Origin: a virus
Strand: one strand, 5' to 3'
Length of the DNA stretch: 64,000 nt
Virus record (IMG/VR): IMGVR_UViG_3300032268_001383
Coordinates: 1-64,000 of that record
This document shows positions 1 to 64,000 of the stretch, one piece after another. The position numbers were made by a program, and so were the translations under genes. The notes under the pieces are model-generated. The model worked only from the letters and a program-made list of their open reading frames with translations, was not told where the DNA came from and did not search any database. How positions within the stretch are numbered: position 1 is the stretch's first letter; each line of letters starts with the position of its first letter.

Positions 1-2193
1 TCTAAGATGGTTGCTGGTGATTCTGCTGAGGCTTCTATTAGACTTGCTGCTGATAATTCATTGGCTACTTTAGTTTCTACTGAAATCTTGGCTGAAAATT
101 CTAAGATGGTTGCTGGTGATTCTTCTGAGGCTTCTATTAGACTTGCAGCTGATAATTCTTTAGCTACTTTGATTTCTGCTGAAGAATCAGCTAGAGTATC
201 TGGTGACGAATCAGTAAACGCTAAAATCTCTACTAACGAATCAAGAGACCTTTCTGTTGAAGCTCGTATCGCAGCTGAAGAAGTTGCAAGAGAGAACGCT
301 GATGATTCATTAGCTACCCTAATTTCTACTGAAATCGATAATGAGCACTCACATCACGTTTCTGCAGAACTTTCATTGACTAACCTAGTTTCAACTGAGA
401 CTTCTACAAGACTTGCTGCTGATAGTTCATTGACTACATCTATTTCAACTGAGGCTTCTACAAGACTATCTGGTGATGTTTCATTAGAAACTAGATTTAC
501 TAATGAAATCTCTAGTGAGGCTTCTACAAGACTTTCTGTTGACACTTCTTTAGCATCACAAATCACTGAAGAGGCATCTATCAGACTTTCTGCTGATAAT
601 TCTCTTTACACTCAAGTTGCTTCTGTTGCTACAAACTTGTCAACTGAAGAATCTGTAAGAGTTGTTGCTGATGCTTCATTGGCTACTCTAATTTCAAATG
701 AAGCTGCATCTTTAGATACTAAACTTTCTACTGGTGACCTTTCATTAGAAACTAAGTTCAGTTCTGATATGTCAGCTGAGACTTCTGCAAGAATCCTTAA
801 CGATGCGTCATTGAATAGTTCAATCTCTACTGAAGGTAGTTTGAGAGTTGTTGCTGATGTGTCATTCACTAATAGACTTTCTGCTGAAGAATCTAACAGA
901 GTTTCTGGTGATGCTTCTTTAGACACTAAACTTTCTAATGAAACTAGCCGTGCTACTGCAGCTGAAGGTTCATTAGATGTTAAAGTTTCAAATGAAACTC
1001 TACGTGCAGAATCTGCTGAATCTTCATTAGCTGATAAAATCTCTGACGAACTTTCAAGAGCTCAAAGTGCAGAAGGTTCATTAGGTTCATCTATTTCTGT
1101 TGAAAAGGGTCGTATTGATGCTATCCTTGATGGTTCTAATGTTGATTTAGATCAATTCGTAGAAGTTGTTAATTTCATTAACAGCATCGACGTAGTAAAC
1201 GATGATACACTATTGTCTATCGAACTTTCACAGAATGCTAGAGTTTCTGCTGAAGAAGCTAACAGATCATCTGCTGACCTTTCTTTAACAACTAGACTTT
1301 CTAACGAAGAATCAACTAGCACTTCTGCTTATGCTTCACTTACTACAAGAGTATCTGGTGAAGAGTCTAACAGAGATTCTGCTGATACTTCACTTGACGT
1401 TAAATTCTCTGGTGAGATTTCTGACGCTAAAGCTTCTGTTGATACTGTAGTTTCAGCTGAAGGTTCATTCAGATTGTCAGCTGACGAATCATTGACTTCA
1501 AGAGTTTCTGCTGAAGAATCTTCAAGAGTTTCTGGTGATGAATCATTAACAACTAGACTTTCTAACGAAGAAGTTACTACACTTTCTCGTGACAACTCTC
1601 TAGCTGCTTACCTTTCTGCTGAAATCTCTACAGAACACGCACATCACGAATCTGCAGAACTTTCATTGACTTCATTGATCAGCACTGAAATCTCAACTGA
1701 GGCTTCTTATAGAGAAGCTATTGATTATGCATTATCTACTCAACTTAGTACCGAAATTACTGATAGAGTCTATGGTGATACTTCATTGGCTGAATTGATT
1801 TCTACTGAAACCTCAACTGAGGCTTCTGCAAGACTTTCTGCTGATGCTTCATTGGCTGAATTGATTTATGCTGAAATCTCTGCAGAACACGCACATCACG
1901 AATCAGTAGAGAACTCAATTGGCGAAAGAATAAATGCATTCAATCCGGGTCAAATGGAAATGACTGTATCACCAGTTGATGGTGATGACACTACAGTGGA
2001 ATTCAATGCTGATACTAAAGACCTCAATGGTGCCTTTGTATTAGTTCTTATGAACGGTCTTGTACAGTTCCTTGGTGTCGACTATACTTTCGATGCTTCA
2101 GGAAATGGAGGTTTAGGTTCAGTAATGTTCCAGATTGCACCAACAACTGGTTCGAAAATTAACTTCATGATTTTAAGATCACCATCACTTTAA
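1..2193 (+). CDS. Repetitive tail-fibre-like protein, 5' end outside window
   Basis: The frame is open from base 1, so the gene is truncated by the window edge; at least 730 codons are visible. Nearly all of it is a degenerate 18-22 residue repeat of the form R-L-S-A-D-x-S-L-x-x-x-[IL]-S-x-E, rich in Ser, Ala, Glu and Asp, which suggests a long trimeric fibre shaft (inference). Three H-x-H-H motifs (346-357, 1636-1647, 1888-1899) interrupt the repeats. The last ~85 residues (from about 1930) are non-repetitive and Gly-rich, like a globular tip or attachment domain. A strong hairpin terminator follows the stop. I cannot tell whether it is a tail, neck or head fibre. Confidence 0.8.
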   Translation, partial: SKMVAGDSAEASIRLAADNSLATLVSTEILAENSKMVAGDSSEASIRLAADNSLATLISAEESARVSGDESVNAKISTNESRDLSVEARIAAEEVARENADDSLATLISTEIDNEHSHHVSAELSLTNLVSTETSTRLAADSSLTTSISTEASTRLSGDVSLETRFTNEISSEASTRLSVDTSLASQITEEASIRLSADNSLYTQVASVATNLSTEESVRVVADASLATLISNEAASLDTKLSTGDLSLETKFSSDMSAETSARILNDASLNSSISTEGSLRVVADVSFTNRLSAEESNRVSGDASLDTKLSNETSRATAAEGSLDVKVSNETLRAESAESSLADKISDELSRAQSAEGSLGSSISVEKGRIDAILDGSNVDLDQFVEVVNFINSIDVVNDDTLLSIELSQNARVSAEEANRSSADLSLTTRLSNEESTSTSAYASLTTRVSGEESNRDSADTSLDVKFSGEISDAKASVDTVVSAEGSFRLSADESLTSRVSAEESSRVSGDESLTTRLSNEEVTTLSRDNSLAAYLSAEISTEHAHHESAELSLTSLISTEISTEASYREAIDYALSTQLSTEITDRVYGDTSLAELISTETSTEASARLSADASLAELIYAEISAEHAHHESVENSIGERINAFNPGQMEMTVSPVDGDDTTVEFNADTKDLNGAFVLVLMNGLVQFLGVDYTFDASGNGGLGSVMFQIAPTTGSKINFMILRSPSL

Positions 2194-2212
2194 TCAGTAT
2201 GGTTTAAATGAT

Positions 2213-2238
2213 AAGGTGAGCTTTTTTAAGCTCACCTT
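2213..2238. terminator. Bidirectional hairpin terminator
   Basis: A perfect 11-bp stem (2213-2223 with 2228-2238) and a 4-nt loop, flanked by T-runs. It lies between the converging fibre gene and the glycosyltransferase gene and can serve both strands. Confidence 0.85.
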
Positions 2239-2246
2239 TTTTTATT

Positions 2247-2999
2247 TTAGTAGTCCCAATGTCCAGCTAGATGACATCTAATATAACCAGGTACTGAAAC
2301 TAAACCACCCAGTTTATATTTTTGTCTTAATTTTCGATTAAACAGGGTATCTTCTGATAATCCCTCTGATTCTCTTCTTATAACATCTTCCCATGAAACA
2401 TCACAACTTCTCCTGTGTGATATAAGAGCTGGTGACATTAATATCTTACCCACCTTAACTCTTGATTGTATCCACTGACTCTCTAATCCCTGAATTTTTA
2501 TCATAGTAGATGGGTCTAATTTCTGGAATGAATCATAGTAGCCATTTGGTTGATTGGCTAATATAAGTTCATTTTCATACCAGGTGTTATTGAATATCCA
2601 TTCTATACCATTAGTGGATTCCCAATATCTTGATAAATTTTCTAAATAATCTGTGAGTATATAATCATCTGAATCCATATAAGTTATAATTTCACCAGAT
2701 GAATTATTTATCCCTATTTGTCTTGGATATCCTCTGTAAAAAATTCCCTCTTCTAATTTTTGATACATCTTTTTTGAATCATCAACCAGGTGAAAAAATT
2801 TTATTCTTGGATTCCCTTTCCAGTTATTTTCCCATTCCACTCTTGTTAAGTCGCAGTTATCTGAAACCAAAACCAATTCAGTATTTTTATTCGTCTGATT
2901 TTCAAAACTTTGAATTGCACGATTCAATTTAAAAAGAGAATCTTTCCTAGAACCGGTATAGTCACCTAGGAAAGATTGCATTATAACACTTATTTTCAA
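2247..2999 (-). CDS. Family 2-type glycosyltransferase
   Basis: GT-A fold glycosyltransferase of about 250 residues, probably transferring a sugar from a nucleotide sugar. The N-terminus KISVIMQSFLGDY is the usual first strand of the family, and the DSDD motif (about residue 110) is the metal and nucleotide-sugar binding DxD site. There is no ATG at the expected start: the frame opens with ATT-TTG after a stop, so TTG at 2999 (or ATT at 3002) is used. It lies 7 nt after the DUF2827-like gene, so the pair may glycosylate a virion component or host surface glycan (inference). Confidence 0.8.
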   Translation of the reverse strand: MKISVIMQSFLGDYTGSRKDSLFKLNRAIQSFENQTNKNTELVLVSDNCDLTRVEWENNWKGNPRIKFFHLVDDSKKMYQKLEEGIFYRGYPRQIGINNSSGEIITYMDSDDYILTDYLENLSRYWESTNGIEWIFNNTWYENELILANQPNGYYDSFQKLDPSTMIKIQGLESQWIQSRVKVGKILMSPALISHRRSCDVSWEDVIRRESEGLSEDTLFNRKLRQKYKLGGLVSVPGYIRCHLAGHWDY

Positions 3000-3006
3000 A
3001 ATTTAA

Positions 3007-4236
3007 TTAATAGTTTTTATATAAATTTGTTTGCCAATCATATTCTAAATTATCTGGATTTCCACCTTTCAAGAGATTAGCAATTAGTTTATCATACATC
3101 TTTATTACATCTTCATTTTCTGCATGATATCTCTGTAATACTAAGTCATTTCTTTCATCATAAGCATCTAAATTCTTATCATGCTCAGTTAGTATATAGT
3201 CAAGTTGTTTAGCTCCCCCTATTGTATCACAAGCTTCATAGTAATAACCTAAGTCTTTACAAAGTGGAGCATTGTGTAGTACTGGATATCCAAGATAGGC
3301 AGCATCTAAATAAAGATAATTCAGTGGATTTAGGAGTTGATGACATATTAGGACATCTAAGTACTGAGTTAGGAAGTAAGCAGTTTGATATCTTGATTCA
3401 GCTGAAACTTTTCCATCCTTGTAAATATCTAATGTTGATATTACAGAGAGGTATTCTTTGTTTTTTGCTACACCCTCTTTTGCGTTTGAAATCATCAGAC
3501 CTGCTATATTATCTTTTCCAATAGATCCTCTATATGATTGTTCTGCAATAAAGGCTGGTATCATAGAAAATTTAACCACATTTATGTTAGGCTCCATTAT
3601 ACCAATCATCTTTTGTTTTTTAGTTGCGTCGTATTTCCAGTTCTTTTTATAATTGCCAGATAAATAACTTTTTTCAACATGTTCTGCACTTTCTCTTAAA
3701 TATCTATCATGCCAAAGAAAAGGAACTGCAAAAGAGTTTGCTCTATAGAGTGTATGGAAGTATCCATAATTTGTATCGTGTTGTTGTGGTACATACCAAA
3801 CTTCATCAAATTCCTTTTCATATTCATAATAGTTTTTACTAACATCTTTGAATAGCATATTCTCTAACGAAATTATATAATTATTTCCACATTTATAGGC
3901 TACCACTTTTTTACTTGGCGATTGACTTTTAAATTTCTTCAATTTCTCATCATGTATTTGGGCACCCATCATAACTATGATGTCCATTTCCATATATCTG
4001 TTATCAAATAATTCAAATTTGAATCCATCTAGATAACTAGGTTTTTTGCTAAAATCTAATTCCGTGGTGTTCAAGATATAAACATCATAATCTTCTTTAG
4101 ATCTTTTTAACATATCTGCGAAGAATAGGACGTTTTGCTTCATACCATTTGACCAAATAGATTCAGTATTTGATTTTAGTGCCAAGGTAATACCAATTTT
4201 AAGCTTGGTGGAAGGTTTTTTAATTTTCGTTTTCAT
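3007..4236 (-). CDS. DUF2827-like putative glycosyltransferase
   Basis: The N-terminal stretch KIGITL...ESIWSNGMKQNV and the GT-B-like alternation of strands and helices recall the DUF2827 family, which is often found with glycan genes; assignment is from memory of the family pattern. I place the start at the ATG at 4236 because it overlaps the J-domain gene by 4 nt (ATGA); a longer open frame to 4308 would overlap that gene by 76 nt and adds an Arg/Lys-rich segment. It is followed by the family 2 glycosyltransferase, so a two-enzyme glycosylation cassette is likely. Confidence 0.6.
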   Translation of the reverse strand: MKTKIKKPSTKLKIGITLALKSNTESIWSNGMKQNVLFFADMLKRSKEDYDVYILNTTELDFSKKPSYLDGFKFELFDNRYMEMDIIVMMGAQIHDEKLKKFKSQSPSKKVVAYKCGNNYIISLENMLFKDVSKNYYEYEKEFDEVWYVPQQHDTNYGYFHTLYRANSFAVPFLWHDRYLRESAEHVEKSYLSGNYKKNWKYDATKKQKMIGIMEPNINVVKFSMIPAFIAEQSYRGSIGKDNIAGLMISNAKEGVAKNKEYLSVISTLDIYKDGKVSAESRYQTAYFLTQYLDVLICHQLLNPLNYLYLDAAYLGYPVLHNAPLCKDLGYYYEACDTIGGAKQLDYILTEHDKNLDAYDERNDLVLQRYHAENEDVIKMYDKLIANLLKGGNPDNLEYDWQTNLYKNY

Positions 4237-4805
4237 GAGTGTTGTTGTATATACATTTTTATTATCTTTTCTTTCTCTTCTTCTGTTTCTGCGTTTACCC
4301 AAAGCCAAAGAAAAGTGCCCTCAATTTTTACTAAATTAGTTTTTCTCTTTTCTAAATCTCTCTTAAGTAAACCTAAGTCTTCTTCATCAAGTGAGAATTC
4401 GAGTAGAAGTTTATTAGAAATTTTTATTAAAGACATTAGGTCATTTTTCTCGTAGGCAAATTTTGCTTCTACATATAATTCATTCAAGGTCTTATCATTC
4501 GATTTATCTGGATGACATAGCTTACTTATCTCTTTATAGATTTTCTTTATCTTAGCCTTTTCACTTTCGCTGATTTCATTTACCTCTGATTCTTCACTTT
4601 CTATATTATCTGTTGGCGGTGGTGGGGTGGCTTCACTTTGATTTGTCTTTTGAAAGAATTCTGGAGAGATATCTCTTAGGTGTTTATTGAATTTGGGTCT
4701 ATAATTACTAACAAATTCCTTAGAGTAATTCTCATCCATTTCAATTAATTCGATTTCCAGAATCAATTTTTTAAGTTCAAGACTTTTAAGTTTTTCCATA
4801 TTCAT
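4233..4805 (-). CDS. J-domain (DnaJ-like) co-chaperone
   Basis: The 190-residue protein has an N-terminal helical region (1-50), a Pro/Glu-rich linker (about 58-80) and a J-domain-like helical hairpin with an HPD motif at 98-100, the residues that stimulate DnaK ATPase. No zinc-finger or substrate-binding domain is visible, so it is a minimal J-protein. The ATG at 4805 is preceded by TTTGAATATATAATG, close to the candidate phage promoter box. A second, different J-protein lies at 45408. Its placement next to tail-type genes could mean help with virion assembly (inference). Confidence 0.65.
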   Translation of the reverse strand: MNMEKLKSLELKKLILEIELIEMDENYSKEFVSNYRPKFNKHLRDISPEFFQKTNQSEATPPPPTDNIESEESEVNEISESEKAKIKKIYKEISKLCHPDKSNDKTLNELYVEAKFAYEKNDLMSLIKISNKLLLEFSLDEEDLGLLKRDLEKRKTNLVKIEGTFLWLWVNAETEEEKEKIIKMYIQQHS

Positions 4806-4876
4806 TATATATTCAAATCGGAGTTTGATAGAATTACGAATATCGAAATTTTAAAAAAAAACGAAGCATAATTTTT

Positions 4877-5386
4877 TTAAATTATTTGAATAATTTGTGG
4901 TACGGTATCTGTTTCAAGTACCTTAGATTTATCCAAAATAAATTCAACATCTATAAAATTAAATTTGAAAGTGACAGTGAATTCTTTTGAATTAGTTTTT
5001 TGTTGAGAGTAATCAAATGTGTTATCGCTCAACGAAATTGCAATTATTTCAAAAAATTTAATTCGATAAATTGCATCTCTCCAAATATCAACTGCTGTTA
5101 ATAGAAAGGGGTTTATATATAAATTTACTACATCAAGATAGTGTTTACTGAAAATATCATAGGCCAACCAATAATTTAAATCTGAGTCAACAGATCTGAA
5201 TGTTACTGTAAATTCATGTGATGTAACTATATCCTGTACATTCTTCGAAGGTTTATAGGCCCTTACCTTACCTCTGATTAGATTTTGTTCAGGGGTATCA
5301 ATTGAAATACCTGGAAAGCTTACTGATTTTATAGTAGAATTTAGATAGTCTAACACAGTGTCATATTGAACCCAATTTTTTTCCAA
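4877..5386 (-). CDS. Putative tail-tube-like structural protein, start unresolved
   Basis: A 169-residue beta-rich protein. The N-terminal segment with V-S-F-P-G-I and the closing pattern KEFTVTFKFNF recall T4 gp19-type tail-tube proteins, which end with a similar strand; similarity is weak. The start given is a TTG at 5386, but the frame stays open upstream to 5485 and encodes a natural-looking peptide (…QFVFNLPSDFIPQQILN…) that contains no ATG, GTG or TTG. The true start may therefore be a rare codon such as the ATC at 5474-5476. It lies downstream of a large structural gene in the same operon. Confidence 0.5.
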   Translation of the reverse strand: MEKNWVQYDTVLDYLNSTIKSVSFPGISIDTPEQNLIRGKVRAYKPSKNVQDIVTSHEFTVTFRSVDSDLNYWLAYDIFSKHYLDVVNLYINPFLLTAVDIWRDAIYRIKFFEIIAISLSDNTFDYSQQKTNSKEFTVTFKFNFIDVEFILDKSKVLETDTVPQIIQII

Positions 5387-5536
5387 AATTGGCTTATAGG
5401 TATTTAATATCTGCTGTGGTATGAAATCTGATGGTAGATTAAATACAAACTGTGAGGATTGACTAGATAAACGGATAAACTTTGATTAATTTTTTTTTAC
5501 TGATTTATTCAGTTCTATTTTATTATATATTTAATT

Positions 5537-7729
5537 TTATTGGACATCTAAAAATGATGTTTGTATTGATTCTAATTTTTCTTTATCAGCAGGTGTTTTT
5601 ATATATTTAGATTTTAATTTATCTTCCAGTGTATTCAATTTATCCAAAAATTTATTAAATGAATATAGTCCATCTGATTTAAATGATAATTGATTTGGTA
5701 AACTTACCAAGACAAGCGTTTCTTTAAGTTGTAGATTTGTCCAAAGGTATCCATTAATAATCAAATTTGATTTTGAATCAATTGTATACGTTTTATTTCT
5801 AATCTTTGTACTCGACTCTACAGACGTTGAATTATCCCTCTGTGTAGAAGCCGTAAGTCCAGTCGTTGATGATGTCCTAGTTCTTGTGGCTATTGCTGTT
5901 TGTTGTTCAGATAATTCTGGGTCTGGAATAATTCTTGACTCTGTATTAATACTTTCTGACTGAGCCAGAGAAGCTTTATTTTTAAGATTGGTTATATTTT
6001 CAATTGTATCAAAAATTGTAAATATACCAGAATATATCACAACTGTTCCACTGTCTGTTGTGCTAGTAACATAAAAGACGTTGAATCCTGTTTGGTATAT
6101 TTTTTTAATATCCGACATTTTAGAGGCAGGAATCTTGAATACTACTACCCCATTAGCTAAATCTACTTCATTTGAGCCAAAATATAAAGTCGTTTCAAAG
6201 CTAATTTTATCGTTTTTCATGACTAATTTTATTTCACCCATGCCTGTTAAGTCCATATATGAAGGGGCTGCTACAATTTGATTGGGTGCCCTTAGCGTTG
6301 ATGCTGTTGTGGGTTGAGTTACATCTTGAGCGATTTTGAACTGCAAAACATTATCAAAGGGTTGTAGAATGATTTCCAATTTACCAAGTCCATAGAATGT
6401 GTTCTTTCCAACAATTACATTGTCGCTTTTAGCAACAACACTAAACATATTAGTTAGTACAGCATAATTAACTCTAACTACTTCAACTTTAATTTGGCTA
6501 TTTTGTAAATTGTCTAGGGTAGTGGTTGGTTCAGTTGTTGGTTTGCCTTTATTAATTCTCTGTTTTGAATTACCAAAAATACCTGCGCCCTCAGCTGACT
6601 TTATGTTATAGATCTTTGGCTTAGCAGCATTAGCAATATTAATCTTTGTTAAGTTAAGGCTATATTTTGCCACCTCATCTTGTAATAATCCATAAGAGGA
6701 TTTTCTGTATATAGATGAGTTATCTACAGCATCTATCATATTCATTTCGACATCAATAATTGCTGTTGTTGTCGAGAATTTTATTATAGGTCGATATTCA
6801 ACTTTTTCATTAAAATTATCGGTGATTGTGATTGTAAAAGATTTACCTCTAATATTTTGTTCATAGAGTGTTACTGTGTAATTGACATAATACCTATTGC
6901 CATTTGAAATGGATGATTGTATAAAGTTATCAAATTGGTTGATATCACCATTAAAAGTACCAAATATTTCAAAATAATCCCCAAAACTGGACGCTTCAAT
7001 TTTAACACCTATATTCTCGAAGTCCGGTGCTTGTGGCACACTTGTACTTGTCTTAGCTGTAAGATTATAAGTTGTTACTCCATTTACAGCTCTTTTTTGT
7101 GTTATAAAATGAAAGTCAATGAATACGGGTGATGTTTGACTTAAACCAAATCCATTAGTTAGATTAGCATTAATAGAATTTGTCTTGGTACCTGTACCCA
7201 CTCTTTGTCTTGAAACTGTATAGGCAGATGGTACTAAAATCTGAATATTTTTACCCCAAAGTTTTTCTTGTAGGTAAAAAGGCGGTGAGGTATAATTCAA
7301 TAAATATGCCTGGCTTATGTTAGATGTATCAAAAAAGAAACTTGATAGTGTATAGGGTACTTTATTGATAAAGTCAAACGTGTATATCTTTACATAAAAT
7401 CCTAAATATTCCCCGAAAGTATAATTTATAGGTAGATGAACTTTAAGTGTGTCGTGTCTAACCGGAAAACCAGATGAGTAATCTTTTAGTTGTAAGAAAC
7501 CATAAGTGTCTGTGTTCAATAATCCATAATTATTTGTGACTGGATCTAACTGAATTAGCTGATTCCCGGGTTCATTGTTTGTAATAGATGATGAAGCAGA
7601 TAGGTATGAAAGTGAATTATCTCTTAGGTTTTGTAATATTTTATAAGATTCACTTATATTGTTACCATCGTCATAAATATATTCTAATAATATGTCTTTA
7701 TTGGGCTTTACATATTTCGAAACTCTCAT
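5537..7729 (-). CDS. Large virion-type structural protein, unknown
   Basis: A 730-residue Asn/Ser/Thr-rich, beta-strand-rich protein without signal peptide or membrane segment. I recognise no family. A Ser/Thr-rich low-complexity stretch lies around residues 620-650 and the C-terminal ~60 residues are helical and Lys-rich. Position upstream of a tail-tube-like gene and composition similar to the other large virion proteins of this window suggest a tail or baseplate component. The ATG at 7729 is preceded by TTTTTTATATATAAAATAAA, a variant of the candidate phage promoter box. Confidence 0.6.
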   Translation of the reverse strand: MRVSKYVKPNKDILLEYIYDDGNNISESYKILQNLRDNSLSYLSASSSITNNEPGNQLIQLDPVTNNYGLLNTDTYGFLQLKDYSSGFPVRHDTLKVHLPINYTFGEYLGFYVKIYTFDFINKVPYTLSSFFFDTSNISQAYLLNYTSPPFYLQEKLWGKNIQILVPSAYTVSRQRVGTGTKTNSINANLTNGFGLSQTSPVFIDFHFITQKRAVNGVTTYNLTAKTSTSVPQAPDFENIGVKIEASSFGDYFEIFGTFNGDINQFDNFIQSSISNGNRYYVNYTVTLYEQNIRGKSFTITITDNFNEKVEYRPIIKFSTTTAIIDVEMNMIDAVDNSSIYRKSSYGLLQDEVAKYSLNLTKINIANAAKPKIYNIKSAEGAGIFGNSKQRINKGKPTTEPTTTLDNLQNSQIKVEVVRVNYAVLTNMFSVVAKSDNVIVGKNTFYGLGKLEIILQPFDNVLQFKIAQDVTQPTTASTLRAPNQIVAAPSYMDLTGMGEIKLVMKNDKISFETTLYFGSNEVDLANGVVVFKIPASKMSDIKKIYQTGFNVFYVTSTTDSGTVVIYSGIFTIFDTIENITNLKNKASLAQSESINTESRIIPDPELSEQQTAIATRTRTSSTTGLTASTQRDNSTSVESSTKIRNKTYTIDSKSNLIINGYLWTNLQLKETLVLVSLPNQLSFKSDGLYSFNKFLDKLNTLEDKLKSKYIKTPADKEKLESIQTSFLDVQ

Positions 7730-7759
7730 TCTGTAAAAAAAATTTATTTTATATATAAA

Positions 7760-7791
7760 AAATAAACCCTCTTCATTGAGAGGGTTTATTT
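7760..7791 (-). terminator. Hairpin terminator
   Basis: A perfect 13-bp stem (7760-7772 with 7779-7791) and a 6-nt loop. It begins 6 nt beyond the stop of the coiled-coil gene on the minus strand and ends in an A/T-rich run. Confidence 0.8.
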
Positions 7792-7796
7792 AGTAT

Positions 7797-8189
7797 TTAG
7801 TTTTGTAAGTTGGAATGAATCTGATTTACAATTTCATCATCTGATAATTCAGGATAACGATCTTTGATAGTCTTATATAAATTTTCCTCATCCTTTTTGA
7901 GTTTCTCCATTTCTTTGTTAATATTGGATACCTTTCTCTGTAGTTTTTTTTCTTCAGACTCAATTTCTTCTATACTTTTAATTAGTTCTTCAGAAACAAC
8001 TCTAATGTCATCTTTGTTTTTAATGTTTTTTACTTTATTCTTGTTATACTCCTCCAATTCTACGATTTTTTTTTTCAAAAAATTCATAATATTTCTGATA
8101 TCATCCTGATATTTTGATAGTTCAACATTAAGTTTCAAAAAATTTCTTCTGATGAGTTGAGCGCTTTGAATTATTTGAATGTCAATCAT
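7797..8189 (-). CDS. Coiled-coil protein of unknown function
   Basis: A 130-residue charged helical protein, with long Lys/Glu heptad-like segments over residues 25-110 indicating a coiled coil. No catalytic motif is visible. Its start overlaps the end of the upstream 291-residue gene by 8 nt, so the two are probably translated together and may form a complex. Confidence 0.6.
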   Translation of the reverse strand: MIDIQIIQSAQLIRRNFLKLNVELSKYQDDIRNIMNFLKKKIVELEEYNKNKVKNIKNKDDIRVVSEELIKSIEEIESEEKKLQRKVSNINKEMEKLKKDEENLYKTIKDRYPELSDDEIVNQIHSNLQN

Positions 8190-9057
8190 TTGTATTTAGT
8201 GTTTTTTTTGTTCTTGTTCTTCTTGGACTTTTTGCTGGTTTTGCAGTGTCTTTGATTTTTTCGGAAAATTTCTCATCATAAACTATTTTTTTGATTTCAC
8301 TCACTATTTTATCCCTAATAATGCTGGGATTTTGAAGTATACCATTCGTGAATTCATCAGCTAAAAATTCTATGATAGAGGTATTATAGGAGTCTTCCAT
8401 CATTTCTATAAAATCTGCTCTTGGTATTTTATCCTCAATATCAAAGTTTACTTTGAAGTCAGTGTTCCTTTTGACATTCTTAAACATAGAAATAATTGGA
8501 TCGAATTCTTGATTTAGATTCGGATTAACCCCTTGTTTAATATCATCCGTTTCATAATTTTTTCTAGCTTCTACTCTTATAATATTTTCTTCGTCAACTT
8601 CTACACTTGGTTCTTTTAGAAGTGATTCAAACTTTTCTATTTGCTTTTGAGCTTCAATCTGAGAATTATTTAATTGTGCCTTTTGATTTTTTATACCATA
8701 CTTTCTCATCAATTCTTCTTTCTCTACTTCTGGATCAGATGGTAGAATCGCTAAGTCCTCGAATTCGGGTCTAAAAGTTGGATCCTGAATAGACTCATTT
8801 ACAAGTTTTTTTTCTTCAGCTGTCATCTTTGATAGGACATCATCTGGTATTTGTCTTATTTTTTGTGCAAATGTTTGGAGCAATGATTGATTTCTGAAGA
8901 AGTCCGATGGATCGATGTATTCTTCATAGTAGGATTTATTCATCAATTTAGTTGCGCTTAATTTTGAATTATCATCCAAAATTATGATATCTTCAAACAT
9001 ATCTTTTACTTCAACTACTCTGCCATTTAATAGGTTCGTAAATTTTTTTCCAATCAT
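8182..9057 (-). CDS. Unknown protein with basic C-terminal tail
   Basis: A 291-residue protein, mostly helical and acidic in the middle, ending in a Lys/Arg/Pro-rich tail (about 270-288) that could bind nucleic acid. I recognise no family. It is the first gene of a two-gene unit with the coiled-coil gene. The ATG at 9057 follows an AT-rich TATATAATATAAAATA stretch. Its position beside the gp32-like gene could point to DNA metabolism or head/tail assembly. Confidence 0.55.
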   Translation of the reverse strand: MIGKKFTNLLNGRVVEVKDMFEDIIILDDNSKLSATKLMNKSYYEEYIDPSDFFRNQSLLQTFAQKIRQIPDDVLSKMTAEEKKLVNESIQDPTFRPEFEDLAILPSDPEVEKEELMRKYGIKNQKAQLNNSQIEAQKQIEKFESLLKEPSVEVDEENIIRVEARKNYETDDIKQGVNPNLNQEFDPIISMFKNVKRNTDFKVNFDIEDKIPRADFIEMMEDSYNTSIIEFLADEFTNGILQNPSIIRDKIVSEIKKIVYDEKFSEKIKDTAKPAKSPRRTRTKKTLNTND

Positions 9058-9098
9058 TATTTTTTTTTATTTTATATTATATATCATTTCTGATGTTT

Positions 9099-9131
9099 AA
9101 AAAAACTCACCTTATTGAGGTGAGTTTTTTT
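9099..9131 (-). terminator. Hairpin terminator after the ssDNA-binding gene
   Basis: A 14-bp stem (9099-9112 with 9118-9131) and a 5-nt loop, with an A-run on one side and a T-run on the other. It sits 10 nt past the stop of the gp32-like gene on the minus strand and isolates it from the next unit. Confidence 0.85.
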
Positions 9132-9141
9132 AGAAATTAAA

Positions 9142-10107
9142 TTAGGCAAAATCTGCAAAGAAATCGTCCTCATCGACATCACTGGTAACAACTCCAGCTG
9201 CAGTTGACACCTCATCAAAACTGAAATCCTCTGATGTTGCCCCCTTAGTCTGCTGAGAAGCCGTGTTGAAAGAAGTAGAAGCTTTTCCAGTCAAGTAAGC
9301 TGTAATCTCATTGATTTTAGCTTGTTGTTCCTCAGTCAATCTCTTAGGTGCAAATTCTTCAAGTTCGTGTTCGCGCTTCATTAAGAATTCGGCTACCATA
9401 GTGTGTGCTTTAGAGTCAATTTTACCATTCGATACTGGGGCATTTTTAAATACACCTTTATCTTCGAAGTAAACCGGAACAGAAGAAATTTCAGGTCTAA
9501 ACATAGAGTTTTTGTAATCTGGATATGTCTCATCACCAGTTGATATTTCTTTCACGAGAACTACAAAATCTTTACCTACTGCTAAGTCAAAAACGTTACA
9601 AGATACACCAGAAATCTCACCATTCTTTTCTGCTTGAATTTTGTCTTTAATTGTTTTTCCATATTGGAAAATCATAATTTTACCCACTAATTCCGGTTGT
9701 TGCTCATCTTCTACAATCAAAACATACGAGTAATACTTTTTAGAGTATTTCAAACATTTTGCTTTTTCATGAAGAACTGCATTCTTAGAATTTGTCATGT
9801 TGTAATACAAATCAGTGAGTGGGCATTTCTCATTGAAATTTTTTGCTGAATCAAACCATCCTGAAAGTTCTTTCACATTTTTGATGTCAACATAGTGGGT
9901 AATTTTTTCGATTGCTGCTTGTCCAACTAATTTATCTTTAGTAAAGTTTGGAAGAAAACGTATCACTGAACGATAACCTTTCTTCTTATCTTTTGCTTTA
10001 GATAAATCAATTCGGTAAATGCCGTCTGAATTTACTTGTTTTCTTTCGTTAAGAAAGTCCATTTTGCTGTCTAATTCGCCGCTGAATAAATCATTAAAAT
10101 CTGTCAT
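9142..10107 (-). CDS. 32: T4 gp32-like single-stranded DNA-binding protein
   Basis: A 321-residue protein with the gp32 layout: a short basic N-terminus (LNERKQ region), a DNA-binding core with Tyr/Phe/Lys-rich strands (about residues 30-215) that contains C...H...C residues where T4 gp32 binds zinc, and a flexible tail ending in D-E-D-D-F-F-A-D-F-A. Acidic tails of this kind recruit replication and recombination partners in T4. The gene stands alone, bounded by a terminator and a 114-nt AT-rich leader before the next small ORF, which fits independent, possibly autogenous regulation. Together with gp46, primase and PhoH it supports a T4-like replication system. Confidence 0.85.
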   Translation of the reverse strand: MTDFNDLFSGELDSKMDFLNERKQVNSDGIYRIDLSKAKDKKKGYRSVIRFLPNFTKDKLVGQAAIEKITHYVDIKNVKELSGWFDSAKNFNEKCPLTDLYYNMTNSKNAVLHEKAKCLKYSKKYYSYVLIVEDEQQPELVGKIMIFQYGKTIKDKIQAEKNGEISGVSCNVFDLAVGKDFVVLVKEISTGDETYPDYKNSMFRPEISSVPVYFEDKGVFKNAPVSNGKIDSKAHTMVAEFLMKREHELEEFAPKRLTEEQQAKINEITAYLTGKASTSFNTASQQTKGATSEDFSFDEVSTAAGVVTSDVDEDDFFADFA

Positions 10108-10152
10108 AATTGCTTTAAATTTTTTTTTTGTTAATTTTCAAATAGTTAATTT

Positions 10153-10167
10153 GATATAAATTATATC
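10153..10167. promoter_or_regulatory. Short inverted repeat upstream of the gp32-like gene
   Basis: GATATA-aat-TATATC is a 6-bp perfect inverted repeat centred about 53 nt upstream of the gp32-like start codon, in an otherwise AT-rich leader ending in an A-run. It could be an operator or the base of an RNA structure; AT-rich sequence makes chance occurrence plausible. Confidence 0.25.
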
Positions 10168-10221
10168 GAATTTTATTATAAAGTTTAGATTTTTTTCCTT
10201 ATATTTACTACTAAATTTTAT

Positions 10222-10311
10222 TCATTTTACCGTCTTTAGAATAAACAATTTCTTGATTAAATGTACTGGTTTTGATTCCATAAATAAATAGTAATTTTTT
10301 AAATACTTCAT
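10222..10311 (-). CDS. Tiny leader-motif ORF, possibly a frameshifted remnant
   Basis: A 29-codon ORF whose ATG overlaps the upstream stop (ATGA). It begins MKYLKNYYLFMES, the leader motif shared by about sixteen genes in this window. The rest is poor, but another frame over the same bases reads GIKTSTFNQEIVYSKDGK then NKI-stop, which looks more like real protein. The gene may have been frameshifted or shortened after its leader. It is shorter than normal gene-calling limits. Confidence 0.4.
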   Translation of the reverse strand: MKYLKNYYLFMESKPVHLIKKLFILKTVK

Positions 10312-10958
10312 TTACTCATGTCTGTTGGATTCAATTCTTCTAAGTATGGCATAAATGCCTCCAAATTACAATCATTCTTAACATTGTTCGATTTTATCGC
10401 ATCTAATATCTTTTGAATATTCTTAGAGTCAATTTCTAATATAGAATCGCCATCTGATCCCAAGCTTGCTGTTTTACGGCAACCATATGCGCCTCGAAAT
10501 TCAAAATGAAGGAATAATCTTTTAGATGACATATTTGTCAAATTTACTAGTGTAATAGTAATTGATGATATCCCATTTGGTGTATTTATACTTCCGTTCG
10601 GAGCGATTAATTGAGCTGAAATAATATCACCTGAAACTTTCCTATAAAATGCTTCAAATTCTATTTTAAAGTCCTCAACCTTATTTAATTGAATGGTAAT
10701 CTCAATATCCTGAATTTCTCTAAGGTCCGATATCTTAATAGTCTTTGATTCAATTTCATATCGAGTTTTCAATCTTTCTGATAATTCATTATATCTTATC
10801 ATAATTTTTGATATATCTTTTGGAATACCAGAGTAATAAAGTTTGATTAAAGATCCACTTGGAGTATACTTAAATCCTTCAACTTCTGTAAAATGTAAAA
10901 AGTAGTCAGTTATTTCATGTGGTAGAATTGATTCATTAAATTTCATTATACGTTTCAT
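10308..10958 (-). CDS. Leader-motif protein, unknown function
   Basis: About 216 residues. The frame is open to 10991, but I choose the ATG at 10958 because it gives the N-terminus MKRIMKFNES shared with other genes here, and leaves a 23-nt overlap with the upstream gene. After the leader the protein is a mixed alpha/beta domain with no motif I know. It may be a packaged, processed protein if the leader is a capsid-targeting signal (inference). Confidence 0.55.
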   Translation of the reverse strand: MKRIMKFNESILPHEITDYFLHFTEVEGFKYTPSGSLIKLYYSGIPKDISKIMIRYNELSERLKTRYEIESKTIKISDLREIQDIEITIQLNKVEDFKIEFEAFYRKVSGDIISAQLIAPNGSINTPNGISSITITLVNLTNMSSKRLFLHFEFRGAYGCRKTASLGSDGDSILEIDSKNIQKILDAIKSNNVKNDCNLEAFMPYLEELNPTDMSK

Positions 10959-11205
10959 CTTTTTCTTTTTTTTTTCTATTTGATTTTTCATAATCCTGAT
11001 AAGATTGTATGCCAGTTTCTATTGGATTTTGGATATACATGATATTTGCTCCCTGTTTATTCATATCCGAAATTTTATCACCAATGTCACCACCAATTTC
11101 CTTATTCATTACAGATTTAATCTTTTTAAGTTGATTTACGGTAGATTGTTGAGGTAAAGATTCTTTTATTAAAAATTCACTGAATTTTAAAACCTTATCA
11201 TTCAT
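10936..11205 (-). CDS. Small leader-motif protein
   Basis: An 89-residue protein starting MNDKVLKFSEFLIKES, a variant of the shared leader with an I-K-E site, followed by a helical, Lys-rich body. No domain is recognised. It starts 3 nt after the secreted SGNH hydrolase gene and overlaps the next leader-motif gene, so the three are probably one transcript. Confidence 0.55.
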   Translation of the reverse strand: MNDKVLKFSEFLIKESLPQQSTVNQLKKIKSVMNKEIGGDIGDKISDMNKQGANIMYIQNPIETGIQSYQDYEKSNRKKKEKDETYNEI

Positions 11206-11208
11206 TCT

Positions 11209-11808
11209 TTAATTTTGATGTTTTATAACCCACTGTGCGAGTTTTTTGTGTCCTGTTCCACCCATATGAATTCCATCACCTGTATCAGAATATTTGATAG
11301 TAGTATCTATTGGAATTATTTTACAGTTTTTGAGTTCTTTAGACATCATCTTTTGTAATTCGATGTATCGAGCTACTGATCTTTTAGTAGTTGCTTCATC
11401 ATAAACTGTTTTAATTGTTACTCTTGCTGGATCGAATCCTAACACCACAATCGGTTCAATGCCTCTTCTATTACAAGTATCAATCATCATTTGAGTATAC
11501 TTTAATGATTGTTTTAAATCTACATAACAGAAGGCATCATTACATCCACCATAAATATAGACTCTACTATAAGCTGAATCTGTTTTTAATTGTTGATCTA
11601 AACGGTGCTTCATCCATTCTAATCTTTTTCCACCAACAGAAACATTAGTATAGTTACTACCCCCATGTGTAGCAACTTGATGTTGCCAACCATAGGCATA
11701 ACAAGTTAGACTATCACCTACAAAAAGAACTCTGAGTGGTGGTGTTTCAAATCCGAAAACTGTTGTAAAAATTACAGTTAATAAAATTGTTGATAAAAAT
11801 TTTTTCAT
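11209..11808 (-). CDS. Secreted SGNH/GDSL-family hydrolase
   Basis: A 199-residue esterase/acylhydrolase-type enzyme. A signal peptide covers residues 1-20 (Lys-rich start, hydrophobic core). Block I is FVGDSLT with the nucleophile Ser33, block III is GGCND with Asn90, and block V is D-G-I-H with the Asp178/His181 pair. It would act in the periplasm or outer membrane on ester-linked substrates such as acetylated glycans or lipids. Proximity to the amidase suggests a role in lysis or envelope modification (inference). Confidence 0.8.
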   Translation of the reverse strand: MKKFLSTILLTVIFTTVFGFETPPLRVLFVGDSLTCYAYGWQHQVATHGGSNYTNVSVGGKRLEWMKHRLDQQLKTDSAYSRVYIYGGCNDAFCYVDLKQSLKYTQMMIDTCNRRGIEPIVVLGFDPARVTIKTVYDEATTKRSVARYIELQKMMSKELKNCKIIPIDTTIKYSDTGDGIHMGGTGHKKLAQWVIKHQN

Positions 11809-11814
11809 AATTTA

Positions 11815-12057
11815 TTATTGATTTAATTTTTTATCCTCCGGTAAATCAAATCCAGATAGGGGATAGGATTCAATAATTTCTATAGGTTTCATCATTTTGT
11901 AGGTAACGTGTTCGGTTTTCCATTCGGTAATCACGTGGTAAAAATTTTTGATACCAGATTTTATTATTTTTGTAAAAAGAAACGGTGATTCTTTTGTGTG
12001 TTCGATAATTGTCATAATTGAATTCACTTTCTTTACATTATTTATTATTTTTTCCAT
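11815..12057 (-). CDS. Small unknown protein
   Basis: An 80-residue protein between the amidase and the SGNH hydrolase in the same operon (13 nt from the former, 6 nt from the latter). It has alternating strands and no signal peptide or membrane segment. No family recognised; a lysis accessory role is only suggested by position. Confidence 0.5.
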   Translation of the reverse strand: MEKIINNVKKVNSIMTIIEHTKESPFLFTKIIKSGIKNFYHVITEWKTEHVTYKMMKPIEIIESYPLSGFDLPEDKKLNQ

Positions 12058-12070
12058 TTATAAAGTTTGT

Positions 12071-12907
12071 TTATTTTGAATAGTCAATTAATGTTTTAGA
12101 CATCTCAATCAATTTAGGTTGAGGTGAAACATCAGTCTTATCTGATCTGTATGAATTGTGGGTAAAAATACCCTTTTGACCAGAAAGAGCCTTTTTACTA
12201 ATAGAGAAAAATTCATCATAACTATAATCTAAAGGTATTTCAAATCTCATAGCATTTAGTAGAGTCCAATATTTCAGAGCTTTTATTTCCTCATCTGTAT
12301 AAACTTCATAGTATTTAATTCCTTTATAGTTTAATTCTATAACTTTTTCTTTAGGTAGTTCAACATTTGCCCAAGTATAGAACTTACCTCCTTTTTCTGT
12401 TAGTGATCCCCAATTACATATTTCAACAGCTACTGCTGATTCATCTAATGCTTGGTTGTTGATTACTCTACCATTTCTATATTGCAATGAGATACCATTG
12501 TTCTGAAAAGAGTCAATTTTACAACCAATAGAGGCAGCCCAAAACTTTTCATCAAATCCCTTCCATATTTTACCATCATCGGATATTCCGATTGATGTTG
12601 CAACATGTGTTACTTTATCATTTTTCCACCAATCAAACATACCTCTGGCGTTGTCCCAACCAGCACTATGATGCCAAATAATTTGTTTTTTTGTAAATTC
12701 TGCTTTAAAATAGAATCCTTCAAAATCAACATTCTCAACTTTTAGTATTAGATTATAAAGTTTGGTATAAGACATCATTCCGAAAAGTCCATCTGCGGTA
12801 AGTCCGTTTTTAGATTGGAAATCCTTTATGTTGCTATATCCTAATTCGGAAAGTAAGTTTCTCAAAATTTTGATACCTAAATTTGTAGATTGTTCTGTGA
12901 GTAACAT
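12071..12907 (-). CDS. N-acetylmuramoyl-L-alanine amidase (endolysin)
   Basis: A 278-residue protein with an N-terminal peptidoglycan-binding-type domain (about 8-52, with FQSKNGLTADGLFG) and an Amidase_2-type catalytic domain. Zinc ligands are expected at His79/His80 in IIWHHSAG and at His250 in the closing HNSYRSDKTDVSP motif, which also carries the conserved Lys-x-D-x-x-P. It would cleave the amide between muramic acid and the stem peptide at the end of infection. No signal peptide is visible, so release needs a holin or similar; none is obvious next to it. Confidence 0.85.
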   Translation of the reverse strand: MLLTEQSTNLGIKILRNLLSELGYSNIKDFQSKNGLTADGLFGMMSYTKLYNLILKVENVDFEGFYFKAEFTKKQIIWHHSAGWDNARGMFDWWKNDKVTHVATSIGISDDGKIWKGFDEKFWAASIGCKIDSFQNNGISLQYRNGRVINNQALDESAVAVEICNWGSLTEKGGKFYTWANVELPKEKVIELNYKGIKYYEVYTDEEIKALKYWTLLNAMRFEIPLDYSYDEFFSISKKALSGQKGIFTHNSYRSDKTDVSPQPKLIEMSKTLIDYSK

Positions 12908-12987
12908 ATATTTTGACTTAATTTTTTTTTATAATCTATGTATTAAAAATAGATATTCGACTTTGTAACTTTTTTTAATATTGTTCG

Positions 12988-13000
12988 TTTTAATATATAA
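12988..13000 (+). promoter_or_regulatory. Candidate phage promoter box
   Basis: TTTTAATATATAA ends 20 nt before the ATG of the gene at 13020. It is one copy of a box that recurs upstream of operons on both strands. Confidence 0.5.
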
Positions 13001-13019
13001 TAAAAATAAAAATGCGAAT

Positions 13020-13412
13020 ATGTATTCAAAACCTGAAGTAAGAATAATACAAGACCAACAAATCAATACATCACCAGCAGAAGTTACATCTTCTGAAGCT
13101 GCTGCTCTTTTAGCTAAATATGGATATTCTTCAAATACATATAACAATCAACCCCAAGCACCTATTCAAGATAATGGATTGACTGTACAAGATTTATATG
13201 CTCAACATGATAGGGAAATTGAGTTGCAAAGACAAAAGGAAATACAGAGAAGAAATGGTCCGAAGGCTTATACTTTTGATACTACCAACATTCATTATTC
13301 TAACACAGATTATAGAACTTTAGACACTGATGGAAATTTTGGCATTCAAGTTCAAGTAGTTTCAGATATGCCAATTTATAATAATAATAATCATAACCAA
13401 TATAGACGATAA
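13020..13412 (+). CDS. Unknown Asn/Gln-rich protein
   Basis: About 130 residues starting MYSKPEVRIIQ; the frame extends to a TTG at 12981, but that would place the promoter box inside the gene, so the ATG at 13020 is preferred. The body is Gln/Asn/Tyr-rich with an Ala-rich helix (about 22-32) and ends in a poly-Asn stretch. It abuts the secreted nuclease gene with no gap. No family recognised. Confidence 0.55.
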   Translation: MYSKPEVRIIQDQQINTSPAEVTSSEAAALLAKYGYSSNTYNNQPQAPIQDNGLTVQDLYAQHDREIELQRQKEIQRRNGPKAYTFDTTNIHYSNTDYRTLDTDGNFGIQVQVVSDMPIYNNNNHNQYRR

Positions 13413-14042
13413 ATGAAAAAAATAACACTAATTTTAATACTATTTTGCACTAAGTTATTTTCTCAAAGTCCGGAAGTAGACACTGTTATCACTACAAAAA
13501 TTTACAAATCATATTTTGATTTTGAGAAAAAACAATGTTTACAGGTAAATTATATACTTTGGAAGGGCGGTGGTGAATGTGATAGAAGTCGATTCAGATT
13601 CACAAATGATACTCATATTCAAACATCCAATCCAAAAGATTATTACAAGAGTGGTTTTGATATGGGTCATTTAGTACCAGCTGAAGATTTTGCTTGGGAT
13701 TGTGAGTTAGAAGAATTGACTTTTAGGATGTATAATTGCTTACCACAATCACCAAACTTAAATAGGGGAATTTGGAAAAAATGGGAAAATAGAATTAGGC
13801 AGGAATCTCAAACAGATTCACTATTGATAATATGTGGTGCTACTTTTTCAGATAAAATGATTGGTGACAGCGTATCTATACCAAAGTACTTTTACAAAAT
13901 TGTGAGTTCTTTAAGAACGGGAAAATTGAAGTGGGTCCTTTGGTTTGAAAATGTAAAAGAGGGCGCAGAATCTCTTTCAGAAATCATTACATTTGAAGAG
14001 TTGGAAAAAAGATTAGGCTACAAAGTAAAATTACAATACTAA
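13413..14042 (+). CDS. Secreted DNA/RNA non-specific endonuclease (NUC1 family)
   Basis: A 209-residue beta-beta-alpha-metal nuclease. A signal peptide (residues 1-18, ending F-S-Q as in Flavobacterium exported proteins) is followed by the catalytic motif GFDMGHLVPAEDF; His86 is the general base and the usual DRGH is DMGH here. The downstream NLNRGIWKKWE supplies the metal-binding Asn (about 117) and Glu. Export implies action in the periplasm or outside the cell, for example degrading extracellular or competing phage DNA (inference). It starts at the base after the preceding stop. Confidence 0.85.
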   Translation: MKKITLILILFCTKLFSQSPEVDTVITTKIYKSYFDFEKKQCLQVNYILWKGGGECDRSRFRFTNDTHIQTSNPKDYYKSGFDMGHLVPAEDFAWDCELEELTFRMYNCLPQSPNLNRGIWKKWENRIRQESQTDSLLIICGATFSDKMIGDSVSIPKYFYKIVSSLRTGKLKWVLWFENVKEGAESLSEIITFEELEKRLGYKVKLQY

Positions 14043-14242
14043 CCTGTGTAGACTCCTATAATCGATCCATTACTAAGTCTGAAATTTACTCTGTTAGATT
14101 TGTTATTATATTCAACCATTTTCGGTCTACCATCTTCTTCAACTATTCTCCATACGTAACCTATTGATTCTGTTTTTTCTATGGCTTCTTTTAAAGTTAG
14201 TCCTAACCATTCTCTTTCTGTAATTGGCCTAATTTCGTTCAT
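14039..14242 (-). CDS. Small I78-like protease inhibitor candidate
   Basis: A 67-residue protein resembling the peptidase inhibitor I78/potato-inhibitor-I pattern: a helix (L-T-L-K-E-A-I-E), then GYVWRIVEEDGRP, a reactive-loop-like region, and RVNFRLSNGSIIGVYTG at the end. Such proteins inhibit serine proteases. There is no signal peptide. It sits downstream of smpB on the minus strand and overlaps the end of the nuclease gene by 4 nt. Confidence 0.5.
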   Translation of the reverse strand: MNEIRPITEREWLGLTLKEAIEKTESIGYVWRIVEEDGRPKMVEYNNKSNRVNFRLSNGSIIGVYTG

Positions 14243-14257
14243 TTGTATTAATTATTT

Positions 14258-14692
14258 TTATTTTAAAAATCTTTCTATTTCTCTTTTTGCGTCTTTCAAC
14301 TTTAAGTCGTTTCTTTTATCATATAATTTCTTACCCTTAGCAACAGCAATTTTAACTTTAAATCTACCATTATTCAAAAATATTTCAACTGGTATCACAG
14401 TAATACCATTTTCACGAGTTAGTTTTGAAATTTCTTTGATTTCTTTTTTATGTAGTAATAATTTTCTATCTCTCTTTTCCTGATGATTATTATAGGTTGA
14501 TTCGTAATATTTAGATATGGATATATTTTTTATAAAAATCTCACCATCCCAGACATAGCAAAAACCATCACCTATATTACAATTACCATTTCTAAGTGAT
14601 TTTACTTCAGATCCAGTTAATTGAATTCCAGCAGTGAATGTCTCTATAAAATGATACTCAAAACTAGCCTTGCGATTGAAAATTTTAGACAT
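14258..14692 (-). CDS. smpB: SmpB, tmRNA-binding protein
   Basis: A 144-residue full-length SmpB. Family hallmarks are visible in order: NRKASFEYHFIETFTAGI, LTGSEVKSLRNG, the RKLLLHKKEI segment, AKGKKLYDKR and DAKREIERFLK. SmpB brings tmRNA to stalled ribosomes for trans-translation. No tmRNA gene is seen here, so it would work with host tmRNA or have another role. Hosts already encode SmpB, so a phage copy may adjust ribosome rescue during infection (inference). It sits between thioredoxin and the I78-like gene on the minus strand. Confidence 0.9.
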   Translation of the reverse strand: MSKIFNRKASFEYHFIETFTAGIQLTGSEVKSLRNGNCNIGDGFCYVWDGEIFIKNISISKYYESTYNNHQEKRDRKLLLHKKEIKEISKLTRENGITVIPVEIFLNNGRFKVKIAVAKGKKLYDKRNDLKLKDAKREIERFLK

Positions 14693-14711
14693 TATTATTT
14701 AGATTTAGAAG

Positions 14712-15062
14712 TTAAAAGTCATCTTCAGTGCTAAAAGACGAACTGTTGTGTTTGTTTATTAAATTTATCAGGGTTTGTTTACTTTGTGCTCCGGATATTC
14801 TATCAATTTCTATTCCGTCTTTAAAGAATACTATAGTTGGTATACCTCTAATTCCGAGTTGTGAAACTATTTCTGTGTTTGAATCTGCATCTAATTTACC
14901 TATAATAATTGAATCACCAAATTGTAGAGAAACTTCATCAACAATAGGTGAAAGTGCTTTGCACGGCCCACACCAAACGGCTGTAGTATAAACAAGAGAT
15001 AGTGGACTATTAATTAATTCATTATAATTATCTGAATTAATTTCTTTCATAAATTCTGTCAT
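14712..15062 (-). CDS. Thioredoxin
   Basis: A 116-residue cytosolic thioredoxin with the active site W-C-G-P-C-K (Cys31, Cys34) and the cis-Pro motif GIPT (about Pro75). It likely supplies reducing power to ribonucleotide reductase or other phage enzymes; T4-like phages often carry a thioredoxin or glutaredoxin. The C-terminus has a short Ser/Asp/Glu tail. A TTTAATATAAAA box (15074-15085) lies just upstream. Confidence 0.9.
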   Translation of the reverse strand: MTEFMKEINSDNYNELINSPLSLVYTTAVWCGPCKALSPIVDEVSLQFGDSIIIGKLDADSNTEIVSQLGIRGIPTIVFFKDGIEIDRISGAQSKQTLINLINKHNSSSFSTEDDF

Positions 15063-15123
15063 ATTTTTTTCTTTTTTATATTAAATTTAGATAAAATTGT
15101 TTTCTCTAAAAAATATATAAAAT

Positions 15124-15891
15124 ATGAGATTCAATTTTTTATTTTTATTATTATTTTTTTATACATTTTGTTTTTCACAAAATGATTCATCGAAATTGAA
15201 ATTAAATTTATCTATTGGTGGAAATTACACCGGTGGTAATTTTAATCACTATACTTTGTTCATTAAATCCTCGATTTCAAAAAATTGGGCTAGAAATGAA
15301 GTCTCTTTTTCGCCGAATTTCCAATACTCTCAAATATCAAATGATAGGGATAGATTTAAACTAAGAGAAAGAGAAGTTTACTATGCTCTTTCTTATACAA
15401 AAAGGTGGAATAATTTCAGACTTTTAATTTATAATGAGTCTGAAAACTCTTTTTTAAGAAAGGTAGATTTTCGTGGGTCTATGGGTGTGGGTGTTGGGAT
15501 GAAGATATTTAAAAGTCAAAATTTAGAATTAGATGTTTCTGAGATGGTACTTCCAGAATTTCTACTTTCAAATTTCGGCAATAAATTTGATAACTTTGCA
15601 CTACGACTATCAACAAGATTAAAATTTCTATTTTCAAAAAATAATTTTAGATTATCATCAGTCTCACTATTACAGCCATCATTATATACTATCAAAAATG
15701 GAACTGATATAATTAGTTACAAAGACAATTTTAATTTACGTAGTTTAAATAGCTTGGAATATTCCCCTTTGAAATGGTTTTCTATTGGGATTAATAATGA
15801 AATTATTTTTCAAACTTACTCAAATTCGATAAATCCGGATGTCAGTCCGATAGATTTTAATTTTTCTGTATTCTTTAGGTTCAAAAATTAA
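15124..15891 (+). CDS. Outer-membrane beta-barrel protein (DUF481-like)
   Basis: A 255-residue exported protein. The signal peptide (1-19) is very hydrophobic and ends F-S-Q. The mature part is alternating amphipathic strands with Gly/aromatic residues, like DUF481/YdiY-type barrels, and the end (V-F-F-R-F-K-N) is aromatic-rich as expected for outer-membrane insertion. A phage-encoded barrel could block a receptor against superinfection or alter the envelope (inference). The gene is single, with an upstream AAAAAATATATAAAATATG region and a hairpin terminator after it. Confidence 0.7.
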   Translation: MRFNFLFLLLFFYTFCFSQNDSSKLKLNLSIGGNYTGGNFNHYTLFIKSSISKNWARNEVSFSPNFQYSQISNDRDRFKLREREVYYALSYTKRWNNFRLLIYNESENSFLRKVDFRGSMGVGVGMKIFKSQNLELDVSEMVLPEFLLSNFGNKFDNFALRLSTRLKFLFSKNNFRLSSVSLLQPSLYTIKNGTDIISYKDNFNLRSLNSLEYSPLKWFSIGINNEIIFQTYSNSINPDVSPIDFNFSVFFRFKN

Positions 15892-15893
15892 AA

Positions 15894-15918
15894 GAGAGAA
15901 GTTCTAAGAACTTCTCTC
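15894..15918. terminator. Bidirectional hairpin terminator
   Basis: An 11-bp stem (15894-15904 with 15908-15918) and a 3-nt loop between the converging barrel and sigma-factor genes, with AT-rich flanks on both sides. Confidence 0.8.
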
Positions 15919-15928
15919 CAAATTATTT

Positions 15929-16741
15929 TTACAGATACATTTCATCTAAGACATCAAATTCTTTTCTTGTTTCATTTATAAGTATGGCTCTACCGTTTCT
16001 TATTTGACTTTTAATAGTTGATAAAGATTTAGGTGTTCTTGCACTCACAATATATTTACCTGGATTTATCGATATTTCAGTAAAAAAAGGTGTTTTCTTA
16101 GTGTCTCCTTCGATTAGGTTAAATTCTTCAATATTATTACCGAAACTATCCATTATTTTATAGACTTTTGATAACTCCATTGGAAGTGGACATTTATCCT
16201 GTAGTTGAACATTAATTTCAAACTTAACATCCCTACCTTGGTTACAAGCTATGTTTTTGTAGGTCATTTTCTTCAACTCACGCATTTCAATGACTGTTTT
16301 ATATGGATCTTTAAGAGCTGAAATGCGACACTTCATAATTTCTGATTTTTTATCATTTAATTCTTGTAGATGTAGATAACTCTCCTCCTCTTGAATGAAG
16401 TCTTTAAGAGTTGTGCCTTCTTCGTCAAGTTCAACATCAAGTGACATAGTTTTTCTTGTAGGTTTGATGTCTTGTAATGCAAGATTTTTTGCAATTGTAA
16501 ATAGCCAAGTAGAGAATTGAGATTTTTCTTTTTCGTACTTTTCTATTTTCTCGAAAGCTGCTAAAAAAGAATCAGTGGAGATATCTTCTGCTTTTTGTTG
16601 ATCATTACAAATTTTTGAGGTAAAATAAACAAGTTTTGGGTAATACTTTTGGTAGAGTGTATTGAAATCTTTACCAGTTTGTTCTTTAAAGATTACTTCT
16701 TGATCTGAAAATGAGTTAATTGATTTTAATTGTTCTGACAT
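15929..16741 (-). CDS. ECF-like sigma factor with an insertion in region 4
   Basis: A 270-residue sigma-70-family protein. Region 2 (about 25-93) carries FNTLYQKYYPKLVYF and QFSTWLFTIAKNLALQDIK, the core-binding and -10 region. Region 4 begins at about 143 (DPYKTVIEMRELKKMTYKNIA), but the expected recognition helix is displaced: about 70 residues (167-236) of beta-rich sequence intervene before SLSTIKSQIRNGRAILI (239-255). Normal ECF factors join these two helices with a short turn. The insert is not intein-like (no HN-C/S end). It is a good candidate for directing RNA polymerase to phage promoters. Confidence 0.75.
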   Translation of the reverse strand: MSEQLKSINSFSDQEVIFKEQTGKDFNTLYQKYYPKLVYFTSKICNDQQKAEDISTDSFLAAFEKIEKYEKEKSQFSTWLFTIAKNLALQDIKPTRKTMSLDVELDEEGTTLKDFIQEEESYLHLQELNDKKSEIMKCRISALKDPYKTVIEMRELKKMTYKNIACNQGRDVKFEINVQLQDKCPLPMELSKVYKIMDSFGNNIEEFNLIEGDTKKTPFFTEISINPGKYIVSARTPKSLSTIKSQIRNGRAILINETRKEFDVLDEMYL

Positions 16742-16812
16742 AAATTTCCGTTATTTTTATTTAATTTAATCCAATTGCCTTAAATGTAATAATATTACTA
16801 CCTATATTATAT

Positions 16813-16826
16813 AAATTATATATTAA
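16813..16826 (-). promoter_or_regulatory. Candidate phage promoter box for the sigma gene
   Basis: On the minus strand this reads TTAATATATAATTT, about 72 nt upstream of the sigma-factor ATG. It is the same box as at other operon starts, so the sigma gene might be under the same control. Confidence 0.4.
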
Positions 16827-16974
16827 TTTGTTTATTATTTTGATAAAATAATTCTCTTTTTTAATATTAGAATACAAATATATCACTTTATAATTAGAAC
16901 AACAAGTAAATTTCAAAAAATTCTTGAAATATATATTCACACACTCTAATAAATGTGGTGGAAAATAGATACAA

Positions 16975-16985
16975 TTAATATATAA
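16975..16985 (+). promoter_or_regulatory. Candidate phage promoter box for the large virion operon
   Basis: TTAATATATAA ends 19 nt upstream of the ATG at 17005, the first gene of the 17.0-25.6 kb operon. Confidence 0.5.
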
Positions 16986-17004
16986 CAAAAAATTCAATTT
17001 TAAA

Positions 17005-20000
17005 ATGGCTATACAAAGCTCTTATGCGTCAGTCGCCGAACAGGTAGTAATATTTAATAATAATGTTGTAGATCTACTATCAAAAATAAATACATTAGTA
17101 ACTACTAGTGAATCTTCAGTATCTGTTAATATTACTGATACCACTGGTGTGATTAGACAATTTAATTTACCTTCTTTTGGATTTCTAAAATCAGAAATTG
17201 ACAGACTTAATAATAATGTTAATTCTATTTATAGTATAAATGATGCTGGTGCCTTAATCCAACCTTCAAATGGCACTAAATTCAGAAAAATAATTACAGT
17301 GGATTTAAATAGAGAACCAAATGACTTAGGAACTTTGGCAAATTTCACAAATTTCAAAACAAAGAAAAACTGGTTTTTTGATAGTCTACTAAATCCACAA
17401 CTTTTTATTGAACTTGACTTAACAAACCAAGTTGAGAATAATGTCAGAAAGGTTTTATGTAGAAGATACATCCCTGAATTTGCTAAAGATGTGTCAGGTA
17501 GTTTTACACCACTTGGTCAATCAGCTGTTAATAGTTTTAATAATTTATTCAGAGGTAAGAATGATTTTACATTAGATGATTTCTTACAATGGCACCGTAG
17601 TACACCTGGGGTACTATCACCTAATAATCCAAATTATGACGAGCAAATGTTTGATTTTGAACCAAATCGTCTCGAATTTGATGGTACATTCACGGTAATT
17701 AGAATTGAAGAAGATACTATCAATAGAAAGTTATTCTATCATATAAATTCTTTGAATTATGTAAGAAATTTGGTCACTGGTGGCGAAACCATTCAGCAGA
17801 ATACTCAGTTAAAAGTTGGTGATGAGTTGATTATAAACGTACCTATCACTTCTACAAGATATAAAATAATTGAGATTTCTACAACTGCCTCAAACCCGAG
17901 AATTAGAGTTGAAAGGATAGAAGGAAATGAACCAATCCCGGTTGGTGTACAAACTCTAAAAATATATTCTCCAGTAATTTACGATAAAAAAGTTCTTGTA
18001 AGCGTTGGATACAATGAAAGAAATACATTATTTGTAAAGGCTCTCAATATGGACAATTACATATTGTCTAAAAATTGGAGCAGTGGTGTTGGATTCTGGA
18101 CAAATGACTTGAGAGATATTGATAGTGGATTATCCATGGAACAATTTTACACTGATAGTGTTTTAGATTATGGACAAGTTTTGACAGATTTAGTCTCGAA
18201 AAAAACTCCCGATGTTTTAGCAGCGACTCCAAATATTGTGAACTTGCTAGCGGATAATTTCAAAGTTGTACAAATTAATAGGCACTTAACAGATACACCC
18301 GACTCTAATAATTTAAAAATAAAACATAATCAACAAAAGAATCTTAAATCTGAAATACAGCAATTATCGGATGCAATACAACAGAAAAATAAACAACTAA
18401 AAATACAGAGGTTTACTTCTGATGCAGAAAGAAAACAATTTTCAAATGAACTAAATTCATTGAATAATCAAAAAGAATCAAAGAACAAATTGCTGAGTTC
18501 TGTGACTAGTGAAATTTTGAGTCTCTCTAATACAATTGATACTAGAGTAGAACCAATTTTCAGAATTAGAGGTTTTTGGTCGTTACCACAGCCGGTAATA
18601 ACCAAGGGAACAAAACCACAAGAAGTTGTTCAATTCCGAGTGCAATATAAATACCTAAGCAAAGATGGTAGAGAATCACCAATTGAAACTACTGTGTTAG
18701 CCGATTCTGTGACTAGTAATACAACTGGTTCACTTTCAAATTGGATTGAATATAAGACGGATGTCAGAAAAAGGGTTCTTGACAATAGCACTGGTGTTTA
18801 TAATTGGCAATCCGAAGATTTGTCAAATCCAGATACTCCAAATATAAACCAATTAGATATTCCAATCAGAAGTGGTGAGCAGGTGTTGGTAAGAATTAAA
18901 TCGATTTCCGAAGTTGGGTGGCCGGAGTCTCCACTAGAATCAGACTGGTCAAATGAGTTAGTAATTGATTTCCCAGATAGTTTATCAACAATATTCAATG
19001 AAAGTAGTTCTATAATAACTGAGGCAACAAAAGAAGATATGAGAATTGCTGTTGAGAACGATTTGGCTGCTAAGGGTTTAGACGATCATTTATCGGAGCA
19101 AATAACTGTAAATAATGTAACTTATTATCACACTGCTAATAAAATTCTTTCAGGTTTTAGAGATGAAAACGGCACTGCAATAGACCTCTATCAATATATT
19201 TTAGCTTTAGAAACAAGAATCAAATCATTAGAAGAGCAAGTTAGGAAGGTTAAAGGTGAGCTCGAAATTATTGTTTATAGAAATAATGAATTATTCACAG
19301 TCACAAATGGATCTGAATTGACATTTACAGTTGAGTGTGAAGATTATTTGGATCAATATAGCGCAACTGGTGTACCTACTGGTAGAGTATATCAAAATAA
19401 TATTTATGTCATAAAGGATTTCTTAGTAAAGTTTAGAAATAAATCGGTAGATTCACCCCTGGGATTACTATCTAATAGAAACTATTCAAATAGTAACAGT
19501 GACTTCTTTAATTCAACTGCACCACAGGTATTCTGGGTTAATCAACTTAATGAGTTGATTGTAGATAATTCTACTGGAGCAACAAAAACTCAGAAAAACA
19601 ATCAATTTATCTGGTCCACGAATTTTGATTCAGTAACAGTAAAATCAGCTACAAAACTTTCGGAAAATATTGGTAATCGATTTTCGAACAATGTGAATAG
19701 TAATATTTCACAACTAAACACAACAAATTCAATTACAGATGTTTTGAGTTCAGACGAATACAATATTGGATATTCGGAAAAGACTATATTATCGTTTATA
19801 GGTAATAATAATTCATTACTGGATACGTCAAAGTGGTTAGATAATAAAGTTTCAATTGCGTCAACAACAAAGCTGTTATCAACAATACATCCACAGATTC
19901 AAAATTTAGATAAGATAGTCGAAACTAATGTATCAAAGGTAAGGGCAATCAAAGGTGGTGAGGCAAATGATGTCGATGTTCCAATAAACATTTATTTTAA

Positions 20001-20223
20001 GATGAATGCTTTAGATCCAACACAAGACGGATTGAATTATAAATACATTAATTTAAATTCCGCTAAAGATACAGTAAAACACATAAAGAAGGTTAAATTT
20101 TTCTTAGAGAATGAGGAAGAAAATAGGCCTTTTGTTTTTACTTTGAAGTTTATTTTGAATAGAAGTAGAGTAGTGACTAGAAAAACATCAAATACATCTG
20201 CTACACAATTATTAAATAAATAA
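17005..20223 (+). CDS. Large virion protein, probably baseplate or tail
   Basis: A 1072-residue protein, first in a translationally coupled operon (stop and next start share a base, TAATG). No close family is recognised. Visible parts are an Asn/Ser-rich beta-region with an oligomerisation-like N-terminus (1-75), a coiled coil (about 435-510, rich in Gln/Lys/Leu), an FN3-like stretch (about 535-655 with VVQFRVQYKYLSKDGRESP and VLVRIKSISEVGW), a second short coiled coil (about 730-755) and a beta-rich C-terminus. The size and company of very large partners suggest a baseplate wedge or tail-attached structure. Confidence 0.6.
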   Translation: MAIQSSYASVAEQVVIFNNNVVDLLSKINTLVTTSESSVSVNITDTTGVIRQFNLPSFGFLKSEIDRLNNNVNSIYSINDAGALIQPSNGTKFRKIITVDLNREPNDLGTLANFTNFKTKKNWFFDSLLNPQLFIELDLTNQVENNVRKVLCRRYIPEFAKDVSGSFTPLGQSAVNSFNNLFRGKNDFTLDDFLQWHRSTPGVLSPNNPNYDEQMFDFEPNRLEFDGTFTVIRIEEDTINRKLFYHINSLNYVRNLVTGGETIQQNTQLKVGDELIINVPITSTRYKIIEISTTASNPRIRVERIEGNEPIPVGVQTLKIYSPVIYDKKVLVSVGYNERNTLFVKALNMDNYILSKNWSSGVGFWTNDLRDIDSGLSMEQFYTDSVLDYGQVLTDLVSKKTPDVLAATPNIVNLLADNFKVVQINRHLTDTPDSNNLKIKHNQQKNLKSEIQQLSDAIQQKNKQLKIQRFTSDAERKQFSNELNSLNNQKESKNKLLSSVTSEILSLSNTIDTRVEPIFRIRGFWSLPQPVITKGTKPQEVVQFRVQYKYLSKDGRESPIETTVLADSVTSNTTGSLSNWIEYKTDVRKRVLDNSTGVYNWQSEDLSNPDTPNINQLDIPIRSGEQVLVRIKSISEVGWPESPLESDWSNELVIDFPDSLSTIFNESSSIITEATKEDMRIAVENDLAAKGLDDHLSEQITVNNVTYYHTANKILSGFRDENGTAIDLYQYILALETRIKSLEEQVRKVKGELEIIVYRNNELFTVTNGSELTFTVECEDYLDQYSATGVPTGRVYQNNIYVIKDFLVKFRNKSVDSPLGLLSNRNYSNSNSDFFNSTAPQVFWVNQLNELIVDNSTGATKTQKNNQFIWSTNFDSVTVKSATKLSENIGNRFSNNVNSNISQLNTTNSITDVLSSDEYNIGYSEKTILSFIGNNNSLLDTSKWLDNKVSIASTTKLLSTIHPQIQNLDKIVETNVSKVRAIKGGEANDVDVPINIYFKMNALDPTQDGLNYKYINLNSAKDTVKHIKKVKFFLENEEENRPFVFTLKFILNRSRVVTRKTSNTSATQLLNK

Positions 20224-23200
20224 TGAAGAGTCACGCAATATTAAGAACTAATGTCGGGTTAACAACTAACGCAAAGGTAATGGTGAGTAGTAATTACTCA
20301 CTGTTCATAGATTCGATAATATCAACTTCAGCTCTATCATCTACGAAATATAAAAGAAGAGAATTTAATAAGTCAAATTATTTAGATGAAATTATACCAA
20401 TCTTTTTCAAAGATACACCAGCGGATGTTGCATTTTTTATAAAAGATGACTTTGACAATAAAAATATGTCAAAAGATTTTGCCAAGCAATATGATGATAT
20501 TTACCAATATAGTGCAAGAAATATAACTGAAAATAAAGATTATAGAGAGGAATTCGAATATTTTGCCCCATTACATATTTCAAAAGGTAATTTACCTTCA
20601 AATTTTGTTATATTTAGAATTGATGGTCCCGGATTAAACATTATGAATAAAGATAATTTCAATGATGAAATTGTCAACAAACTTAAATGTGTAAAAATTT
20701 TTGATATGACAAGGTCAACACCTTTGGGTGAATGGTTAGATTTAAACATAACTTCAAATAGGAATTTCCCATCTACTGGTCTTTATATCGATTTTAGAAA
20801 ATTAGAATTCTCAACTTGGAATGGAATCGATTATGAAACTGGTGGTTATAGTGAAAAATCATTCATGTTAGATGATGTTCTTAGTAAAGAACAAACATAT
20901 CTAGATTTTGAAAAATTCATATTAGAAGGTTATAAGAATAATAAAGTAGTTTATCCAAGTATTATAAATTTTAGTTTTCTATTTGATGATACACCGGCTA
21001 CTCAGACTTCACTAAGAACTTGGTCATTGAATCGATATCTTGGATTTTATTTAGATAGTCTAGAATTCGTAAAATATGTTAGTCCATATATTCTATTGTC
21101 ACTAAAATCAGATGTTGTTATAGACTCTAATAATATAATTTATAGTCTATCAGAGGGCAACCCATTTTTAGAATCATTCAGAAACGAGGAAAATTTTTAT
21201 ATAGAAATAGGTGGTGTATTCTATAAAATTGAAAGATTTTTAGAACAATTACCTTCAGTGGTTGATAAGGTGCAGATAAGTAATGTATTTTTTGAGGATT
21301 TACCCAATCAATCATTTATCACAAGGTATAAAATAATAAGTGATGTCAATTTAGAGGGAAGACAATCAGAAATAAATAAAAATCTTGTTTATCTAGATTC
21401 TTCAACAGGTAATAAATTGTTATACAGCGATAAATCGACATTCGAAATCGAAGGTTTTGATGATGCTGACGTTTGGTTGATAGAAATAAATAATAAATTT
21501 CATAACATAGTTAAAAGGGATGGTGATTTTTATATAAACACCGACTCTGGATTTTATCAGACTTTAGATAAATTTGAGTATTATATTAACGACCCTGATC
21601 CAAAATTTAGAGTAAGTATTTCATTAAAGGTTGGTGAAAATATTGCCCCTAAACAATTTGGAATTTACAGATGTAAGTTTACTGATATCAAGGATTTTGA
21701 TACTGATATTGTAGATACCGAATATTCTAAATTTGAATATATGTATGTAGGAAAACCTACCATTACAGACGAAACTAAGATGTATGCTGTTAATGTTGAT
21801 TCTAGATCGTTACCAAAAGATTTAGATGATTTCAAGATTAATGGAACCGTAGTAAATATACCTGCTTCATCTGAGTATATAGCAAATTCTGAAATATTTA
21901 GAATAGAGGATAATGACTTATCTATACTATGGAAGAAAAATTCACAAAGAATCAAATGGGGATTTAAAAATTCAATCTCCTCAAATGATTATGCATACTT
22001 ATTAAATAACTCTTTTTCATCAGAAGATTATAATAGAACTGTGAACCCCTATAACCCTGCACCCGGGAGACTTGATAGAAATTTAGACTATTTTTATACA
22101 GTTAATGCTGATTCTTCTGAATATTCTCATCAAAGCCTACATATTGTTGATGATGGTTTCGTGAATTTTGGGGGCGCGGATAACATCAATAATTTATTAA
22201 GACTAACAGGAATCTTAGATATAAGTTATTTTAGTTTATATGATAAGATTGAAATCACTTTGGATAATAATACTATTCCTGCATACAACACAACTACGAT
22301 AATTGAAAGTATTGATTTTCTGGTAAACTCTGGTTGGAGAATAACAACATCTCTGAATTTCATGGGTGGTACCGTTTCCGGTAAGATAAAAAACCAAACA
22401 AGAACCCCATTCTCATTAAATAAATATTTGAATATTGGACACGAATCTGATTATTTTACTGAATTTTTTAGTAAAAAAACTAATTTTGATTCTGGAAATT
22501 TGGTGAAAAATACGAAAAAGTGGTCATTATTCAACACAGGTGATGGAAGTATTCCAAATATAACCTTATTCAGAGGGTTGAAATTCAAAGTACAAAATGT
22601 TAGTGGATTGAAAGTAAAAGAAGATTTTATTGAGGCTATAAACACAAGTTCTAATAATGAATTTGAAAATTACAAATTTTCTATACTTTTAAGTAAGAAT
22701 AATTACACCGTATCATCCGATGTACAATCCATAAATATCGCAACAGTAAGTTATTCAAATAATACTATGAAATGGATAATTATTGATGAATGGAAACATG
22801 ATAAGATATACTCCGGAGGTGATATTGTAAAATGGAATGAGTCAATTTACATATCATTGACTCAATCTCAAATAGTAGATCCGAATATTTTCCCAGCTAA
22901 TTCAAATCAATGGGGTATTTATACTAATAAAAACATATTTTGGAATCCAGTTGTAGATGGTTCTTCTCCAACTATTTCGAAAAATAATATGTTGGGGTTA
23001 GGTCAATTTTTGTTTGATTCATCTACAATTTTACCACCACTTGTATTTAATCATGGGGAATACTATTATTCTTCTGGTGGTTCTGGAATAAATTTCTGGA
23101 ATCCTAACCTAACTTATAGTATTGGGAACAGTGTTTTATATCAAGATAAGATTTGGACATCAACCACAAGTAGCAATACATTCAGACCCAAATCAAATTC

Positions 23201-24524
23201 AACATATATAGAAAGTGATGGTACCTATCAAGACTATTGGATTTTAGATAGCAACTCAAATTCAATATGGACTTCTGTTGAATTATGGAGTCCACTTATA
23301 GATTATAATCAGACAAATTCAAATTGGAACAATTCTTTTACACCAGGTCATTATGTTATCTTCGAAGATGTGGTTTATGCCACAATTACAAGTCCAACTA
23401 TAGGGGTTAATCCGAAACTTGATATAAGTTGGAAAAGAGTTTATAGTTTTGTGCAAGATACTAATTTTTTCTACTTCAACAATTTCAACAATGGTAACAA
23501 TCCAATTATAAAAATGAATAATCGATATTACCTATGTATTGATAATGGTGAAAGAAATATTCCAAACACATATTCAACACTAGAAAATGGTATCAACATT
23601 TATATAAACAAAAAGTGGAAAAATATTCTAATAAATATTTATGTCAATGACAACACTTACACAATTTCTGAAGATTTAGGTTTATCTACAATAATTTTCA
23701 AGAGAGACAATCTTTCTAACACAAAAAGAGACGATATTTATCTGGATTTATATTCTAAATTAACGGCTAATAATTTTATGAATGCCTTAAATGATTTAGA
23801 TAATCCATATGAATTTTCAGATAAAGTAAGATATATAGTTATTGAGGAAGATTTATCACTTAAGATTTGGAACTTTAATGATTTGAATTCGGTCTCGAGC
23901 TTACCCTATATTATTAGCTGTGAGGGTCCAGATGAATTCTTAGTTAAGTTAGACTCTTTTAAAGTTGAACCATCAACAATCTCTCTTAGTGAAATAAAAC
24001 CAAGAAGAAGATTATTAAACGGTGATATTAATTCGATGGAACAAATAAATTATTATTCGGATTTAAGTTTATCTACAATTATTAAAGATAATAAATCTGA
24101 TAGTGTCAAAGTTATAAATTATTCATCTCTGAAAAATAATTTATATAACAATTTATTCAGACACAGTGGGTATTATTCCCCAATATTTCACGATATAGAA
24201 ATTTTTGAGTCTTCTAATAACTATAAATTTGATACAACTCTAACTAATTTTGGTAAAATTAAAGAAAGAGTCATTTCGAAAATAAATAGACAGAACAACA
24301 TTTTGAAACTTAGAAATAATTCAAATTTAGTTTCTATCTATCCGATGTTAGATGAATTTGGTTACCACACAATTTCATTTTATATTTTTAAATCCACTTG
24401 GGATTTAGAATATCATATTGAATGTCAGGAAATACCACAAACAGAAGTCGTCACTGGAAATCAATCTATACAGTTTATTCCACAGAATAATAGTACAATC
24501 AATTCAAACTTAAATTTATTATAA
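20223..24524 (+). CDS. Very large virion protein with carbohydrate-binding-like repeats
   Basis: A 1433-residue protein, second in the operon. The N-terminal two thirds are Asp/Asn/Phe-rich alternating strands with no recognised domain. Between about residues 855 and 1080 three segments follow the pattern W-x(5-7)-Y-x-x-G-[DNH]-x-V-x(5-8)-[YW], as in WKHDKIYSGGDIVKWNESIY, and resemble the small carbohydrate-binding module type 5/12 found in chitinases and phage tails. This hints at glycan recognition at the host surface. Its start shares one base with the preceding stop and its stop shares one base with the next start. Confidence 0.6.
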   Translation: MKSHAILRTNVGLTTNAKVMVSSNYSLFIDSIISTSALSSTKYKRREFNKSNYLDEIIPIFFKDTPADVAFFIKDDFDNKNMSKDFAKQYDDIYQYSARNITENKDYREEFEYFAPLHISKGNLPSNFVIFRIDGPGLNIMNKDNFNDEIVNKLKCVKIFDMTRSTPLGEWLDLNITSNRNFPSTGLYIDFRKLEFSTWNGIDYETGGYSEKSFMLDDVLSKEQTYLDFEKFILEGYKNNKVVYPSIINFSFLFDDTPATQTSLRTWSLNRYLGFYLDSLEFVKYVSPYILLSLKSDVVIDSNNIIYSLSEGNPFLESFRNEENFYIEIGGVFYKIERFLEQLPSVVDKVQISNVFFEDLPNQSFITRYKIISDVNLEGRQSEINKNLVYLDSSTGNKLLYSDKSTFEIEGFDDADVWLIEINNKFHNIVKRDGDFYINTDSGFYQTLDKFEYYINDPDPKFRVSISLKVGENIAPKQFGIYRCKFTDIKDFDTDIVDTEYSKFEYMYVGKPTITDETKMYAVNVDSRSLPKDLDDFKINGTVVNIPASSEYIANSEIFRIEDNDLSILWKKNSQRIKWGFKNSISSNDYAYLLNNSFSSEDYNRTVNPYNPAPGRLDRNLDYFYTVNADSSEYSHQSLHIVDDGFVNFGGADNINNLLRLTGILDISYFSLYDKIEITLDNNTIPAYNTTTIIESIDFLVNSGWRITTSLNFMGGTVSGKIKNQTRTPFSLNKYLNIGHESDYFTEFFSKKTNFDSGNLVKNTKKWSLFNTGDGSIPNITLFRGLKFKVQNVSGLKVKEDFIEAINTSSNNEFENYKFSILLSKNNYTVSSDVQSINIATVSYSNNTMKWIIIDEWKHDKIYSGGDIVKWNESIYISLTQSQIVDPNIFPANSNQWGIYTNKNIFWNPVVDGSSPTISKNNMLGLGQFLFDSSTILPPLVFNHGEYYYSSGGSGINFWNPNLTYSIGNSVLYQDKIWTSTTSSNTFRPKSNSTYIESDGTYQDYWILDSNSNSIWTSVELWSPLIDYNQTNSNWNNSFTPGHYVIFEDVVYATITSPTIGVNPKLDISWKRVYSFVQDTNFFYFNNFNNGNNPIIKMNNRYYLCIDNGERNIPNTYSTLENGINIYINKKWKNILINIYVNDNTYTISEDLGLSTIIFKRDNLSNTKRDDIYLDLYSKLTANNFMNALNDLDNPYEFSDKVRYIVIEEDLSLKIWNFNDLNSVSSLPYIISCEGPDEFLVKLDSFKVEPSTISLSEIKPRRRLLNGDINSMEQINYYSDLSLSTIIKDNKSDSVKVINYSSLKNNLYNNLFRHSGYYSPIFHDIEIFESSNNYKFDTTLTNFGKIKERVISKINRQNNILKLRNNSNLVSIYPMLDEFGYHTISFYIFKSTWDLEYHIECQEIPQTEVVTGNQSIQFIPQNNSTINSNLNLL

Positions 24525-25204
24525 TGAGAAGAAGTTATATTAGTCCAGAATTCAATTATATACCAGTCAATGGGAGTTTCAATATGTTAGAACAAAGTTC
24601 ATTTTTTGGTTCTAAAATGTTAGAGATATCAGATTCTATAGATATAAAAAACGAAAGTATTATTTATTACCAACAAAATACAAATGAGCAACTAGATTTA
24701 TTGGTAGAGTCCAATTTGACTCAAATAGTTTATGATACAGTACAAGATAAAAATAGGAATCATACTATTACAATTGATAACTCACAAAAAAATAACAATC
24801 CAAGATGGATAATAGACATTAAAATCAGAGAGATTTTAAGAAACTATATTTTTGCAAATTTGAAAAAATTTAGAACTTTTGAAGGTGTGAGAAACAATAT
24901 GGTGGTTGATAAGAATGTTGATGAATCAATCAAAAAATATATAGATCTGAACGTTTTGGGTAGATATAAGTTCAAGAGTGTAGAATTGTATTATAAACCA
25001 ATAGACTTATTAACATCTGGTAGTTTAAAATTAGAAAATAAATTTGATGTGAATATAGAGATTTTTCCAAATTCATTATTTACTAAAATACAAACTGAAA
25101 CTGACCCAGAATATAGAGATGTAAAGGTCTCATTTTATCAAGACAAGGATTTTTCCAAATTCTCTTTCAACTACTATTTCAATCTATATTTCGAGAAATT
25201 ATGA
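24524..25204 (+). CDS. Virion-operon protein, unknown
   Basis: A 226-residue protein, third gene of the operon, coupled to its neighbours by TAATG and ATGA overlaps. It starts MRRSYISPEFNYIPVNGSFNMLEQ and has a mixed fold ending in paired aromatic strands (FSFNYYFNLYFEKL). No family is recognised; tight coupling implies a fixed stoichiometric role with the two giant proteins upstream. Confidence 0.55.
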   Translation: MRRSYISPEFNYIPVNGSFNMLEQSSFFGSKMLEISDSIDIKNESIIYYQQNTNEQLDLLVESNLTQIVYDTVQDKNRNHTITIDNSQKNNNPRWIIDIKIREILRNYIFANLKKFRTFEGVRNNMVVDKNVDESIKKYIDLNVLGRYKFKSVELYYKPIDLLTSGSLKLENKFDVNIEIFPNSLFTKIQTETDPEYRDVKVSFYQDKDFSKFSFNYYFNLYFEKL

Positions 25205-25596
25205 GTAATAACGATAAAATTTATAAGAACCTGATTACTATTTTGAAATTATTTCAAAATAGACCTTATCATTTAGCGAAGTATTTAATTGAAAATGAAT
25301 CACTTAGCCAAGAATTTATGGAAAAAGTCAAAAATAGCGAAAAATTAAATAAAATAAATGAAGGTGAAACCGATAGTTTTATTAAGGCAATTCATTTTAT
25401 TGATATTTCACACATGAAAGATTTTTTTGATTCATTGACCGATGACGGGGATAGTATAGATGATCAAAGAGATATAGTTTCTGATTTGAATAAAAAATTA
25501 GATAGATTCATAAAAGAAGAAAAATATGAAGATGCTATCAGAATCAGAGACTATATGGTAAAGAATAATATAGATAGAAAGGGTGATAATTTTTAA
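25201..25596 (+). CDS. Small protein with a UVR-like motif
   Basis: A 131-residue helical protein. Residues about 94-118 (LNKKLDRFIKEEKYEDAIRIRD) match the UVR motif of UvrB/UvrC and ClpC-type proteins, which mediates protein-protein contacts. The rest is charged and helical. The start overlaps the previous stop (ATGA). It may be an assembly or chaperone partner of the virion operon. Confidence 0.6.
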   Translation: MSNNDKIYKNLITILKLFQNRPYHLAKYLIENESLSQEFMEKVKNSEKLNKINEGETDSFIKAIHFIDISHMKDFFDSLTDDGDSIDDQRDIVSDLNKKLDRFIKEEKYEDAIRIRDYMVKNNIDRKGDNF

Positions 25597-25650
25597 ACTA
25601 ATTATAAATTTAAGAATACAATTATTGTAACTCTTAAAAATTATAAAATA

Positions 25651-26739
25651 ATGGGTAAAAAAAATCATTACGGCGATCTCCGTTTTCAGGATCAAGACTT
25701 TTTCGAAGATATTCTAATCAATGAGAATCCGGACTTTCTTTCAAGAGGGGAATTAGAAGAACTTTACAAAAACTATGATGTCAAAATTCCACAGATAGGG
25801 AAAGTGGCAAGTGTAGTATATGTTGGGACTGCTTGTTCAGATTTTGTATTTGATGGTGGATTTAAAGATTATGTAAGAATAGAAGAAAAACCAAATGAAT
25901 CCAAGTATTTAGTTAATACTAATATAGGTGACACTCTTGACATTTTAGTAACAGCAATTGATGAAACAAACTTCCAAATTAGTGGTAGCATCGCAGCTCT
26001 CTATGAAAGTAAGGCAAGACATTCTCTTACCAATCTTGACTATGGGACTCCAGTAATGGTTGGTGTCAAAGAACTTACACCAGCTGGATATTCAGTGGAT
26101 ATCTACTATGAAAGTGTAACTATACCAGGTTTTATGCCGAACACTTTAGCGGGTATTAACAAACTTTCATCACCTGAATCAATCATCGGTCAAACTTTTG
26201 AAGTAATGATTGAATCATTCTCGAATGATGAAGGAACTTATATCGTGAGTAGAAGAAGATACCTACAAAGTTTGATTCCTCAAGCAATCAAACAACTAAT
26301 GAACAATGTTGTTTATGAAGGAACTGTTACGGGTACAACTACGTTCGGTATCTTCGTTGAATTCAAAGATTGTTTAACTGGTATGATTCACAAAACGAAT
26401 CTGAATCCAGAACTTCAAGAAAGAATTGGTGAAGTACTTCCTGGTATGATAATTCAGTTTTACATCAAAGAAATTATTAAGGACAAAATCATTTTGACAC
26501 AAGTTCTTAAAGAAAGTCTTTGGGATTCTATTAAAGTAAATCAAACTATTACTGGTAAAGTTAGAGATGTTAAATCTTTCGGTGTACTTGTAAGTTTGGA
26601 TGAAGAAACTAATGGATTGATTCACACTTCTGAGCTTGAAAAGGCGAGTAAGAAATTCCAGAGTGGTGATGAAGTTAAAGTTAGAATCATCGCTGTTGAT
26701 AGGATGAATCGAAAAATCTTTTTATCAGTCGCCAATTAA
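25651..26739 (+). CDS. S1-repeat RNA-binding protein (ribosomal protein S1-like)
   Basis: A 362-residue protein built of four S1-type OB folds: about 47-114, 131-204, 219-285 and 296-361. The last two are clear (YEGTVTGTTTFGIFVEF...GMIHKTN and ITGKVRDVKSFGVLVSL...GLIHTSEL); the first two are divergent. An N-terminal acidic segment (1-45) resembles the part of S1 that contacts the ribosome (inference). In hosts that ignore Shine-Dalgarno sites, S1-type proteins help load mRNA, so this may favour phage transcripts. A strong terminator follows. Confidence 0.8.
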   Translation: MGKKNHYGDLRFQDQDFFEDILINENPDFLSRGELEELYKNYDVKIPQIGKVASVVYVGTACSDFVFDGGFKDYVRIEEKPNESKYLVNTNIGDTLDILVTAIDETNFQISGSIAALYESKARHSLTNLDYGTPVMVGVKELTPAGYSVDIYYESVTIPGFMPNTLAGINKLSSPESIIGQTFEVMIESFSNDEGTYIVSRRRYLQSLIPQAIKQLMNNVVYEGTVTGTTTFGIFVEFKDCLTGMIHKTNLNPELQERIGEVLPGMIIQFYIKEIIKDKIILTQVLKESLWDSIKVNQTITGKVRDVKSFGVLVSLDEETNGLIHTSELEKASKKFQSGDEVKVRIIAVDRMNRKIFLSVAN

Positions 26740-26744
26740 AAACT

Positions 26745-26770
26745 AAAATCCAGATGAAAATCTGGATTTT
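26745..26770 (+). terminator. Hairpin terminator after the S1-like gene
   Basis: An 11-bp stem (26745-26755 with 26760-26770), GAAA loop and a run of T. It starts 5 nt after the stop. Confidence 0.9.
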
Positions 26771-26796
26771 TTTTTCTGTATCTATGTAATATAAAC

Positions 26797-26826
26797 AAAA
26801 AAACCTCGAAAATTCGAGGTTTTTTT
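26797..26826 (-). terminator. Hairpin terminator for the convergent gene
   Basis: A long stem (A-run plus CCTCGAA at 26797-26810, paired with 26813-26826) next to the stop of the minus-strand gene at 26828. Confidence 0.8.
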
Positions 26827-26827
26827 T

Positions 26828-27571
26828 TTACATTGTTTCAAAAATATTTTTAAAATTTTTATCAAGTATTTCTGAAAAATCTTCTGGCGTTAATCCATAA
26901 GTGCTACCGATTTTCTTTATAGCCCAATCAACCACTGACAAATTATTTCTTGTTTTATCTAGGGCAGATTTGAATAAGACTTCTGTTAGTATTTTAGTTT
27001 TTTCCACTTCTGAATAAAGTTCAATTTTTCTTTTTTTCTTGTCAACTTTTGCTAAATCTGGGTTCTCATCAAATACTAATTTTAGATTTATATCTCTAGT
27101 TTCATCCGCAGTACATTTTCTAAAAGAATAAGTTTTATAAAATCTCGTTGCACCTTCTACTTTAATTTCTAATTCTTCATGAGAATTTCCAAAATTTGAT
27201 TTATAAACTTTGATATTTATTTTGTCAACTTTATATTTTTTTCCCTCAACTAAACTACTATGTGAGTTTCTTTGATAAACTACATAATCTCCCTCCTTAA
27301 TATTATCTTTTGTTATTCTATATTCCCAGAAATTGATATGAGTCATTTTATGATTTTGACATTCCCAATCAATTTTGGGAAGTTCATCTCCATTCTCCAT
27401 TTTAAAATTAAGAACACTGAAACTTTGGGAAACACCATCATTCAATTTTACCGTGATTCTAAATCGATGCCATCTATTTTTTTGTGATGTTGGATTATTT
27501 ATTAGATTTATTACTTCGTAGGTTGCACCTTTGACAAGTCTTTTGGTATTAACTTTACTGACTACTTTCAT
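26828..27571 (-). CDS. Unknown protein with two SH3-like barrels
   Basis: A 247-residue protein. Two segments, LVKGATYEVINLI (about 11-23) and VEGKKYKVDKINI (about 107-119), look like the first strand of small beta-barrels, giving a tandem repeat. The C-terminal third is helical and Lys/Glu-rich. No enzymatic motif is visible. It is a single gene with its own terminator. Confidence 0.5.
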   Translation of the reverse strand: MKVVSKVNTKRLVKGATYEVINLINNPTSQKNRWHRFRITVKLNDGVSQSFSVLNFKMENGDELPKIDWECQNHKMTHINFWEYRITKDNIKEGDYVVYQRNSHSSLVEGKKYKVDKINIKVYKSNFGNSHEELEIKVEGATRFYKTYSFRKCTADETRDINLKLVFDENPDLAKVDKKKRKIELYSEVEKTKILTEVLFKSALDKTRNNLSVVDWAIKKIGSTYGLTPEDFSEILDKNFKNIFETM

Positions 27572-27665
27572 TTTTATTTTATTAAATTGTTGGTTATTTC
27601 TATATTTTATCTAAGATTTGTTTAGAACAAAAGAAAAAAATACTATATAAAAATAAAAATTATTT

Positions 27666-27914
27666 ATGGAAAATATCGAGAATCTCCAACAAGATGATAC
27701 TTTAGAAAAAATTAAAGAAATTGAAGAAATAGTTCAAGCGGAAAAAATTGAACCAACAACAGCTCTCAACATTTTAATTAACGCAGTACAAGTAACTTTT
27801 GAATCAGAAAAATTTAATGATTTAGATAAATTTCTAATTGCAAAAGCACTGACTTGTTTTAAGGATTATGTTGATTCTGGTGAAAACTTCATCATCAAAG
27901 TTAAAGAAGACTAA
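27666..27914 (+). CDS. Small acidic helical protein
   Basis: An 82-residue, Glu-rich, helical protein with no recognised family. The upstream TACTATATAAAAATAAAAA is a weaker variant of the candidate phage promoter box. It converges with the CoaE-like gene, with only 4 nt between the stops. Confidence 0.5.
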   Translation: MENIENLQQDDTLEKIKEIEEIVQAEKIEPTTALNILINAVQVTFESEKFNDLDKFLIAKALTCFKDYVDSGENFIIKVKED

Positions 27915-27918
27915 ATCT

Positions 27919-28530
27919 CTAAAACGTCTTATGATAATCCAAATCTATACAATGTCTTATGATATTACTATGGATTTGGATTATTTCATTTTCAATCTTT
28001 TTCTTTGAATTCTCTTCTCCATAATTGTGTAAAACAAAATTTGACTTGGAATTTTTTATAAATTCACAATACTCATTATCAAGTATAAAATCAATCATAT
28101 CATTTGGCATCTGCGTTTGATTAATCAATAATTTTCTTCTTAGCATTTGTGGCTTGAATATGTTGATAGAATAGTTCATTTTAGAGTTCCAACCTCTTTC
28201 GAATAGGATAGAAGATAGGAATATTGTGTATGCAAATTTGTGATTTTTTTGTCTAAAATTTTCGTATTTAGAAAATATTTCTGGCTGAATTATATCTATC
28301 AACTTATTAAACTTCTTTGTATCTTCGAACTTATTAAAGTTAATAAGTCCATAAGTATAAGTATTCGGTCCAAAATTCTGTTTGATTTTTAGGATCATTT
28401 TTTTATTGAAATTCAATAAATATTTCATCATCAAATCAGCATCAAAAACCGGAGTATTGTTTTTGGTGAATATATCTGCTATCTCTCGGTGACCAGATTT
28501 AAAATTCCCTGTTAAAGCTACTTTTATCAT
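27919..28530 (-). CDS. Dephospho-CoA-kinase-like protein with degraded P-loop
   Basis: A 203-residue P-loop-kinase-fold protein. The start VALTGNFKSGHREIADIF aligns with the CoaE N-terminus, but the Walker A Gly-x4-Gly-Lys-Ser/Thr reads G-x4-G-His-Arg, so the phosphate-binding Lys is absent. The next motif PVFDADLMMKYLL matches the CoaE D-A-D substrate motif, and the GLINFNKF region followed by IIQPEIF matches its central part. It may be inactive, altered in specificity or regulatory. It is downstream of, and 10 nt from, the 327-residue unknown gene. Confidence 0.55.
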   Translation of the reverse strand: MIKVALTGNFKSGHREIADIFTKNNTPVFDADLMMKYLLNFNKKMILKIKQNFGPNTYTYGLINFNKFEDTKKFNKLIDIIQPEIFSKYENFRQKNHKFAYTIFLSSILFERGWNSKMNYSINIFKPQMLRRKLLINQTQMPNDMIDFILDNEYCEFIKNSKSNFVLHNYGEENSKKKIENEIIQIHSNIIRHCIDLDYHKTF

Positions 28531-28540
28531 AATTTAATTT

Positions 28541-29524
28541 TTAATATTCTTCTTCTTCGTAGTTATCATCATAATTTTCTTGGTTTTCCATATCTTCATT
28601 TGACATCAAATTACCATTGGCTTGAGTCAATTTGTAATCCCAATCTAAATTTAGGTTATCGTTTGTAATATAGGATGTGTATTCACAAAAATAGGGAAAG
28701 GTATCCAAATACGGATAATGTCTAAAGTTTGTTCTCTCTAATTTTACTGATATTGAAAGTTTCAATATCTCAGATTTATCAAAGAAATAAAGATGTGATT
28801 TGGAATTTTGTTCTAATTTGTGAATATATCCATTTTCATAAGCCCAATTTCTAAAAAGTATCACATCTGAATCTAAAATATTATAGATTCTATCCATTAT
28901 TTTTATGTCCTTCGGTGCCTTATTGTAAAAATCATTCACAATAACATCATCCCAAAGTAGAGCTCTGCCTCTAAGTTTTTCCACTCCATTTTCAGTAGAT
29001 GTTAAAATCAACATCTTTATATTAGAATTTGTACAATACAAATCTAAAAATTTAAGTCTTTCTTTGTGTCTCATACAAGAATTCCAAAGTGTACCTTTAC
29101 TTATTGTTGAGTAATTATCTAAATCATACCATTGACGAATTTCTTCACCAGTGACTATTCTGAAAGTTAACCTATTTTTCTCAAAGAATGATTTATAAGA
29201 ATTCACAAAGTGTTCTATGTCCCCATTAGTAATCCCTAATTCAATAATTTTGTCTTTAGTGAATAATTTTGATATAACCCTACCTACTTTCATATTTTGA
29301 AGTTTGTAGTCTGAAACTTGAAAATCCTTTTCTAAATCGACTTTGGATTTTGGGATATAGGAAATCATATCTGTATCACCGGAATTCTGTAAATAAAAAA
29401 CTTCCTCATTGGATTCAAAACCAATAAGTAGTTTACTTATTTTGCCATCTGAATTCAAAAGAAAAGTTAATAACTGTTTTTCAACCAAAAGATTTGGATT
29501 GATTTGAATTATATTTTTTGACAT
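28541..29524 (-). CDS. Conserved-looking phage protein, unknown
   Basis: A 327-residue protein with two distinctive patches: GTLWNSCMRH (about 142-151) and GVEKLRGRALLWDD, followed by NDFY. The Cys-Met-Arg-His and R-G-R-A motifs look like a catalytic or binding site, but I cannot name the family. The last ~30 residues are highly acidic (ending E-E-E-E-Y). It leads a two-gene unit with the CoaE-like gene. Confidence 0.5.
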   Translation of the reverse strand: MSKNIIQINPNLLVEKQLLTFLLNSDGKISKLLIGFESNEEVFYLQNSGDTDMISYIPKSKVDLEKDFQVSDYKLQNMKVGRVISKLFTKDKIIELGITNGDIEHFVNSYKSFFEKNRLTFRIVTGEEIRQWYDLDNYSTISKGTLWNSCMRHKERLKFLDLYCTNSNIKMLILTSTENGVEKLRGRALLWDDVIVNDFYNKAPKDIKIMDRIYNILDSDVILFRNWAYENGYIHKLEQNSKSHLYFFDKSEILKLSISVKLERTNFRHYPYLDTFPYFCEYTSYITNDNLNLDWDYKLTQANGNLMSNEDMENQENYDDNYEEEEY

Positions 29525-29531
29525 AATTAAA

Positions 29532-29543
29532 TTTTAATATATA
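29532..29543 (+). promoter_or_regulatory. Candidate phage promoter box
   Basis: TTTTAATATATA overlaps the first possible ATG (29543) of the following gene, which favours the second ATG at 29549. Confidence 0.4.
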
Positions 29544-29548
29544 TGTTT

Positions 29549-29761
29549 ATGAAATTTTTATTAGAGTTTAATTCTTTTTTTAAAGAGGGTGATACAGTTT
29601 TAATTAAATACTGGTATAACGGAATGGTTACACCAGTAAAAATTCTAAAATCCAAAGGGGAGCACTTCAAAATCTCTCATAATATACCAGAATCAAAAAT
29701 ACAAAATGCTCCCGATGATTTGATAGAAAAAAAGAGAGTCATTGGACTATATCGAGTTTAA
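29549..29761 (+). CDS. Small leader-motif protein, SH3-like
   Basis: A 70-residue protein beginning MKFLLEFNSFFKEG, a compact form of the shared leader. The ATG at 29543 would add Met-Phe but overlaps the promoter box. The body GDTVLIKYWYNGMVTPVKILKSKG looks like a small SH3-type barrel. It converges on the metallopeptidase gene with a 4-nt overlap of the ends. Confidence 0.55.
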   Translation: MKFLLEFNSFFKEGDTVLIKYWYNGMVTPVKILKSKGEHFKISHNIPESKIQNAPDDLIEKKRVIGLYRV

Positions 29762-30909
29762 AGTAGTTCTTTCATCTCTAAATAGAAATCTAAATCTTCT
29801 GGGTCTGTTAAATCGACATACATATACTTCAATCTTTCAAATTCTTCTTTAGTCAATTTATCATCAAAGATGATTTGCTTCAATGATTCATAATAGTTTT
29901 TTTGTTTCGGAAAGTTTGATTCAACTTCATAATTGAAAAGAGATTTTTCTTCTACATCTTCATCCCACAATTCGTGATCTAAATCTTCCCAATATTTTTT
30001 ACCCCTTTTAGAAGTATCTATGTGATGAATATTCTTACTTGAACTGTCTTCATACCAATTATAATCATCATAATATTCATATTCATTTTTACCATAAGCT
30101 TTATGAGTATATCCATAGTCATCATAACCAGTGGTCAAGCTCCTTTGATTAGTCGATTTATATCTTGTAGAATATCCACTATTTTTATATTCTTTAACTT
30201 TTGGATTTCTTTTAGTTGGGAGACTTTCCCAATCAACTCTTATTACAGCTTGACAAAGTTTAGTCAAGAAATCAATATCTTGTTTTTCAGATTTTGTGTG
30301 CTCTGAGTAGTAACCAACCGAAATATTTGTACACTCTGGAATAACACCTACAAATTCAGCAGAGTCAGTATACACACCAGTGTCATCAAGTTTCATTTCT
30401 AAACCAGATTTGTTAAGTTGTTTTGCTAATTCTTTGGCAAAATCTTCTGAACAACATCTCTGTGAAGATTGATGTGTGATTACAGATGTGGTACCTCTAC
30501 GGTCGAATGAAATCATTCTATCGAAATTTTCGAATAAGTCATCTTGTGATGCTAACCCAGAACCAATACAACCAACTTCTTCTCCAACAAAGAAGCAATA
30601 AAGTCCTGGTACATTATGTTGAATCATCCATAGTAGGATTGTTACACCTGCTTTATCGTCAGCGCCTAAGATTGATTTGCCATCGGTTTTGATATAATTG
30701 GCGTCGAAGACGTGTGTTACATTGACTTGGTCTTGGCAGGCTGTATCTAAATGTGAAGTGAATGCGGTTTTTGTGTTACCAATTTCATAGAAATAGTTAC
30801 CGTGAGCATCTTTAGTAAAACCTTTTGGTAGGAAACTTTCGAGTTCAGTTTCAAAACCGTATGGATAGGTTTTAGATGTAAGTTTTAGGAATGTTTGTTT
30901 AATGTTCAT
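29758..30909 (-). CDS. M20/M28/M42-type zinc metallopeptidase
   Basis: A 383-residue co-catalytic zinc peptidase. Metal and catalytic motifs appear in order: SHLDT (His53, Asp55), GADDKAG (bridging Asp), GEEVGCIGS (catalytic and metal Glu), SFDRRG, and a late SEHTKSE His. That covers the active domain within the first ~245 residues. The remaining ~140 residues are Tyr/Asp/Glu-rich and unlike the family, perhaps a phage-specific partner domain. No signal peptide, so it is cytosolic. A TTG...TAAATTTG host-type promoter lies upstream. Confidence 0.75.
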   Translation of the reverse strand: MNIKQTFLKLTSKTYPYGFETELESFLPKGFTKDAHGNYFYEIGNTKTAFTSHLDTACQDQVNVTHVFDANYIKTDGKSILGADDKAGVTILLWMIQHNVPGLYCFFVGEEVGCIGSGLASQDDLFENFDRMISFDRRGTTSVITHQSSQRCCSEDFAKELAKQLNKSGLEMKLDDTGVYTDSAEFVGVIPECTNISVGYYSEHTKSEKQDIDFLTKLCQAVIRVDWESLPTKRNPKVKEYKNSGYSTRYKSTNQRSLTTGYDDYGYTHKAYGKNEYEYYDDYNWYEDSSSKNIHHIDTSKRGKKYWEDLDHELWDEDVEEKSLFNYEVESNFPKQKNYYESLKQIIFDDKLTKEEFERLKYMYVDLTDPEDLDFYLEMKELL

Positions 30910-30956
30910 GCTCTCAATGTTTTACTTAAATATCCTTGTGATATTATTTAATACAA

Positions 30957-30987
30957 CAAATTTAAGGATAAAATTCCAAATAAACAA
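30957..30987 (-). promoter_or_regulatory. Host-type (Bacteroidetes) promoter candidate
   Basis: On the minus strand TTG (30985-30987), a 20-nt spacer and TAAATTTG (30957-30964) match the Bacteroidetes consensus TTTG/TTG-N~19-TAnnTTTG. It would transcribe the metallopeptidase gene early. Confidence 0.45.
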
Positions 30988-31004
30988 GCTTTTTACTAAT
31001 TTTA

Positions 31005-31018
31005 TTTTAATATATAAA
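31005..31018 (+). promoter_or_regulatory. Candidate phage promoter box
   Basis: TTTTAATATATAAA ends 13 nt before the ATG at 31032, the first of four consecutive leader-motif genes. Confidence 0.5.
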
Positions 31019-31031
31019 AGAAAAATTGTTA

Positions 31032-31607
31032 ATGAAAATTAGTAATTGGAATAAATTTAATGAATCTGTAAGTGATACTTTTACTGAGGAAATGGCTCAA
31101 GAGATAATTTATTATTTTTCAGAGGAGTCAAGACCATCTAAGCATATATCAGATTTATTCACCCAGTGTAAAGACCAGTGGGGAGAAATAATCGACACTA
31201 TGTATGAAACTTCCTATGAAGAAATGAAAGAGATGATAGAAAAACTGTATAGTCTGATTCAAACAGGAAGTTTAGATTTCAGAGATTCGATGATTGAAAT
31301 CTATACTAAAATTAGAGAAGAAAGGAAAGATTTCCCAGAAGTTTATGAAATTGAAGATGCTTTCTTAGATTTAATTGAAGGACATGGTTTTACTTTTATG
31401 ATTTACTCTGATTTAAAAAAGTATGAAATAAAATTACATAGCCCTTGGGGTGGTAATAGTACGAAAATGGAAGATTTTATAAACTATTGTAATTTAGTAA
31501 AGAACCCTATAAGTAAATTAAGTAAATACAGTACGAAACTAGTGGAATGTGAATTTATCAATAGGAGATATTCTTATTGTGTTTTTAAAGTAGAAATAAC
31601 AAATTAA
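31032..31607 (+). CDS. Leader-motif protein, unknown
   Basis: A 191-residue protein beginning MKISNWNKFNES (shared leader). The start at 31032 is chosen over a TTG at 31026. The body is acidic and largely helical to residue ~115, then mixed; no family recognised. First gene of an operon of four leader-motif genes (31.0-34.1 kb). Confidence 0.55.
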   Translation: MKISNWNKFNESVSDTFTEEMAQEIIYYFSEESRPSKHISDLFTQCKDQWGEIIDTMYETSYEEMKEMIEKLYSLIQTGSLDFRDSMIEIYTKIREERKDFPEVYEIEDAFLDLIEGHGFTFMIYSDLKKYEIKLHSPWGGNSTKMEDFINYCNLVKNPISKLSKYSTKLVECEFINRRYSYCVFKVEITN

Positions 31608-31622
31608 AAAAAAATTAAAATC

Positions 31623-32183
31623 ATGCAAATTAAAAAATTTTTAAAAGAATCTATTGAACCAATCAAAGTTTCTAATGAAAAAAATCCAGGTTTAGTAAAC
31701 CCAAAAACATTACCTACAGAAATCATTTCTGTTTTAGAAGAAAGAATCGGTGATGAATATACAGCTTATTATTTTTATAGAAATGCTGCTAACTGGTGTA
31801 AAGATAAAAATTATAAAAGGGCTACTCAATACTTTGAGTCAGAAGCGTCATCTGAACTCGAACACTCAAAAGGTCTTCAAGATTATCTAACTCAATGGAA
31901 TACATTTCCAAGTGTTCCACAAGTTGAGACTACAGCAAATTACGAGTCACTTGTAGATATTATAAATAAAGCTTATACTTTGGAATATAATTTATTTCTT
32001 AAATATTCAAAAGACCAACAATCATTTACAAATCTACATCCTGCTACATTTAATTTCATTCAAAAATATGTAGATATACAAAATGATTCTGTTTCTGAAT
32101 ATTCTGATTTATTGAATGCTCTTAATTTAATTGATTATACAGATAAGTTCCAGATATTATATTTCGAACAAACTTATTTCTAA
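31623..32183 (+). CDS. Ferritin-like protein with leader motif
   Basis: A 186-residue protein. Residues 1-10 (MQIKKFLKES) are the shared leader. From about 35 on it follows the four-helix ferritin pattern: GDEYTAYYFYRNAANW (Glu45), an E-L-E-H motif (Glu78, His81) on helix B, TLEYNLFLKYSK (Glu121) and QKYVDIQNDSVSEYSDLL (Gln153). These are positions of the ferroxidase ligands, with Asp151 where Glu is usual. It could store or oxidise iron. Together with the leader it may be carried in the capsid (inference). It lies 15 nt after the previous gene. Confidence 0.75.
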   Translation: MQIKKFLKESIEPIKVSNEKNPGLVNPKTLPTEIISVLEERIGDEYTAYYFYRNAANWCKDKNYKRATQYFESEASSELEHSKGLQDYLTQWNTFPSVPQVETTANYESLVDIINKAYTLEYNLFLKYSKDQQSFTNLHPATFNFIQKYVDIQNDSVSEYSDLLNALNLIDYTDKFQILYFEQTYF

Positions 32184-32187
32184 AACT

Positions 32188-33471
32188 ATGAGAATCAAGA
32201 ACTGGCTACAATTCAAAGAAAATAAACAATTAGATTTTTTCGAAGGTACTCCTTATGAACATCCGAATTTAGTAGAAAAAGGAATTTGGATACTCACTAA
32301 GGAAGACTTGGAAGAATATTTCATTGACTTTATCGACGAAGGTTGGGATGTCAGATTTTTTTATGGATTTTGGAGTGAATTATATGATATTGATAGTTTA
32401 ATTATTAAAAGAGATATGTTACCACTTATTAGAGTCTATATTGACGGTGTATCAGGTAGTAAAGGTGGTGACTACTTAACCAATTCTCTACTTTCGGCTC
32501 TTAACAGATTGACACCAAGATTCAAAAAGGTAAAGGTTTTTGATGAAGAGGGCTCATTAAATCCAAAAGATTTAAAGTTCGAAGGAAGTTCAATTTTTAT
32601 CAAATCTGATAGTGACAACATTGAAGATGAGATAGAAGTTGAAAGTAGTTTAATGATTGATTTGATTTGGATTAAAGAAGTTTATCTAACTGATAAAATG
32701 ATATTCACATATTATGAATTTGAAGAGGAATTTAAAGAAGGTGACTTGAAATATGATGAAAAAGGTAATGCATTTGTAGGCTTTCCAGTTGAAGATATTA
32801 AAGATTGGGTTTTAGATAAAAAATCTAGATATAGAGACGTTGTTGGTGATAAAGATATGATGGATTCAGATTTTTACTATGATTATGACGTAGATGATGA
32901 TTCGATATTCTCTTACTATTTTGATTCTGAAACTAAAAGATTATTATTAGAAAAGTGTATTGGTGAAGAATTTAAAAATTTACAAGAAGAATATCATTTT
33001 TTAAATAACTACAACTCATTAGAAGAATTGATTGTGGCTACAATGAAAGGTGGTTGGAATAACAGAAATCTTTACGAACAATTAGGTGAAATGTTATCCA
33101 AAATTTCAGATGTTTATGAACAATTGAAAGAAATATATGATGGGTATTATGGTTCAGCTAAAATGGATTCAGATTATGATGCTATAATGTCTTCTTTTTA
33201 TGGAATTGTAGAAGATGTTTTAGACACTCCAATAGTAGAAGAGTATACAAAAGACGGTAAATTATTTTATAGATTGAAATTCAAATTTGAATGGATAGAA
33301 TGGACAGACGGTCCTCAATATATTAAAAGTGGTTTAGAATACATTATATCTAATTGGTGTCATAGAAAATATGATTACCGTAAATTAAATCCAAGATTTA
33401 GTGATTCTGCAGATATAGATAATAAAGAGTTCAATGCGGAATGTAGAGAAATTCTTAATAATTCAAAATGA
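32188..33471 (+). CDS. Large acidic leader-motif protein
   Basis: A 428-residue acidic protein beginning MRIKNWLQFKEN (shared leader). The frame is open to 32131, but that would overlap the ferritin-like gene by 53 nt; the ATG at 32188 lies 4 nt past its stop. The body is rich in Asp, Glu, Tyr and Phe with no motif I recognise. A strongly acidic stretch (about residues 230-250) could mimic nucleic acid (inference). The next gene overlaps by ATGA. Confidence 0.55.
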   Translation: MRIKNWLQFKENKQLDFFEGTPYEHPNLVEKGIWILTKEDLEEYFIDFIDEGWDVRFFYGFWSELYDIDSLIIKRDMLPLIRVYIDGVSGSKGGDYLTNSLLSALNRLTPRFKKVKVFDEEGSLNPKDLKFEGSSIFIKSDSDNIEDEIEVESSLMIDLIWIKEVYLTDKMIFTYYEFEEEFKEGDLKYDEKGNAFVGFPVEDIKDWVLDKKSRYRDVVGDKDMMDSDFYYDYDVDDDSIFSYYFDSETKRLLLEKCIGEEFKNLQEEYHFLNNYNSLEELIVATMKGGWNNRNLYEQLGEMLSKISDVYEQLKEIYDGYYGSAKMDSDYDAIMSSFYGIVEDVLDTPIVEEYTKDGKLFYRLKFKFEWIEWTDGPQYIKSGLEYIISNWCHRKYDYRKLNPRFSDSADIDNKEFNAECREILNNSK

Positions 33472-34055
33472 AATACTTAAAAAATTTTATAGATTTGTTC
33501 GAGTCCTTAGAAAGTTCTGAAGATAGAATTCACTTTTCAGGTAAAGAAATTAATACTTTAAGAAATACAATTCAAAAAGATAAACCTGAATTTAAACCTC
33601 GAGGTCTTTGGTATGCCTTTGGTGATGACTGGGGTAGGTTCTCCGACGACTTTAGAGATAACGACTATAAGTATAAGATAATATTGAAAGAAGGCTCAGA
33701 ATCAAAAATTTTAAAGATTACAAGTATATCTCAATTAAATAGCTTCATAAAAAAATATGTCGTAAAAACAGGTCTTAATTTAAGAGGAGTTAGATCATCG
33801 GTGAAATGGAAAGAAGTCGCTAAAGATTATTCTGGATTTGAATTTCTAAATTATGAAGAAGACTCAATCAGAAATTTCTACTGGGATGAAGAGCTTGTCG
33901 AAAGGGAGAAATCTAAGTTGACTAGTAAGTTTGATATGTTTTTGATGGATAAATACTCAAAAGAAGGATACTATGATTGGTGTCACTGGTTTGATGTAAT
34001 TAGTGGTTGTATATGGAATGTATCAATAATTGAAAGTATAGAACCTATAGATTAA
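33468..34055 (+). CDS. Leader-motif protein with KPRGLWYA motif
   Basis: A 195-residue protein beginning MKYLKNFIDLFES (shared leader). The next part, DRIHFSGKEI then KPRGLWYAFGDDW, has a His near the first strand and a K-P-x-G-L-W-Y loop, an arrangement seen in some ADP-ribosyltransferase-like folds; this is speculative. The start overlaps the previous stop (ATGA). It converges with the Nudix gene with an 11-nt overlap. Confidence 0.5.
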   Translation: MKYLKNFIDLFESLESSEDRIHFSGKEINTLRNTIQKDKPEFKPRGLWYAFGDDWGRFSDDFRDNDYKYKIILKEGSESKILKITSISQLNSFIKKYVVKTGLNLRGVRSSVKWKEVAKDYSGFEFLNYEEDSIRNFYWDEELVEREKSKLTSKFDMFLMDKYSKEGYYDWCHWFDVISGCIWNVSIIESIEPID

Positions 34056-34611
34056 TAAATCTCTTGAATTTTTCCAACATAAATTGAGTTTGTATATCTG
34101 AAGGTATAAGTGAGTTTATGTACTTAATATCAACTGCAACAGTCTTACTCATTTTTTCAACTTTAGAACCATCACCTCTAATCGGAATTTCACGAAAATC
34201 ATTATTAGTCAGTGGTAAAATACAAGAGTATAATTTAATTGAAGAAGATTTTTGCAAGAAAAGTGGTGCGTCAAATTCAATCTTATAGTTTTCTCTTATT
34301 ACTAAACCAGCTTCTTCTTGGATTTCTCTAAGTAGAGCTTCTTCTGGTTTTTCACCCTCTTCTATCCCACCACCAACACAAGCTAAATGTAGTTCTTGAC
34401 CAGTCGAATATTTGTAAGAGGGAATATATTCTTGACGAAGAATAATTTTATTCTGTTCAATTAAAAAAGGTATACAGATAACTCCATCTCTACCAGAGAT
34501 TACTGACCAGTCCTCATAGTCAACTATTTTTATAAAATCATTAGAATAATGAACTTTTTCTTTTTCTGGTTTAATATATTCGGGAGACTTCAATTTAGTG
34601 AATTTATCCAT
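34045..34611 (-). CDS. Nudix hydrolase
   Basis: A 188-residue protein with a complete Nudix box, G-x5-E-x7-R-E-x-x-E-E-x-G-[LV] (GGGIEEGEKPEEALLREIQE, about 79-98, then EAGL). The preceding region (YIPSYKYSTGQELHLACVGGG) is like ADP-ribose pyrophosphatases. It would hydrolyse a nucleoside diphosphate derivative such as ADP-ribose, NADH or a capped RNA end. It has a divergent promoter region shared with 34679. If ADP-ribosyl effectors exist in this phage, an ADP-ribose hydrolase would fit, but that is inference. Confidence 0.85.
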   Translation of the reverse strand: MDKFTKLKSPEYIKPEKEKVHYSNDFIKIVDYEDWSVISGRDGVICIPFLIEQNKIILRQEYIPSYKYSTGQELHLACVGGGIEEGEKPEEALLREIQEEAGLVIRENYKIEFDAPLFLQKSSSIKLYSCILPLTNNDFREIPIRGDGSKVEKMSKTVAVDIKYINSLIPSDIQTQFMLEKFKRFINL

Positions 34612-34635
34612 ATTTTAAAATAATTTTTGGTTGTA

Positions 34636-34660
34636 AATTATATATTAAATTTAATATATA
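34636..34660. promoter_or_regulatory. Divergent promoter boxes within a 20-bp palindrome
   Basis: ATATATTAAATTTAATATAT (34640-34659) is a perfect palindrome. Read to the right it supplies TTTAATATATA (34650-34660) 18 nt before the ATG at 34679; read to the left it supplies TTTAATATATAATT (34649-34636) 24 nt before the Nudix ATG. Confidence 0.5.
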
Positions 34661-34678
34661 CATAAAAATATATTTATT

Positions 34679-35113
34679 ATGAAAAATTCTCCAAGAAGAA
34701 ATAAAGTAAGATTATTTAACGAAATGATTGATCCTTCCTTATCTAAGGAATTGGAATTAGACAAAATAAGTAAAGGTTTATCTAATCAAGATTATTTCTT
34801 TTCAAGAAAAGAAGTAGATAAAACTTGGGAATTTGAATACTTTGATATTTATGTTGAGAATATGCACTTTCAACAAGGTTACGTTATAGTTCCAATAGAA
34901 ATTACCAGTGATGGATTTTTACATAGAATGTTTTTAGCTTATTCTCAAGATGAAGATATTTTCTATGGTTCAATGACTGGTGGAACCGGTATACAGAAAA
35001 TTAAGAAGATGTTGGGTGAGTATAAGTTTGCATTTTTAGAAGAAGCTACTTCTGAAATCGTGGATGAACTTTTACCCTCTGACTTTTGGGATGTCAGAGG
35101 ATATTCTAATTAA
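34679..35113 (+). CDS. Leader-variant protein, unknown
   Basis: A 144-residue protein starting MKNSPRRNKVRLFNEM; the R-L-F-N-E segment is the end of the shared leader, here preceded by a basic extension. The body is alpha/beta with a Gly-rich GSMTGGTGI loop. No family recognised. It converges with the ligase gene (4-nt overlap). Confidence 0.5.
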   Translation: MKNSPRRNKVRLFNEMIDPSLSKELELDKISKGLSNQDYFFSRKEVDKTWEFEYFDIYVENMHFQQGYVIVPIEITSDGFLHRMFLAYSQDEDIFYGSMTGGTGIQKIKKMLGEYKFAFLEEATSEIVDELLPSDFWDVRGYSN

Positions 35114-35745
35114 AATTTGTAATTTTTTGACTTTTTGCGACTCTTAATTTGGCTGTTTGTGTTGTTTGATTCGGTGGCACCTATCTCAAGTCTAGCATTT
35201 TTTCTTTTAAGTACTACACCTTCAAGTAAATCTACTTTAGTCCATTTATCAAATAGTTCTTTAAAGTTTGAAAGATAAGATTTAACTCTATAAACATTTT
35301 GACTTACTCCGAAAAGGTATTCTTTTTCGGAATTTTTTTGTCCGAAAAGTCTATCTAAAAGTTCAATTCTTTGTTGAAAGGTTTCTCCTACTAAATATTC
35401 TGAATTGTAGACTAGAATATCAAATATAATCAACTTGTGGTTAAATGATTGATTATTCTCGTCTTTTTTATTTTTGTTGAGATATTCACCGTTCAATACC
35501 ATCCAACCTTTACCAGAGTAAAGATTTAAGATTTCTGCTTCGTTAATTTCTACATTGGTTAATCTACCACCGTGTCTATTATAGACATAACAACTTGTGC
35601 CATTCATAAAGATTACAGCATTTGAACCGTTTGATTTAGGTTGACAAATCATAGAGTCATCATCCCAAGTATTTAGGTGTTTCGGATCGATAGCATTTTT
35701 GGGTCTTGGTGGAAAGATGTAGTAGAAATTGTTATAGTCTATCAT
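35110..35745 (-). CDS. ATP-dependent RNA/DNA ligase-like nucleotidyltransferase
   Basis: A 211-residue minimal ligase catalytic domain. Motif I is CQPKSNGS with the adenylated Lys37, followed by motif III-like YNRHGGRL, motif IIIa VLNGEY and LIIFDIL, motif IV LLEGVVLKRK and motif V IKSRKKSKNYKF. No OB domain is present, so it resembles compact phage RNA/polynucleotide ligases. It may work with the P-loop kinase at 60052 in RNA repair, as T4 Rnl1 does with Pnkp (inference). A good host-type promoter lies 20 nt upstream. Confidence 0.8.
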   Translation of the reverse strand: MIDYNNFYYIFPPRPKNAIDPKHLNTWDDDSMICQPKSNGSNAVIFMNGTSCYVYNRHGGRLTNVEINEAEILNLYSGKGWMVLNGEYLNKNKKDENNQSFNHKLIIFDILVYNSEYLVGETFQQRIELLDRLFGQKNSEKEYLFGVSQNVYRVKSYLSNFKELFDKWTKVDLLEGVVLKRKNARLEIGATESNNTNSQIKSRKKSKNYKF

Positions 35746-35764
35746 AGTTAGATTATTTATCTTA

Positions 35765-35795
35765 CAAAGATAGTAAAAAAATTTCTAAATCAAAA
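35765..35795 (-). promoter_or_regulatory. Host-type (Bacteroidetes) promoter candidate
   Basis: On the minus strand TTTTG (35791-35795), an 18-nt spacer and TATCTTTG (35765-35772) match TTTG-N~19-TAnnTTTG. The -7 box is 20 nt before the ligase ATG, indicating early transcription by host polymerase. Confidence 0.55.
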
Positions 35796-35798
35796 TTT

Positions 35799-38327
35799 TT
35801 ATCCGAAAAATGTTGATGATGTTTCAAAAATAGGGTCTGTTGGTAGAGTTGCCCAATTATCTGTATTTGATAGTGTGGCTTTATACGAATATATCTTTTT
35901 ACCACCTAATGAATTAATGTCGGTTGCATTTACGAATCCTAAATCTTGCGTGGCTGCTGGACTTAAATTAAGTAAAGCTTTACTTCCTGGTGTAGTTGAC
36001 CTTAATAGAACTCTGGAGGCATTGGTTGCCGCGGTACACAAAAGTGCGGTATTGATTGTGTGAGTCTGTGTGGAGACTATTTGATGTGTTGCACCTGCTG
36101 ATGTCAAACTCAAAGTCCCAACTGTAAATCCAGATGTGGCAAAAGTTGTACCAGTAGATAGTGATAACGTACCGGTTGCACTCAAAAGATTAGTTAGTGT
36201 TAATGTAACACCACCGGTTGATATATTATTCCAAGACATACCATTTGTCGCCAAAGTAGTGTTTGCTCCAATATTTAGTGTTGAACCTGTGGTGGTAACA
36301 GTTCCTGCCGTGTATGTTAAAGTTCCGGTGTTATAATTTACGGTTCCGGAAATTGTAATTGTGCCTGATGTGTTAATAGTTAGGTTATTTCTTAAGGCAA
36401 GACCGCCGCCACTCCAAGTACCTGTACCAGTTAAAAATAAATTAGTTGTCCCTGTTACTACGTTACCGTTATTATTAGTAAAATTACCATTTATTGAAAT
36501 CTGATTGGAATTTATAGTCATCGTAAACCCTATATTTGAAAAGGTCAGATTATTGACAACTAAGTTATTTGGAACATTAAAAGTACCACAGAAAACTACT
36601 AAATTTGCTGAATTCAAAACTAATTGTCCCGCACCAGAAAAAGAATTTGTGGTAACTGAACCACTGCCGAGAGTAAAAGTTCCGGTGGCTGTTAGATTAT
36701 TTGTAAGTGTAATCGTTGTGTTGCCAGTTATTGTAATATTGTTCCAGCTAATTCCATTAGTAGAAAGAGTGGCTGCCGAAGTTATTGATAGTGTAGAACT
36801 TGTCGTAATGACTGTTCCGGCAGTATAAGTAAGAGTTCCGGTAGTATAAGTAAATGTACCAGAGACTGTGATAGTTCCTGCTGTGTTAATTGAAAAATTA
36901 TTAGTTATACCTAAATTAGCAGTTACTGTTCCTGTACCAACCATCACAATTGTCGTGGTACCAGTTATACCAGCTCCGCTTAATGTTATGCTTCCACTAA
37001 TAGAAAGTGTATTACTTGTTAAGGTAAGGGTATTTCCACCATTGGTAAAATTTCCACCTACGTTGAGATTGTTTCCAAGTGTAATTGTTATTACACCTCC
37101 ACTTGTAGTTATATTGTTCCAACTCATCCCATTTGTAGTAAGAGTAGTCGATTGACTTATATTCAATGTAGAACCTGTGGTGGTAACAGTACCTGCAGTA
37201 TAAGTAAGAGTTCCTGTATTGTAATATACATTCCCTGATATTGTGAGTGTTCCAGCAGTATTGATGGTTAGATTATTTATGATTGTTGGTGTATTCGTAG
37301 CACTCCAAGTACCGGTTCCTGTTAAAACAAGATTTGTTGTACCCAAACAAATTCCATTATTACTTGAACTCAAATTGCCAGTAATATTTATAGTATTTGA
37401 ATTTAACGTAACATTACTTGCGCTATTAACCAATATTGCATTCGTAACTGTTATATTGTTTGGTAGTGTAGTAGTGCCTGCACTTGCAATTAAGGGTCCA
37501 GTAGGATTAAAAGTAAAAGCTCCAGAAAAACTTAATGTACTGCTATGTGACAATGTCAACGTTCCTGCAATGTTTAAGTTAGAGGACATTGTTATTGTAT
37601 ACGTACTACCGCCCGTTGTAAAATTATTCCAAGCAAAAGTGTTTGTGTTAAAAGTAGTCGCAGCTGATACGTTTAGTGTTGAACCAGTTGTGACAACTGT
37701 GCCAGCAGTGTAAGTTAACGTTCCTGTGTTGTAGTAGACATTTCCAGAAATAGTTAGAGTACCAGCAGTATTAATAGTCAAATTATTTCGTATAGCCCCA
37801 GTAGAACTATTAGACCAAGTACCTGTACCATTGAAAACTAATGAAGTTGTCCCAGAGACAATTGCTGTGGTATTTGATGTTAAATTACCTCCAATATTAA
37901 GTGTATTACCATTTATGATAGTAGTCGTAGTTCCACCAAAAGTTACAGTTCCTGTATTCGTCCAGTTTGCAGATAATGTGTATGTAATAGATGTTCCAGT
38001 AAAAGTCAGAGTTCTGGACCAAGTAACACCACCTGAAGTAAGTGTAGCTGTTCCAACAAGATTTATCCCGCTTGCGCCAGCTTGTGTATAACCTCCTGTT
38101 CCAAGATTAATTGTCCCGCTTGTATTTATAACATTATTAAAAGTGATTGTGCCTGTATAAAGTGCAAAAGTAATACCTATTAGGTTAGCAGTAGATACGT
38201 TAACTACAAGGTTACCTGAGGCAGCTGTAAAATTCACATTATCACCCGCTAACGGTACAACACCACCTATCCAAGTTGAGGTTGCATTCCAATTACCTCC
38301 AGCATTTGATACCGTTCTTGTTGCCAT
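35799..38327 (-). CDS. Thr/Asn/Gly-rich beta-solenoid fibre or adhesin
   Basis: An 842-residue protein almost free of charged residues in its middle, composed of short strands (T-L-T-I-S-G, N-L-N-I-G-G) typical of a beta-helix. A long unit around NNLTINTAGTLTISGNVYY with a GTLTYTAGTV strand recurs; DNA copies begin near 36315, 36830, 37205 and 37715. The N-terminus MATRTVSNAGGNWNATSTWIGGVVP resembles surface proteins with a Trp-rich cap. The C-terminus (last ~60 residues) is non-repetitive. It is probably a virion fibre or receptor-binding protein, last of the fibre operon. Confidence 0.65.
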   Translation of the reverse strand: MATRTVSNAGGNWNATSTWIGGVVPLAGDNVNFTAASGNLVVNVSTANLIGITFALYTGTITFNNVINTSGTINLGTGGYTQAGASGINLVGTATLTSGGVTWSRTLTFTGTSITYTLSANWTNTGTVTFGGTTTTIINGNTLNIGGNLTSNTTAIVSGTTSLVFNGTGTWSNSSTGAIRNNLTINTAGTLTISGNVYYNTGTLTYTAGTVVTTGSTLNVSAATTFNTNTFAWNNFTTGGSTYTITMSSNLNIAGTLTLSHSSTLSFSGAFTFNPTGPLIASAGTTTLPNNITVTNAILVNSASNVTLNSNTINITGNLSSSNNGICLGTTNLVLTGTGTWSATNTPTIINNLTINTAGTLTISGNVYYNTGTLTYTAGTVTTTGSTLNISQSTTLTTNGMSWNNITTSGGVITITLGNNLNVGGNFTNGGNTLTLTSNTLSISGSITLSGAGITGTTTIVMVGTGTVTANLGITNNFSINTAGTITVSGTFTYTTGTLTYTAGTVITTSSTLSITSAATLSTNGISWNNITITGNTTITLTNNLTATGTFTLGSGSVTTNSFSGAGQLVLNSANLVVFCGTFNVPNNLVVNNLTFSNIGFTMTINSNQISINGNFTNNNGNVVTGTTNLFLTGTGTWSGGGLALRNNLTINTSGTITISGTVNYNTGTLTYTAGTVTTTGSTLNIGANTTLATNGMSWNNISTGGVTLTLTNLLSATGTLSLSTGTTFATSGFTVGTLSLTSAGATHQIVSTQTHTINTALLCTAATNASRVLLRSTTPGSKALLNLSPAATQDLGFVNATDINSLGGKKIYSYKATLSNTDNWATLPTDPIFETSSTFFG

Positions 38328-38596
38328 TAATCACCTAATCCTAATTTTCTTTGCTCTGTAACCGCTCTGTTGGAAATACCTAATTCGATATCAGCATTAG
38401 ACTGAGGGTTAAAGTGCGCGATATCAACAATGTGTAAACCATATCCTGAAAGATCATATTCTACCTTAGTTTTTACAGTTTTAGTAGTCCAGTTTACTTC
38501 TGTGTCAGGGATTTCATTTCCGTTTTCATCATATTGGAATATAGTGTGATTATTAGTTATTTCTTCTGTTTCTAAAATTTGATAAGTGTATGACAT
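38327..38596 (-). CDS. Small fibre-operon protein
   Basis: An 89-residue protein of strands with a conserved-looking centre (YDLSGYGLHIVDIAHFNPQS). Its stop shares one base with the start of the beta-solenoid gene, so the two are coupled. It may be a connector or chaperone for the fibre. No family recognised. Confidence 0.55.
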   Translation of the reverse strand: MSYTYQILETEEITNNHTIFQYDENGNEIPDTEVNWTTKTVKTKVEYDLSGYGLHIVDIAHFNPQSNADIELGISNRAVTEQRKLGLGD

Positions 38597-38613
38597 ACTT
38601 GATTAATCTTTTT

Positions 38614-39726
38614 TTATATTATATAACATTTTATAGATAAAGTTACTTTTTGAATACCACTACAAGAATCTACATTGAATCTAATAAATTCATTTTCAGA
38701 GACTGATGTTGTCCAAGAAGATAAAGCCAAATCTTGATTTTTACTTTGAGTAGCCAATGTCGGTCTTTCTGTTCCTGTAATACTATTAGAGGCAGATGGT
38801 GGGTAATTAGCATAAGTATTTTTCCAAACATCTATTACAATACTTCCTGTTTGAGGACTAAATAGGGTCCAAGAATCAATTGTAAGATTATATGGAATAA
38901 AAACATCACCTTTTACACCTGTTGTGATATCACTACCTGCCCCATCTAATGATATACCAATTGTTCTTATTAGTGAAGAAGTAGAACCTGGACCAGCCGG
39001 TCCAGTTGCACCTTGTGGTCCAGTCGCGCCCTGTGGACCTGGTATTCCTGTGCTAATAGGTATAAATATTAAATCTTCATCATTAGAAAAGGTGTACCCA
39101 CCCCCTTGATATGAAACCGGAAATTCCCAATAGAAATTCGGACTCGACCCAAATTGAGAAGGTGTTGATGATACTAACCAATCTTGGTAGTAATTAGATA
39201 TAGTGGAGTTTTGTATAATTATCGAATCGTTGATAGAAATAAAAGACAAAAATAAATCAATGTCAATATTGTCCTGAGTTGTCATATTAACAAAAATAGA
39301 AGTTGAGCTCGATTGTGTAACATTGTTCCAACTTAAATATCCAGAACCTGGGTCACCACTATATATTGTTGTGTTTGCCTTATAATCATAAAAACTCAGT
39401 GATCTACCGTTAGATCCAGCAGGACCTGTTGGTCCAGCAGGACCTGTTACCCCTATTGAGCCTATTGGACCCGTTGGACCTGTTGGGCCATTGGCACCTG
39501 TGGCACCTTGTGGTCCTGTCAACCCTATCGACCCAGTGGGTCCAGCAGGTCCTGTTGCCCCCTGAGATCCAGTCAACCCAGTATCACCAATTTGTCCTTG
39601 TGGTCCGATTGGATTAACATTTCCTAAAGTTTCCCAAGCATAACCATTCCATTTCCAAGAATCACCTGATGTTGGATTTGTATAAACTTGACTAAAAGTC
39701 GGATTTATTGGAAATATTATTGGCAT
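38614..39726 (-). CDS. Collagen-like virion fibre protein
   Basis: A 370-residue protein. The N-terminal ~35 residues ([21 protein letters not shown]) look like the common phage attachment domain, followed by about 28 Gly-x-Y triplets (about 40-125, G-P-T/G-A-T-rich) that should form a trimeric collagen helix. A globular beta domain, a short second collagen stretch (about 230-245) and a C-terminal jelly-roll-like domain follow. Collagen repeats are common in phage fibres. Confidence 0.75.
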
Positions 39727-39754
39727 ATTATTCGTAATAACTTAAATTTATATC

Positions 39755-40978
39755 TTATCTACTTATTTCTTCCCAGTCTAATGATGCAACAACCGTATCA
39801 TTAGAACTATCAGAAGCAATTATTAAGGTAAGTTCAAACGGTGTTGATGTCAATCCGTTTCTTTCTAATTGAAACTTGAAAAGTGCCTCTTTTAAAATGT
39901 CAACTTGACTTGATGATAGATTTGTTGAGCTAAAAAACCCACTTGCAAGTATTCTACCACCCGCAAAAGTAGCACCTGTAATATTGTATTCTACTGAAGA
40001 ATTTGTTCCAGCGCTCACCCAACTACCCCCTGTTGTAGTACCTGTTGCTACCATTTGCCAATTAAAATTACCCGTACTGATTGGCAAAATAGATAGAGCA
40101 GTTAGAATTACTATACCGTCGAGTCTTGTAGCTGTTAAGCGTAAACTTATTACCGGATAAAACGTTCCGGCTGTTCCTAATGTTCTTGGAGAATTAATAG
40201 GAATACCGATTGCTTGTTGTAGTCCATTAAGTTCATATCCACCTTCCGATAATACAGATGAACATATCTGCTTTAAGGTACTTGCTCCACTCGTATCAGA
40301 CGTATTTGTTATTTCATATCGTAATGGTAATGATGCTGTTGTGATATAAGTACTTGCGATAATATTAGCATGGTGAAACTTATGACAAACATAAAAATTT
40401 CCATTTATAACAAACCCAATTCTAACTGTTCCAAGACCTAACCACTCAATATCCATAAATAAGATTTGAGCTTTTGTAATATCTAGTACTATGCCAGAAG
40501 GCCCGGTGCCATTCATAGTGTCAACATTCCATGATGATTGATTTACTAGAGATTCAGTAACTACTCCAGTAACTAAACTTCTTTCAACAAAGCTAAGAGT
40601 AGAGTTGTCCAATTGAATATATAAACCATTTTCTGCCCCATAATATCCAACCCTTTGTCTAAGACCAGTCTTAGCAGGGCTCATTACAAATGTGTTCAAG
40701 TTCAGTAAGCTTTTACCAGGCTGATATGAAAAAACCTTAGTAGTCTCTCTAATAATCTGAGAACCTGAAGCAGCAGTTACATTTAAGTCAACTAAGCCTT
40801 GAGTCAAATTAAATGTGGCGGTAGCTCCAGTTGCATCACTTGTTGACCATAATCCGTTATCTGCAAATCTATGACTTGAATCAAATAGAGTAAAGGGGTT
40901 ACTAACTCGTAGTCTACCAAAAGCATCGAAATTTGGTGTGTTAGCAAATTTTATTTCATCTGTGTAAGTATATGACAT
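39755..40978 (-). CDS. Virion fibre/structural protein of the FGRLRVS type
   Basis: A 407-residue beta-rich protein. The start, with FDAFGRLRVSNPFTLFDSSH, is a motif I associate with structural proteins of T4-like phages of aquatic bacteria. The rest has alternating strands and a Ser/Thr/Gly-rich composition, consistent with a trimeric virion domain. It lies 8 nt after the short collagen-like gene. The exact position in the particle is unknown. Confidence 0.65.
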   Translation of the reverse strand: MSYTYTDEIKFANTPNFDAFGRLRVSNPFTLFDSSHRFADNGLWSTSDATGATATFNLTQGLVDLNVTAASGSQIIRETTKVFSYQPGKSLLNLNTFVMSPAKTGLRQRVGYYGAENGLYIQLDNSTLSFVERSLVTGVVTESLVNQSSWNVDTMNGTGPSGIVLDITKAQILFMDIEWLGLGTVRIGFVINGNFYVCHKFHHANIIASTYITTASLPLRYEITNTSDTSGASTLKQICSSVLSEGGYELNGLQQAIGIPINSPRTLGTAGTFYPVISLRLTATRLDGIVILTALSILPISTGNFNWQMVATGTTTGGSWVSAGTNSSVEYNITGATFAGGRILASGFFSSTNLSSSQVDILKEALFKFQLERNGLTSTPFELTLIIASDSSNDTVVASLDWEEISR

Positions 40979-40985
40979 AATTTAT

Positions 40986-41843
40986 TTATATTGTTTTCCA
41001 TAGTCCATTCCTAAAAAGAAAGGTAAGTGACATATTATTTATTTTCATCAAAATATCAGAATATCCATTAATTGATTGTGTGCCACCTGGATAAACCCTA
41101 ATACCCCTATTAAAATTAGAAATTCCACCTACTTCATCAGCAATAGTTATAATTTTTCCGTTATCAAGTGAAGCAGTACCAAGTGGTAGGTAAACTTCAC
41201 AAATACCTCCTGTATATATTACGCCATAGTATTCATATTCAAAATCTGTTGAAAAAGAAGCTGAATTAATTCCTGTCGTAGTATAAGGTATATTATTTAT
41301 CTGAGTAGGTTGAAACCAATTTGAACTTGTACCGTCACTTATCCAAACATATTCATAACCTGTTTCTGAATGAATCCATCTGGCTCCAATGTTAGAAGCA
41401 GTCGGAACAATCGACTGAAAATAAAACTCACCAAAACCTGTTGCACCTGCCGGACCCGTAGAGCCTGTCGGTCCTGTGGATCCTGTCGGTCCTGATGGAC
41501 CTGTTGGTCCTATTCCAAATATTGATGAAGTCCAAGAAGCCACACCATTAGAATCACTAACTAAATAAAAACCATCCTGTTGAGAACCATCTGTTAATTG
41601 TAAACCACCATTTATTACTAAAACACCGTTCTGAAAAGTTAAATCAGGTACCGTTGTTAATCCAGAAGTTGTGCCATCTGAAATAATCAATTTATTGAGT
41701 AGTGGATTATTTACGATTGCACCACCAGTAATATTGATTAAATTTCCATTACCATCATAAAATTTCCCATTAACATATTGAACCAATCTTGGATATAGCT
41801 CTGGTACAGACTGTTCAATTTTTAGGGGATTATATCTAGCCAC
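40986..41843 (-). CDS. Short collagen-like virion protein
   Basis: A 285-residue protein, first gene of the fibre operon. The N-terminal ~110 residues carry NGKFYDGNGNLINITGG and a beta-prism-like region, then about ten Gly-x-Y triplets (GPTGPSGPTGSTGPTG) and a globular C-terminal domain. It is probably a fibre subunit. The promoter-like box at 41865-41878 lies upstream. Confidence 0.7.
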   Translation of the reverse strand: MARYNPLKIEQSVPELYPRLVQYVNGKFYDGNGNLINITGGAIVNNPLLNKLIISDGTTSGLTTVPDLTFQNGVLVINGGLQLTDGSQQDGFYLVSDSNGVASWTSSIFGIGPTGPSGPTGSTGPTGSTGPAGATGFGEFYFQSIVPTASNIGARWIHSETGYEYVWISDGTSSNWFQPTQINNIPYTTTGINSASFSTDFEYEYYGVIYTGGICEVYLPLGTASLDNGKIITIADEVGGISNFNRGIRVYPGGTQSINGYSDILMKINNMSLTFLFRNGLWKTI

Positions 41844-41864
41844 CTTTAACTTTTAGTATTTATT

Positions 41865-41878
41865 TTTATATATTAAAA
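41865..41878 (-). promoter_or_regulatory. Candidate phage promoter box for the fibre operon
   Basis: Minus strand TTTTAATATATAAA, 21 nt before the ATG at 41843. The plus gene at 41895 starts just on the other side, so this 51-nt gap serves both directions. Confidence 0.5.
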
Positions 41879-41894
41879 AAGACAATTTTAGAAT

Positions 41895-42392
41895 ATGAAA
41901 AAAAGGGAAATAAAAAAATTGGCAAAAAAGATATTTGGTCATGCAAAAGAATTTGAAAGAAAAAAATATAATTCGGAAGAGTGTTCTATAAAAGAAATTT
42001 CGGAATCAATAGAATACTGCCCATATGACGAAAAAATATCTGAAAAGTTTTTCAAATTTGTAACCAATCTTGTCAAAGTTAAAGATAAGTTGAGTATTGA
42101 CTATTATAGAGAAGGAATTAACATCTTCTGTGACTTAAACAGATATAAAAGTAATAAATACACAACTGAGTCTAATTTTGAAATTAGGATAGACAAAGAA
42201 GGATTCAGACTCAGAAGAGATTACGGTAGTTATCTTAGTTTTACTGATATTACTTTCTTAGAGAAAATAAAACCTGTTATTAAAGAAAAAAATGAATTAG
42301 TCTCAAGAGAAAAAATAGTCGAGACAGTTGATGACTTGACAATCGAGTTGGGACTGAGTCGAGAAAATAATTTAGATGAAATTTTAGCATAA
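41895..42392 (+). CDS. Unknown protein upstream of gp46
   Basis: A 165-residue charged protein (MKKREIKKLAKKIFGHAKEF start). It has no motif I know. It is 2 nt upstream of the gp46-like gene and therefore co-transcribed; T4 has gp47 beside gp46, but this protein lacks phosphoesterase motifs and is too small to be gp47. Confidence 0.5.
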   Translation: MKKREIKKLAKKIFGHAKEFERKKYNSEECSIKEISESIEYCPYDEKISEKFFKFVTNLVKVKDKLSIDYYREGINIFCDLNRYKSNKYTTESNFEIRIDKEGFRLRRDYGSYLSFTDITFLEKIKPVIKEKNELVSREKIVETVDDLTIELGLSRENNLDEILA

Positions 42393-42394
42393 AT

Positions 42395-44110
42395 ATGTAT
42401 ATAAAAGAAATAAAAATTAAGAACTTCAAATCATTTGGAAATTCAGAACAAACATTAAAATTGAGTACCGAAAAGGGTGAATTGATACTACTATCGGGAA
42501 GTAACGGAAATGGAAAAAGCTCTTTAATGAATTCTGTGGATTTTTCACTTTATGGCAAATGTAAGGGTAATAAGAAAAAATGGGCAACACAATCAACTCT
42601 ACCAAATAGAATTAATGGTGGTGATCTTTCAGTTCATATCAAATTCGAATCCGGTGGAACTGAAGTGGAAGTTATCAGGGGAATCAGTCCGAACTTTTTG
42701 AAGCTTTATGAAAATGGTGTAGAAAATGATAGAGCAGGAAAGGCAAATATAGACGAAAAAATAGAAAACTATATTGGAATGGATTTAGAAACTTTTAAAT
42801 CCTTTATTTCACTAAGTATCAATGACTTCAAAAACTTTATTTCTCTATCCAATGAAGAAAAACAACTCTTATTAGATAAATTGTTTAATCTCGAAGTAAT
42901 TAATATCTTAAATCAAATTTTGAAAGATTTAAATAAAAATAATAAACTACAATTAACTAAATACGATTCCGAGATTTCTACTTTAGAGGAATCAATTCAA
43001 TCTATTAAAGCAAGTATTCAAAAGGCAGTCGAGAAAGAAAAGTTAAACATTCAACTTGAAATTGATGAGATTAAAGTGCAAATGACTTCTAAAAAGGAAG
43101 AATTTTTATCTTTGAAAGAAAAAGTAGAAAAGATAAAGCAAAAAGAATTGGAATTAAAGACTGAAAGTGATAGGGAAAGAGAACAATATATTACTCTTAA
43201 TTCTGAAATAAAGTCTGCTCAAAAAGATATAGATCTTTATGATTCTGGTAAATGCCCAACTTGTGCAACAGATTTCAATACAAATCATTTTATTTCACTA
43301 AAAGATACCCTAGTAGAAAAGAAGGGGGGTTTAGAATCAATTAGAGCTGAAATTGAATCTAATATGAAATTGATTAGAGAAAGGCAAACTAAACTTCAAA
43401 CTTTATCTGATTCAACTACAAAATCTTTTAATGATATAAATTACTTACTTAAAAACTATAAAGGTCAAATCGATAAATTAGAATCACAAAGAGAAAGAGA
43501 AAAAGGTGAATCAAATTCTAATGTAGTTGAGTTTGAAAATACTATAAATGAGTTAAATATTAGAAAAGAAAGGGGAATAGAGCATCAAACACTATGTAGA
43601 GAAAAAGAGTCCTATTATAAAGAGTTGTCTAAAATATTTGGTGAGGATGGTGTTAAAAGGAGTATTATTGCTGGAATCATTAAACCAATTAATCATTTCA
43701 TCAGTGGTAATATCTCTAAGATGAATTTACCTTTTCAGGTAGAATTGGACGAAACATTTACTGCACAAATAAAACAATTTGGGATGCCGATTGAGCAGGA
43801 TTCGCTTTCTACTGGTGAGACAAAATTAATAAATCTTTCTATATTGACTGCTTATTTGAAGTTAATTAGAACTAAAAAGAATATAAATATTCTTTTTTTG
43901 GATGAGGTATTTTCTTCTATTGACATTGAAAATATCGAAAAAATATTAAACTTATTGAAATCTTTTGCTAATGAATATAAGATAAATATATTTGTAGTAC
44001 ATCACGCTATGATGAATGAAGAATTATTCGATAGAATTTTAAGAATAGATAAGAATGTATTTACGGAAATTATTGAGGTTGAATTAGAGAAACAAATGGG
44101 TAATGTCTAA
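42395..44110 (+). CDS. 46: gp46/Rad50/SbcC-type recombination ATPase
   Basis: A 571-residue SMC-like ATPase. Walker A is GSNGNGKSS (35-43), coiled-coil arms surround a zinc hook C-P-T-C (about 288-291), the ABC signature is LSTGE (about 470) and Walker B is ILFLDEVFSSID (about 499-510). The layout and size match T4 gp46, which with gp47 resects DNA ends for recombination-dependent replication. No gp47 phosphoesterase is visible in this window. The next gene starts inside its end (8-nt overlap). Confidence 0.9.
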   Translation: MYIKEIKIKNFKSFGNSEQTLKLSTEKGELILLSGSNGNGKSSLMNSVDFSLYGKCKGNKKKWATQSTLPNRINGGDLSVHIKFESGGTEVEVIRGISPNFLKLYENGVENDRAGKANIDEKIENYIGMDLETFKSFISLSINDFKNFISLSNEEKQLLLDKLFNLEVINILNQILKDLNKNNKLQLTKYDSEISTLEESIQSIKASIQKAVEKEKLNIQLEIDEIKVQMTSKKEEFLSLKEKVEKIKQKELELKTESDREREQYITLNSEIKSAQKDIDLYDSGKCPTCATDFNTNHFISLKDTLVEKKGGLESIRAEIESNMKLIRERQTKLQTLSDSTTKSFNDINYLLKNYKGQIDKLESQREREKGESNSNVVEFENTINELNIRKERGIEHQTLCREKESYYKELSKIFGEDGVKRSIIAGIIKPINHFISGNISKMNLPFQVELDETFTAQIKQFGMPIEQDSLSTGETKLINLSILTAYLKLIRTKKNINILFLDEVFSSIDIENIEKILNLLKSFANEYKINIFVVHHAMMNEELFDRILRIDKNVFTEIIEVELEKQMGNV

Positions 44111-44366
44111 AAAAATAAAAAGGCTTGATACTATTGATGAAGTTTTAGATTTCATAAATGAAGTGTCGATTGAGGTAGTCCAAAATTGGGCTCAAATTTC
44201 AGTAATATTAATTCAACTTGCTAAACATAATAGGATAGACGAATGGATGGACTGTAGAAAAAAATTAAAAGAAATATATATCGAATATCCAGAATTATCT
44301 AAAATTAGAATTTTTTACGCAAAAGAAATTCTTAGAGAAATAAAATTAAAAAAAATATTAGTATGA
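44103..44366 (+). CDS. Small unknown protein
   Basis: An 87-residue helical protein overlapping the end of gp46 by 8 nt. Its sequence (DEVLDFINEVSIEVVQNWAQ) is helical with no recognised motif. Part of the gp46-S21-DnaJ operon. Confidence 0.5.
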   Translation: MSKKIKRLDTIDEVLDFINEVSIEVVQNWAQISVILIQLAKHNRIDEWMDCRKKLKEIYIEYPELSKIRIFYAKEILREIKLKKILV

Positions 44367-44671
44367 AAAAGATAGTTTTACATTTCTCAGATGGTTATAA
44401 AATGGACGTTATAGAAAATTTAGAGCAAATTAATCTTGTTGAAAATTTTAATTCTTTTTATGATGATTTAATCGTGGAAAGTATAAATAATATAGAATAC
44501 AAATTTTCTGGATTTGAAAATGAGTATCAAATCTTCAACATTCAAACAAGAGAATTATATAATATCATAGATCAAAATGAAGTAGTGAAAGTTTCTATGC
44601 AACTTGATGAAAATGAATTTAATCAAATTTTAAAAATAATAAAAAGAAAAGAAAATGATTTCAACAATTAA
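44363..44671 (+). CDS. Small unknown protein
   Basis: A 102-residue protein beginning MKKIVLHFSDGYKMDVIENLEQ, coupled to the previous gene by ATGA. Mixed alpha/beta, acidic. No family recognised. Confidence 0.5.
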   Translation: MKKIVLHFSDGYKMDVIENLEQINLVENFNSFYDDLIVESINNIEYKFSGFENEYQIFNIQTRELYNIIDQNEVVKVSMQLDENEFNQILKIIKRKENDFNN

Positions 44672-44939
44672 AAATATTATTTCAACGAGAAAATCTATTT
44701 TTAGATTTCTTTATTTTTTCATTCTAAGTTTTATATTTTTCCAAGTCATTGAGATGTCAATACATCACTTTTTTGGAATAGATTTACACAACCTAAAATT
44801 TGGTTGGATTGGACTTGTAATAGTCTATGGATTCAAATACCATATTTTTTGTTGTATCTTACCAGCAATTTGGGCTGGATATAAATGTCGTCACAAAAAT
44901 TGTAAACATGAGCACTGTAAAATCGACGAAAGCAAGTAG
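44655..44939 (+). CDS. Small inner-membrane protein with Cys/His tail
   Basis: A 94-residue protein with two hydrophobic segments (about 16-35 and 50-75) and a C-terminal CRHKNCKHEHC cluster likely to bind metal. It could be a holin-like or signalling membrane protein, but nothing confirms that. Its start overlaps the previous gene by 17 nt. Confidence 0.5.
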   Translation: MISTIKNIISTRKSIFRFLYFFILSFIFFQVIEMSIHHFFGIDLHNLKFGWIGLVIVYGFKYHIFCCILPAIWAGYKCRHKNCKHEHCKIDESK

Positions 44940-45225
44940 AAGTGCGGCAATGGCTGCAGCTCCAGCATCGAGAAGTATAACTTCAACTTCAAATAATTCA
45001 AATATTTGGTATACAGGAACTACAGGTGCAGGTAACATATCATGGAATCCACCTAATTCGAACATAGATGACCTAATTGAATATATAGATTTACTATATA
45101 GTATAGTTGGTGTTGATATTAAATTCGATGGATTCTGTAAGATGTCAGAATCAGAGAGGAAAAGTTTCATCAGAGAAATAAAAATAGAAAAAATAATTAA
45201 CAAAGATGATAATAATAGAAGTTAA
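44908..45225 (+). CDS. Small unknown protein with Ala/Ser-rich start
   Basis: About 105 residues. The frame runs back to 44827, but I use the ATG at 44908 (MSTVKSTKASRSAAMAAAPA) because the longer form would lie deep within the membrane gene. A low-complexity Ser/Ala/Asn N-terminus is followed by a helical domain with a W-N-P-P motif. It overlaps the S21 gene by 20 nt. Confidence 0.45.
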   Translation: MSTVKSTKASRSAAMAAAPASRSITSTSNNSNIWYTGTTGAGNISWNPPNSNIDDLIEYIDLLYSIVGVDIKFDGFCKMSESERKSFIREIKIEKIINKDDNNRS

Positions 45226-45403
45226 TGATTCCAAGGGTGGAATTGAAAAGGCTCTTAAAAATTACAAAAGAAAATTTAACAATCTTAAAGTTGGCAAAGA
45301 ATGTCGTCAAAGACAGGCATTTGAAAAACCTTCCGAAAAGAGAAGAGCTGAAATTTTGAAAGCTATTTATATTGAAGAAAAAAGAAACGAAGAAAGAGAT
45401 TAG
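45206..45403 (+). CDS. rpsU: Ribosomal protein bS21
   Basis: A 65-residue complete bS21. It matches the Bacteroidetes form: IIIEVNDSKGGIEKALKNYK, then RKF, a region like R-Q-x-F-x-K-P, and a basic helix (KRRAEILKAIYIEEKRN). bS21 sits beside the 3' end of 16S rRNA on the small subunit. In Flavobacteria, bS21 with bS6 and bS18 hides the anti-Shine-Dalgarno. A phage copy could replace the host protein and shift translation towards phage mRNA. It is 4 nt before the DnaJ-like gene. Confidence 0.9.
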   Translation: MIIIEVNDSKGGIEKALKNYKRKFNNLKVGKECRQRQAFEKPSEKRRAEILKAIYIEEKRNEERD

Positions 45404-45407
45404 TCAA

Positions 45408-46127
45408 ATGGATTTCAATAAAGATTATTATAGTATTTTGGGGGTATCTAAAGAGAGTGATGCAAACCAAATAAAAAAAATTTTTTATAAACTTTCTTTC
45501 ACTCACCACCCAGACAAAGGTGGTGATGCTGTAATATTCAATCAGATTACAGAGGCTTATAATATTCTAACATCCGAAGAAAGAGGTACATATGACAAGA
45601 GAAGTAAATGGGGTGCAAATTATGATGAATCACTCGAATTACTTGATTATGAATTCAATAATAGTGCAAAGGGTTGGAATGAATCAAAATTTGAAGAATG
45701 GAAAAAAGACAATCAACTCAATATTATTGTATATGTTGATGATAATTTTCGAGGTGATGTTGAATATGAAAGATGGGTTGCTTGTAAATCTTGTGGTGGT
45801 GAAGGCAGAGATACTAAATCAAAGATCCAGATTAGGGATGAATTTGGGAACCTATTAAAAGTATTTGATGGTGAAGATGGGTGTGATTTCTGTGAGGGAA
45901 GTGGAAAATCATGGAATGGTCAAGATTGTTACTTCTGTGGCGGCAAGGGAATGGTTGGACTAGTCGAATGTGGAACTTGTAAAGGGGAAAAAAGAGTTTT
46001 GGGTAAACAAAAACTCACCGGAATAAAATTTAGTACTGATGAAAGTAGCCACAAAGTAGAAGCGATGGGACATGCTTCTAAATGGGAAAGGGGAAGATTT
46101 GGTCATCTTTGGATAGTAAAAAAATGA
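45408..46127 (+). CDS. DnaJ-like protein with zinc fingers
   Basis: A 239-residue J-protein. The start at 45408 gives MDFNKDYYSILGVSKESDAN; a TTG at 45372 would extend into the S21 gene. The J-domain carries HPD (34-36). Residues about 125-205 hold four C-x-x-C-x-G-x-G-type knuckles (CKSCGGEG, CDFCEGSG, CYFCGGKG, CGTCKGEK), the DnaJ zinc domain. The C-terminal substrate region is very short. It would direct host DnaK to phage substrates. It is co-transcribed with S21. Confidence 0.85.
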   Translation: MDFNKDYYSILGVSKESDANQIKKIFYKLSFTHHPDKGGDAVIFNQITEAYNILTSEERGTYDKRSKWGANYDESLELLDYEFNNSAKGWNESKFEEWKKDNQLNIIVYVDDNFRGDVEYERWVACKSCGGEGRDTKSKIQIRDEFGNLLKVFDGEDGCDFCEGSGKSWNGQDCYFCGGKGMVGLVECGTCKGEKRVLGKQKLTGIKFSTDESSHKVEAMGHASKWERGRFGHLWIVKK

Positions 46128-49100
46128 TTAGTTAGCAGATGTCACCACATTACTGTTTCCCGGTGGTATATTAATTGTTCCACTAACGCCACCTACTGAG
46201 ATAACCGTGTAACTGGTTTGATTATTTACCGTCTCTGAATCAATTGTAAGATTAACATTACCGATGAAGTCAAAGTTTGCATCTGAGTAGTCTATAAAAG
46301 GTGCCTGAGCTGACCAAGGTGTTTGAATTCTTGCATCAATAAGGAAATCTCTTCCATAAATTGTTTCAACCTTTTTATCTTGATAATAATTAAAAAATGG
46401 TACCATATCAACTTCATAAAAAGAGATATTATTAAAAAGTATATCAATTGAATTGTTAATCACCGGTTGCGGGAAGTTAACTGGCAATGGTGGTGTTCCG
46501 GTTTCTGTTAAACTCGAAAATACTTCTATATTCAAATCCAAATTTTTCTTATTAAAGAAGAATTGTCTTTGTGTTAGAGATGGATTTGCCAATTCACTAT
46601 AAAATAACTCATAATTGTTGAAATTTGGTACAAGATTAAAATTAGCGCCCCTACCATGAGTATAGACAGGTGTGGTCGGTGTAGACCAAGTGCCAGGTTT
46701 TATATCAAGTCTATGCAAATTAACCTCAGTTAAATAATATCTATTTCTAATAGTCTCAATATTATCATTATTTAAGACTACTCTTGCGAATCTAAAGTGA
46801 ATTTTAGTATTTGGTGTCCATATTTGTATTATAGCCGATCCAAAAGCCGTTGAGGTTTTAAGTCTGAGTCTATTTGCAGTTAGTGAGTCACCACTTGTAT
46901 TAGAATTTATATTGGAATCTATCTGTACTGGATTCAGTGTAGAAATATTGAGTAATTGTCCAACTGCAACAGAAGAAGTAATTGAGAATGTTGACGAAAA
47001 ATCATTTACGTACCAACCATTATTATTGAAATTTGTTAGATCGAGTCCATATCCAATATTGTTGCTGAATGGTTCTGTAAAATTACCCCCATTAGGTATG
47101 AAATTTTGATATATTTTGAATTTTGTACCTAATTTATAAGTGAAGTTTCTGTTGTTGTAATCCCTAAATATTGAAGAACTCTCTAAAATATCATCTGTAG
47201 TACCACCTTGTAATAATATAGGATCATCCCCAGAATAAATCCCGTCATATGATTGTAATATAGTATCTTCAGTCACAGAATATGTAAATATACTGGTGGC
47301 TATAGTAGGTGGATAATTATTCAATTTAAATAAGACGGATTCTTCATTTATAGTGGTTTTAGTTTTTTCAACATAATTTACATCTATCCAAGATTGCCAC
47401 TTGGGTAATCCGGATGTTGCGTCAACACTATTGTTGTCTATAAAAGTAAAATTCTGAACCAATCCAGTGTTATAACTACTGACTAGTGGAATCTGTGATT
47501 TTCTTGATATAAATCTACCACCATCGAATTTACCATCAATCCAATGCGTATTACCTATTGTTCCGATTCGTGGATAGCTTTTGAATAAGCCGTTATTCCA
47601 TACTCCTCTGAATGAACCATTTAAGAAAGCACCTGATAACCAAATGTTTTTAGTAAGGTATATAAGGTGATTCTCAGAGTCTCTTTCAACACGCATCACT
47701 GGAAAGTTTGTTACCAACTCAACAACTACTGTATTGAATGTCAAATCTATTTCGGATATTGTGAAATAATCTTTGATTAATTTTCTATTCTCATTAATAT
47801 CGATAGCAACTAAATTACCAATCGAAATTTTATCACCTACATTCAATCCTTGAAGTGTATCAATTGATTGAAGTGTTACTAACCAACTAATTGGACTTAT
47901 TTGATATGTGCCTTTTCCAGCATAAGGTGTTACACCATTCAATCCAACTACATTGGAAAATTTATAATAATCTTCTTCCCCTAACATTGAATTACTTCTA
48001 AAACCGTTATTCCAAATTCCATTTTCCCAGATACCAGATTTGAATATGCCGTTTCCAATGTTAATACTAACCAAATTACCGTCTTTTGAAGCAGCCAAAA
48101 CTGTTAAGTTTGGATCATTTGGTAGCACAACTCTATCATTAACAAAAATTATCGAGTTTGATATTATTGCGTTATTATAAAGTGGATGGTATTCAAATAC
48201 TCTTTCAACAATACTTAGATAAAGAACTCTAAGTTTCCCACCTCTTCCCTTTTTGATATAAAATCTGGTATCGTCTGGTGTTATAATTGGATTTCCTGTA
48301 GTATAAATAAAAGTTATATCATGTTGGAAAGGGAAATAGAATATATTATTACCCACCTGTTGTGAAATACTTGGGAGCGTTAATTTTATTTCATCCTTAT
48401 TGCCTATCTTTACAAATACATCTACCTTCTCTTTACCTTCAACAGTTAACTGCAAACTCAAAATATAAGTTTTATCAGGTTGTGAAAATACTTCTAAGTT
48501 AGGAGTCAATCCATTTATACAAGCAAAAAGTCTATTGCTTTCAGGTTCTTCCCTGTTTGGTTGTGGTGTAACGGTTTGTGTGTATACATGGCCGTTTGTA
48601 ATAATCTGACCACCACTCAATGAAAAAGTAGTACCGTGAACCCATCTTGCACTATTATATATCACGGGGTTAATAGAACCCGAGGTGTTTAAACCAAGTG
48701 GATTAGATATTGAGTTATTATTATTTAGTGTCTCTTCGTAGAAATATTGTTCGTTATTCCCAGAGTAAACACTGCTAGTCGAAAAGTTCAAACTATTTAT
48801 ATTCGGATCAGTTAAAATGACATAAGCTACTGAAGCTGAAAAGGCATTATTTACATATATTTTGTTATTGTTTCCTAAATTTATAGCAACATTCAAAATT
48901 ATATCTCTACTTCTACCAGGTTTCAATTCAAGTGGAGTGAGTGTTGTATCAATATCAGAATATCCAAATGGTGCACCATTCCAATTTCCGTTTCTCCACA
49001 AACCATCTAACCATATAATATTGTCTGCAAATCCGTAATTCCAAACTCCTTCTCTCCATAGTGCACCAGACATATAACCCCTATTGAATGTTCCAGACTT

Positions 49101-52100
49101 CCATTCTGAAATATAAAATGAGGCAGTACCAAGTGTGGAATCAAAGTTCCCACCATGCCATACACAAGATTGTGTAGTTGCAAAAGATGAGGAGTTTGTA
49201 CCACTGAAGCTTCTATCAACATAAGCATTGAAAATCGACGAATCGAATGTACCATTATAGAAATTACCACTTAGCCATACCGAATTTTCGAATATTGCGT
49301 TTTTGTGACTAAATGTACCTGACATCCAGAGCACATTCGAGAATTTTACTGAATTATCAATACTAACCTCTTCTACTTTTCTAACAGGTTCAGTTATTAC
49401 TCTTTCTTCTGTCTTAATATTTTTTGGATTATCTGAAACATCACCACTTATCCACAAACCAAAATAGTCATTTCTAAATGAATCGGCAAAATTGTATTCT
49501 CCCATATTGGAAACGTTGGAATTATAGATTGAACTTCCACTGCCACTTCCAAAAAATTCACCCTTTGTGAATAGACCACTATACCACATTCTACCTTGGA
49601 AATTACCACCCTTGAATTCACCAGTATACCAAACCGAATTCGTTAATGTTGAACCATTACCAAACTCTCCACCTAAAAATTTCCCATCTTCCCAACCATA
49701 ATGTATAGAATAGGTTGATGAGTTAGTAGGAGATGAATATGTCATACCATAATAAGAATGAAATTTCCCTTTGGTAAATTTACCATTTTTCCAACGAGCC
49801 AAACCAGTAAATTTACCATTATTAAAATCACCTGAATACCAAATAGATTCATTTGTTGTGTTAGATCCAAAACTCGTGAATTCACCGTTATTAAATTTCC
49901 CACCATACCAATAAACTGATGAGGAACCACCAATAATAGCGTTTTCAACAATTCCATCGTTCCAAATTGTTTGTGTTCCACTTATAGTCAGTGGACTGTA
50001 GTATGACATTTTTGTGTCTAAATATCTCAAATTTGAGCTACCTAGGATACCATTGTTCCAAATACCTGAATACCAATCCGAATTATAGAATCTACCATTA
50101 CTGAAAGTTCCATTGGCCCAAACTGAATTATAGAATTCACCACCGTCAAAATTTCCAAGTAACCAATTTCTATATAATTGTGTTGTATTATCATAATCTT
50201 GTCTAGTTGGGTTAACATCCTTACTGTTTATGAAACTTCCATTCAGGAATCTACCACTCTGCCAATATCCTGAATTGAATATTCCATTTTTGAAGGTAGC
50301 TCCATTCCAAATTGAATTCAAAATTATACCAGAATTCCAAATATCATTGACAAAGTGTGATTTGAAAATATATCCGGAATTTATCTGATTTAGTGTATTC
50401 TTGAAAATAATATTTATTAATCTGAGTCTTTCAACATTAATCGGATCGATATTTTTATCTAAATTATTAAAATTGGTGTTCTTTATAACGTTATTTTTCA
50501 AAGAAGTATTAACAAAAAGACCTGAATTAATTGTTGAATTTTCAATTCTAAACTTATGTATTGATGAATAATTATTATTATCAGCACCTGTAGTCCTAAA
50601 AATATCAAAGATTGAATTAGAGAAAGTCAGACCATCGATACTCGATAGTGTAATTTCTTTTATGTTCGATATTACATTAATAGAATTAACTCTGTATTTA
50701 CCATCTATTGACTTGATAGTTGTACCGATTATCTGTTCTATTGAATTTATCCAAACAATATCTCCAACAAATAAATCTTCACCTGGTATATTGATATCTC
50801 TATTCATTGGATTTAATGGAAGACTTACATTAATTGTATCTGGTGTGAATGATTCAATTGAGAGTATGTTTGATGGTGATAATCTGATTCTATGATGTCG
50901 ATAATTGATATTATTACCACTAATCCAGTTTGAGTTTACTAAATACCCATTCTTATAATCGAGATTACTCAAGGAAGATTTAGAAAATAGTAAATCAATT
51001 TGATTCGGTAGGATCGGACTAAGGCAATATTCTATACCAGTATTGTAAGGTGGTGTATTTACAAGTGTTATGGTGTTTTCCCAAAATGCTAGTGCAGAAG
51101 TATCAATATCAATTGAAGAGTAATCACTATTTTGAAGAGAAAAATTAGTCTGATATCCAGATAAAGTTTGCCTCACAATTGACTTAACCTTGTTGTCATT
51201 CTTGTTTTTAACACTAACAATTATTTTTCTTCTACTCAAATCACTATTTGAATAAATATCAAAAATAAACTTGTTTTCAATAGGAAGTTTTATTCTCTGA
51301 TCATTCGATAAACTAGTTAAAAATAAATTTTTATTTAATTTTGTTAGATAAAAAGCATCCCCACTTTGGATTTTCTGAGAGTCTGCATCTGAAATGTATA
51401 ATTTTAGTATACCTCTAACAGATAAGGTAGTCAAATCAGTGTTATATGACCATAGATCAGCCCCTATCACATTAATACCTTCTTCGTCATTTACTTGGGA
51501 TTTTTCACCAACAGAATAAACTACTTGAGAATTAACTATATTTGAATTCACAATGTGTGAGTTGTTGACATAACTCGTGTTTAGAGTTGCTCTTTCAGTT
51601 TCTACTGCATCTATATCACATTTTTTAAATAATCCAGAAATTTTTAAATCATAACTAAAAGTTTGTCCTAAATAAACGTCTAAGGCTGAAACTGTCGATC
51701 CTATGCCTAAATTACAATTCTCGAAATTTCCATTTTTTATATCACCTCTTATAATACTTGAATCTTCTACTAAATTGAATCCAAATCCTCTATTATTTGA
51801 AAAGTCAATAGTTTGAATAGGTGAATTAGTGGACGTTTTATCTAATGTAGAAAAGAAGAATTTCTCACCTGCTGCAGATTTAGATTCCATGGTGCCAGAA
51901 TTCCAATTGGAGTTCATAAAAATACCCGAATTCCAAGTTGCGTTGTTCCAATTATTCTTTCTTTCAAAGCTACCAAAAACACCATCCTTATGATTTCCAC
52001 CAAAGTTACCATATCTAAAATTTAATCTTGAAATGAATGGTTTTTTATATCTAATATCTAAGTTCCAAATACCATCAAGATGTGTATAGGTATTTCTCTG

Positions 52101-52892
52101 TTTGAATTCTATAGACCCAATTATAAAGTTTTCACCATTTATGTAGAGTTTGCTTTCAACTGTTGCATAATTTTGATTAACCAATCTTAATTTATTATCT
52201 AGTACCAATTGAGTTATGTTTACCCAAGTAGGTGTACTTGACGAGTCGTCTCTTAAATAAAAACCAGAACTGCTTACACCGCTATTCAGATTGAGTGGGT
52301 CTGATGATGCCAAAAACTGTCTTGAGCAATAAATTATACTATCAGAAAAAAGTACAGCTGTTGTTGTGAGTGTAGAACCTAAATTATATAACTTACCAGA
52401 AAATTTTGAAATAGTACCAAGAGTAGCAAATGGAGTTATAGATGTGTTAAGATTGTTAAAAGTTATTCCAAGATGATTAATTTTAATGCTATTAATATAA
52501 TCAAATTCTCTTTGTGTTTCAACATGATTAACTTTAATAGAATTAGTGACATCATCTCCGAAATATGGAAGTTCACCTGTAAATTCTAAATCCAAAATTA
52601 ATCTACATCCATCACAAGCTAAAACTCTATACCCATCCGTAAACTTACTGTATTTATCTCGTGATATAAATAAATCAGAATCATAATTTCCATTTACGAT
52701 AAAGATTCTATCACCAACATTAAAGTTTGTACTAGATTCAGTATAAAAAACTGTTTTTTTAGAACCAGAGATTTCAATAGATTCTACATAATTCAAGAGT
52801 ATAGAACTATAGAATTTATTAGAAACTGTCGTTTTCTGAAATGTTATATTTTCCTCAAGTGGATTTAAGCTTGTTACAACTGGAATTGCCAT
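46128..52892 (-). CDS. Giant virion protein with aromatic-centred pentapeptide repeats
   Basis: A 2254-residue protein. Several hundred residues in the middle (about 290-340, 800-1330 and 1650-1780) repeat a five-residue unit of the form G-x-[WF]-x-[NSG] (GTFSN, GRFYN, SDWYS, GIWNN). This spacing is that of right-handed quadrilateral beta-helices (pentapeptide repeat proteins), but with Trp/Phe in the centre instead of Leu. The ends are normal beta-rich domains. The gene has a promoter box and stands alone. Its size, composition and likeness to the giant proteins at 17-24.5 kb suggest a virion filament or adhesion protein. Confidence 0.65.
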   Translation of the reverse strand: MAIPVVTSLNPLEENITFQKTTVSNKFYSSILLNYVESIEISGSKKTVFYTESSTNFNVGDRIFIVNGNYDSDLFISRDKYSKFTDGYRVLACDGCRLILDLEFTGELPYFGDDVTNSIKVNHVETQREFDYINSIKINHLGITFNNLNTSITPFATLGTISKFSGKLYNLGSTLTTTAVLFSDSIIYCSRQFLASSDPLNLNSGVSSSGFYLRDDSSSTPTWVNITQLVLDNKLRLVNQNYATVESKLYINGENFIIGSIEFKQRNTYTHLDGIWNLDIRYKKPFISRLNFRYGNFGGNHKDGVFGSFERKNNWNNATWNSGIFMNSNWNSGTMESKSAAGEKFFFSTLDKTSTNSPIQTIDFSNNRGFGFNLVEDSSIIRGDIKNGNFENCNLGIGSTVSALDVYLGQTFSYDLKISGLFKKCDIDAVETERATLNTSYVNNSHIVNSNIVNSQVVYSVGEKSQVNDEEGINVIGADLWSYNTDLTTLSVRGILKLYISDADSQKIQSGDAFYLTKLNKNLFLTSLSNDQRIKLPIENKFIFDIYSNSDLSRRKIIVSVKNKNDNKVKSIVRQTLSGYQTNFSLQNSDYSSIDIDTSALAFWENTITLVNTPPYNTGIEYCLSPILPNQIDLLFSKSSLSNLDYKNGYLVNSNWISGNNINYRHHRIRLSPSNILSIESFTPDTINVSLPLNPMNRDINIPGEDLFVGDIVWINSIEQIIGTTIKSIDGKYRVNSINVISNIKEITLSSIDGLTFSNSIFDIFRTTGADNNNYSSIHKFRIENSTINSGLFVNTSLKNNVIKNTNFNNLDKNIDPINVERLRLINIIFKNTLNQINSGYIFKSHFVNDIWNSGIILNSIWNGATFKNGIFNSGYWQSGRFLNGSFINSKDVNPTRQDYDNTTQLYRNWLLGNFDGGEFYNSVWANGTFSNGRFYNSDWYSGIWNNGILGSSNLRYLDTKMSYYSPLTISGTQTIWNDGIVENAIIGGSSSVYWYGGKFNNGEFTSFGSNTTNESIWYSGDFNNGKFTGLARWKNGKFTKGKFHSYYGMTYSSPTNSSTYSIHYGWEDGKFLGGEFGNGSTLTNSVWYTGEFKGGNFQGRMWYSGLFTKGEFFGSGSGSSIYNSNVSNMGEYNFADSFRNDYFGLWISGDVSDNPKNIKTEERVITEPVRKVEEVSIDNSVKFSNVLWMSGTFSHKNAIFENSVWLSGNFYNGTFDSSIFNAYVDRSFSGTNSSSFATTQSCVWHGGNFDSTLGTASFYISEWKSGTFNRGYMSGALWREGVWNYGFADNIIWLDGLWRNGNWNGAPFGYSDIDTTLTPLELKPGRSRDIILNVAINLGNNNKIYVNNAFSASVAYVILTDPNINSLNFSTSSVYSGNNEQYFYEETLNNNNSISNPLGLNTSGSINPVIYNSARWVHGTTFSLSGGQIITNGHVYTQTVTPQPNREEPESNRLFACINGLTPNLEVFSQPDKTYILSLQLTVEGKEKVDVFVKIGNKDEIKLTLPSISQQVGNNIFYFPFQHDITFIYTTGNPIITPDDTRFYIKKGRGGKLRVLYLSIVERVFEYHPLYNNAIISNSIIFVNDRVVLPNDPNLTVLAASKDGNLVSINIGNGIFKSGIWENGIWNNGFRSNSMLGEEDYYKFSNVVGLNGVTPYAGKGTYQISPISWLVTLQSIDTLQGLNVGDKISIGNLVAIDINENRKLIKDYFTISEIDLTFNTVVVELVTNFPVMRVERDSENHLIYLTKNIWLSGAFLNGSFRGVWNNGLFKSYPRIGTIGNTHWIDGKFDGGRFISRKSQIPLVSSYNTGLVQNFTFIDNNSVDATSGLPKWQSWIDVNYVEKTKTTINEESVLFKLNNYPPTIATSIFTYSVTEDTILQSYDGIYSGDDPILLQGGTTDDILESSSIFRDYNNRNFTYKLGTKFKIYQNFIPNGGNFTEPFSNNIGYGLDLTNFNNNGWYVNDFSSTFSITSSVAVGQLLNISTLNPVQIDSNINSNTSGDSLTANRLRLKTSTAFGSAIIQIWTPNTKIHFRFARVVLNNDNIETIRNRYYLTEVNLHRLDIKPGTWSTPTTPVYTHGRGANFNLVPNFNNYELFYSELANPSLTQRQFFFNKKNLDLNIEVFSSLTETGTPPLPVNFPQPVINNSIDILFNNISFYEVDMVPFFNYYQDKKVETIYGRDFLIDARIQTPWSAQAPFIDYSDANFDFIGNVNLTIDSETVNNQTSYTVISVGGVSGTINIPPGNSNVVTSAN

Positions 52893-52913
52893 CTAAAACT
52901 AATTCAATATTTT

Positions 52914-52927
52914 AAATATATATTAAA
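52914..52927 (-). promoter_or_regulatory. Candidate phage promoter box for the giant virion gene
   Basis: Minus strand TTTAATATATATTT, 21 nt upstream of the ATG at 52892. Confidence 0.5.
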
Positions 52928-52968
52928 TTGCTAAATGGATCTATTGAAATGAATTAATAAAATTTAAT

Positions 52969-53694
52969 ATGTTTATACCCTACTTAGGATCGAAATTTAA
53001 ATTTGCTGATTTTATAATATCGAATTTTCCAAAAAATTTTGGAACTTACGTTGAACCATTTGGTGGTGCATTTTCTATTTTTTTCGAATTGGAGTATAAT
53101 ATTAACACAAAATATATTTATAATGATGTAAATATTTATAATTACCTTCTTTTAAAATTCTTAAATGATGTACAATTTCTAAATTCTCTAAAAAAATTAG
53201 AGGTTAATAGAGATGTTTTTAAAGTGATTCAAAGAGATTTCAAGAATAATAATTGGTCGGATTTTGATAAAGCTACCAACTGGTTAATTCTGCTTCTTTG
53301 TACTCAAACTCAATTCGATATATTGTCATCTGATTATAAAGGAAACTTCAATTTCGAAGCTTTCAAACTTAAACTACCCCATTATCAAGAAAAAATGAAA
53401 AAAATAAGTAGTTACCACAATATAGATTACTTGGAAATAATAGATGTATATGATAGTCCTGATACATTCTTTTATTTAGATCCGCCTTACAAAAATTTAG
53501 AATCCTATTATCTAAATCATAATTTCGGTGAAAATTCTCATTACGAATTATCACAAAAATTAAATAGTATTCAAGGTAAATTTGTTCTAAGCTATTATTA
53601 TTTTCCGGAAATGGAAGAATGGTATAAAGACTGTAGAATGATTAAGAAAAGAACTTTGATGGGCACAGAATATCTAATAATGAACTATCAGTAA
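52969..53694 (+). CDS. Dam-type (D12) adenine-N6 DNA methyltransferase
   Basis: A 241-residue D12-class methylase. Motif X/I region is YLGSKFKF and VEPFGGAFS (28-36), which binds S-adenosylmethionine; the catalytic motif IV is DPPY at about 171-174 (FYLDPPYKN). It would methylate adenine in a short site, protecting phage DNA from host restriction or affecting packaging. No partner endonuclease lies next to it. TTTAATATG overlaps its start. Confidence 0.9.
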   Translation: MFIPYLGSKFKFADFIISNFPKNFGTYVEPFGGAFSIFFELEYNINTKYIYNDVNIYNYLLLKFLNDVQFLNSLKKLEVNRDVFKVIQRDFKNNNWSDFDKATNWLILLLCTQTQFDILSSDYKGNFNFEAFKLKLPHYQEKMKKISSYHNIDYLEIIDVYDSPDTFFYLDPPYKNLESYYLNHNFGENSHYELSQKLNSIQGKFVLSYYYFPEMEEWYKDCRMIKKRTLMGTEYLIMNYQ

Positions 53695-53745
53695 TTATAA
53701 ATAATTACCTCACTACTTTCTTTCGTATTTTCATAAATTTATTTC

Positions 53746-54030
53746 TTAATATTGATTTCCTTTTATGAGTATAACTTTTTCACTTTTTGACCAACCAGCT
53801 GTGTCTGATAAACTATCTCCTCTTCCAGTACATCTACCAACAGTGGTCTCAACTATTTCCAAAATTTCAGATGGTTCCTCTGCAACATTTACAGCAACTT
53901 TTGTGTTTTCGTCGAATTTTTTCAAATAGTTAATCAATTGTCCAACAGTTGATAGAGGATTATCAAAGTACCCATCTAAATCCCATTCTTCCATTTCATT
54001 AAATTTTTTTAAGTTTGTCATTTTTTTCAT
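53746..54030 (-). CDS. Small leader-motif protein with common phage fold
   Basis: A 94-residue protein: MKKMTNLKKFNEM leader followed by TVGQLINYLKKFDENTKVAV...VILIKG, which looks like a widely found small phage/bacterial protein of the S-E-L-I-x-x-L-x-x-x-D pattern, function unknown. It ends a minus-strand run of leader-motif genes. Confidence 0.5.
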   Translation of the reverse strand: MKKMTNLKKFNEMEEWDLDGYFDNPLSTVGQLINYLKKFDENTKVAVNVAEEPSEILEIVETTVGRCTGRGDSLSDTAGWSKSEKVILIKGNQY

Positions 54031-54085
54031 ACTATTTTTTTATTTATATATATAAATATTTTCATATCAAAAATTATTTATAAGT

Positions 54086-54724
54086 TTATTCTTCATCATC
54101 ATATTCCTCTTCACCATCATCATCATCATCATATTCTTTCTGAATTTTGATTTCCTTTACATCATTAGTTATTTCTTTTACTAATCTTTCTAATGTTTTT
54201 TTGCCTTTAATTGCAACATTCCAATGTTTATCAATTAAATCATATATTATTTCTAATATATCTTCTTTAGTTGAATCATTTTTTAATTTAAAATACTTAT
54301 TTATATAAGTACTCCTAACTTCATCAATTGAGATAAGAGAAAATATCATTACACTTTTTAGATAATCAGTATAAGTGATATTTATTTCTAATCCCATAAC
54401 CAAATTTAAATACTTATCTAAAGTACATAATTTGATGGTTTTGTGTATTTCATCTGGTTCAAAATACTTTGAAGCACTAAGTCCAAATTGATCTACTCCA
54501 TTATATTTTTGTATAAATTCATCAAGTGTTTTACAATCTTTGTTGATAGTGAATCTATCGATTATAGCCTTAGAAACCTCTTCGATATACTCTGGTGAAG
54601 ATTTAAGAAGAAGTAAAGCCATCTTAATATCTGATGTATTATTAGTTAATATCATATCACAGATATTATTTGCTTGATTTGAGAAACTCTCATTAAACTT
54701 TTTAAATTTTAGTATTCTTTTCAT
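54086..54724 (-). CDS. Leader-motif protein with acidic tail
   Basis: A 212-residue helical protein with MKRILKFKKFNES leader. The C-terminal ~14 residues are D-D-D-D-D-G-E-E-E-Y-D-D-E-E, a highly acidic tail. No domain recognised. It starts 3 nt after the upstream gene. Confidence 0.55.
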   Translation of the reverse strand: MKRILKFKKFNESFSNQANNICDMILTNNTSDIKMALLLLKSSPEYIEEVSKAIIDRFTINKDCKTLDEFIQKYNGVDQFGLSASKYFEPDEIHKTIKLCTLDKYLNLVMGLEINITYTDYLKSVMIFSLISIDEVRSTYINKYFKLKNDSTKEDILEIIYDLIDKHWNVAIKGKKTLERLVKEITNDVKEIKIQKEYDDDDDGEEEYDDEE

Positions 54725-54727
54725 TTT

Positions 54728-55114
54728 TTAATTTAGTATTTCTTTTTTTAGAAACTCTAATAGTCCCATAAATTCATCACATTTGTATGTAGATTCATGA
54801 TAGTCACCATCATCATATGGTTCATATGAGTATAGAAAAACATAGTACCACTCATCATGATCTTTAAAAAAACGTAAATCAATATATAGATCACCTATAT
54901 CCAAATAAAATTCTTCTTCTTCAAATTCAGTAGTTGGAGATTTTCGGACTGAAACATCTTCAAATTTTTCTTGAATCATATCATTTATAATATCAATTTC
55001 CTCTTGGATGATGGGAACTATACCTTCTATTTTAGAACCATACACTTCATCAGACACAACTTGATAAAGTTCCGAATTATCCTCAAATAAATTATAATTT
55101 TTTATATATCTCAT
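54728..55114 (-). CDS. Small acidic leader-motif protein
   Basis: A 128-residue acidic protein starting MRYIKNYNLFEDN (shared leader). The rest is mixed strands with D/E/Y-rich loops; no family recognised. In the run of leader-motif genes at 53.7-56.8 kb. Confidence 0.55.
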   Translation of the reverse strand: MRYIKNYNLFEDNSELYQVVSDEVYGSKIEGIVPIIQEEIDIINDMIQEKFEDVSVRKSPTTEFEEEEFYLDIGDLYIDLRFFKDHDEWYYVFLYSYEPYDDGDYHESTYKCDEFMGLLEFLKKEILN

Positions 55115-55141
55115 TTATTATTTATATTCTTTTTTTAACTT

Positions 55142-55906
55142 TTACCAAAGTGTCATGTAGTATTCGGCTACCCAATTATGTATTCCATCGATAAGGCATT
55201 GCTCTAAACCAACAAAGTCAAAACATTTATAATAATATTCACTATGGTTAACATTCATAATAGCAAAATACCTATCATCATCATCCCTACAAAACGAAAA
55301 TTCAGAGTCCGACATTTGATTAAATATTAATTTTACAACCTCCCCAACTTTTGCTACCTTTATATCTAATAGTTGTTCAGGTATATCTAAATATTTCTTT
55401 TTACTCAATTCTTTTTTGAAAAAATTTAAAACATTTTCAATTTCATTTTGACGAATTGTCTCAAGTTCAGGGTCATATTTTTTTTCATCACTTTCATCTA
55501 CCGAACATTCTATTCCATCTTCTGAAAAAGTGATATTTTGTATTTCTTTCCAAAATTCTCTATCTTGTTCTACTGTTATAGTTTTGGAATCTGTACCAAA
55601 ATCATTTTTGCAAGTAAGAGTAATTTCATTAGTGCCCTGCTTTAGTTTAAGATAATTTGCAACGAAATTCGAATTCTTATCAAATCTGAAATCCATCAAT
55701 CCTCCAGGTTCAAATCTAAAGTTAGTAAATTCAACACCATTAACTTCTAAAGTTATGTTACTTGCATCATCAATGTTTGAAATCTTAGCCTGTATGGTAA
55801 TATTATGATGTTGGGTGAAAATTTCATCTGAGTTAGGGACAATAATTGATATTATTGGTAACTGTCCTGAATTTTCAAAAAGTTTAAAAGTTTTTAAATG
55901 TTTCAT
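55142..55906 (-). CDS. Leader-motif protein with an Ig-like domain
   Basis: A 254-residue protein: MKHLKTFKLFENS leader, then an Ig-like domain (about 17-110) with PIISIIVPNSDEIF, TLEVNGVEF and LKQGTNEITLTCKNDFGT, a pattern like bacterial Big/Glucodextranase-type domains. The C-terminal half is alpha/beta and unrecognised. Its start region is part of a 47-nt direct repeat shared with the next gene upstream (56826-56872). Confidence 0.6.
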   Translation of the reverse strand: MKHLKTFKLFENSGQLPIISIIVPNSDEIFTQHHNITIQAKISNIDDASNITLEVNGVEFTNFRFEPGGLMDFRFDKNSNFVANYLKLKQGTNEITLTCKNDFGTDSKTITVEQDREFWKEIQNITFSEDGIECSVDESDEKKYDPELETIRQNEIENVLNFFKKELSKKKYLDIPEQLLDIKVAKVGEVVKLIFNQMSDSEFSFCRDDDDRYFAIMNVNHSEYYYKCFDFVGLEQCLIDGIHNWVAEYYMTLW

Positions 55907-55932
55907 TTTGTATTACTTAAATTCTGTTTTAT
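55886..55932. repeat. 47-nt direct repeat, copy 1
   Basis: 44 of 47 bases match 56826-56872. It covers the leader codons and the bases upstream of the ATG of the Ig-like gene. Confidence 0.85.
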
Positions 55933-56846
55933 TTACTAATGAATTTTTTAAATTTATCTAAAAACTCAATAAAATCTTTATCAAATAAATTTATACTTAT
56001 TCCAATATCTTTTAATGAGTTGATATAGTCAGAGAAATATTTTTTATCATATATCGTAGATTGTTCCAGAGTTTCAATTCCTATATTTGGGTACATTTTT
56101 TCATATCCTATATAAGTTTTGTAGTCATTCTTCTCAACGTATTGTTTCAATTTATCCAAATTCCTATCAATTATACCAACATATTTTTCGTAATCAACAT
56201 CTTCTAAATTATCAAATGAATATTCATAAAATAATTTTTCTAAAGTTTCAAAAGTTGTATTCCAATCATATATACTTTTGGCAAAATCATCTCCCTGAAA
56301 TTTAGTTTTTACATATGGAAGTATTTCACTCTTTTTAAATTCAGTTCTCTCAACCCATTCAGGGTATTTCTTTTTTAATTCATCAATTAGTTTGGAAATC
56401 CTTTCCACAATCCTATCTTCAAAAATTATAGTCTTATCATTATAAAGCCCTTTCCCTTCGTCATAAATCTCCTTGAAATCACTTCCTTTATTTATGTGCA
56501 ATTGAACAGCGCCATACTCATTAGTTGAATCGAGATAATGGTGATCAACATAAAATAAAGAAGTAATATTTTTTCTATTTTGTGGGGTATTATCAACATC
56601 ATAAAATTCAATGATTGAATCAATAATTGAATTTGTAACAACATCTATAATAATGCTGGACTTATTTATTCGAGCTGCGTCAAATTGAATTTGCTTCTCA
56701 TTCTTACCAATTACTGTACGTCCCCTTTTATGACCCGTAATTTTGGTTAATGCATCAATTAAATTATTTGAAATGAAAGTATTGACATCGTAACTATCCA
56801 ACGATTTTAATTCATTTAATTGTCTAAAAGTCTTTAAACGTTTAAT
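55929..56846 (-). CDS. Leader-motif protein with apparent ATT start
   Basis: About 305 residues, helical and Lys/Asp-rich, family unknown. In frame, upstream of a TTG at 56801, lies ATT-AAA-CGT-TTA-AAG giving [I/M]KRLKTFRQLNE, the shared leader, preceded by a stop two codons upstream. The same leader DNA occurs at 55886-55932 with ATG instead of ATT. Translation therefore probably starts at ATT (56846); if not, the leader would be lost and TTG at 56801 used. Three of 47 bases differ between the copies. Confidence 0.55.
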   Translation of the reverse strand: MKRLKTFRQLNELKSLDSYDVNTFISNNLIDALTKITGHKRGRTVIGKNEKQIQFDAARINKSSIIIDVVTNSIIDSIIEFYDVDNTPQNRKNITSLFYVDHHYLDSTNEYGAVQLHINKGSDFKEIYDEGKGLYNDKTIIFEDRIVERISKLIDELKKKYPEWVERTEFKKSEILPYVKTKFQGDDFAKSIYDWNTTFETLEKLFYEYSFDNLEDVDYEKYVGIIDRNLDKLKQYVEKNDYKTYIGYEKMYPNIGIETLEQSTIYDKKYFSDYINSLKDIGISINLFDKDFIEFLDKFKKFISK

Positions 56847-56872
56847 TTTGTATTACTTAAATTCTGTTTTAT
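56826..56872. repeat. 47-nt direct repeat, copy 2
   Basis: Matches 55886-55932 at 44 of 47 positions. It includes the end of the M16 peptidase gene (KTEFK-stop) and the leader codons of the next gene, with ATT in place of ATG. Confidence 0.85.
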
Positions 56873-57962
56873 CATTTGATAAATAAAAATCATCGAAGTT
56901 AAAATATTTTTCATAGACTTCTCTAATTTTGTTTATGTTAACTTTTTCAACAATATCTTTAACAGACCAACCTTTCGGTAAAATCCAATGATTTACATTA
57001 CTAAATCGATTAATCCTATCCTTTTTTAACTTAATCAAATAAGATTCTTTAATTGTTTCCAACCTTCCTTTAGTGATATATTTATCAGGGTTAGTAATTA
57101 CTGTTCTTACAGCATCATAAACACTTTCAACATTCTTAGAAGATGTCTGTGTTGTTATCGATGTCACACCTTGTTGATTCATTCTTGATTGAAAACATCT
57201 AATATAGTATACTAATCCTCTTTTTTCTCTTACTTCTGTATAAAGTGGTGAAGATAAACCAGATGATAACATACTATTTATGAAAGTGATATAAGCGAAG
57301 TCCGATTCTGCTACCGGAGAAACCATAATTAAGGAAGATTTATCACCAAAATCATTCATCTTTTCTATAGTCGCCTCTGGATAAGGTCCAAATTTTACTT
57401 TTTTGTTTATCTTAGGTTGAAAGAAATCAATATCATCTCTATCAAATTTTGTTTTAGCGGAAACATTGATAATTTTTGTTGGGTTTTGAAATTGTAATTC
57501 GAAGAAATTTAGACAATCCATAAATTTAAGATTTTCTAAATCTTCTCTCCTTCCAATTGGATCATAGTCTAAAAACAACTTTCTGCCTAAATTCAAAGCA
57601 TGCGATTCTGTTTGTTCCCCAAAATAATCTGTGTATTCTTGAAGAACAATATTTCTTTCTTTTTCGAAGTCCTCTTTAGTAATATTAAATTGTGACATCA
57701 AGTCAAAAATTTCATATTTACGTGCGTTTATGTTCTCTTCTAAGCCAGTAAAATAAAAAACTATATTATTACTATCGGTATAGGCATTCCAGTCAATAGA
57801 TTCTCTTTCTAAATCTTCTCTTAGATGTTCGAAATTTTTGCACATTAAATGTTCTCCTAAATGTGCCAACCCTTTCCAACCTTCTTTTTCTAAATTAGTA
57901 GAACCTTCGTAAACGATATAGAATCCAGATAAATCTGTTTGACTTTTGAGATTAATAATCAT
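56853..57962 (-). CDS. M16-family (insulinase-like) metallopeptidase
   Basis: A 369-residue zinc peptidase with the inverted HxxEH motif H-L-G-E-H (34-38) and the distal Glu in NIVLQEYTDYF (about 100-112). A second conserved patch, REKRGLVYYI, is the Arg/Tyr substrate-binding segment of M16 half-proteins. No signal peptide. It is coupled to the RHH-like gene upstream by an 11-nt overlap. A phage M16 protease is unusual; substrates are unknown. Confidence 0.8.
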   Translation of the reverse strand: MIINLKSQTDLSGFYIVYEGSTNLEKEGWKGLAHLGEHLMCKNFEHLREDLERESIDWNAYTDSNNIVFYFTGLEENINARKYEIFDLMSQFNITKEDFEKERNIVLQEYTDYFGEQTESHALNLGRKLFLDYDPIGRREDLENLKFMDCLNFFELQFQNPTKIINVSAKTKFDRDDIDFFQPKINKKVKFGPYPEATIEKMNDFGDKSSLIMVSPVAESDFAYITFINSMLSSGLSSPLYTEVREKRGLVYYIRCFQSRMNQQGVTSITTQTSSKNVESVYDAVRTVITNPDKYITKGRLETIKESYLIKLKKDRINRFSNVNHWILPKGWSVKDIVEKVNINKIREVYEKYFNFDDFYLSNDKTEFK

Positions 57963-58116
57963 TTTCTTCTAAATATTTTTTTATTATATAATCAACCAAT
58001 CTTGATTTCTTATAAAAATTTTTTTCAATAGTAATTTTTTCTAATTTACTATTCGAATCATTATCTATACTTATAGATATTTTAACTTTCTTTTTATTGT
58101 GAGGTATTTTAGCCAT
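57952..58116 (-). CDS. Small ribbon-helix-helix-like DNA-binding protein
   Basis: About 54 residues from the ATG at 58116 (MAKIPHNKKKVKISISIDND...YIIKKYLEEN). A basic start, a single strand (VKISISID) and two helices fit a ribbon-helix-helix repressor. The frame extends to a TTG at 58140, but that would overlap the promoter box. It overlaps the M16 gene start by 11 nt, and may regulate this operon (inference). Confidence 0.5.
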   Translation of the reverse strand: MAKIPHNKKKVKISISIDNDSNSKLEKITIEKNFYKKSRLVDYIIKKYLEENDY

Positions 58117-58120
58117 ATTC

Positions 58121-58136
58121 AAATTATATATTAAAA
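58121..58136 (-). promoter_or_regulatory. Candidate phage promoter box
   Basis: Minus strand TTTTAATATATAATTT, only 4 nt before the ATG at 58116. Confidence 0.45.
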
Positions 58137-58211
58137 TCAATAACTGTAATATTAATGTATGAAAAAAAGTTTTAAAAAGGTAAGAAAAAAGTAAGAAGAA
58201 AACAAGTGTTA

Positions 58212-58222
58212 TTTAATATATA
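58212..58222 (+). promoter_or_regulatory. Candidate phage promoter box
   Basis: TTTAATATATA, 5 nt before the ATG of the homing endonuclease gene at 58228. Confidence 0.45.
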
Positions 58223-58227
58223 GTACT

Positions 58228-59196
58228 ATGATAGTTACAGAAAAAGTATTAATAGAAGTTAATAATAAAAATATCCATATTTTTAGGAAAAAATTAGGTT
58301 GTGATATAGAAATAGGATTGAACGAAATCTCTGTTAGAGATTTATCTAAGGGTAGTCATTTCAAAGTAGAAGTGAAGTGTGATTCTTGTGAAAGTATTAA
58401 TAATATAGAATGGAGAGCCTATTTGAAATTCACAAAAGATGAAACTGATATTTATTGTTGTAAAAAGTGTAACAATGTTAAAGTCCGTAAGACAAATTTG
58501 GAAAGATACGGTGTTGTCTGTAACTCTCAATTAGAAAGTAATAAAAAAAAGGTAAAAGAAAAGTCACATTCATCAAATATAAAAAGAATAGACACGCTTG
58601 AGAAGAAATATGGTGAATTTTATTTTGATGTTATATCTGAAAAAAGGAAAAAAACTATGTTCAATAAGTATGGTGTACAAAGCTCATTTCAAATTGAGGA
58701 AACAAAGGAAAAAAGGAAAAAATCACTAAAGGAAAAATATGGATCAGAAACATTCAATAATCCAGACAAAACAAAAAATACAAGAATATGTAATGGAACT
58801 CAAATAAATGATGACTTGATAAACGATTTCATAGACTATAAAAAAATTGCTGTCAATAGAACAAATACTATTTATAACAACAATAAAGATATAATTAATC
58901 CATTAAAATACAAACGTTCTCAAAATGATTATCATATAGATCATAAATTTTCATTAAAGCAAGGATTTTTGAATAATATACCAATAGAAATAATAACACA
59001 TCCTTTAAATCTACAAATGATATATTGTAAAGAAAACTTATCAAAACAAGATTCTTGTTGTATATCTCTTGAGGATTTGTTGATTTTAATCTTTGAAAAC
59101 GACATCGAAGTAAAAATAAATCATACTTACATAAAAGAAAAATACTCTAATATCAAAGCAACCGTTGAGAACATACTCAAAGGTATCAAAAAGTAA
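58228..59196 (+). CDS. HNH homing endonuclease with NUMOD-like repeats
   Basis: A 322-residue free-standing homing endonuclease. Order: N-terminal DNA-binding region with a zinc ribbon (CDSC...CCKKC, about 51-90), then tandem repeats K-x-x-N-x-x-[KR]-Y-G (about 95-180; NLERYG, TLEKKYG, MFNKYG, LKEKYG) of NUMOD type, and an HNH-like core YHIDHKFSLKQGF followed by HPLNLQMI (about 230-260). It is on the plus strand, breaking the minus-strand gene order, as expected for a selfish insertion. Confidence 0.75.
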   Translation: MIVTEKVLIEVNNKNIHIFRKKLGCDIEIGLNEISVRDLSKGSHFKVEVKCDSCESINNIEWRAYLKFTKDETDIYCCKKCNNVKVRKTNLERYGVVCNSQLESNKKKVKEKSHSSNIKRIDTLEKKYGEFYFDVISEKRKKTMFNKYGVQSSFQIEETKEKRKKSLKEKYGSETFNNPDKTKNTRICNGTQINDDLINDFIDYKKIAVNRTNTIYNNNKDIINPLKYKRSQNDYHIDHKFSLKQGFLNNIPIEIITHPLNLQMIYCKENLSKQDSCCISLEDLLILIFENDIEVKINHTYIKEKYSNIKATVENILKGIKK

Positions 59197-59255
59197 CCAC
59201 TAAATGCATTTTTTCAAGAATGAAATCTATGTAATTAGATAAATATTTCATTTCT

Positions 59256-60050
59256 TTATTTTTTATATGTTGAATACCACTGATTCAATAATTCTAACGC
59301 TTCTTCTCTTGTTGAAACACTATTAACAATTTTTCCAAATTCAGATTTATAAAAATTTGGTATATCGGCACCACTCAAACCTAAATCAGAAAAATCGTCT
59401 TTTGTAATTAATTGTTCTTTTTTATATGATTTTGCGGCTTTTACTTCTTCTGGTTTTCTTGTAACATTTACTGGGTCAGTAGTCCATGCAAATAGCGGAT
59501 ATTTTCCCCAATATGGGCTTTTTAATAAATCTGAGACAGTTCCGAATCCTATGAATTGTGCTTCTAATAATGTATCTATTTTGTTTTGACACAATTCAGT
59601 TAATTCGGATTTATCTTTACCCAAATCTGATTCTTGCAAAAAATTTCGATCTATTCTATTGAGTTCTTGACTAATTATAGGATTTTTTCTTATGGCTCCA
59701 GTTAGAGTATATCCATAATTGTAATACCACTCATTGATTGTAACGAAAAATGTCCATCCAATAACTGAGTTCTCATCTAGTTTTACTACATAAACATGTT
59801 TACCATATACTGATTTCAAGTCCGGTGAGAAAGCCTTTTCATCCATAAAATGAACACACCTCAATCTGTCAGGAAAACCAGCATTTATTAAAGAATCATT
59901 CCAAATATTCTGACCAGTCAATATTCTATCTTTACTTCTTGACCATTCTATTTCGGTATTGTCACCAATGATATCTTCATGACTGAATCTATAAAATTGA
60001 GGAGATTCAAGATAAGCTTCAAATAATTTAAATGTTTTAATTCTTTTCAT
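59256..60050 (-). CDS. Leader-motif protein, possible ADP-ribosyltransferase-like fold
   Basis: A 264-residue protein beginning MKRIKTFKLFEAY (shared leader). The next part QFYRFSHEDI, RCVHFMDEKAF and GKHVYVVKLDENSVIGW has the R...H/F-D...strand order seen in some ADP-ribosyltransferases, but no complete R-S-E or H-Y-E triad is clear. T4 packages the ADP-ribosyltransferase Alt, so this is worth a structure search. It lies 1 nt after the kinase gene. Confidence 0.5.
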   Translation of the reverse strand: MKRIKTFKLFEAYLESPQFYRFSHEDIIGDNTEIEWSRSKDRILTGQNIWNDSLINAGFPDRLRCVHFMDEKAFSPDLKSVYGKHVYVVKLDENSVIGWTFFVTINEWYYNYGYTLTGAIRKNPIISQELNRIDRNFLQESDLGKDKSELTELCQNKIDTLLEAQFIGFGTVSDLLKSPYWGKYPLFAWTTDPVNVTRKPEEVKAAKSYKKEQLITKDDFSDLGLSGADIPNFYKSEFGKIVNSVSTREEALELLNQWYSTYKK

Positions 60051-60051
60051 T

Positions 60052-60696
60052 TTAGTATTTGTTTAATATATTATTGTCCGATTGGACATATTCACCTAAT
60101 TCATTTCTTTGTAAAATATTGCCTATTTCATCAAATTTATAAAATTTATAAGCATCTTCTTGTCTTTCTACTAAGTAATAGTTATTTGGGTTGAGATTAA
60201 GGTATTCTTTAAGATTTGTTTTTTGTTTTTCGTAAGAATGTCTTAGATAATCCGTTGGTACATTTCTATCTCTTTGGATATTACCTATCTGAGCCATTTC
60301 CAAGCTACCTATCAAGTGAATAAAAATTATATCGAATCCATTCTGAATAGACTTATTGTAAATATTTTTAATATTTTCGAGTTGAGTTCCGGTTGTATCA
60401 TAGATAAATGATGTTCCATTGTCGATAAAATAAAATAATCTATCTAAATTTAATTTAGAAGCTGTAGAATGATATGATTTTGGATCTTTAGTGAATTTTA
60501 AAGAGACATCGTCAGTAGAGAATGTTTTTATATTCGGATTTCTTGGTTGGATAAATTTAGAAATGAAAGTCGATTTACCAATTCCAGGTGTGCCGAGTAA
60601 AATCACACCTAATCTATTAGAACGTGTTAATTTTGGAATTGGATCGTTCTTTGAATGTTCCTCAAGAAATTTAGTAAAGCTAAAAATATTCATCAT
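60052..60696 (-). CDS. P-loop kinase-like protein with leader motif
   Basis: A 214-residue protein: MMNIFSFTKFLEEH leader, then Walker A GTPGIGKST (35-43), a Ser-Thr-Asp-Asp motif (about 60-63), IYDTTGTQLENIK, and a helical region with R-D-R-N-V-P. The pattern is that of T4 polynucleotide kinase/zeta-toxin-like kinases. Substrate unknown. Its start shares one base with the preceding stop (TAATG). Confidence 0.65.
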   Translation of the reverse strand: MMNIFSFTKFLEEHSKNDPIPKLTRSNRLGVILLGTPGIGKSTFISKFIQPRNPNIKTFSTDDVSLKFTKDPKSYHSTASKLNLDRLFYFIDNGTSFIYDTTGTQLENIKNIYNKSIQNGFDIIFIHLIGSLEMAQIGNIQRDRNVPTDYLRHSYEKQKTNLKEYLNLNPNNYYLVERQEDAYKFYKFDEIGNILQRNELGEYVQSDNNILNKY

Positions 60697-61499
60697 TATT
60701 TTAGTGTAATTTTCAATAAGTCACCTGTTTTTTCTTTGGTATAAGAACCTGGTATACAACTATCAAATATAAGTCTAATTTTTTCCTCCATAGATTCTGG
60801 AGTAAAATGATCCTCCTTTGCATCATCTTTGTTTAAAAAAATTATCAAATTGACAGCATTTAATAGTTTTTCCATTTGAAAAATTAAAGAACTACCTTCA
60901 ACTTTTAAGTATGTTTTTAACTTATTTTCTATTTTCCATTCTCTAATAATTGATGATGGTAATATTCCACTTCCAAAATTTTGTAATAGTAGAATCTCAT
61001 CAGAAAGTGCCTTTGCTGCTATTTTGGGAAAATTATCTAAAGCATTATTTTGCTCTAGCCACAATTTACCATAAGGAAGTTGATGCCAACCATAGGAAAA
61101 TTTTATGGTTATGTCATCTGATAAACTTGTATCGAGAGTATATCCAGCTAGTGGAAATTTAGAACCAGTCCATTTGTACAGAAAATAATCAAATGTTCCA
61201 AAGCTTCCATCTATAAGTTCATCTTGAATTTCTAATCTATATTTGGAGAATAGGGAAGAGAGACTGGATTCATCCCAGCCTAAATCATACAAGTCTGATT
61301 CTATTATATCTAAATCTTTATCTGGGTCTCTTTCAGATCGTGCTAATTTGCTATAAGATTTAACCATTTCTTTTTCGTCACCGGAAAATCTTCTGTATTG
61401 TTCTATCAATTTTTTAAAATCCTCCAAGAATTTTTCAAGTGCTTTCTCTTGTTCTAATTCAACTTGTATACCTTTAATATTTAGTTTAATATTGGTCAT
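60696..61499 (-). CDS. Unknown protein, first of operon
   Basis: A 267-residue protein with a helical N-terminal half (coiled-coil-like about 15-60) and a mixed C-terminal part with KFSYGWHQLPYGKLW. No family recognised. It leads the operon with the P-loop kinase and the Alt-like candidate. Minus-strand upstream is AT-rich (CTATTTTTATATATAG). Confidence 0.5.
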   Translation of the reverse strand: MTNIKLNIKGIQVELEQEKALEKFLEDFKKLIEQYRRFSGDEKEMVKSYSKLARSERDPDKDLDIIESDLYDLGWDESSLSSLFSKYRLEIQDELIDGSFGTFDYFLYKWTGSKFPLAGYTLDTSLSDDITIKFSYGWHQLPYGKLWLEQNNALDNFPKIAAKALSDEILLLQNFGSGILPSSIIREWKIENKLKTYLKVEGSSLIFQMEKLLNAVNLIIFLNKDDAKEDHFTPESMEEKIRLIFDSCIPGSYTKEKTGDLLKITLK

Positions 61500-61540
61500 C
61501 TTATATTTATCATTTATTCTATATATAAAAATAGATTTTA

Positions 61541-62500
61541 CTAAAATTCCCTACTAGATAAATATTGAAGAAAGTCAAAACTGTTATCTTGAAAGTTTAA
61601 CATTTCTCTATTGATAGATACAGGTTCAATATCACTTAAATCTAATTTCCTTTCAAAAATTATTTCAGCAGCATCTTTTCCACTTTTACAATGCCAAGTC
61701 TTGTTCCTAATACCACATAGATTAAAAAATTTAGACAAAATTGCACCTGTTTTCCAACCTACCTGATCATTATCACAAAGTATATTAATCGATGATGGTT
61801 TACTTTCCAATAACCTATACAATTGAATAGAAGACCACATTGCACTCGATACAGAAACTGCGTTCAGTCCAATAGATTTGAGTGACATCATATCAAATAA
61901 ACCCTCACAAATCCAAACTTCATCCATTTCTTTTTCTAAACCCCAAACATCTATATCGGGTATAGCTAAAGAATACTTCAACTTACCAACAGAAGAGATT
62001 TTACGAATTGTACAATTTTTTAGTATACCTGATTCAAAAAGAGGGATAATTATTCCTTCTTCCGGGAAATTTGGGTCGAGAAATGTATTGAGTAGTGGAT
62101 GAAGCGAGAAATTTAATTTATTAAGTATATCATGATCTTGAATAAATGAAACCCCGCTTAACGAATATTGATTTATAATATCTTCATTGATTCCTCTCGA
62201 GTTTAGAAATTTCGATTCAGTATCCGAAAATTTACCAGTATTCTCGAATATTTGTGTGGATAGACAGGAAATATCTGATATTTTTAGTTGGACATCTTCT
62301 GAATCTAAATTCAATTTGGATTTGTCTATTTCTATGAACCTCTCAAAGTTATTATAAATTTTCTTCACCCAATTGAGTTTTTTTTCAACTTCTAATAATA
62401 TTTTGGTGTCGATATCTTTCGGTAAAAAATTCTTGACAACCCCTTTAACACTACGGTTGTTATATAAGATATATGCTAGTTCTTCATTAGTATAATTCAT
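61541..62500 (-). CDS. Toprim DNA primase (DnaG/gp61-like)
   Basis: A 319-residue primase-type protein. The Toprim core is clear: VWICEGLFDMMSL (Glu about 197, motif E-G-x-x-D) and ILCDNDQVGWKTG (D-x-D, about 241). The N-terminal ~100 residues lack the DnaG zinc ribbon, and no helicase domain is fused, as in T4 gp61. It would make RNA primers for lagging-strand synthesis with a separate helicase outside this window. It lies near PhoH. Confidence 0.75.
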   Translation of the reverse strand: MNYTNEELAYILYNNRSVKGVVKNFLPKDIDTKILLEVEKKLNWVKKIYNNFERFIEIDKSKLNLDSEDVQLKISDISCLSTQIFENTGKFSDTESKFLNSRGINEDIINQYSLSGVSFIQDHDILNKLNFSLHPLLNTFLDPNFPEEGIIIPLFESGILKNCTIRKISSVGKLKYSLAIPDIDVWGLEKEMDEVWICEGLFDMMSLKSIGLNAVSVSSAMWSSIQLYRLLESKPSSINILCDNDQVGWKTGAILSKFFNLCGIRNKTWHCKSGKDAAEIIFERKLDLSDIEPVSINREMLNFQDNSFDFLQYLSSREF

Positions 62501-62517
62501 AGTTTATATATAGAAAA

Positions 62518-62545
62518 AAACTGGTTAGATTTCTCTAACCAGTTT
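62518..62545 (-). terminator. Hairpin terminator after phoH
   Basis: A perfect 12-bp stem (62518-62529 with 62534-62545), 4-nt loop, and a T-run on the minus strand, 4 nt past the PhoH stop. Confidence 0.85.
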
Positions 62546-62549
62546 AATT

Positions 62550-63359
62550 TTAAATCCCGTTTTGAAATTTATATTTTTCATATCTGTTGACTAAATCAAT
62601 CAAGAATTTATTTCTAACAATGTCTTCTGATGTAAATTTATGATAATACACATCACCTAACAACGTTTTATACTCAGTAATATCAGCTACATCATCTTCT
62701 TTGAAATTATATTCACCAGTAATTATCGAAATAAAATCTAAAAACTTTGAATCTTTCTTTTTAATATCATATTGAGAAACATCACCCATCATCATTGCTT
62801 TTGAGTCTTTACCTAAACGAGTTGCCCACAACATTAATTGATGCATAGTACAATTTTGAGCTTCATCCAATAACATTATTGAATGGTCGTACGTAGTTCC
62901 TCTCATGTAAGCGAGCGGTTCAACGACTATTTCTCCCGTTGATTTTAAGAATTCGAATGTTTGTCCTCCTAAAATTTTTTTGAAATTAGAGAAATAAGAT
63001 TGCATATAAGGATCTGTTTTTTCCTGGATTGTGCCGGGCAAGAAGCCTAAATTCTCCCCTGATTCTTGAATTGGTTTAGTTAAAATAATCTTTTCAATTT
63101 TTTTATCAGCTAAGAGTCCTATCGCAGCGTAACAAGCTATAAAGGTCTTTGAAGAACCTGCGGGACCTTGGCAAATTGTAAGAGTGTTATTCCTAATTCC
63201 TTTATACAGGTTAGTTTGTTTTTCGGATAGAGAAATAGTTTGTTGTACTTTTTCCCATTCGCTTTTGGTAATACCCGACTTTCTGTTAGTTCTAGTTTTG
63301 TAGTGGTCATCGGCCATTTGTTGCATTTCACCTTGTTGTTTTTGTTTTTCCTTACTCAT
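62550..63359 (-). CDS. phoH: PhoH-like ATPase
   Basis: A 269-residue PhoH-family P-loop ATPase. Walker A GPAGSSKT (65-72) and Walker B LLDEAQN (163-169) are separated by the family segment TKPIQESGENLGFLPG. An N-terminal basic Gln-rich region (1-40) precedes the core. PhoH is common in phages of aquatic bacteria; proposed roles are RNA or nucleotide metabolism during infection. A terminator follows. Confidence 0.9.
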   Translation of the reverse strand: MSKEKQKQQGEMQQMADDHYKTRTNRKSGITKSEWEKVQQTISLSEKQTNLYKGIRNNTLTICQGPAGSSKTFIACYAAIGLLADKKIEKIILTKPIQESGENLGFLPGTIQEKTDPYMQSYFSNFKKILGGQTFEFLKSTGEIVVEPLAYMRGTTYDHSIMLLDEAQNCTMHQLMLWATRLGKDSKAMMMGDVSQYDIKKKDSKFLDFISIITGEYNFKEDDVADITEYKTLLGDVYYHKFTSEDIVRNKFLIDLVNRYEKYKFQNGI

Positions 63360-63440
63360 AGGCTTGGTTATTTTTTGATGGATTGAATCCGTAATCTATT
63401 TATTTTTTATTGAACTTTCTCTCAAGCTGAAAAGCTCAAC

Positions 63441-63452
63441 TTTAATATATAA
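63441..63452 (+). promoter_or_regulatory. Candidate phage promoter box
   Basis: TTTAATATATAA, 19 nt upstream of the ATG at 63472. Confidence 0.5.
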
Positions 63453-63471
63453 TCATAAATGATTTTATTTG

Positions 63472-63687
63472 ATGAAAGATAGAGAAGAACTTTTGGTGGG
63501 TTTAATTTTCGGTGCAGATACCGAATATTCTATCAATATTTCAGATTATATAGAGGAAGTATATAAATATGATAGATTTGTAGTTGAAATAAAATCTATC
63601 CTGAAAAAATCAAAAGTTTCTATAATTAGAGAAAGTTTAGAATTAGATAAAAACGGTCCGATTTGGACAATAAAAGTAAAAAAATAA
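63472..63687 (+). CDS. Small unknown protein
   Basis: A 71-residue protein (MKDREELLVGLIFGADTEYS) with alpha/beta character; the start at 63472 is chosen over the in-frame TTG at 63469. No family recognised. The next gene begins 1 nt after the stop. Confidence 0.5.
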   Translation: MKDREELLVGLIFGADTEYSINISDYIEEVYKYDRFVVEIKSILKKSKVSIIRESLELDKNGPIWTIKVKK

Positions 63688-63688
63688 T

Positions 63689-64000
63689 ATGTTTGTAAGA
63701 AATACGGATACTGGTAAATGGTTCAATCAAATTGATACTCTATCAAAGGATAATTATGACGATTTAAGACAAGATTTAGAAAAAGTTAGGCTTTATTCCA
63801 AATGTTTAAGTGGATCTACTTATTTACCAATTGATGGTTTTGAAAATATATACAATACTTTTGACATCCAAAAAATTGGATTTTATATTAGTGAATCTAA
63901 TACGCAAGTCAGAAGACCACTCAATGGACCAGTGATTCCACTAACAAGTAATAACTCTGATGAATTTTACACAAAGTATTTGAAAGAAAATGCTTTCACT
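63689..64000 (+). CDS. Unknown protein, 3' end outside window
   Basis: The frame opens with ATG at 63689 (MFVRNTDTGKWFNQ) and stays open to the end of the window, 104 codons. It is 1 nt after the previous stop, so co-transcribed. Nothing recognisable in the visible part. Confidence 0.55.
   Translation, partial: MFVRNTDTGKWFNQIDTLSKDNYDDLRQDLEKVRLYSKCLSGSTYLPIDGFENIYNTFDIQKIGFYISESNTQVRRPLNGPVIPLTSNNSDEFYTKYLKENAFT

What the first reader, a model, noticed from the sequence alone, without database searches (positions are those of the whole stretch)
15929..16741. Sigma factor whose region 4 helix-turn-helix is split by about 70 residues
Residues 143-166 give the first part of ECF region 4 (…KKMTYKNIA) and 239-255 give the recognition helix (SLSTIKSQIRNGRAILI). 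In known ECF factors these are separated by a few residues; here residues 167-236 form a beta-rich segment. Placing a domain in the turn of the DNA-reading helix pair could make promoter recognition respond to a ligand or partner. The phage also has its own promoter-like box, so this may be its late sigma.
Basis: partly seen in the sequence, partly recalled or inferred. Interest (0 to 1): 0.75.

Follow-up and report, generated by a model that had tools for sequence, protein, structure and literature searches.

The report
Phage sigma factor with split DNA-reader
A huge bacterial virus makes a transcription-start protein whose DNA-reading helix pair is interrupted, exactly in the turn, by a small separately folded beta-sheet domain; distant relatives of the virus carry an insert at the very same point, so it is a real and repeated design, but what the extra domain does is still unknown.

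Summary
The 270-aa minus-strand protein at 15929-16741 is an ECF-like sigma factor (Sigma70_r2 E=3e-15). Its region 4 helix-turn-helix is interrupted by residues ~168-238. In 53 distinct phage homologues the gap between the first HTH helix motif and the recognition-helix motif is exactly 9 aa. In 10 homologues, and in this protein, it is 74-98 aa. The insert occurs in two sequence types: A (this phage and three other lineages) and B (relatives of the 735-kb 'Mahaphage'). AlphaFold2 predicts a helix, a six-strand beta domain, then the recognition helix (pLDDT mostly 93-98). The insert alone folds the same way (pLDDT 89.6, pTM 0.76). B-type inserts are under purifying selection as protein (dN/dS about 0.06). 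The phages share a promoter-like box (TAATATATA, 10-15 or 25-35 nt before ATG) with only a weak upstream signature, whether or not the sigma has the insert. Inserts are neutral to acidic. The insert is therefore unlikely to rewrite promoter specificity. I propose an accessory protein-docking/regulatory module on a still-working sigma4. Ligand or partner control was not shown. An insert-bearing sigma is already deposited (A0A8D9C9Z7, named 'SigW'), but I found no description of this architecture. New variant of a known kind.

The parts
15929..16741 (-). CDS of the ECF-like phage sigma factor with split region 4 (270 aa)
   Evidence: Pfam Sigma70_r2 E=3e-15; PHROG 1740 'RNA polymerase sigma factor' E=1.8e-17
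16463..16657 (-). Sigma region 2 (residues 29-93)
   Evidence: PF04542 match
16382..16453 (-). Flexible sigma2-sigma4 linker (residues 97-120)
   Evidence: AlphaFold2 pLDDT about 48-60 in residues 91-120
16241..16378 (-). First part of region 4: helices 122-142, 147-156 and first HTH helix 161-167
   Evidence: AlphaFold2 secondary structure; PF08281 match to 136-170
16028..16240 (-). Inserted beta-sandwich-like domain in the HTH turn (residues 168-238), six strands
   Evidence: Absent in insert-free homologues; folds alone with pLDDT 89.6, pTM 0.76
15935..16024 (-). Recognition helix and C-terminal helix (residues 240-269, 'STIKSQIRNGRAILINETRKEFDVLDEMY')
   Evidence: Conserved T[IV]KS[QRS]I..GR motif in homologues; AlphaFold2 H240-269
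16817..16825 (-). TAATATATA promoter-like box upstream of the sigma gene (starts 84 nt before its ATG; outside the usual 10-35 nt range)
   Evidence: Script listing of boxes
16976..16984 (+). TAATATATA promoter-like box 28-29 nt before the ATG of the divergent large gene at 17005
   Evidence: Script listing; enrichment statistics

Best explanation
This is the phage's own ECF-like sigma factor. It directs the host RNA polymerase to promoters built around a TAATATATA box read by region 2, with a weak upstream (-35-like) contact by region 4. A roughly 70-residue, independently folding beta domain sits in the turn of the region-4 helix-turn-helix. Its ends are beta strands (170-178 and 228-236) that I infer lie side by side, so the two HTH helices can still be held together and DNA reading is kept. 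The domain projects from sigma4 as an accessory surface. I propose that it docks a protein (a phage or host transcription partner, or an RNA polymerase surface) and so tunes recruitment or timing, without rewriting promoter sequence preference. Shown here: the insertion, its recurrence in two sequence types, the predicted fold, selection on it (B type), and an unchanged promoter signature. Inferred: an HTH still able to bind DNA, the link between this sigma and the box, and the docking role.
For: Split HTH with a confidently predicted separate domain. Foldseek's best PDB matches of the whole model are ECF sigma factors (AlgU, SigE, SigW); for SigW the alignment spans 250-252 columns on a 155-158-residue chain, which suggests it jumps the insert to reach the recognition helix. 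The recognition-helix motif is kept in insert-bearing and insert-free forms. It is the only PF04542 sigma found in the record of the 735-kb phage (B type), and the insert-free homologue is the only one in two huge phages of 634 and 642 kb. The box is strongly enriched in both classes (17 observed against 0.9 expected in this genome; 69/5.1 in B-type W03; 101/11.9 in insert-free W01), with the same purine at -13 and C-poor position at -18. Inserts carry net charge 0 to -13, which fits protein docking better than DNA contact. The B-type insert has dN/dS about 0.06.
Against: No partner was found: no protein family was shared across the A- and B-type phages sampled and absent from the insert-free ones, apart from patchy families in 3-4 genomes, several of metabolic type by eye (some genomes partial). 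No experiment links the sigma to the box. Sigma4 geometry was not measured directly: the whole-model TM-score is low, probably because sigma2 and sigma4 are loosely placed (pTM 0.54), and no coordinates could be inspected. The A-type insert is only 38-49% identical where the whole proteins are 48-57%, and many relatives do without it, so it may be of minor importance.
Confidence: 0.5

Rival explanations
1. The insert is a DNA-contact element: it extends the HTH so that sigma4 reads a longer or different promoter element.
For: It lies in the turn, beside the DNA-reading helix; positions -12, -17 and -23 differ slightly between groups.
Against: Box and upstream signature are nearly the same with and without the insert; inserts are neutral to acidic; A and B inserts have no detectable sequence similarity yet go with the same promoter type.
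Confidence: 0.12
2. The insert marks a sigma4 that no longer reads a -35 element: promoters are -10-only, as for T4 late promoters, and region 4 has become an anchor free to accept domains.
For: The -35-like signal is weak in all groups; T4 late promoters lack -35 conservation (PMC2988020); a third, apparently helical turn insert occurs in another huge-phage sigma.
Against: The recognition-helix motif T[IV]KS[QRS]I..GR stays strongly conserved in the homologues, insert or not; a purine at -13 is favoured in every group.
Confidence: 0.2
3. The insert is a neutral or selfish passenger domain, swapped in and out by recombination, with little function.
For: Patchy distribution: at least 6 changes on the best tree, although two gains are not excluded (AU p=0.155 for A and 0.461 for B as one clade). 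It differs more between phages than the whole protein does.
Against: dN/dS about 0.06 in the B pair; conserved motifs in A (e.g. K[TS]PF[FL]T) across proteins only 48-57% identical; ends always join in frame at the same point.
Confidence: 0.13
4. Artefact, intein, intron or read-through of two genes rather than one protein.
For: Absent from close relatives.
Against: Independent contigs and a UniProt model carry it; it is too small for an intein and lacks the C-terminal HN; it is open, in frame and (B type) under protein-level selection.
Confidence: 0.02

Closest known systems
Canonical ECF (group IV) sigma factors such as SigW, SigE/RpoE, AlgU
   Same: Sigma2-linker-sigma4 layout; best structural matches; -35 read by the HTH (SigW: PMC6713349).
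   Different: Known ones have an uninterrupted HTH turn; here a folded domain fills it.
[quoted passage not shown]
   Same: An extra domain on a minimal sigma, proposed to regulate it.
   Different: Their extra parts are described as N- or C-terminal extensions plus linker motifs (PMC8999054, PMC9023288), not inside the HTH; the insert has no Pfam match to any such domain.
T4 late transcription: gp55 sigma, gp33 co-activator, TATA-type late promoter
   Same: Phage sigma on host polymerase; AT-rich -10-type box without a strong -35 (PMC2988020).
   Different: gp55 has recognisable similarity only to sigma domain 2; this protein keeps region 4 and adds a domain inside it.
Head-tail connector/adaptor proteins of tailed phages
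   Same: The beta domain's fold resembles them weakly (BFVD A0A4Y5P1B0, TM 0.65, E=0.03; P1 connector 9ums_A, TM 0.56, E=1.4).
   Different: Identity 13-20% only; E-values are near chance; different protein context.
A0A8D9C9Z7 'ECF RNA polymerase sigma factor SigW' [uncultured marine phage]
   Same: Matches the insert itself at 49% identity, E=4.5e-6; 295 aa.
   Different: Annotated simply as SigW; no mention of the split HTH in the name.

Membership tests
ECF / group IV sigma factors | Sigma region 2 | tested here: met
   PF04542 E=3e-15, residues 29-93
ECF / group IV sigma factors | Only regions 2 and 4, joined by a short flexible linker; no region 3 | tested here: met
   Helices 26-96 then 122-167/240-269 with a disordered linker; no region 3 match
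ECF / group IV sigma factors | Continuous region 4 helix-turn-helix | tested here: not met
   Turn replaced by about 71 residues; PF08281 matches only 136-170, below its cut-off
ECF / group IV sigma factors | Recognition-helix motif | tested here: met
   LSTIKSQIRNGR at about 240-251, shared with the homologues
ECF / group IV sigma factors | Binds core RNA polymerase and starts transcription | not testable with these tools
   Needs biochemistry
ECF with regulatory extension | Known regulatory domain at the N- or C-terminus | tested here: not met
   Only an internal insert; no Pfam family
T4 gp55-type late sigma | No recognisable sigma4 | tested here: not met
   Region 4 present on both sides of the insert
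Intein / self-splicing element | Splicing junction residues (C/S start, HN end) and at least about 120 aa | tested here: not met
   Inserts of about 65-95 aa ending TPK or TTT, no HN
Phage head-tail connector domain | Significant fold or sequence similarity | tested here: inconclusive
   TM 0.56-0.65 but E of 0.03-1.4

The most novel reading that the evidence does not exclude
The beta domain is a sensor or partner switch that opens or clamps the DNA-reading helix pair, making promoter binding by a sigma factor directly allosteric through its HTH turn, a control point not described for sigma factors in the papers I could search; A- and B-type inserts would be either one ancient, extremely diverged domain or a convergent solution.
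Probability: 0.15. Interest if true: 0.88.

Novelty: new variant of a known kind. Interest (0 to 1): 0.68.

Why it matters
The HTH turn is among the most constrained parts of a sigma factor: here exactly 9 residues between motifs in 53 homologues. A domain placed there repeatedly, in some of the largest known phages, shows that this turn can host a domain. It gives a natural on/off comparison (close relatives with and without it, same promoter box) for testing how an accessory domain can control promoter binding. It also hands the 'Mahaphage' group, where I found little written on transcription, a concrete sigma and candidate promoter to test.

Tried and rejected
Intein/intron/artefact: rejected on size, junction residues, independent contigs and dN/dS. 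Source of the insert elsewhere in the phage genomes: only weak chance-level hits. Sequence families for the insert: no significant Pfam, PHROG or PDB match (B type grazes Big_14 at E=0.005 in one member). A-B homology by profile comparison: none, so common origin is undecided. Partner gene by co-occurrence: nothing convincing. Promoter change linked to the insert: none of note. Whether the insert was gained or lost: 6 changes on the best tree, but one clade each for A and B is not rejected. The neighbourhood script stopped before listing G003; the other genomes were listed. Papers on sigma factors in huge phages and on ECF architecture mention no turn insert; many subscription papers are not in that library.

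Full report
WHAT IS THERE. The window is part of a 98,741-base virus record. The minus-strand ORF 16741..15929 encodes 270 residues. It carries sigma region 2 (PF04542, residues 29-93, E=3e-15), and its Pfam region-4 match breaks off at residue 170; PHROGs calls it an RNA polymerase sigma factor. Its closest relatives are in huge phages: two records of 634 and 642 kb at 66-67% identity and many IMG/VR contigs up to 508 kb.

THE SPLIT. Insert-free relatives read ..YKDIADELGKNLSTIKSQIRNGR..; this protein reads ..YKNIACNQGRD(...)RTPKSLSTIKSQIRNGR... Measured from the first-helix motif to T[IV]KS, the spacer is exactly 9 aa in 53 distinct homologues and 74, 82, 87, 92, 93 or 98 aa in ten others. 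A-type inserts: P0001, L021, L025, L107. B-type: L010/L060 (735-kb phage and a near-identical contig), L055, L057, L058, L059, L063. About 80 bacterial sigma loci read by eye have an ordinary turn. One sigma of the 462-kb phage LR756500 has a third, apparently helical, turn insert (L100).

STRUCTURE. With an alignment of 32 homologues AlphaFold2 gives mean pLDDT 88.8: helices 147-156 and 161-167, six strands within 170-236, then one helix 240-269. Blocks across the insert are at 93-98 except one at 85. The low pTM (0.54) goes with the disordered linker 97-120. The insert on its own, with only four sequences, gives the same strands, pLDDT 89.6 and pTM 0.76. Whole-model matches in the PDB are ECF sigma factors. 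The insert alone has no significant PDB match. In BFVD its one strong match is another phage sigma, A0A8D9C9Z7, called SigW (E=4.5e-6, 49% identity); head-tail connector proteins follow at E of about 0.03 and TM about 0.65, a hint only.

SELECTION AND HISTORY. Between the two closest B-type sequences dN/dS is 0.040/0.64 in the insert and 0.025/0.62 in the part before it. On a tree built without the insert, presence/absence needs 6 changes (A four, B two), or 11 losses from one origin; but grouping the A rows together (AU p=0.155) or the B rows together (p=0.461) is not rejected. So two gains, several gains, several losses and recombination all remain open. A and B share no detectable sequence similarity.

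PROMOTERS. In upstream regions the 9-mer TAATATATA is far above expectation, at two sharp distances from ATG (10-15 and 25-35 nt): this genome 17 against 0.9 expected, G009 (A) 65/7.8, G011 (A) 31/4.5, W03 (B) 69/5.1, insert-free W01 101/11.9, insert-free G017 24/2.0, distant W04 27/4.0; weak in W05, which has four sigma matches, 7/2.5. Upstream there is only a weak signature, a C-poor A/T position at -18 and a purine at -13 from the first A of AATATATA, in all three groups. Differences between groups are small. A box also lies 84 nt before the sigma gene's own ATG, farther than the usual distances, and one lies 28-29 nt before the divergent large gene at 17005. That this sigma reads this box is an inference from its being the only PF04542 sigma found in several of these phage records.

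HOW IT MOST LIKELY WORKS. Because the promoter signature does not change, and because the inserts are neutral to acidic (net 0 to -13), I favour a protein-docking role over DNA reading. The partner is unknown; co-occurrence gave none.

COMPARISON. Reviews of ECF factors describe N- and C-terminal regulatory extensions and linker motifs (PMC8999054; OrbS, PMC9023288). None found here describes a domain in the HTH turn, and a jumbo-phage review describes inserts in phage polymerase subunits but, in the passages read, not in sigma factors (PMC7824862). T4 late promoters offer the nearest promoter analogy (PMC2988020). The protein is a sigma factor by region 2 and by both halves of region 4, and fails only the 'continuous HTH' feature: a new variant of a known kind.

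Noticed in passing
whole 98.7-kb record; also L226-L361 and L242-L301 stretches: Genome-wide TAATATATA promoter-like box at two preferred distances from start codons (10-15 nt, i.e. nearly leaderless, and 25-35 nt), shared by all the close huge-phage relatives sampled.
   Followed up: partly
L100 (LR756500.1 about 145.7-146.1 kb): A sigma factor with a different, apparently helical insert of about 45 aa at the same HTH turn.
   Followed up: no
window 14258-14692 (-): Phage-encoded SmpB (PF01668 E=1.5e-54) but no tmRNA or tRNA found in the 98.7-kb record.
   Followed up: partly
W01 330.6-331.9 kb (L257); G017 and G003 likewise: A nucleotidyltransferase-like gene (by eye) lies directly downstream of the insert-free sigma in W01 and G017, with a homologue in G003, and is not found in the insert-bearing genomes sampled (also readable in L003/L007).
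   Followed up: no
window 34639-34660: Two TAATATATA boxes on opposite strands a few bases apart, between divergent genes.
   Followed up: no
window 46128-52892 (-): A 2254-aa protein with no Pfam or PHROG match.
   Followed up: no
window 13413-14042 (+): DNA/RNA non-specific endonuclease with what looks like a signal peptide.
   Followed up: no
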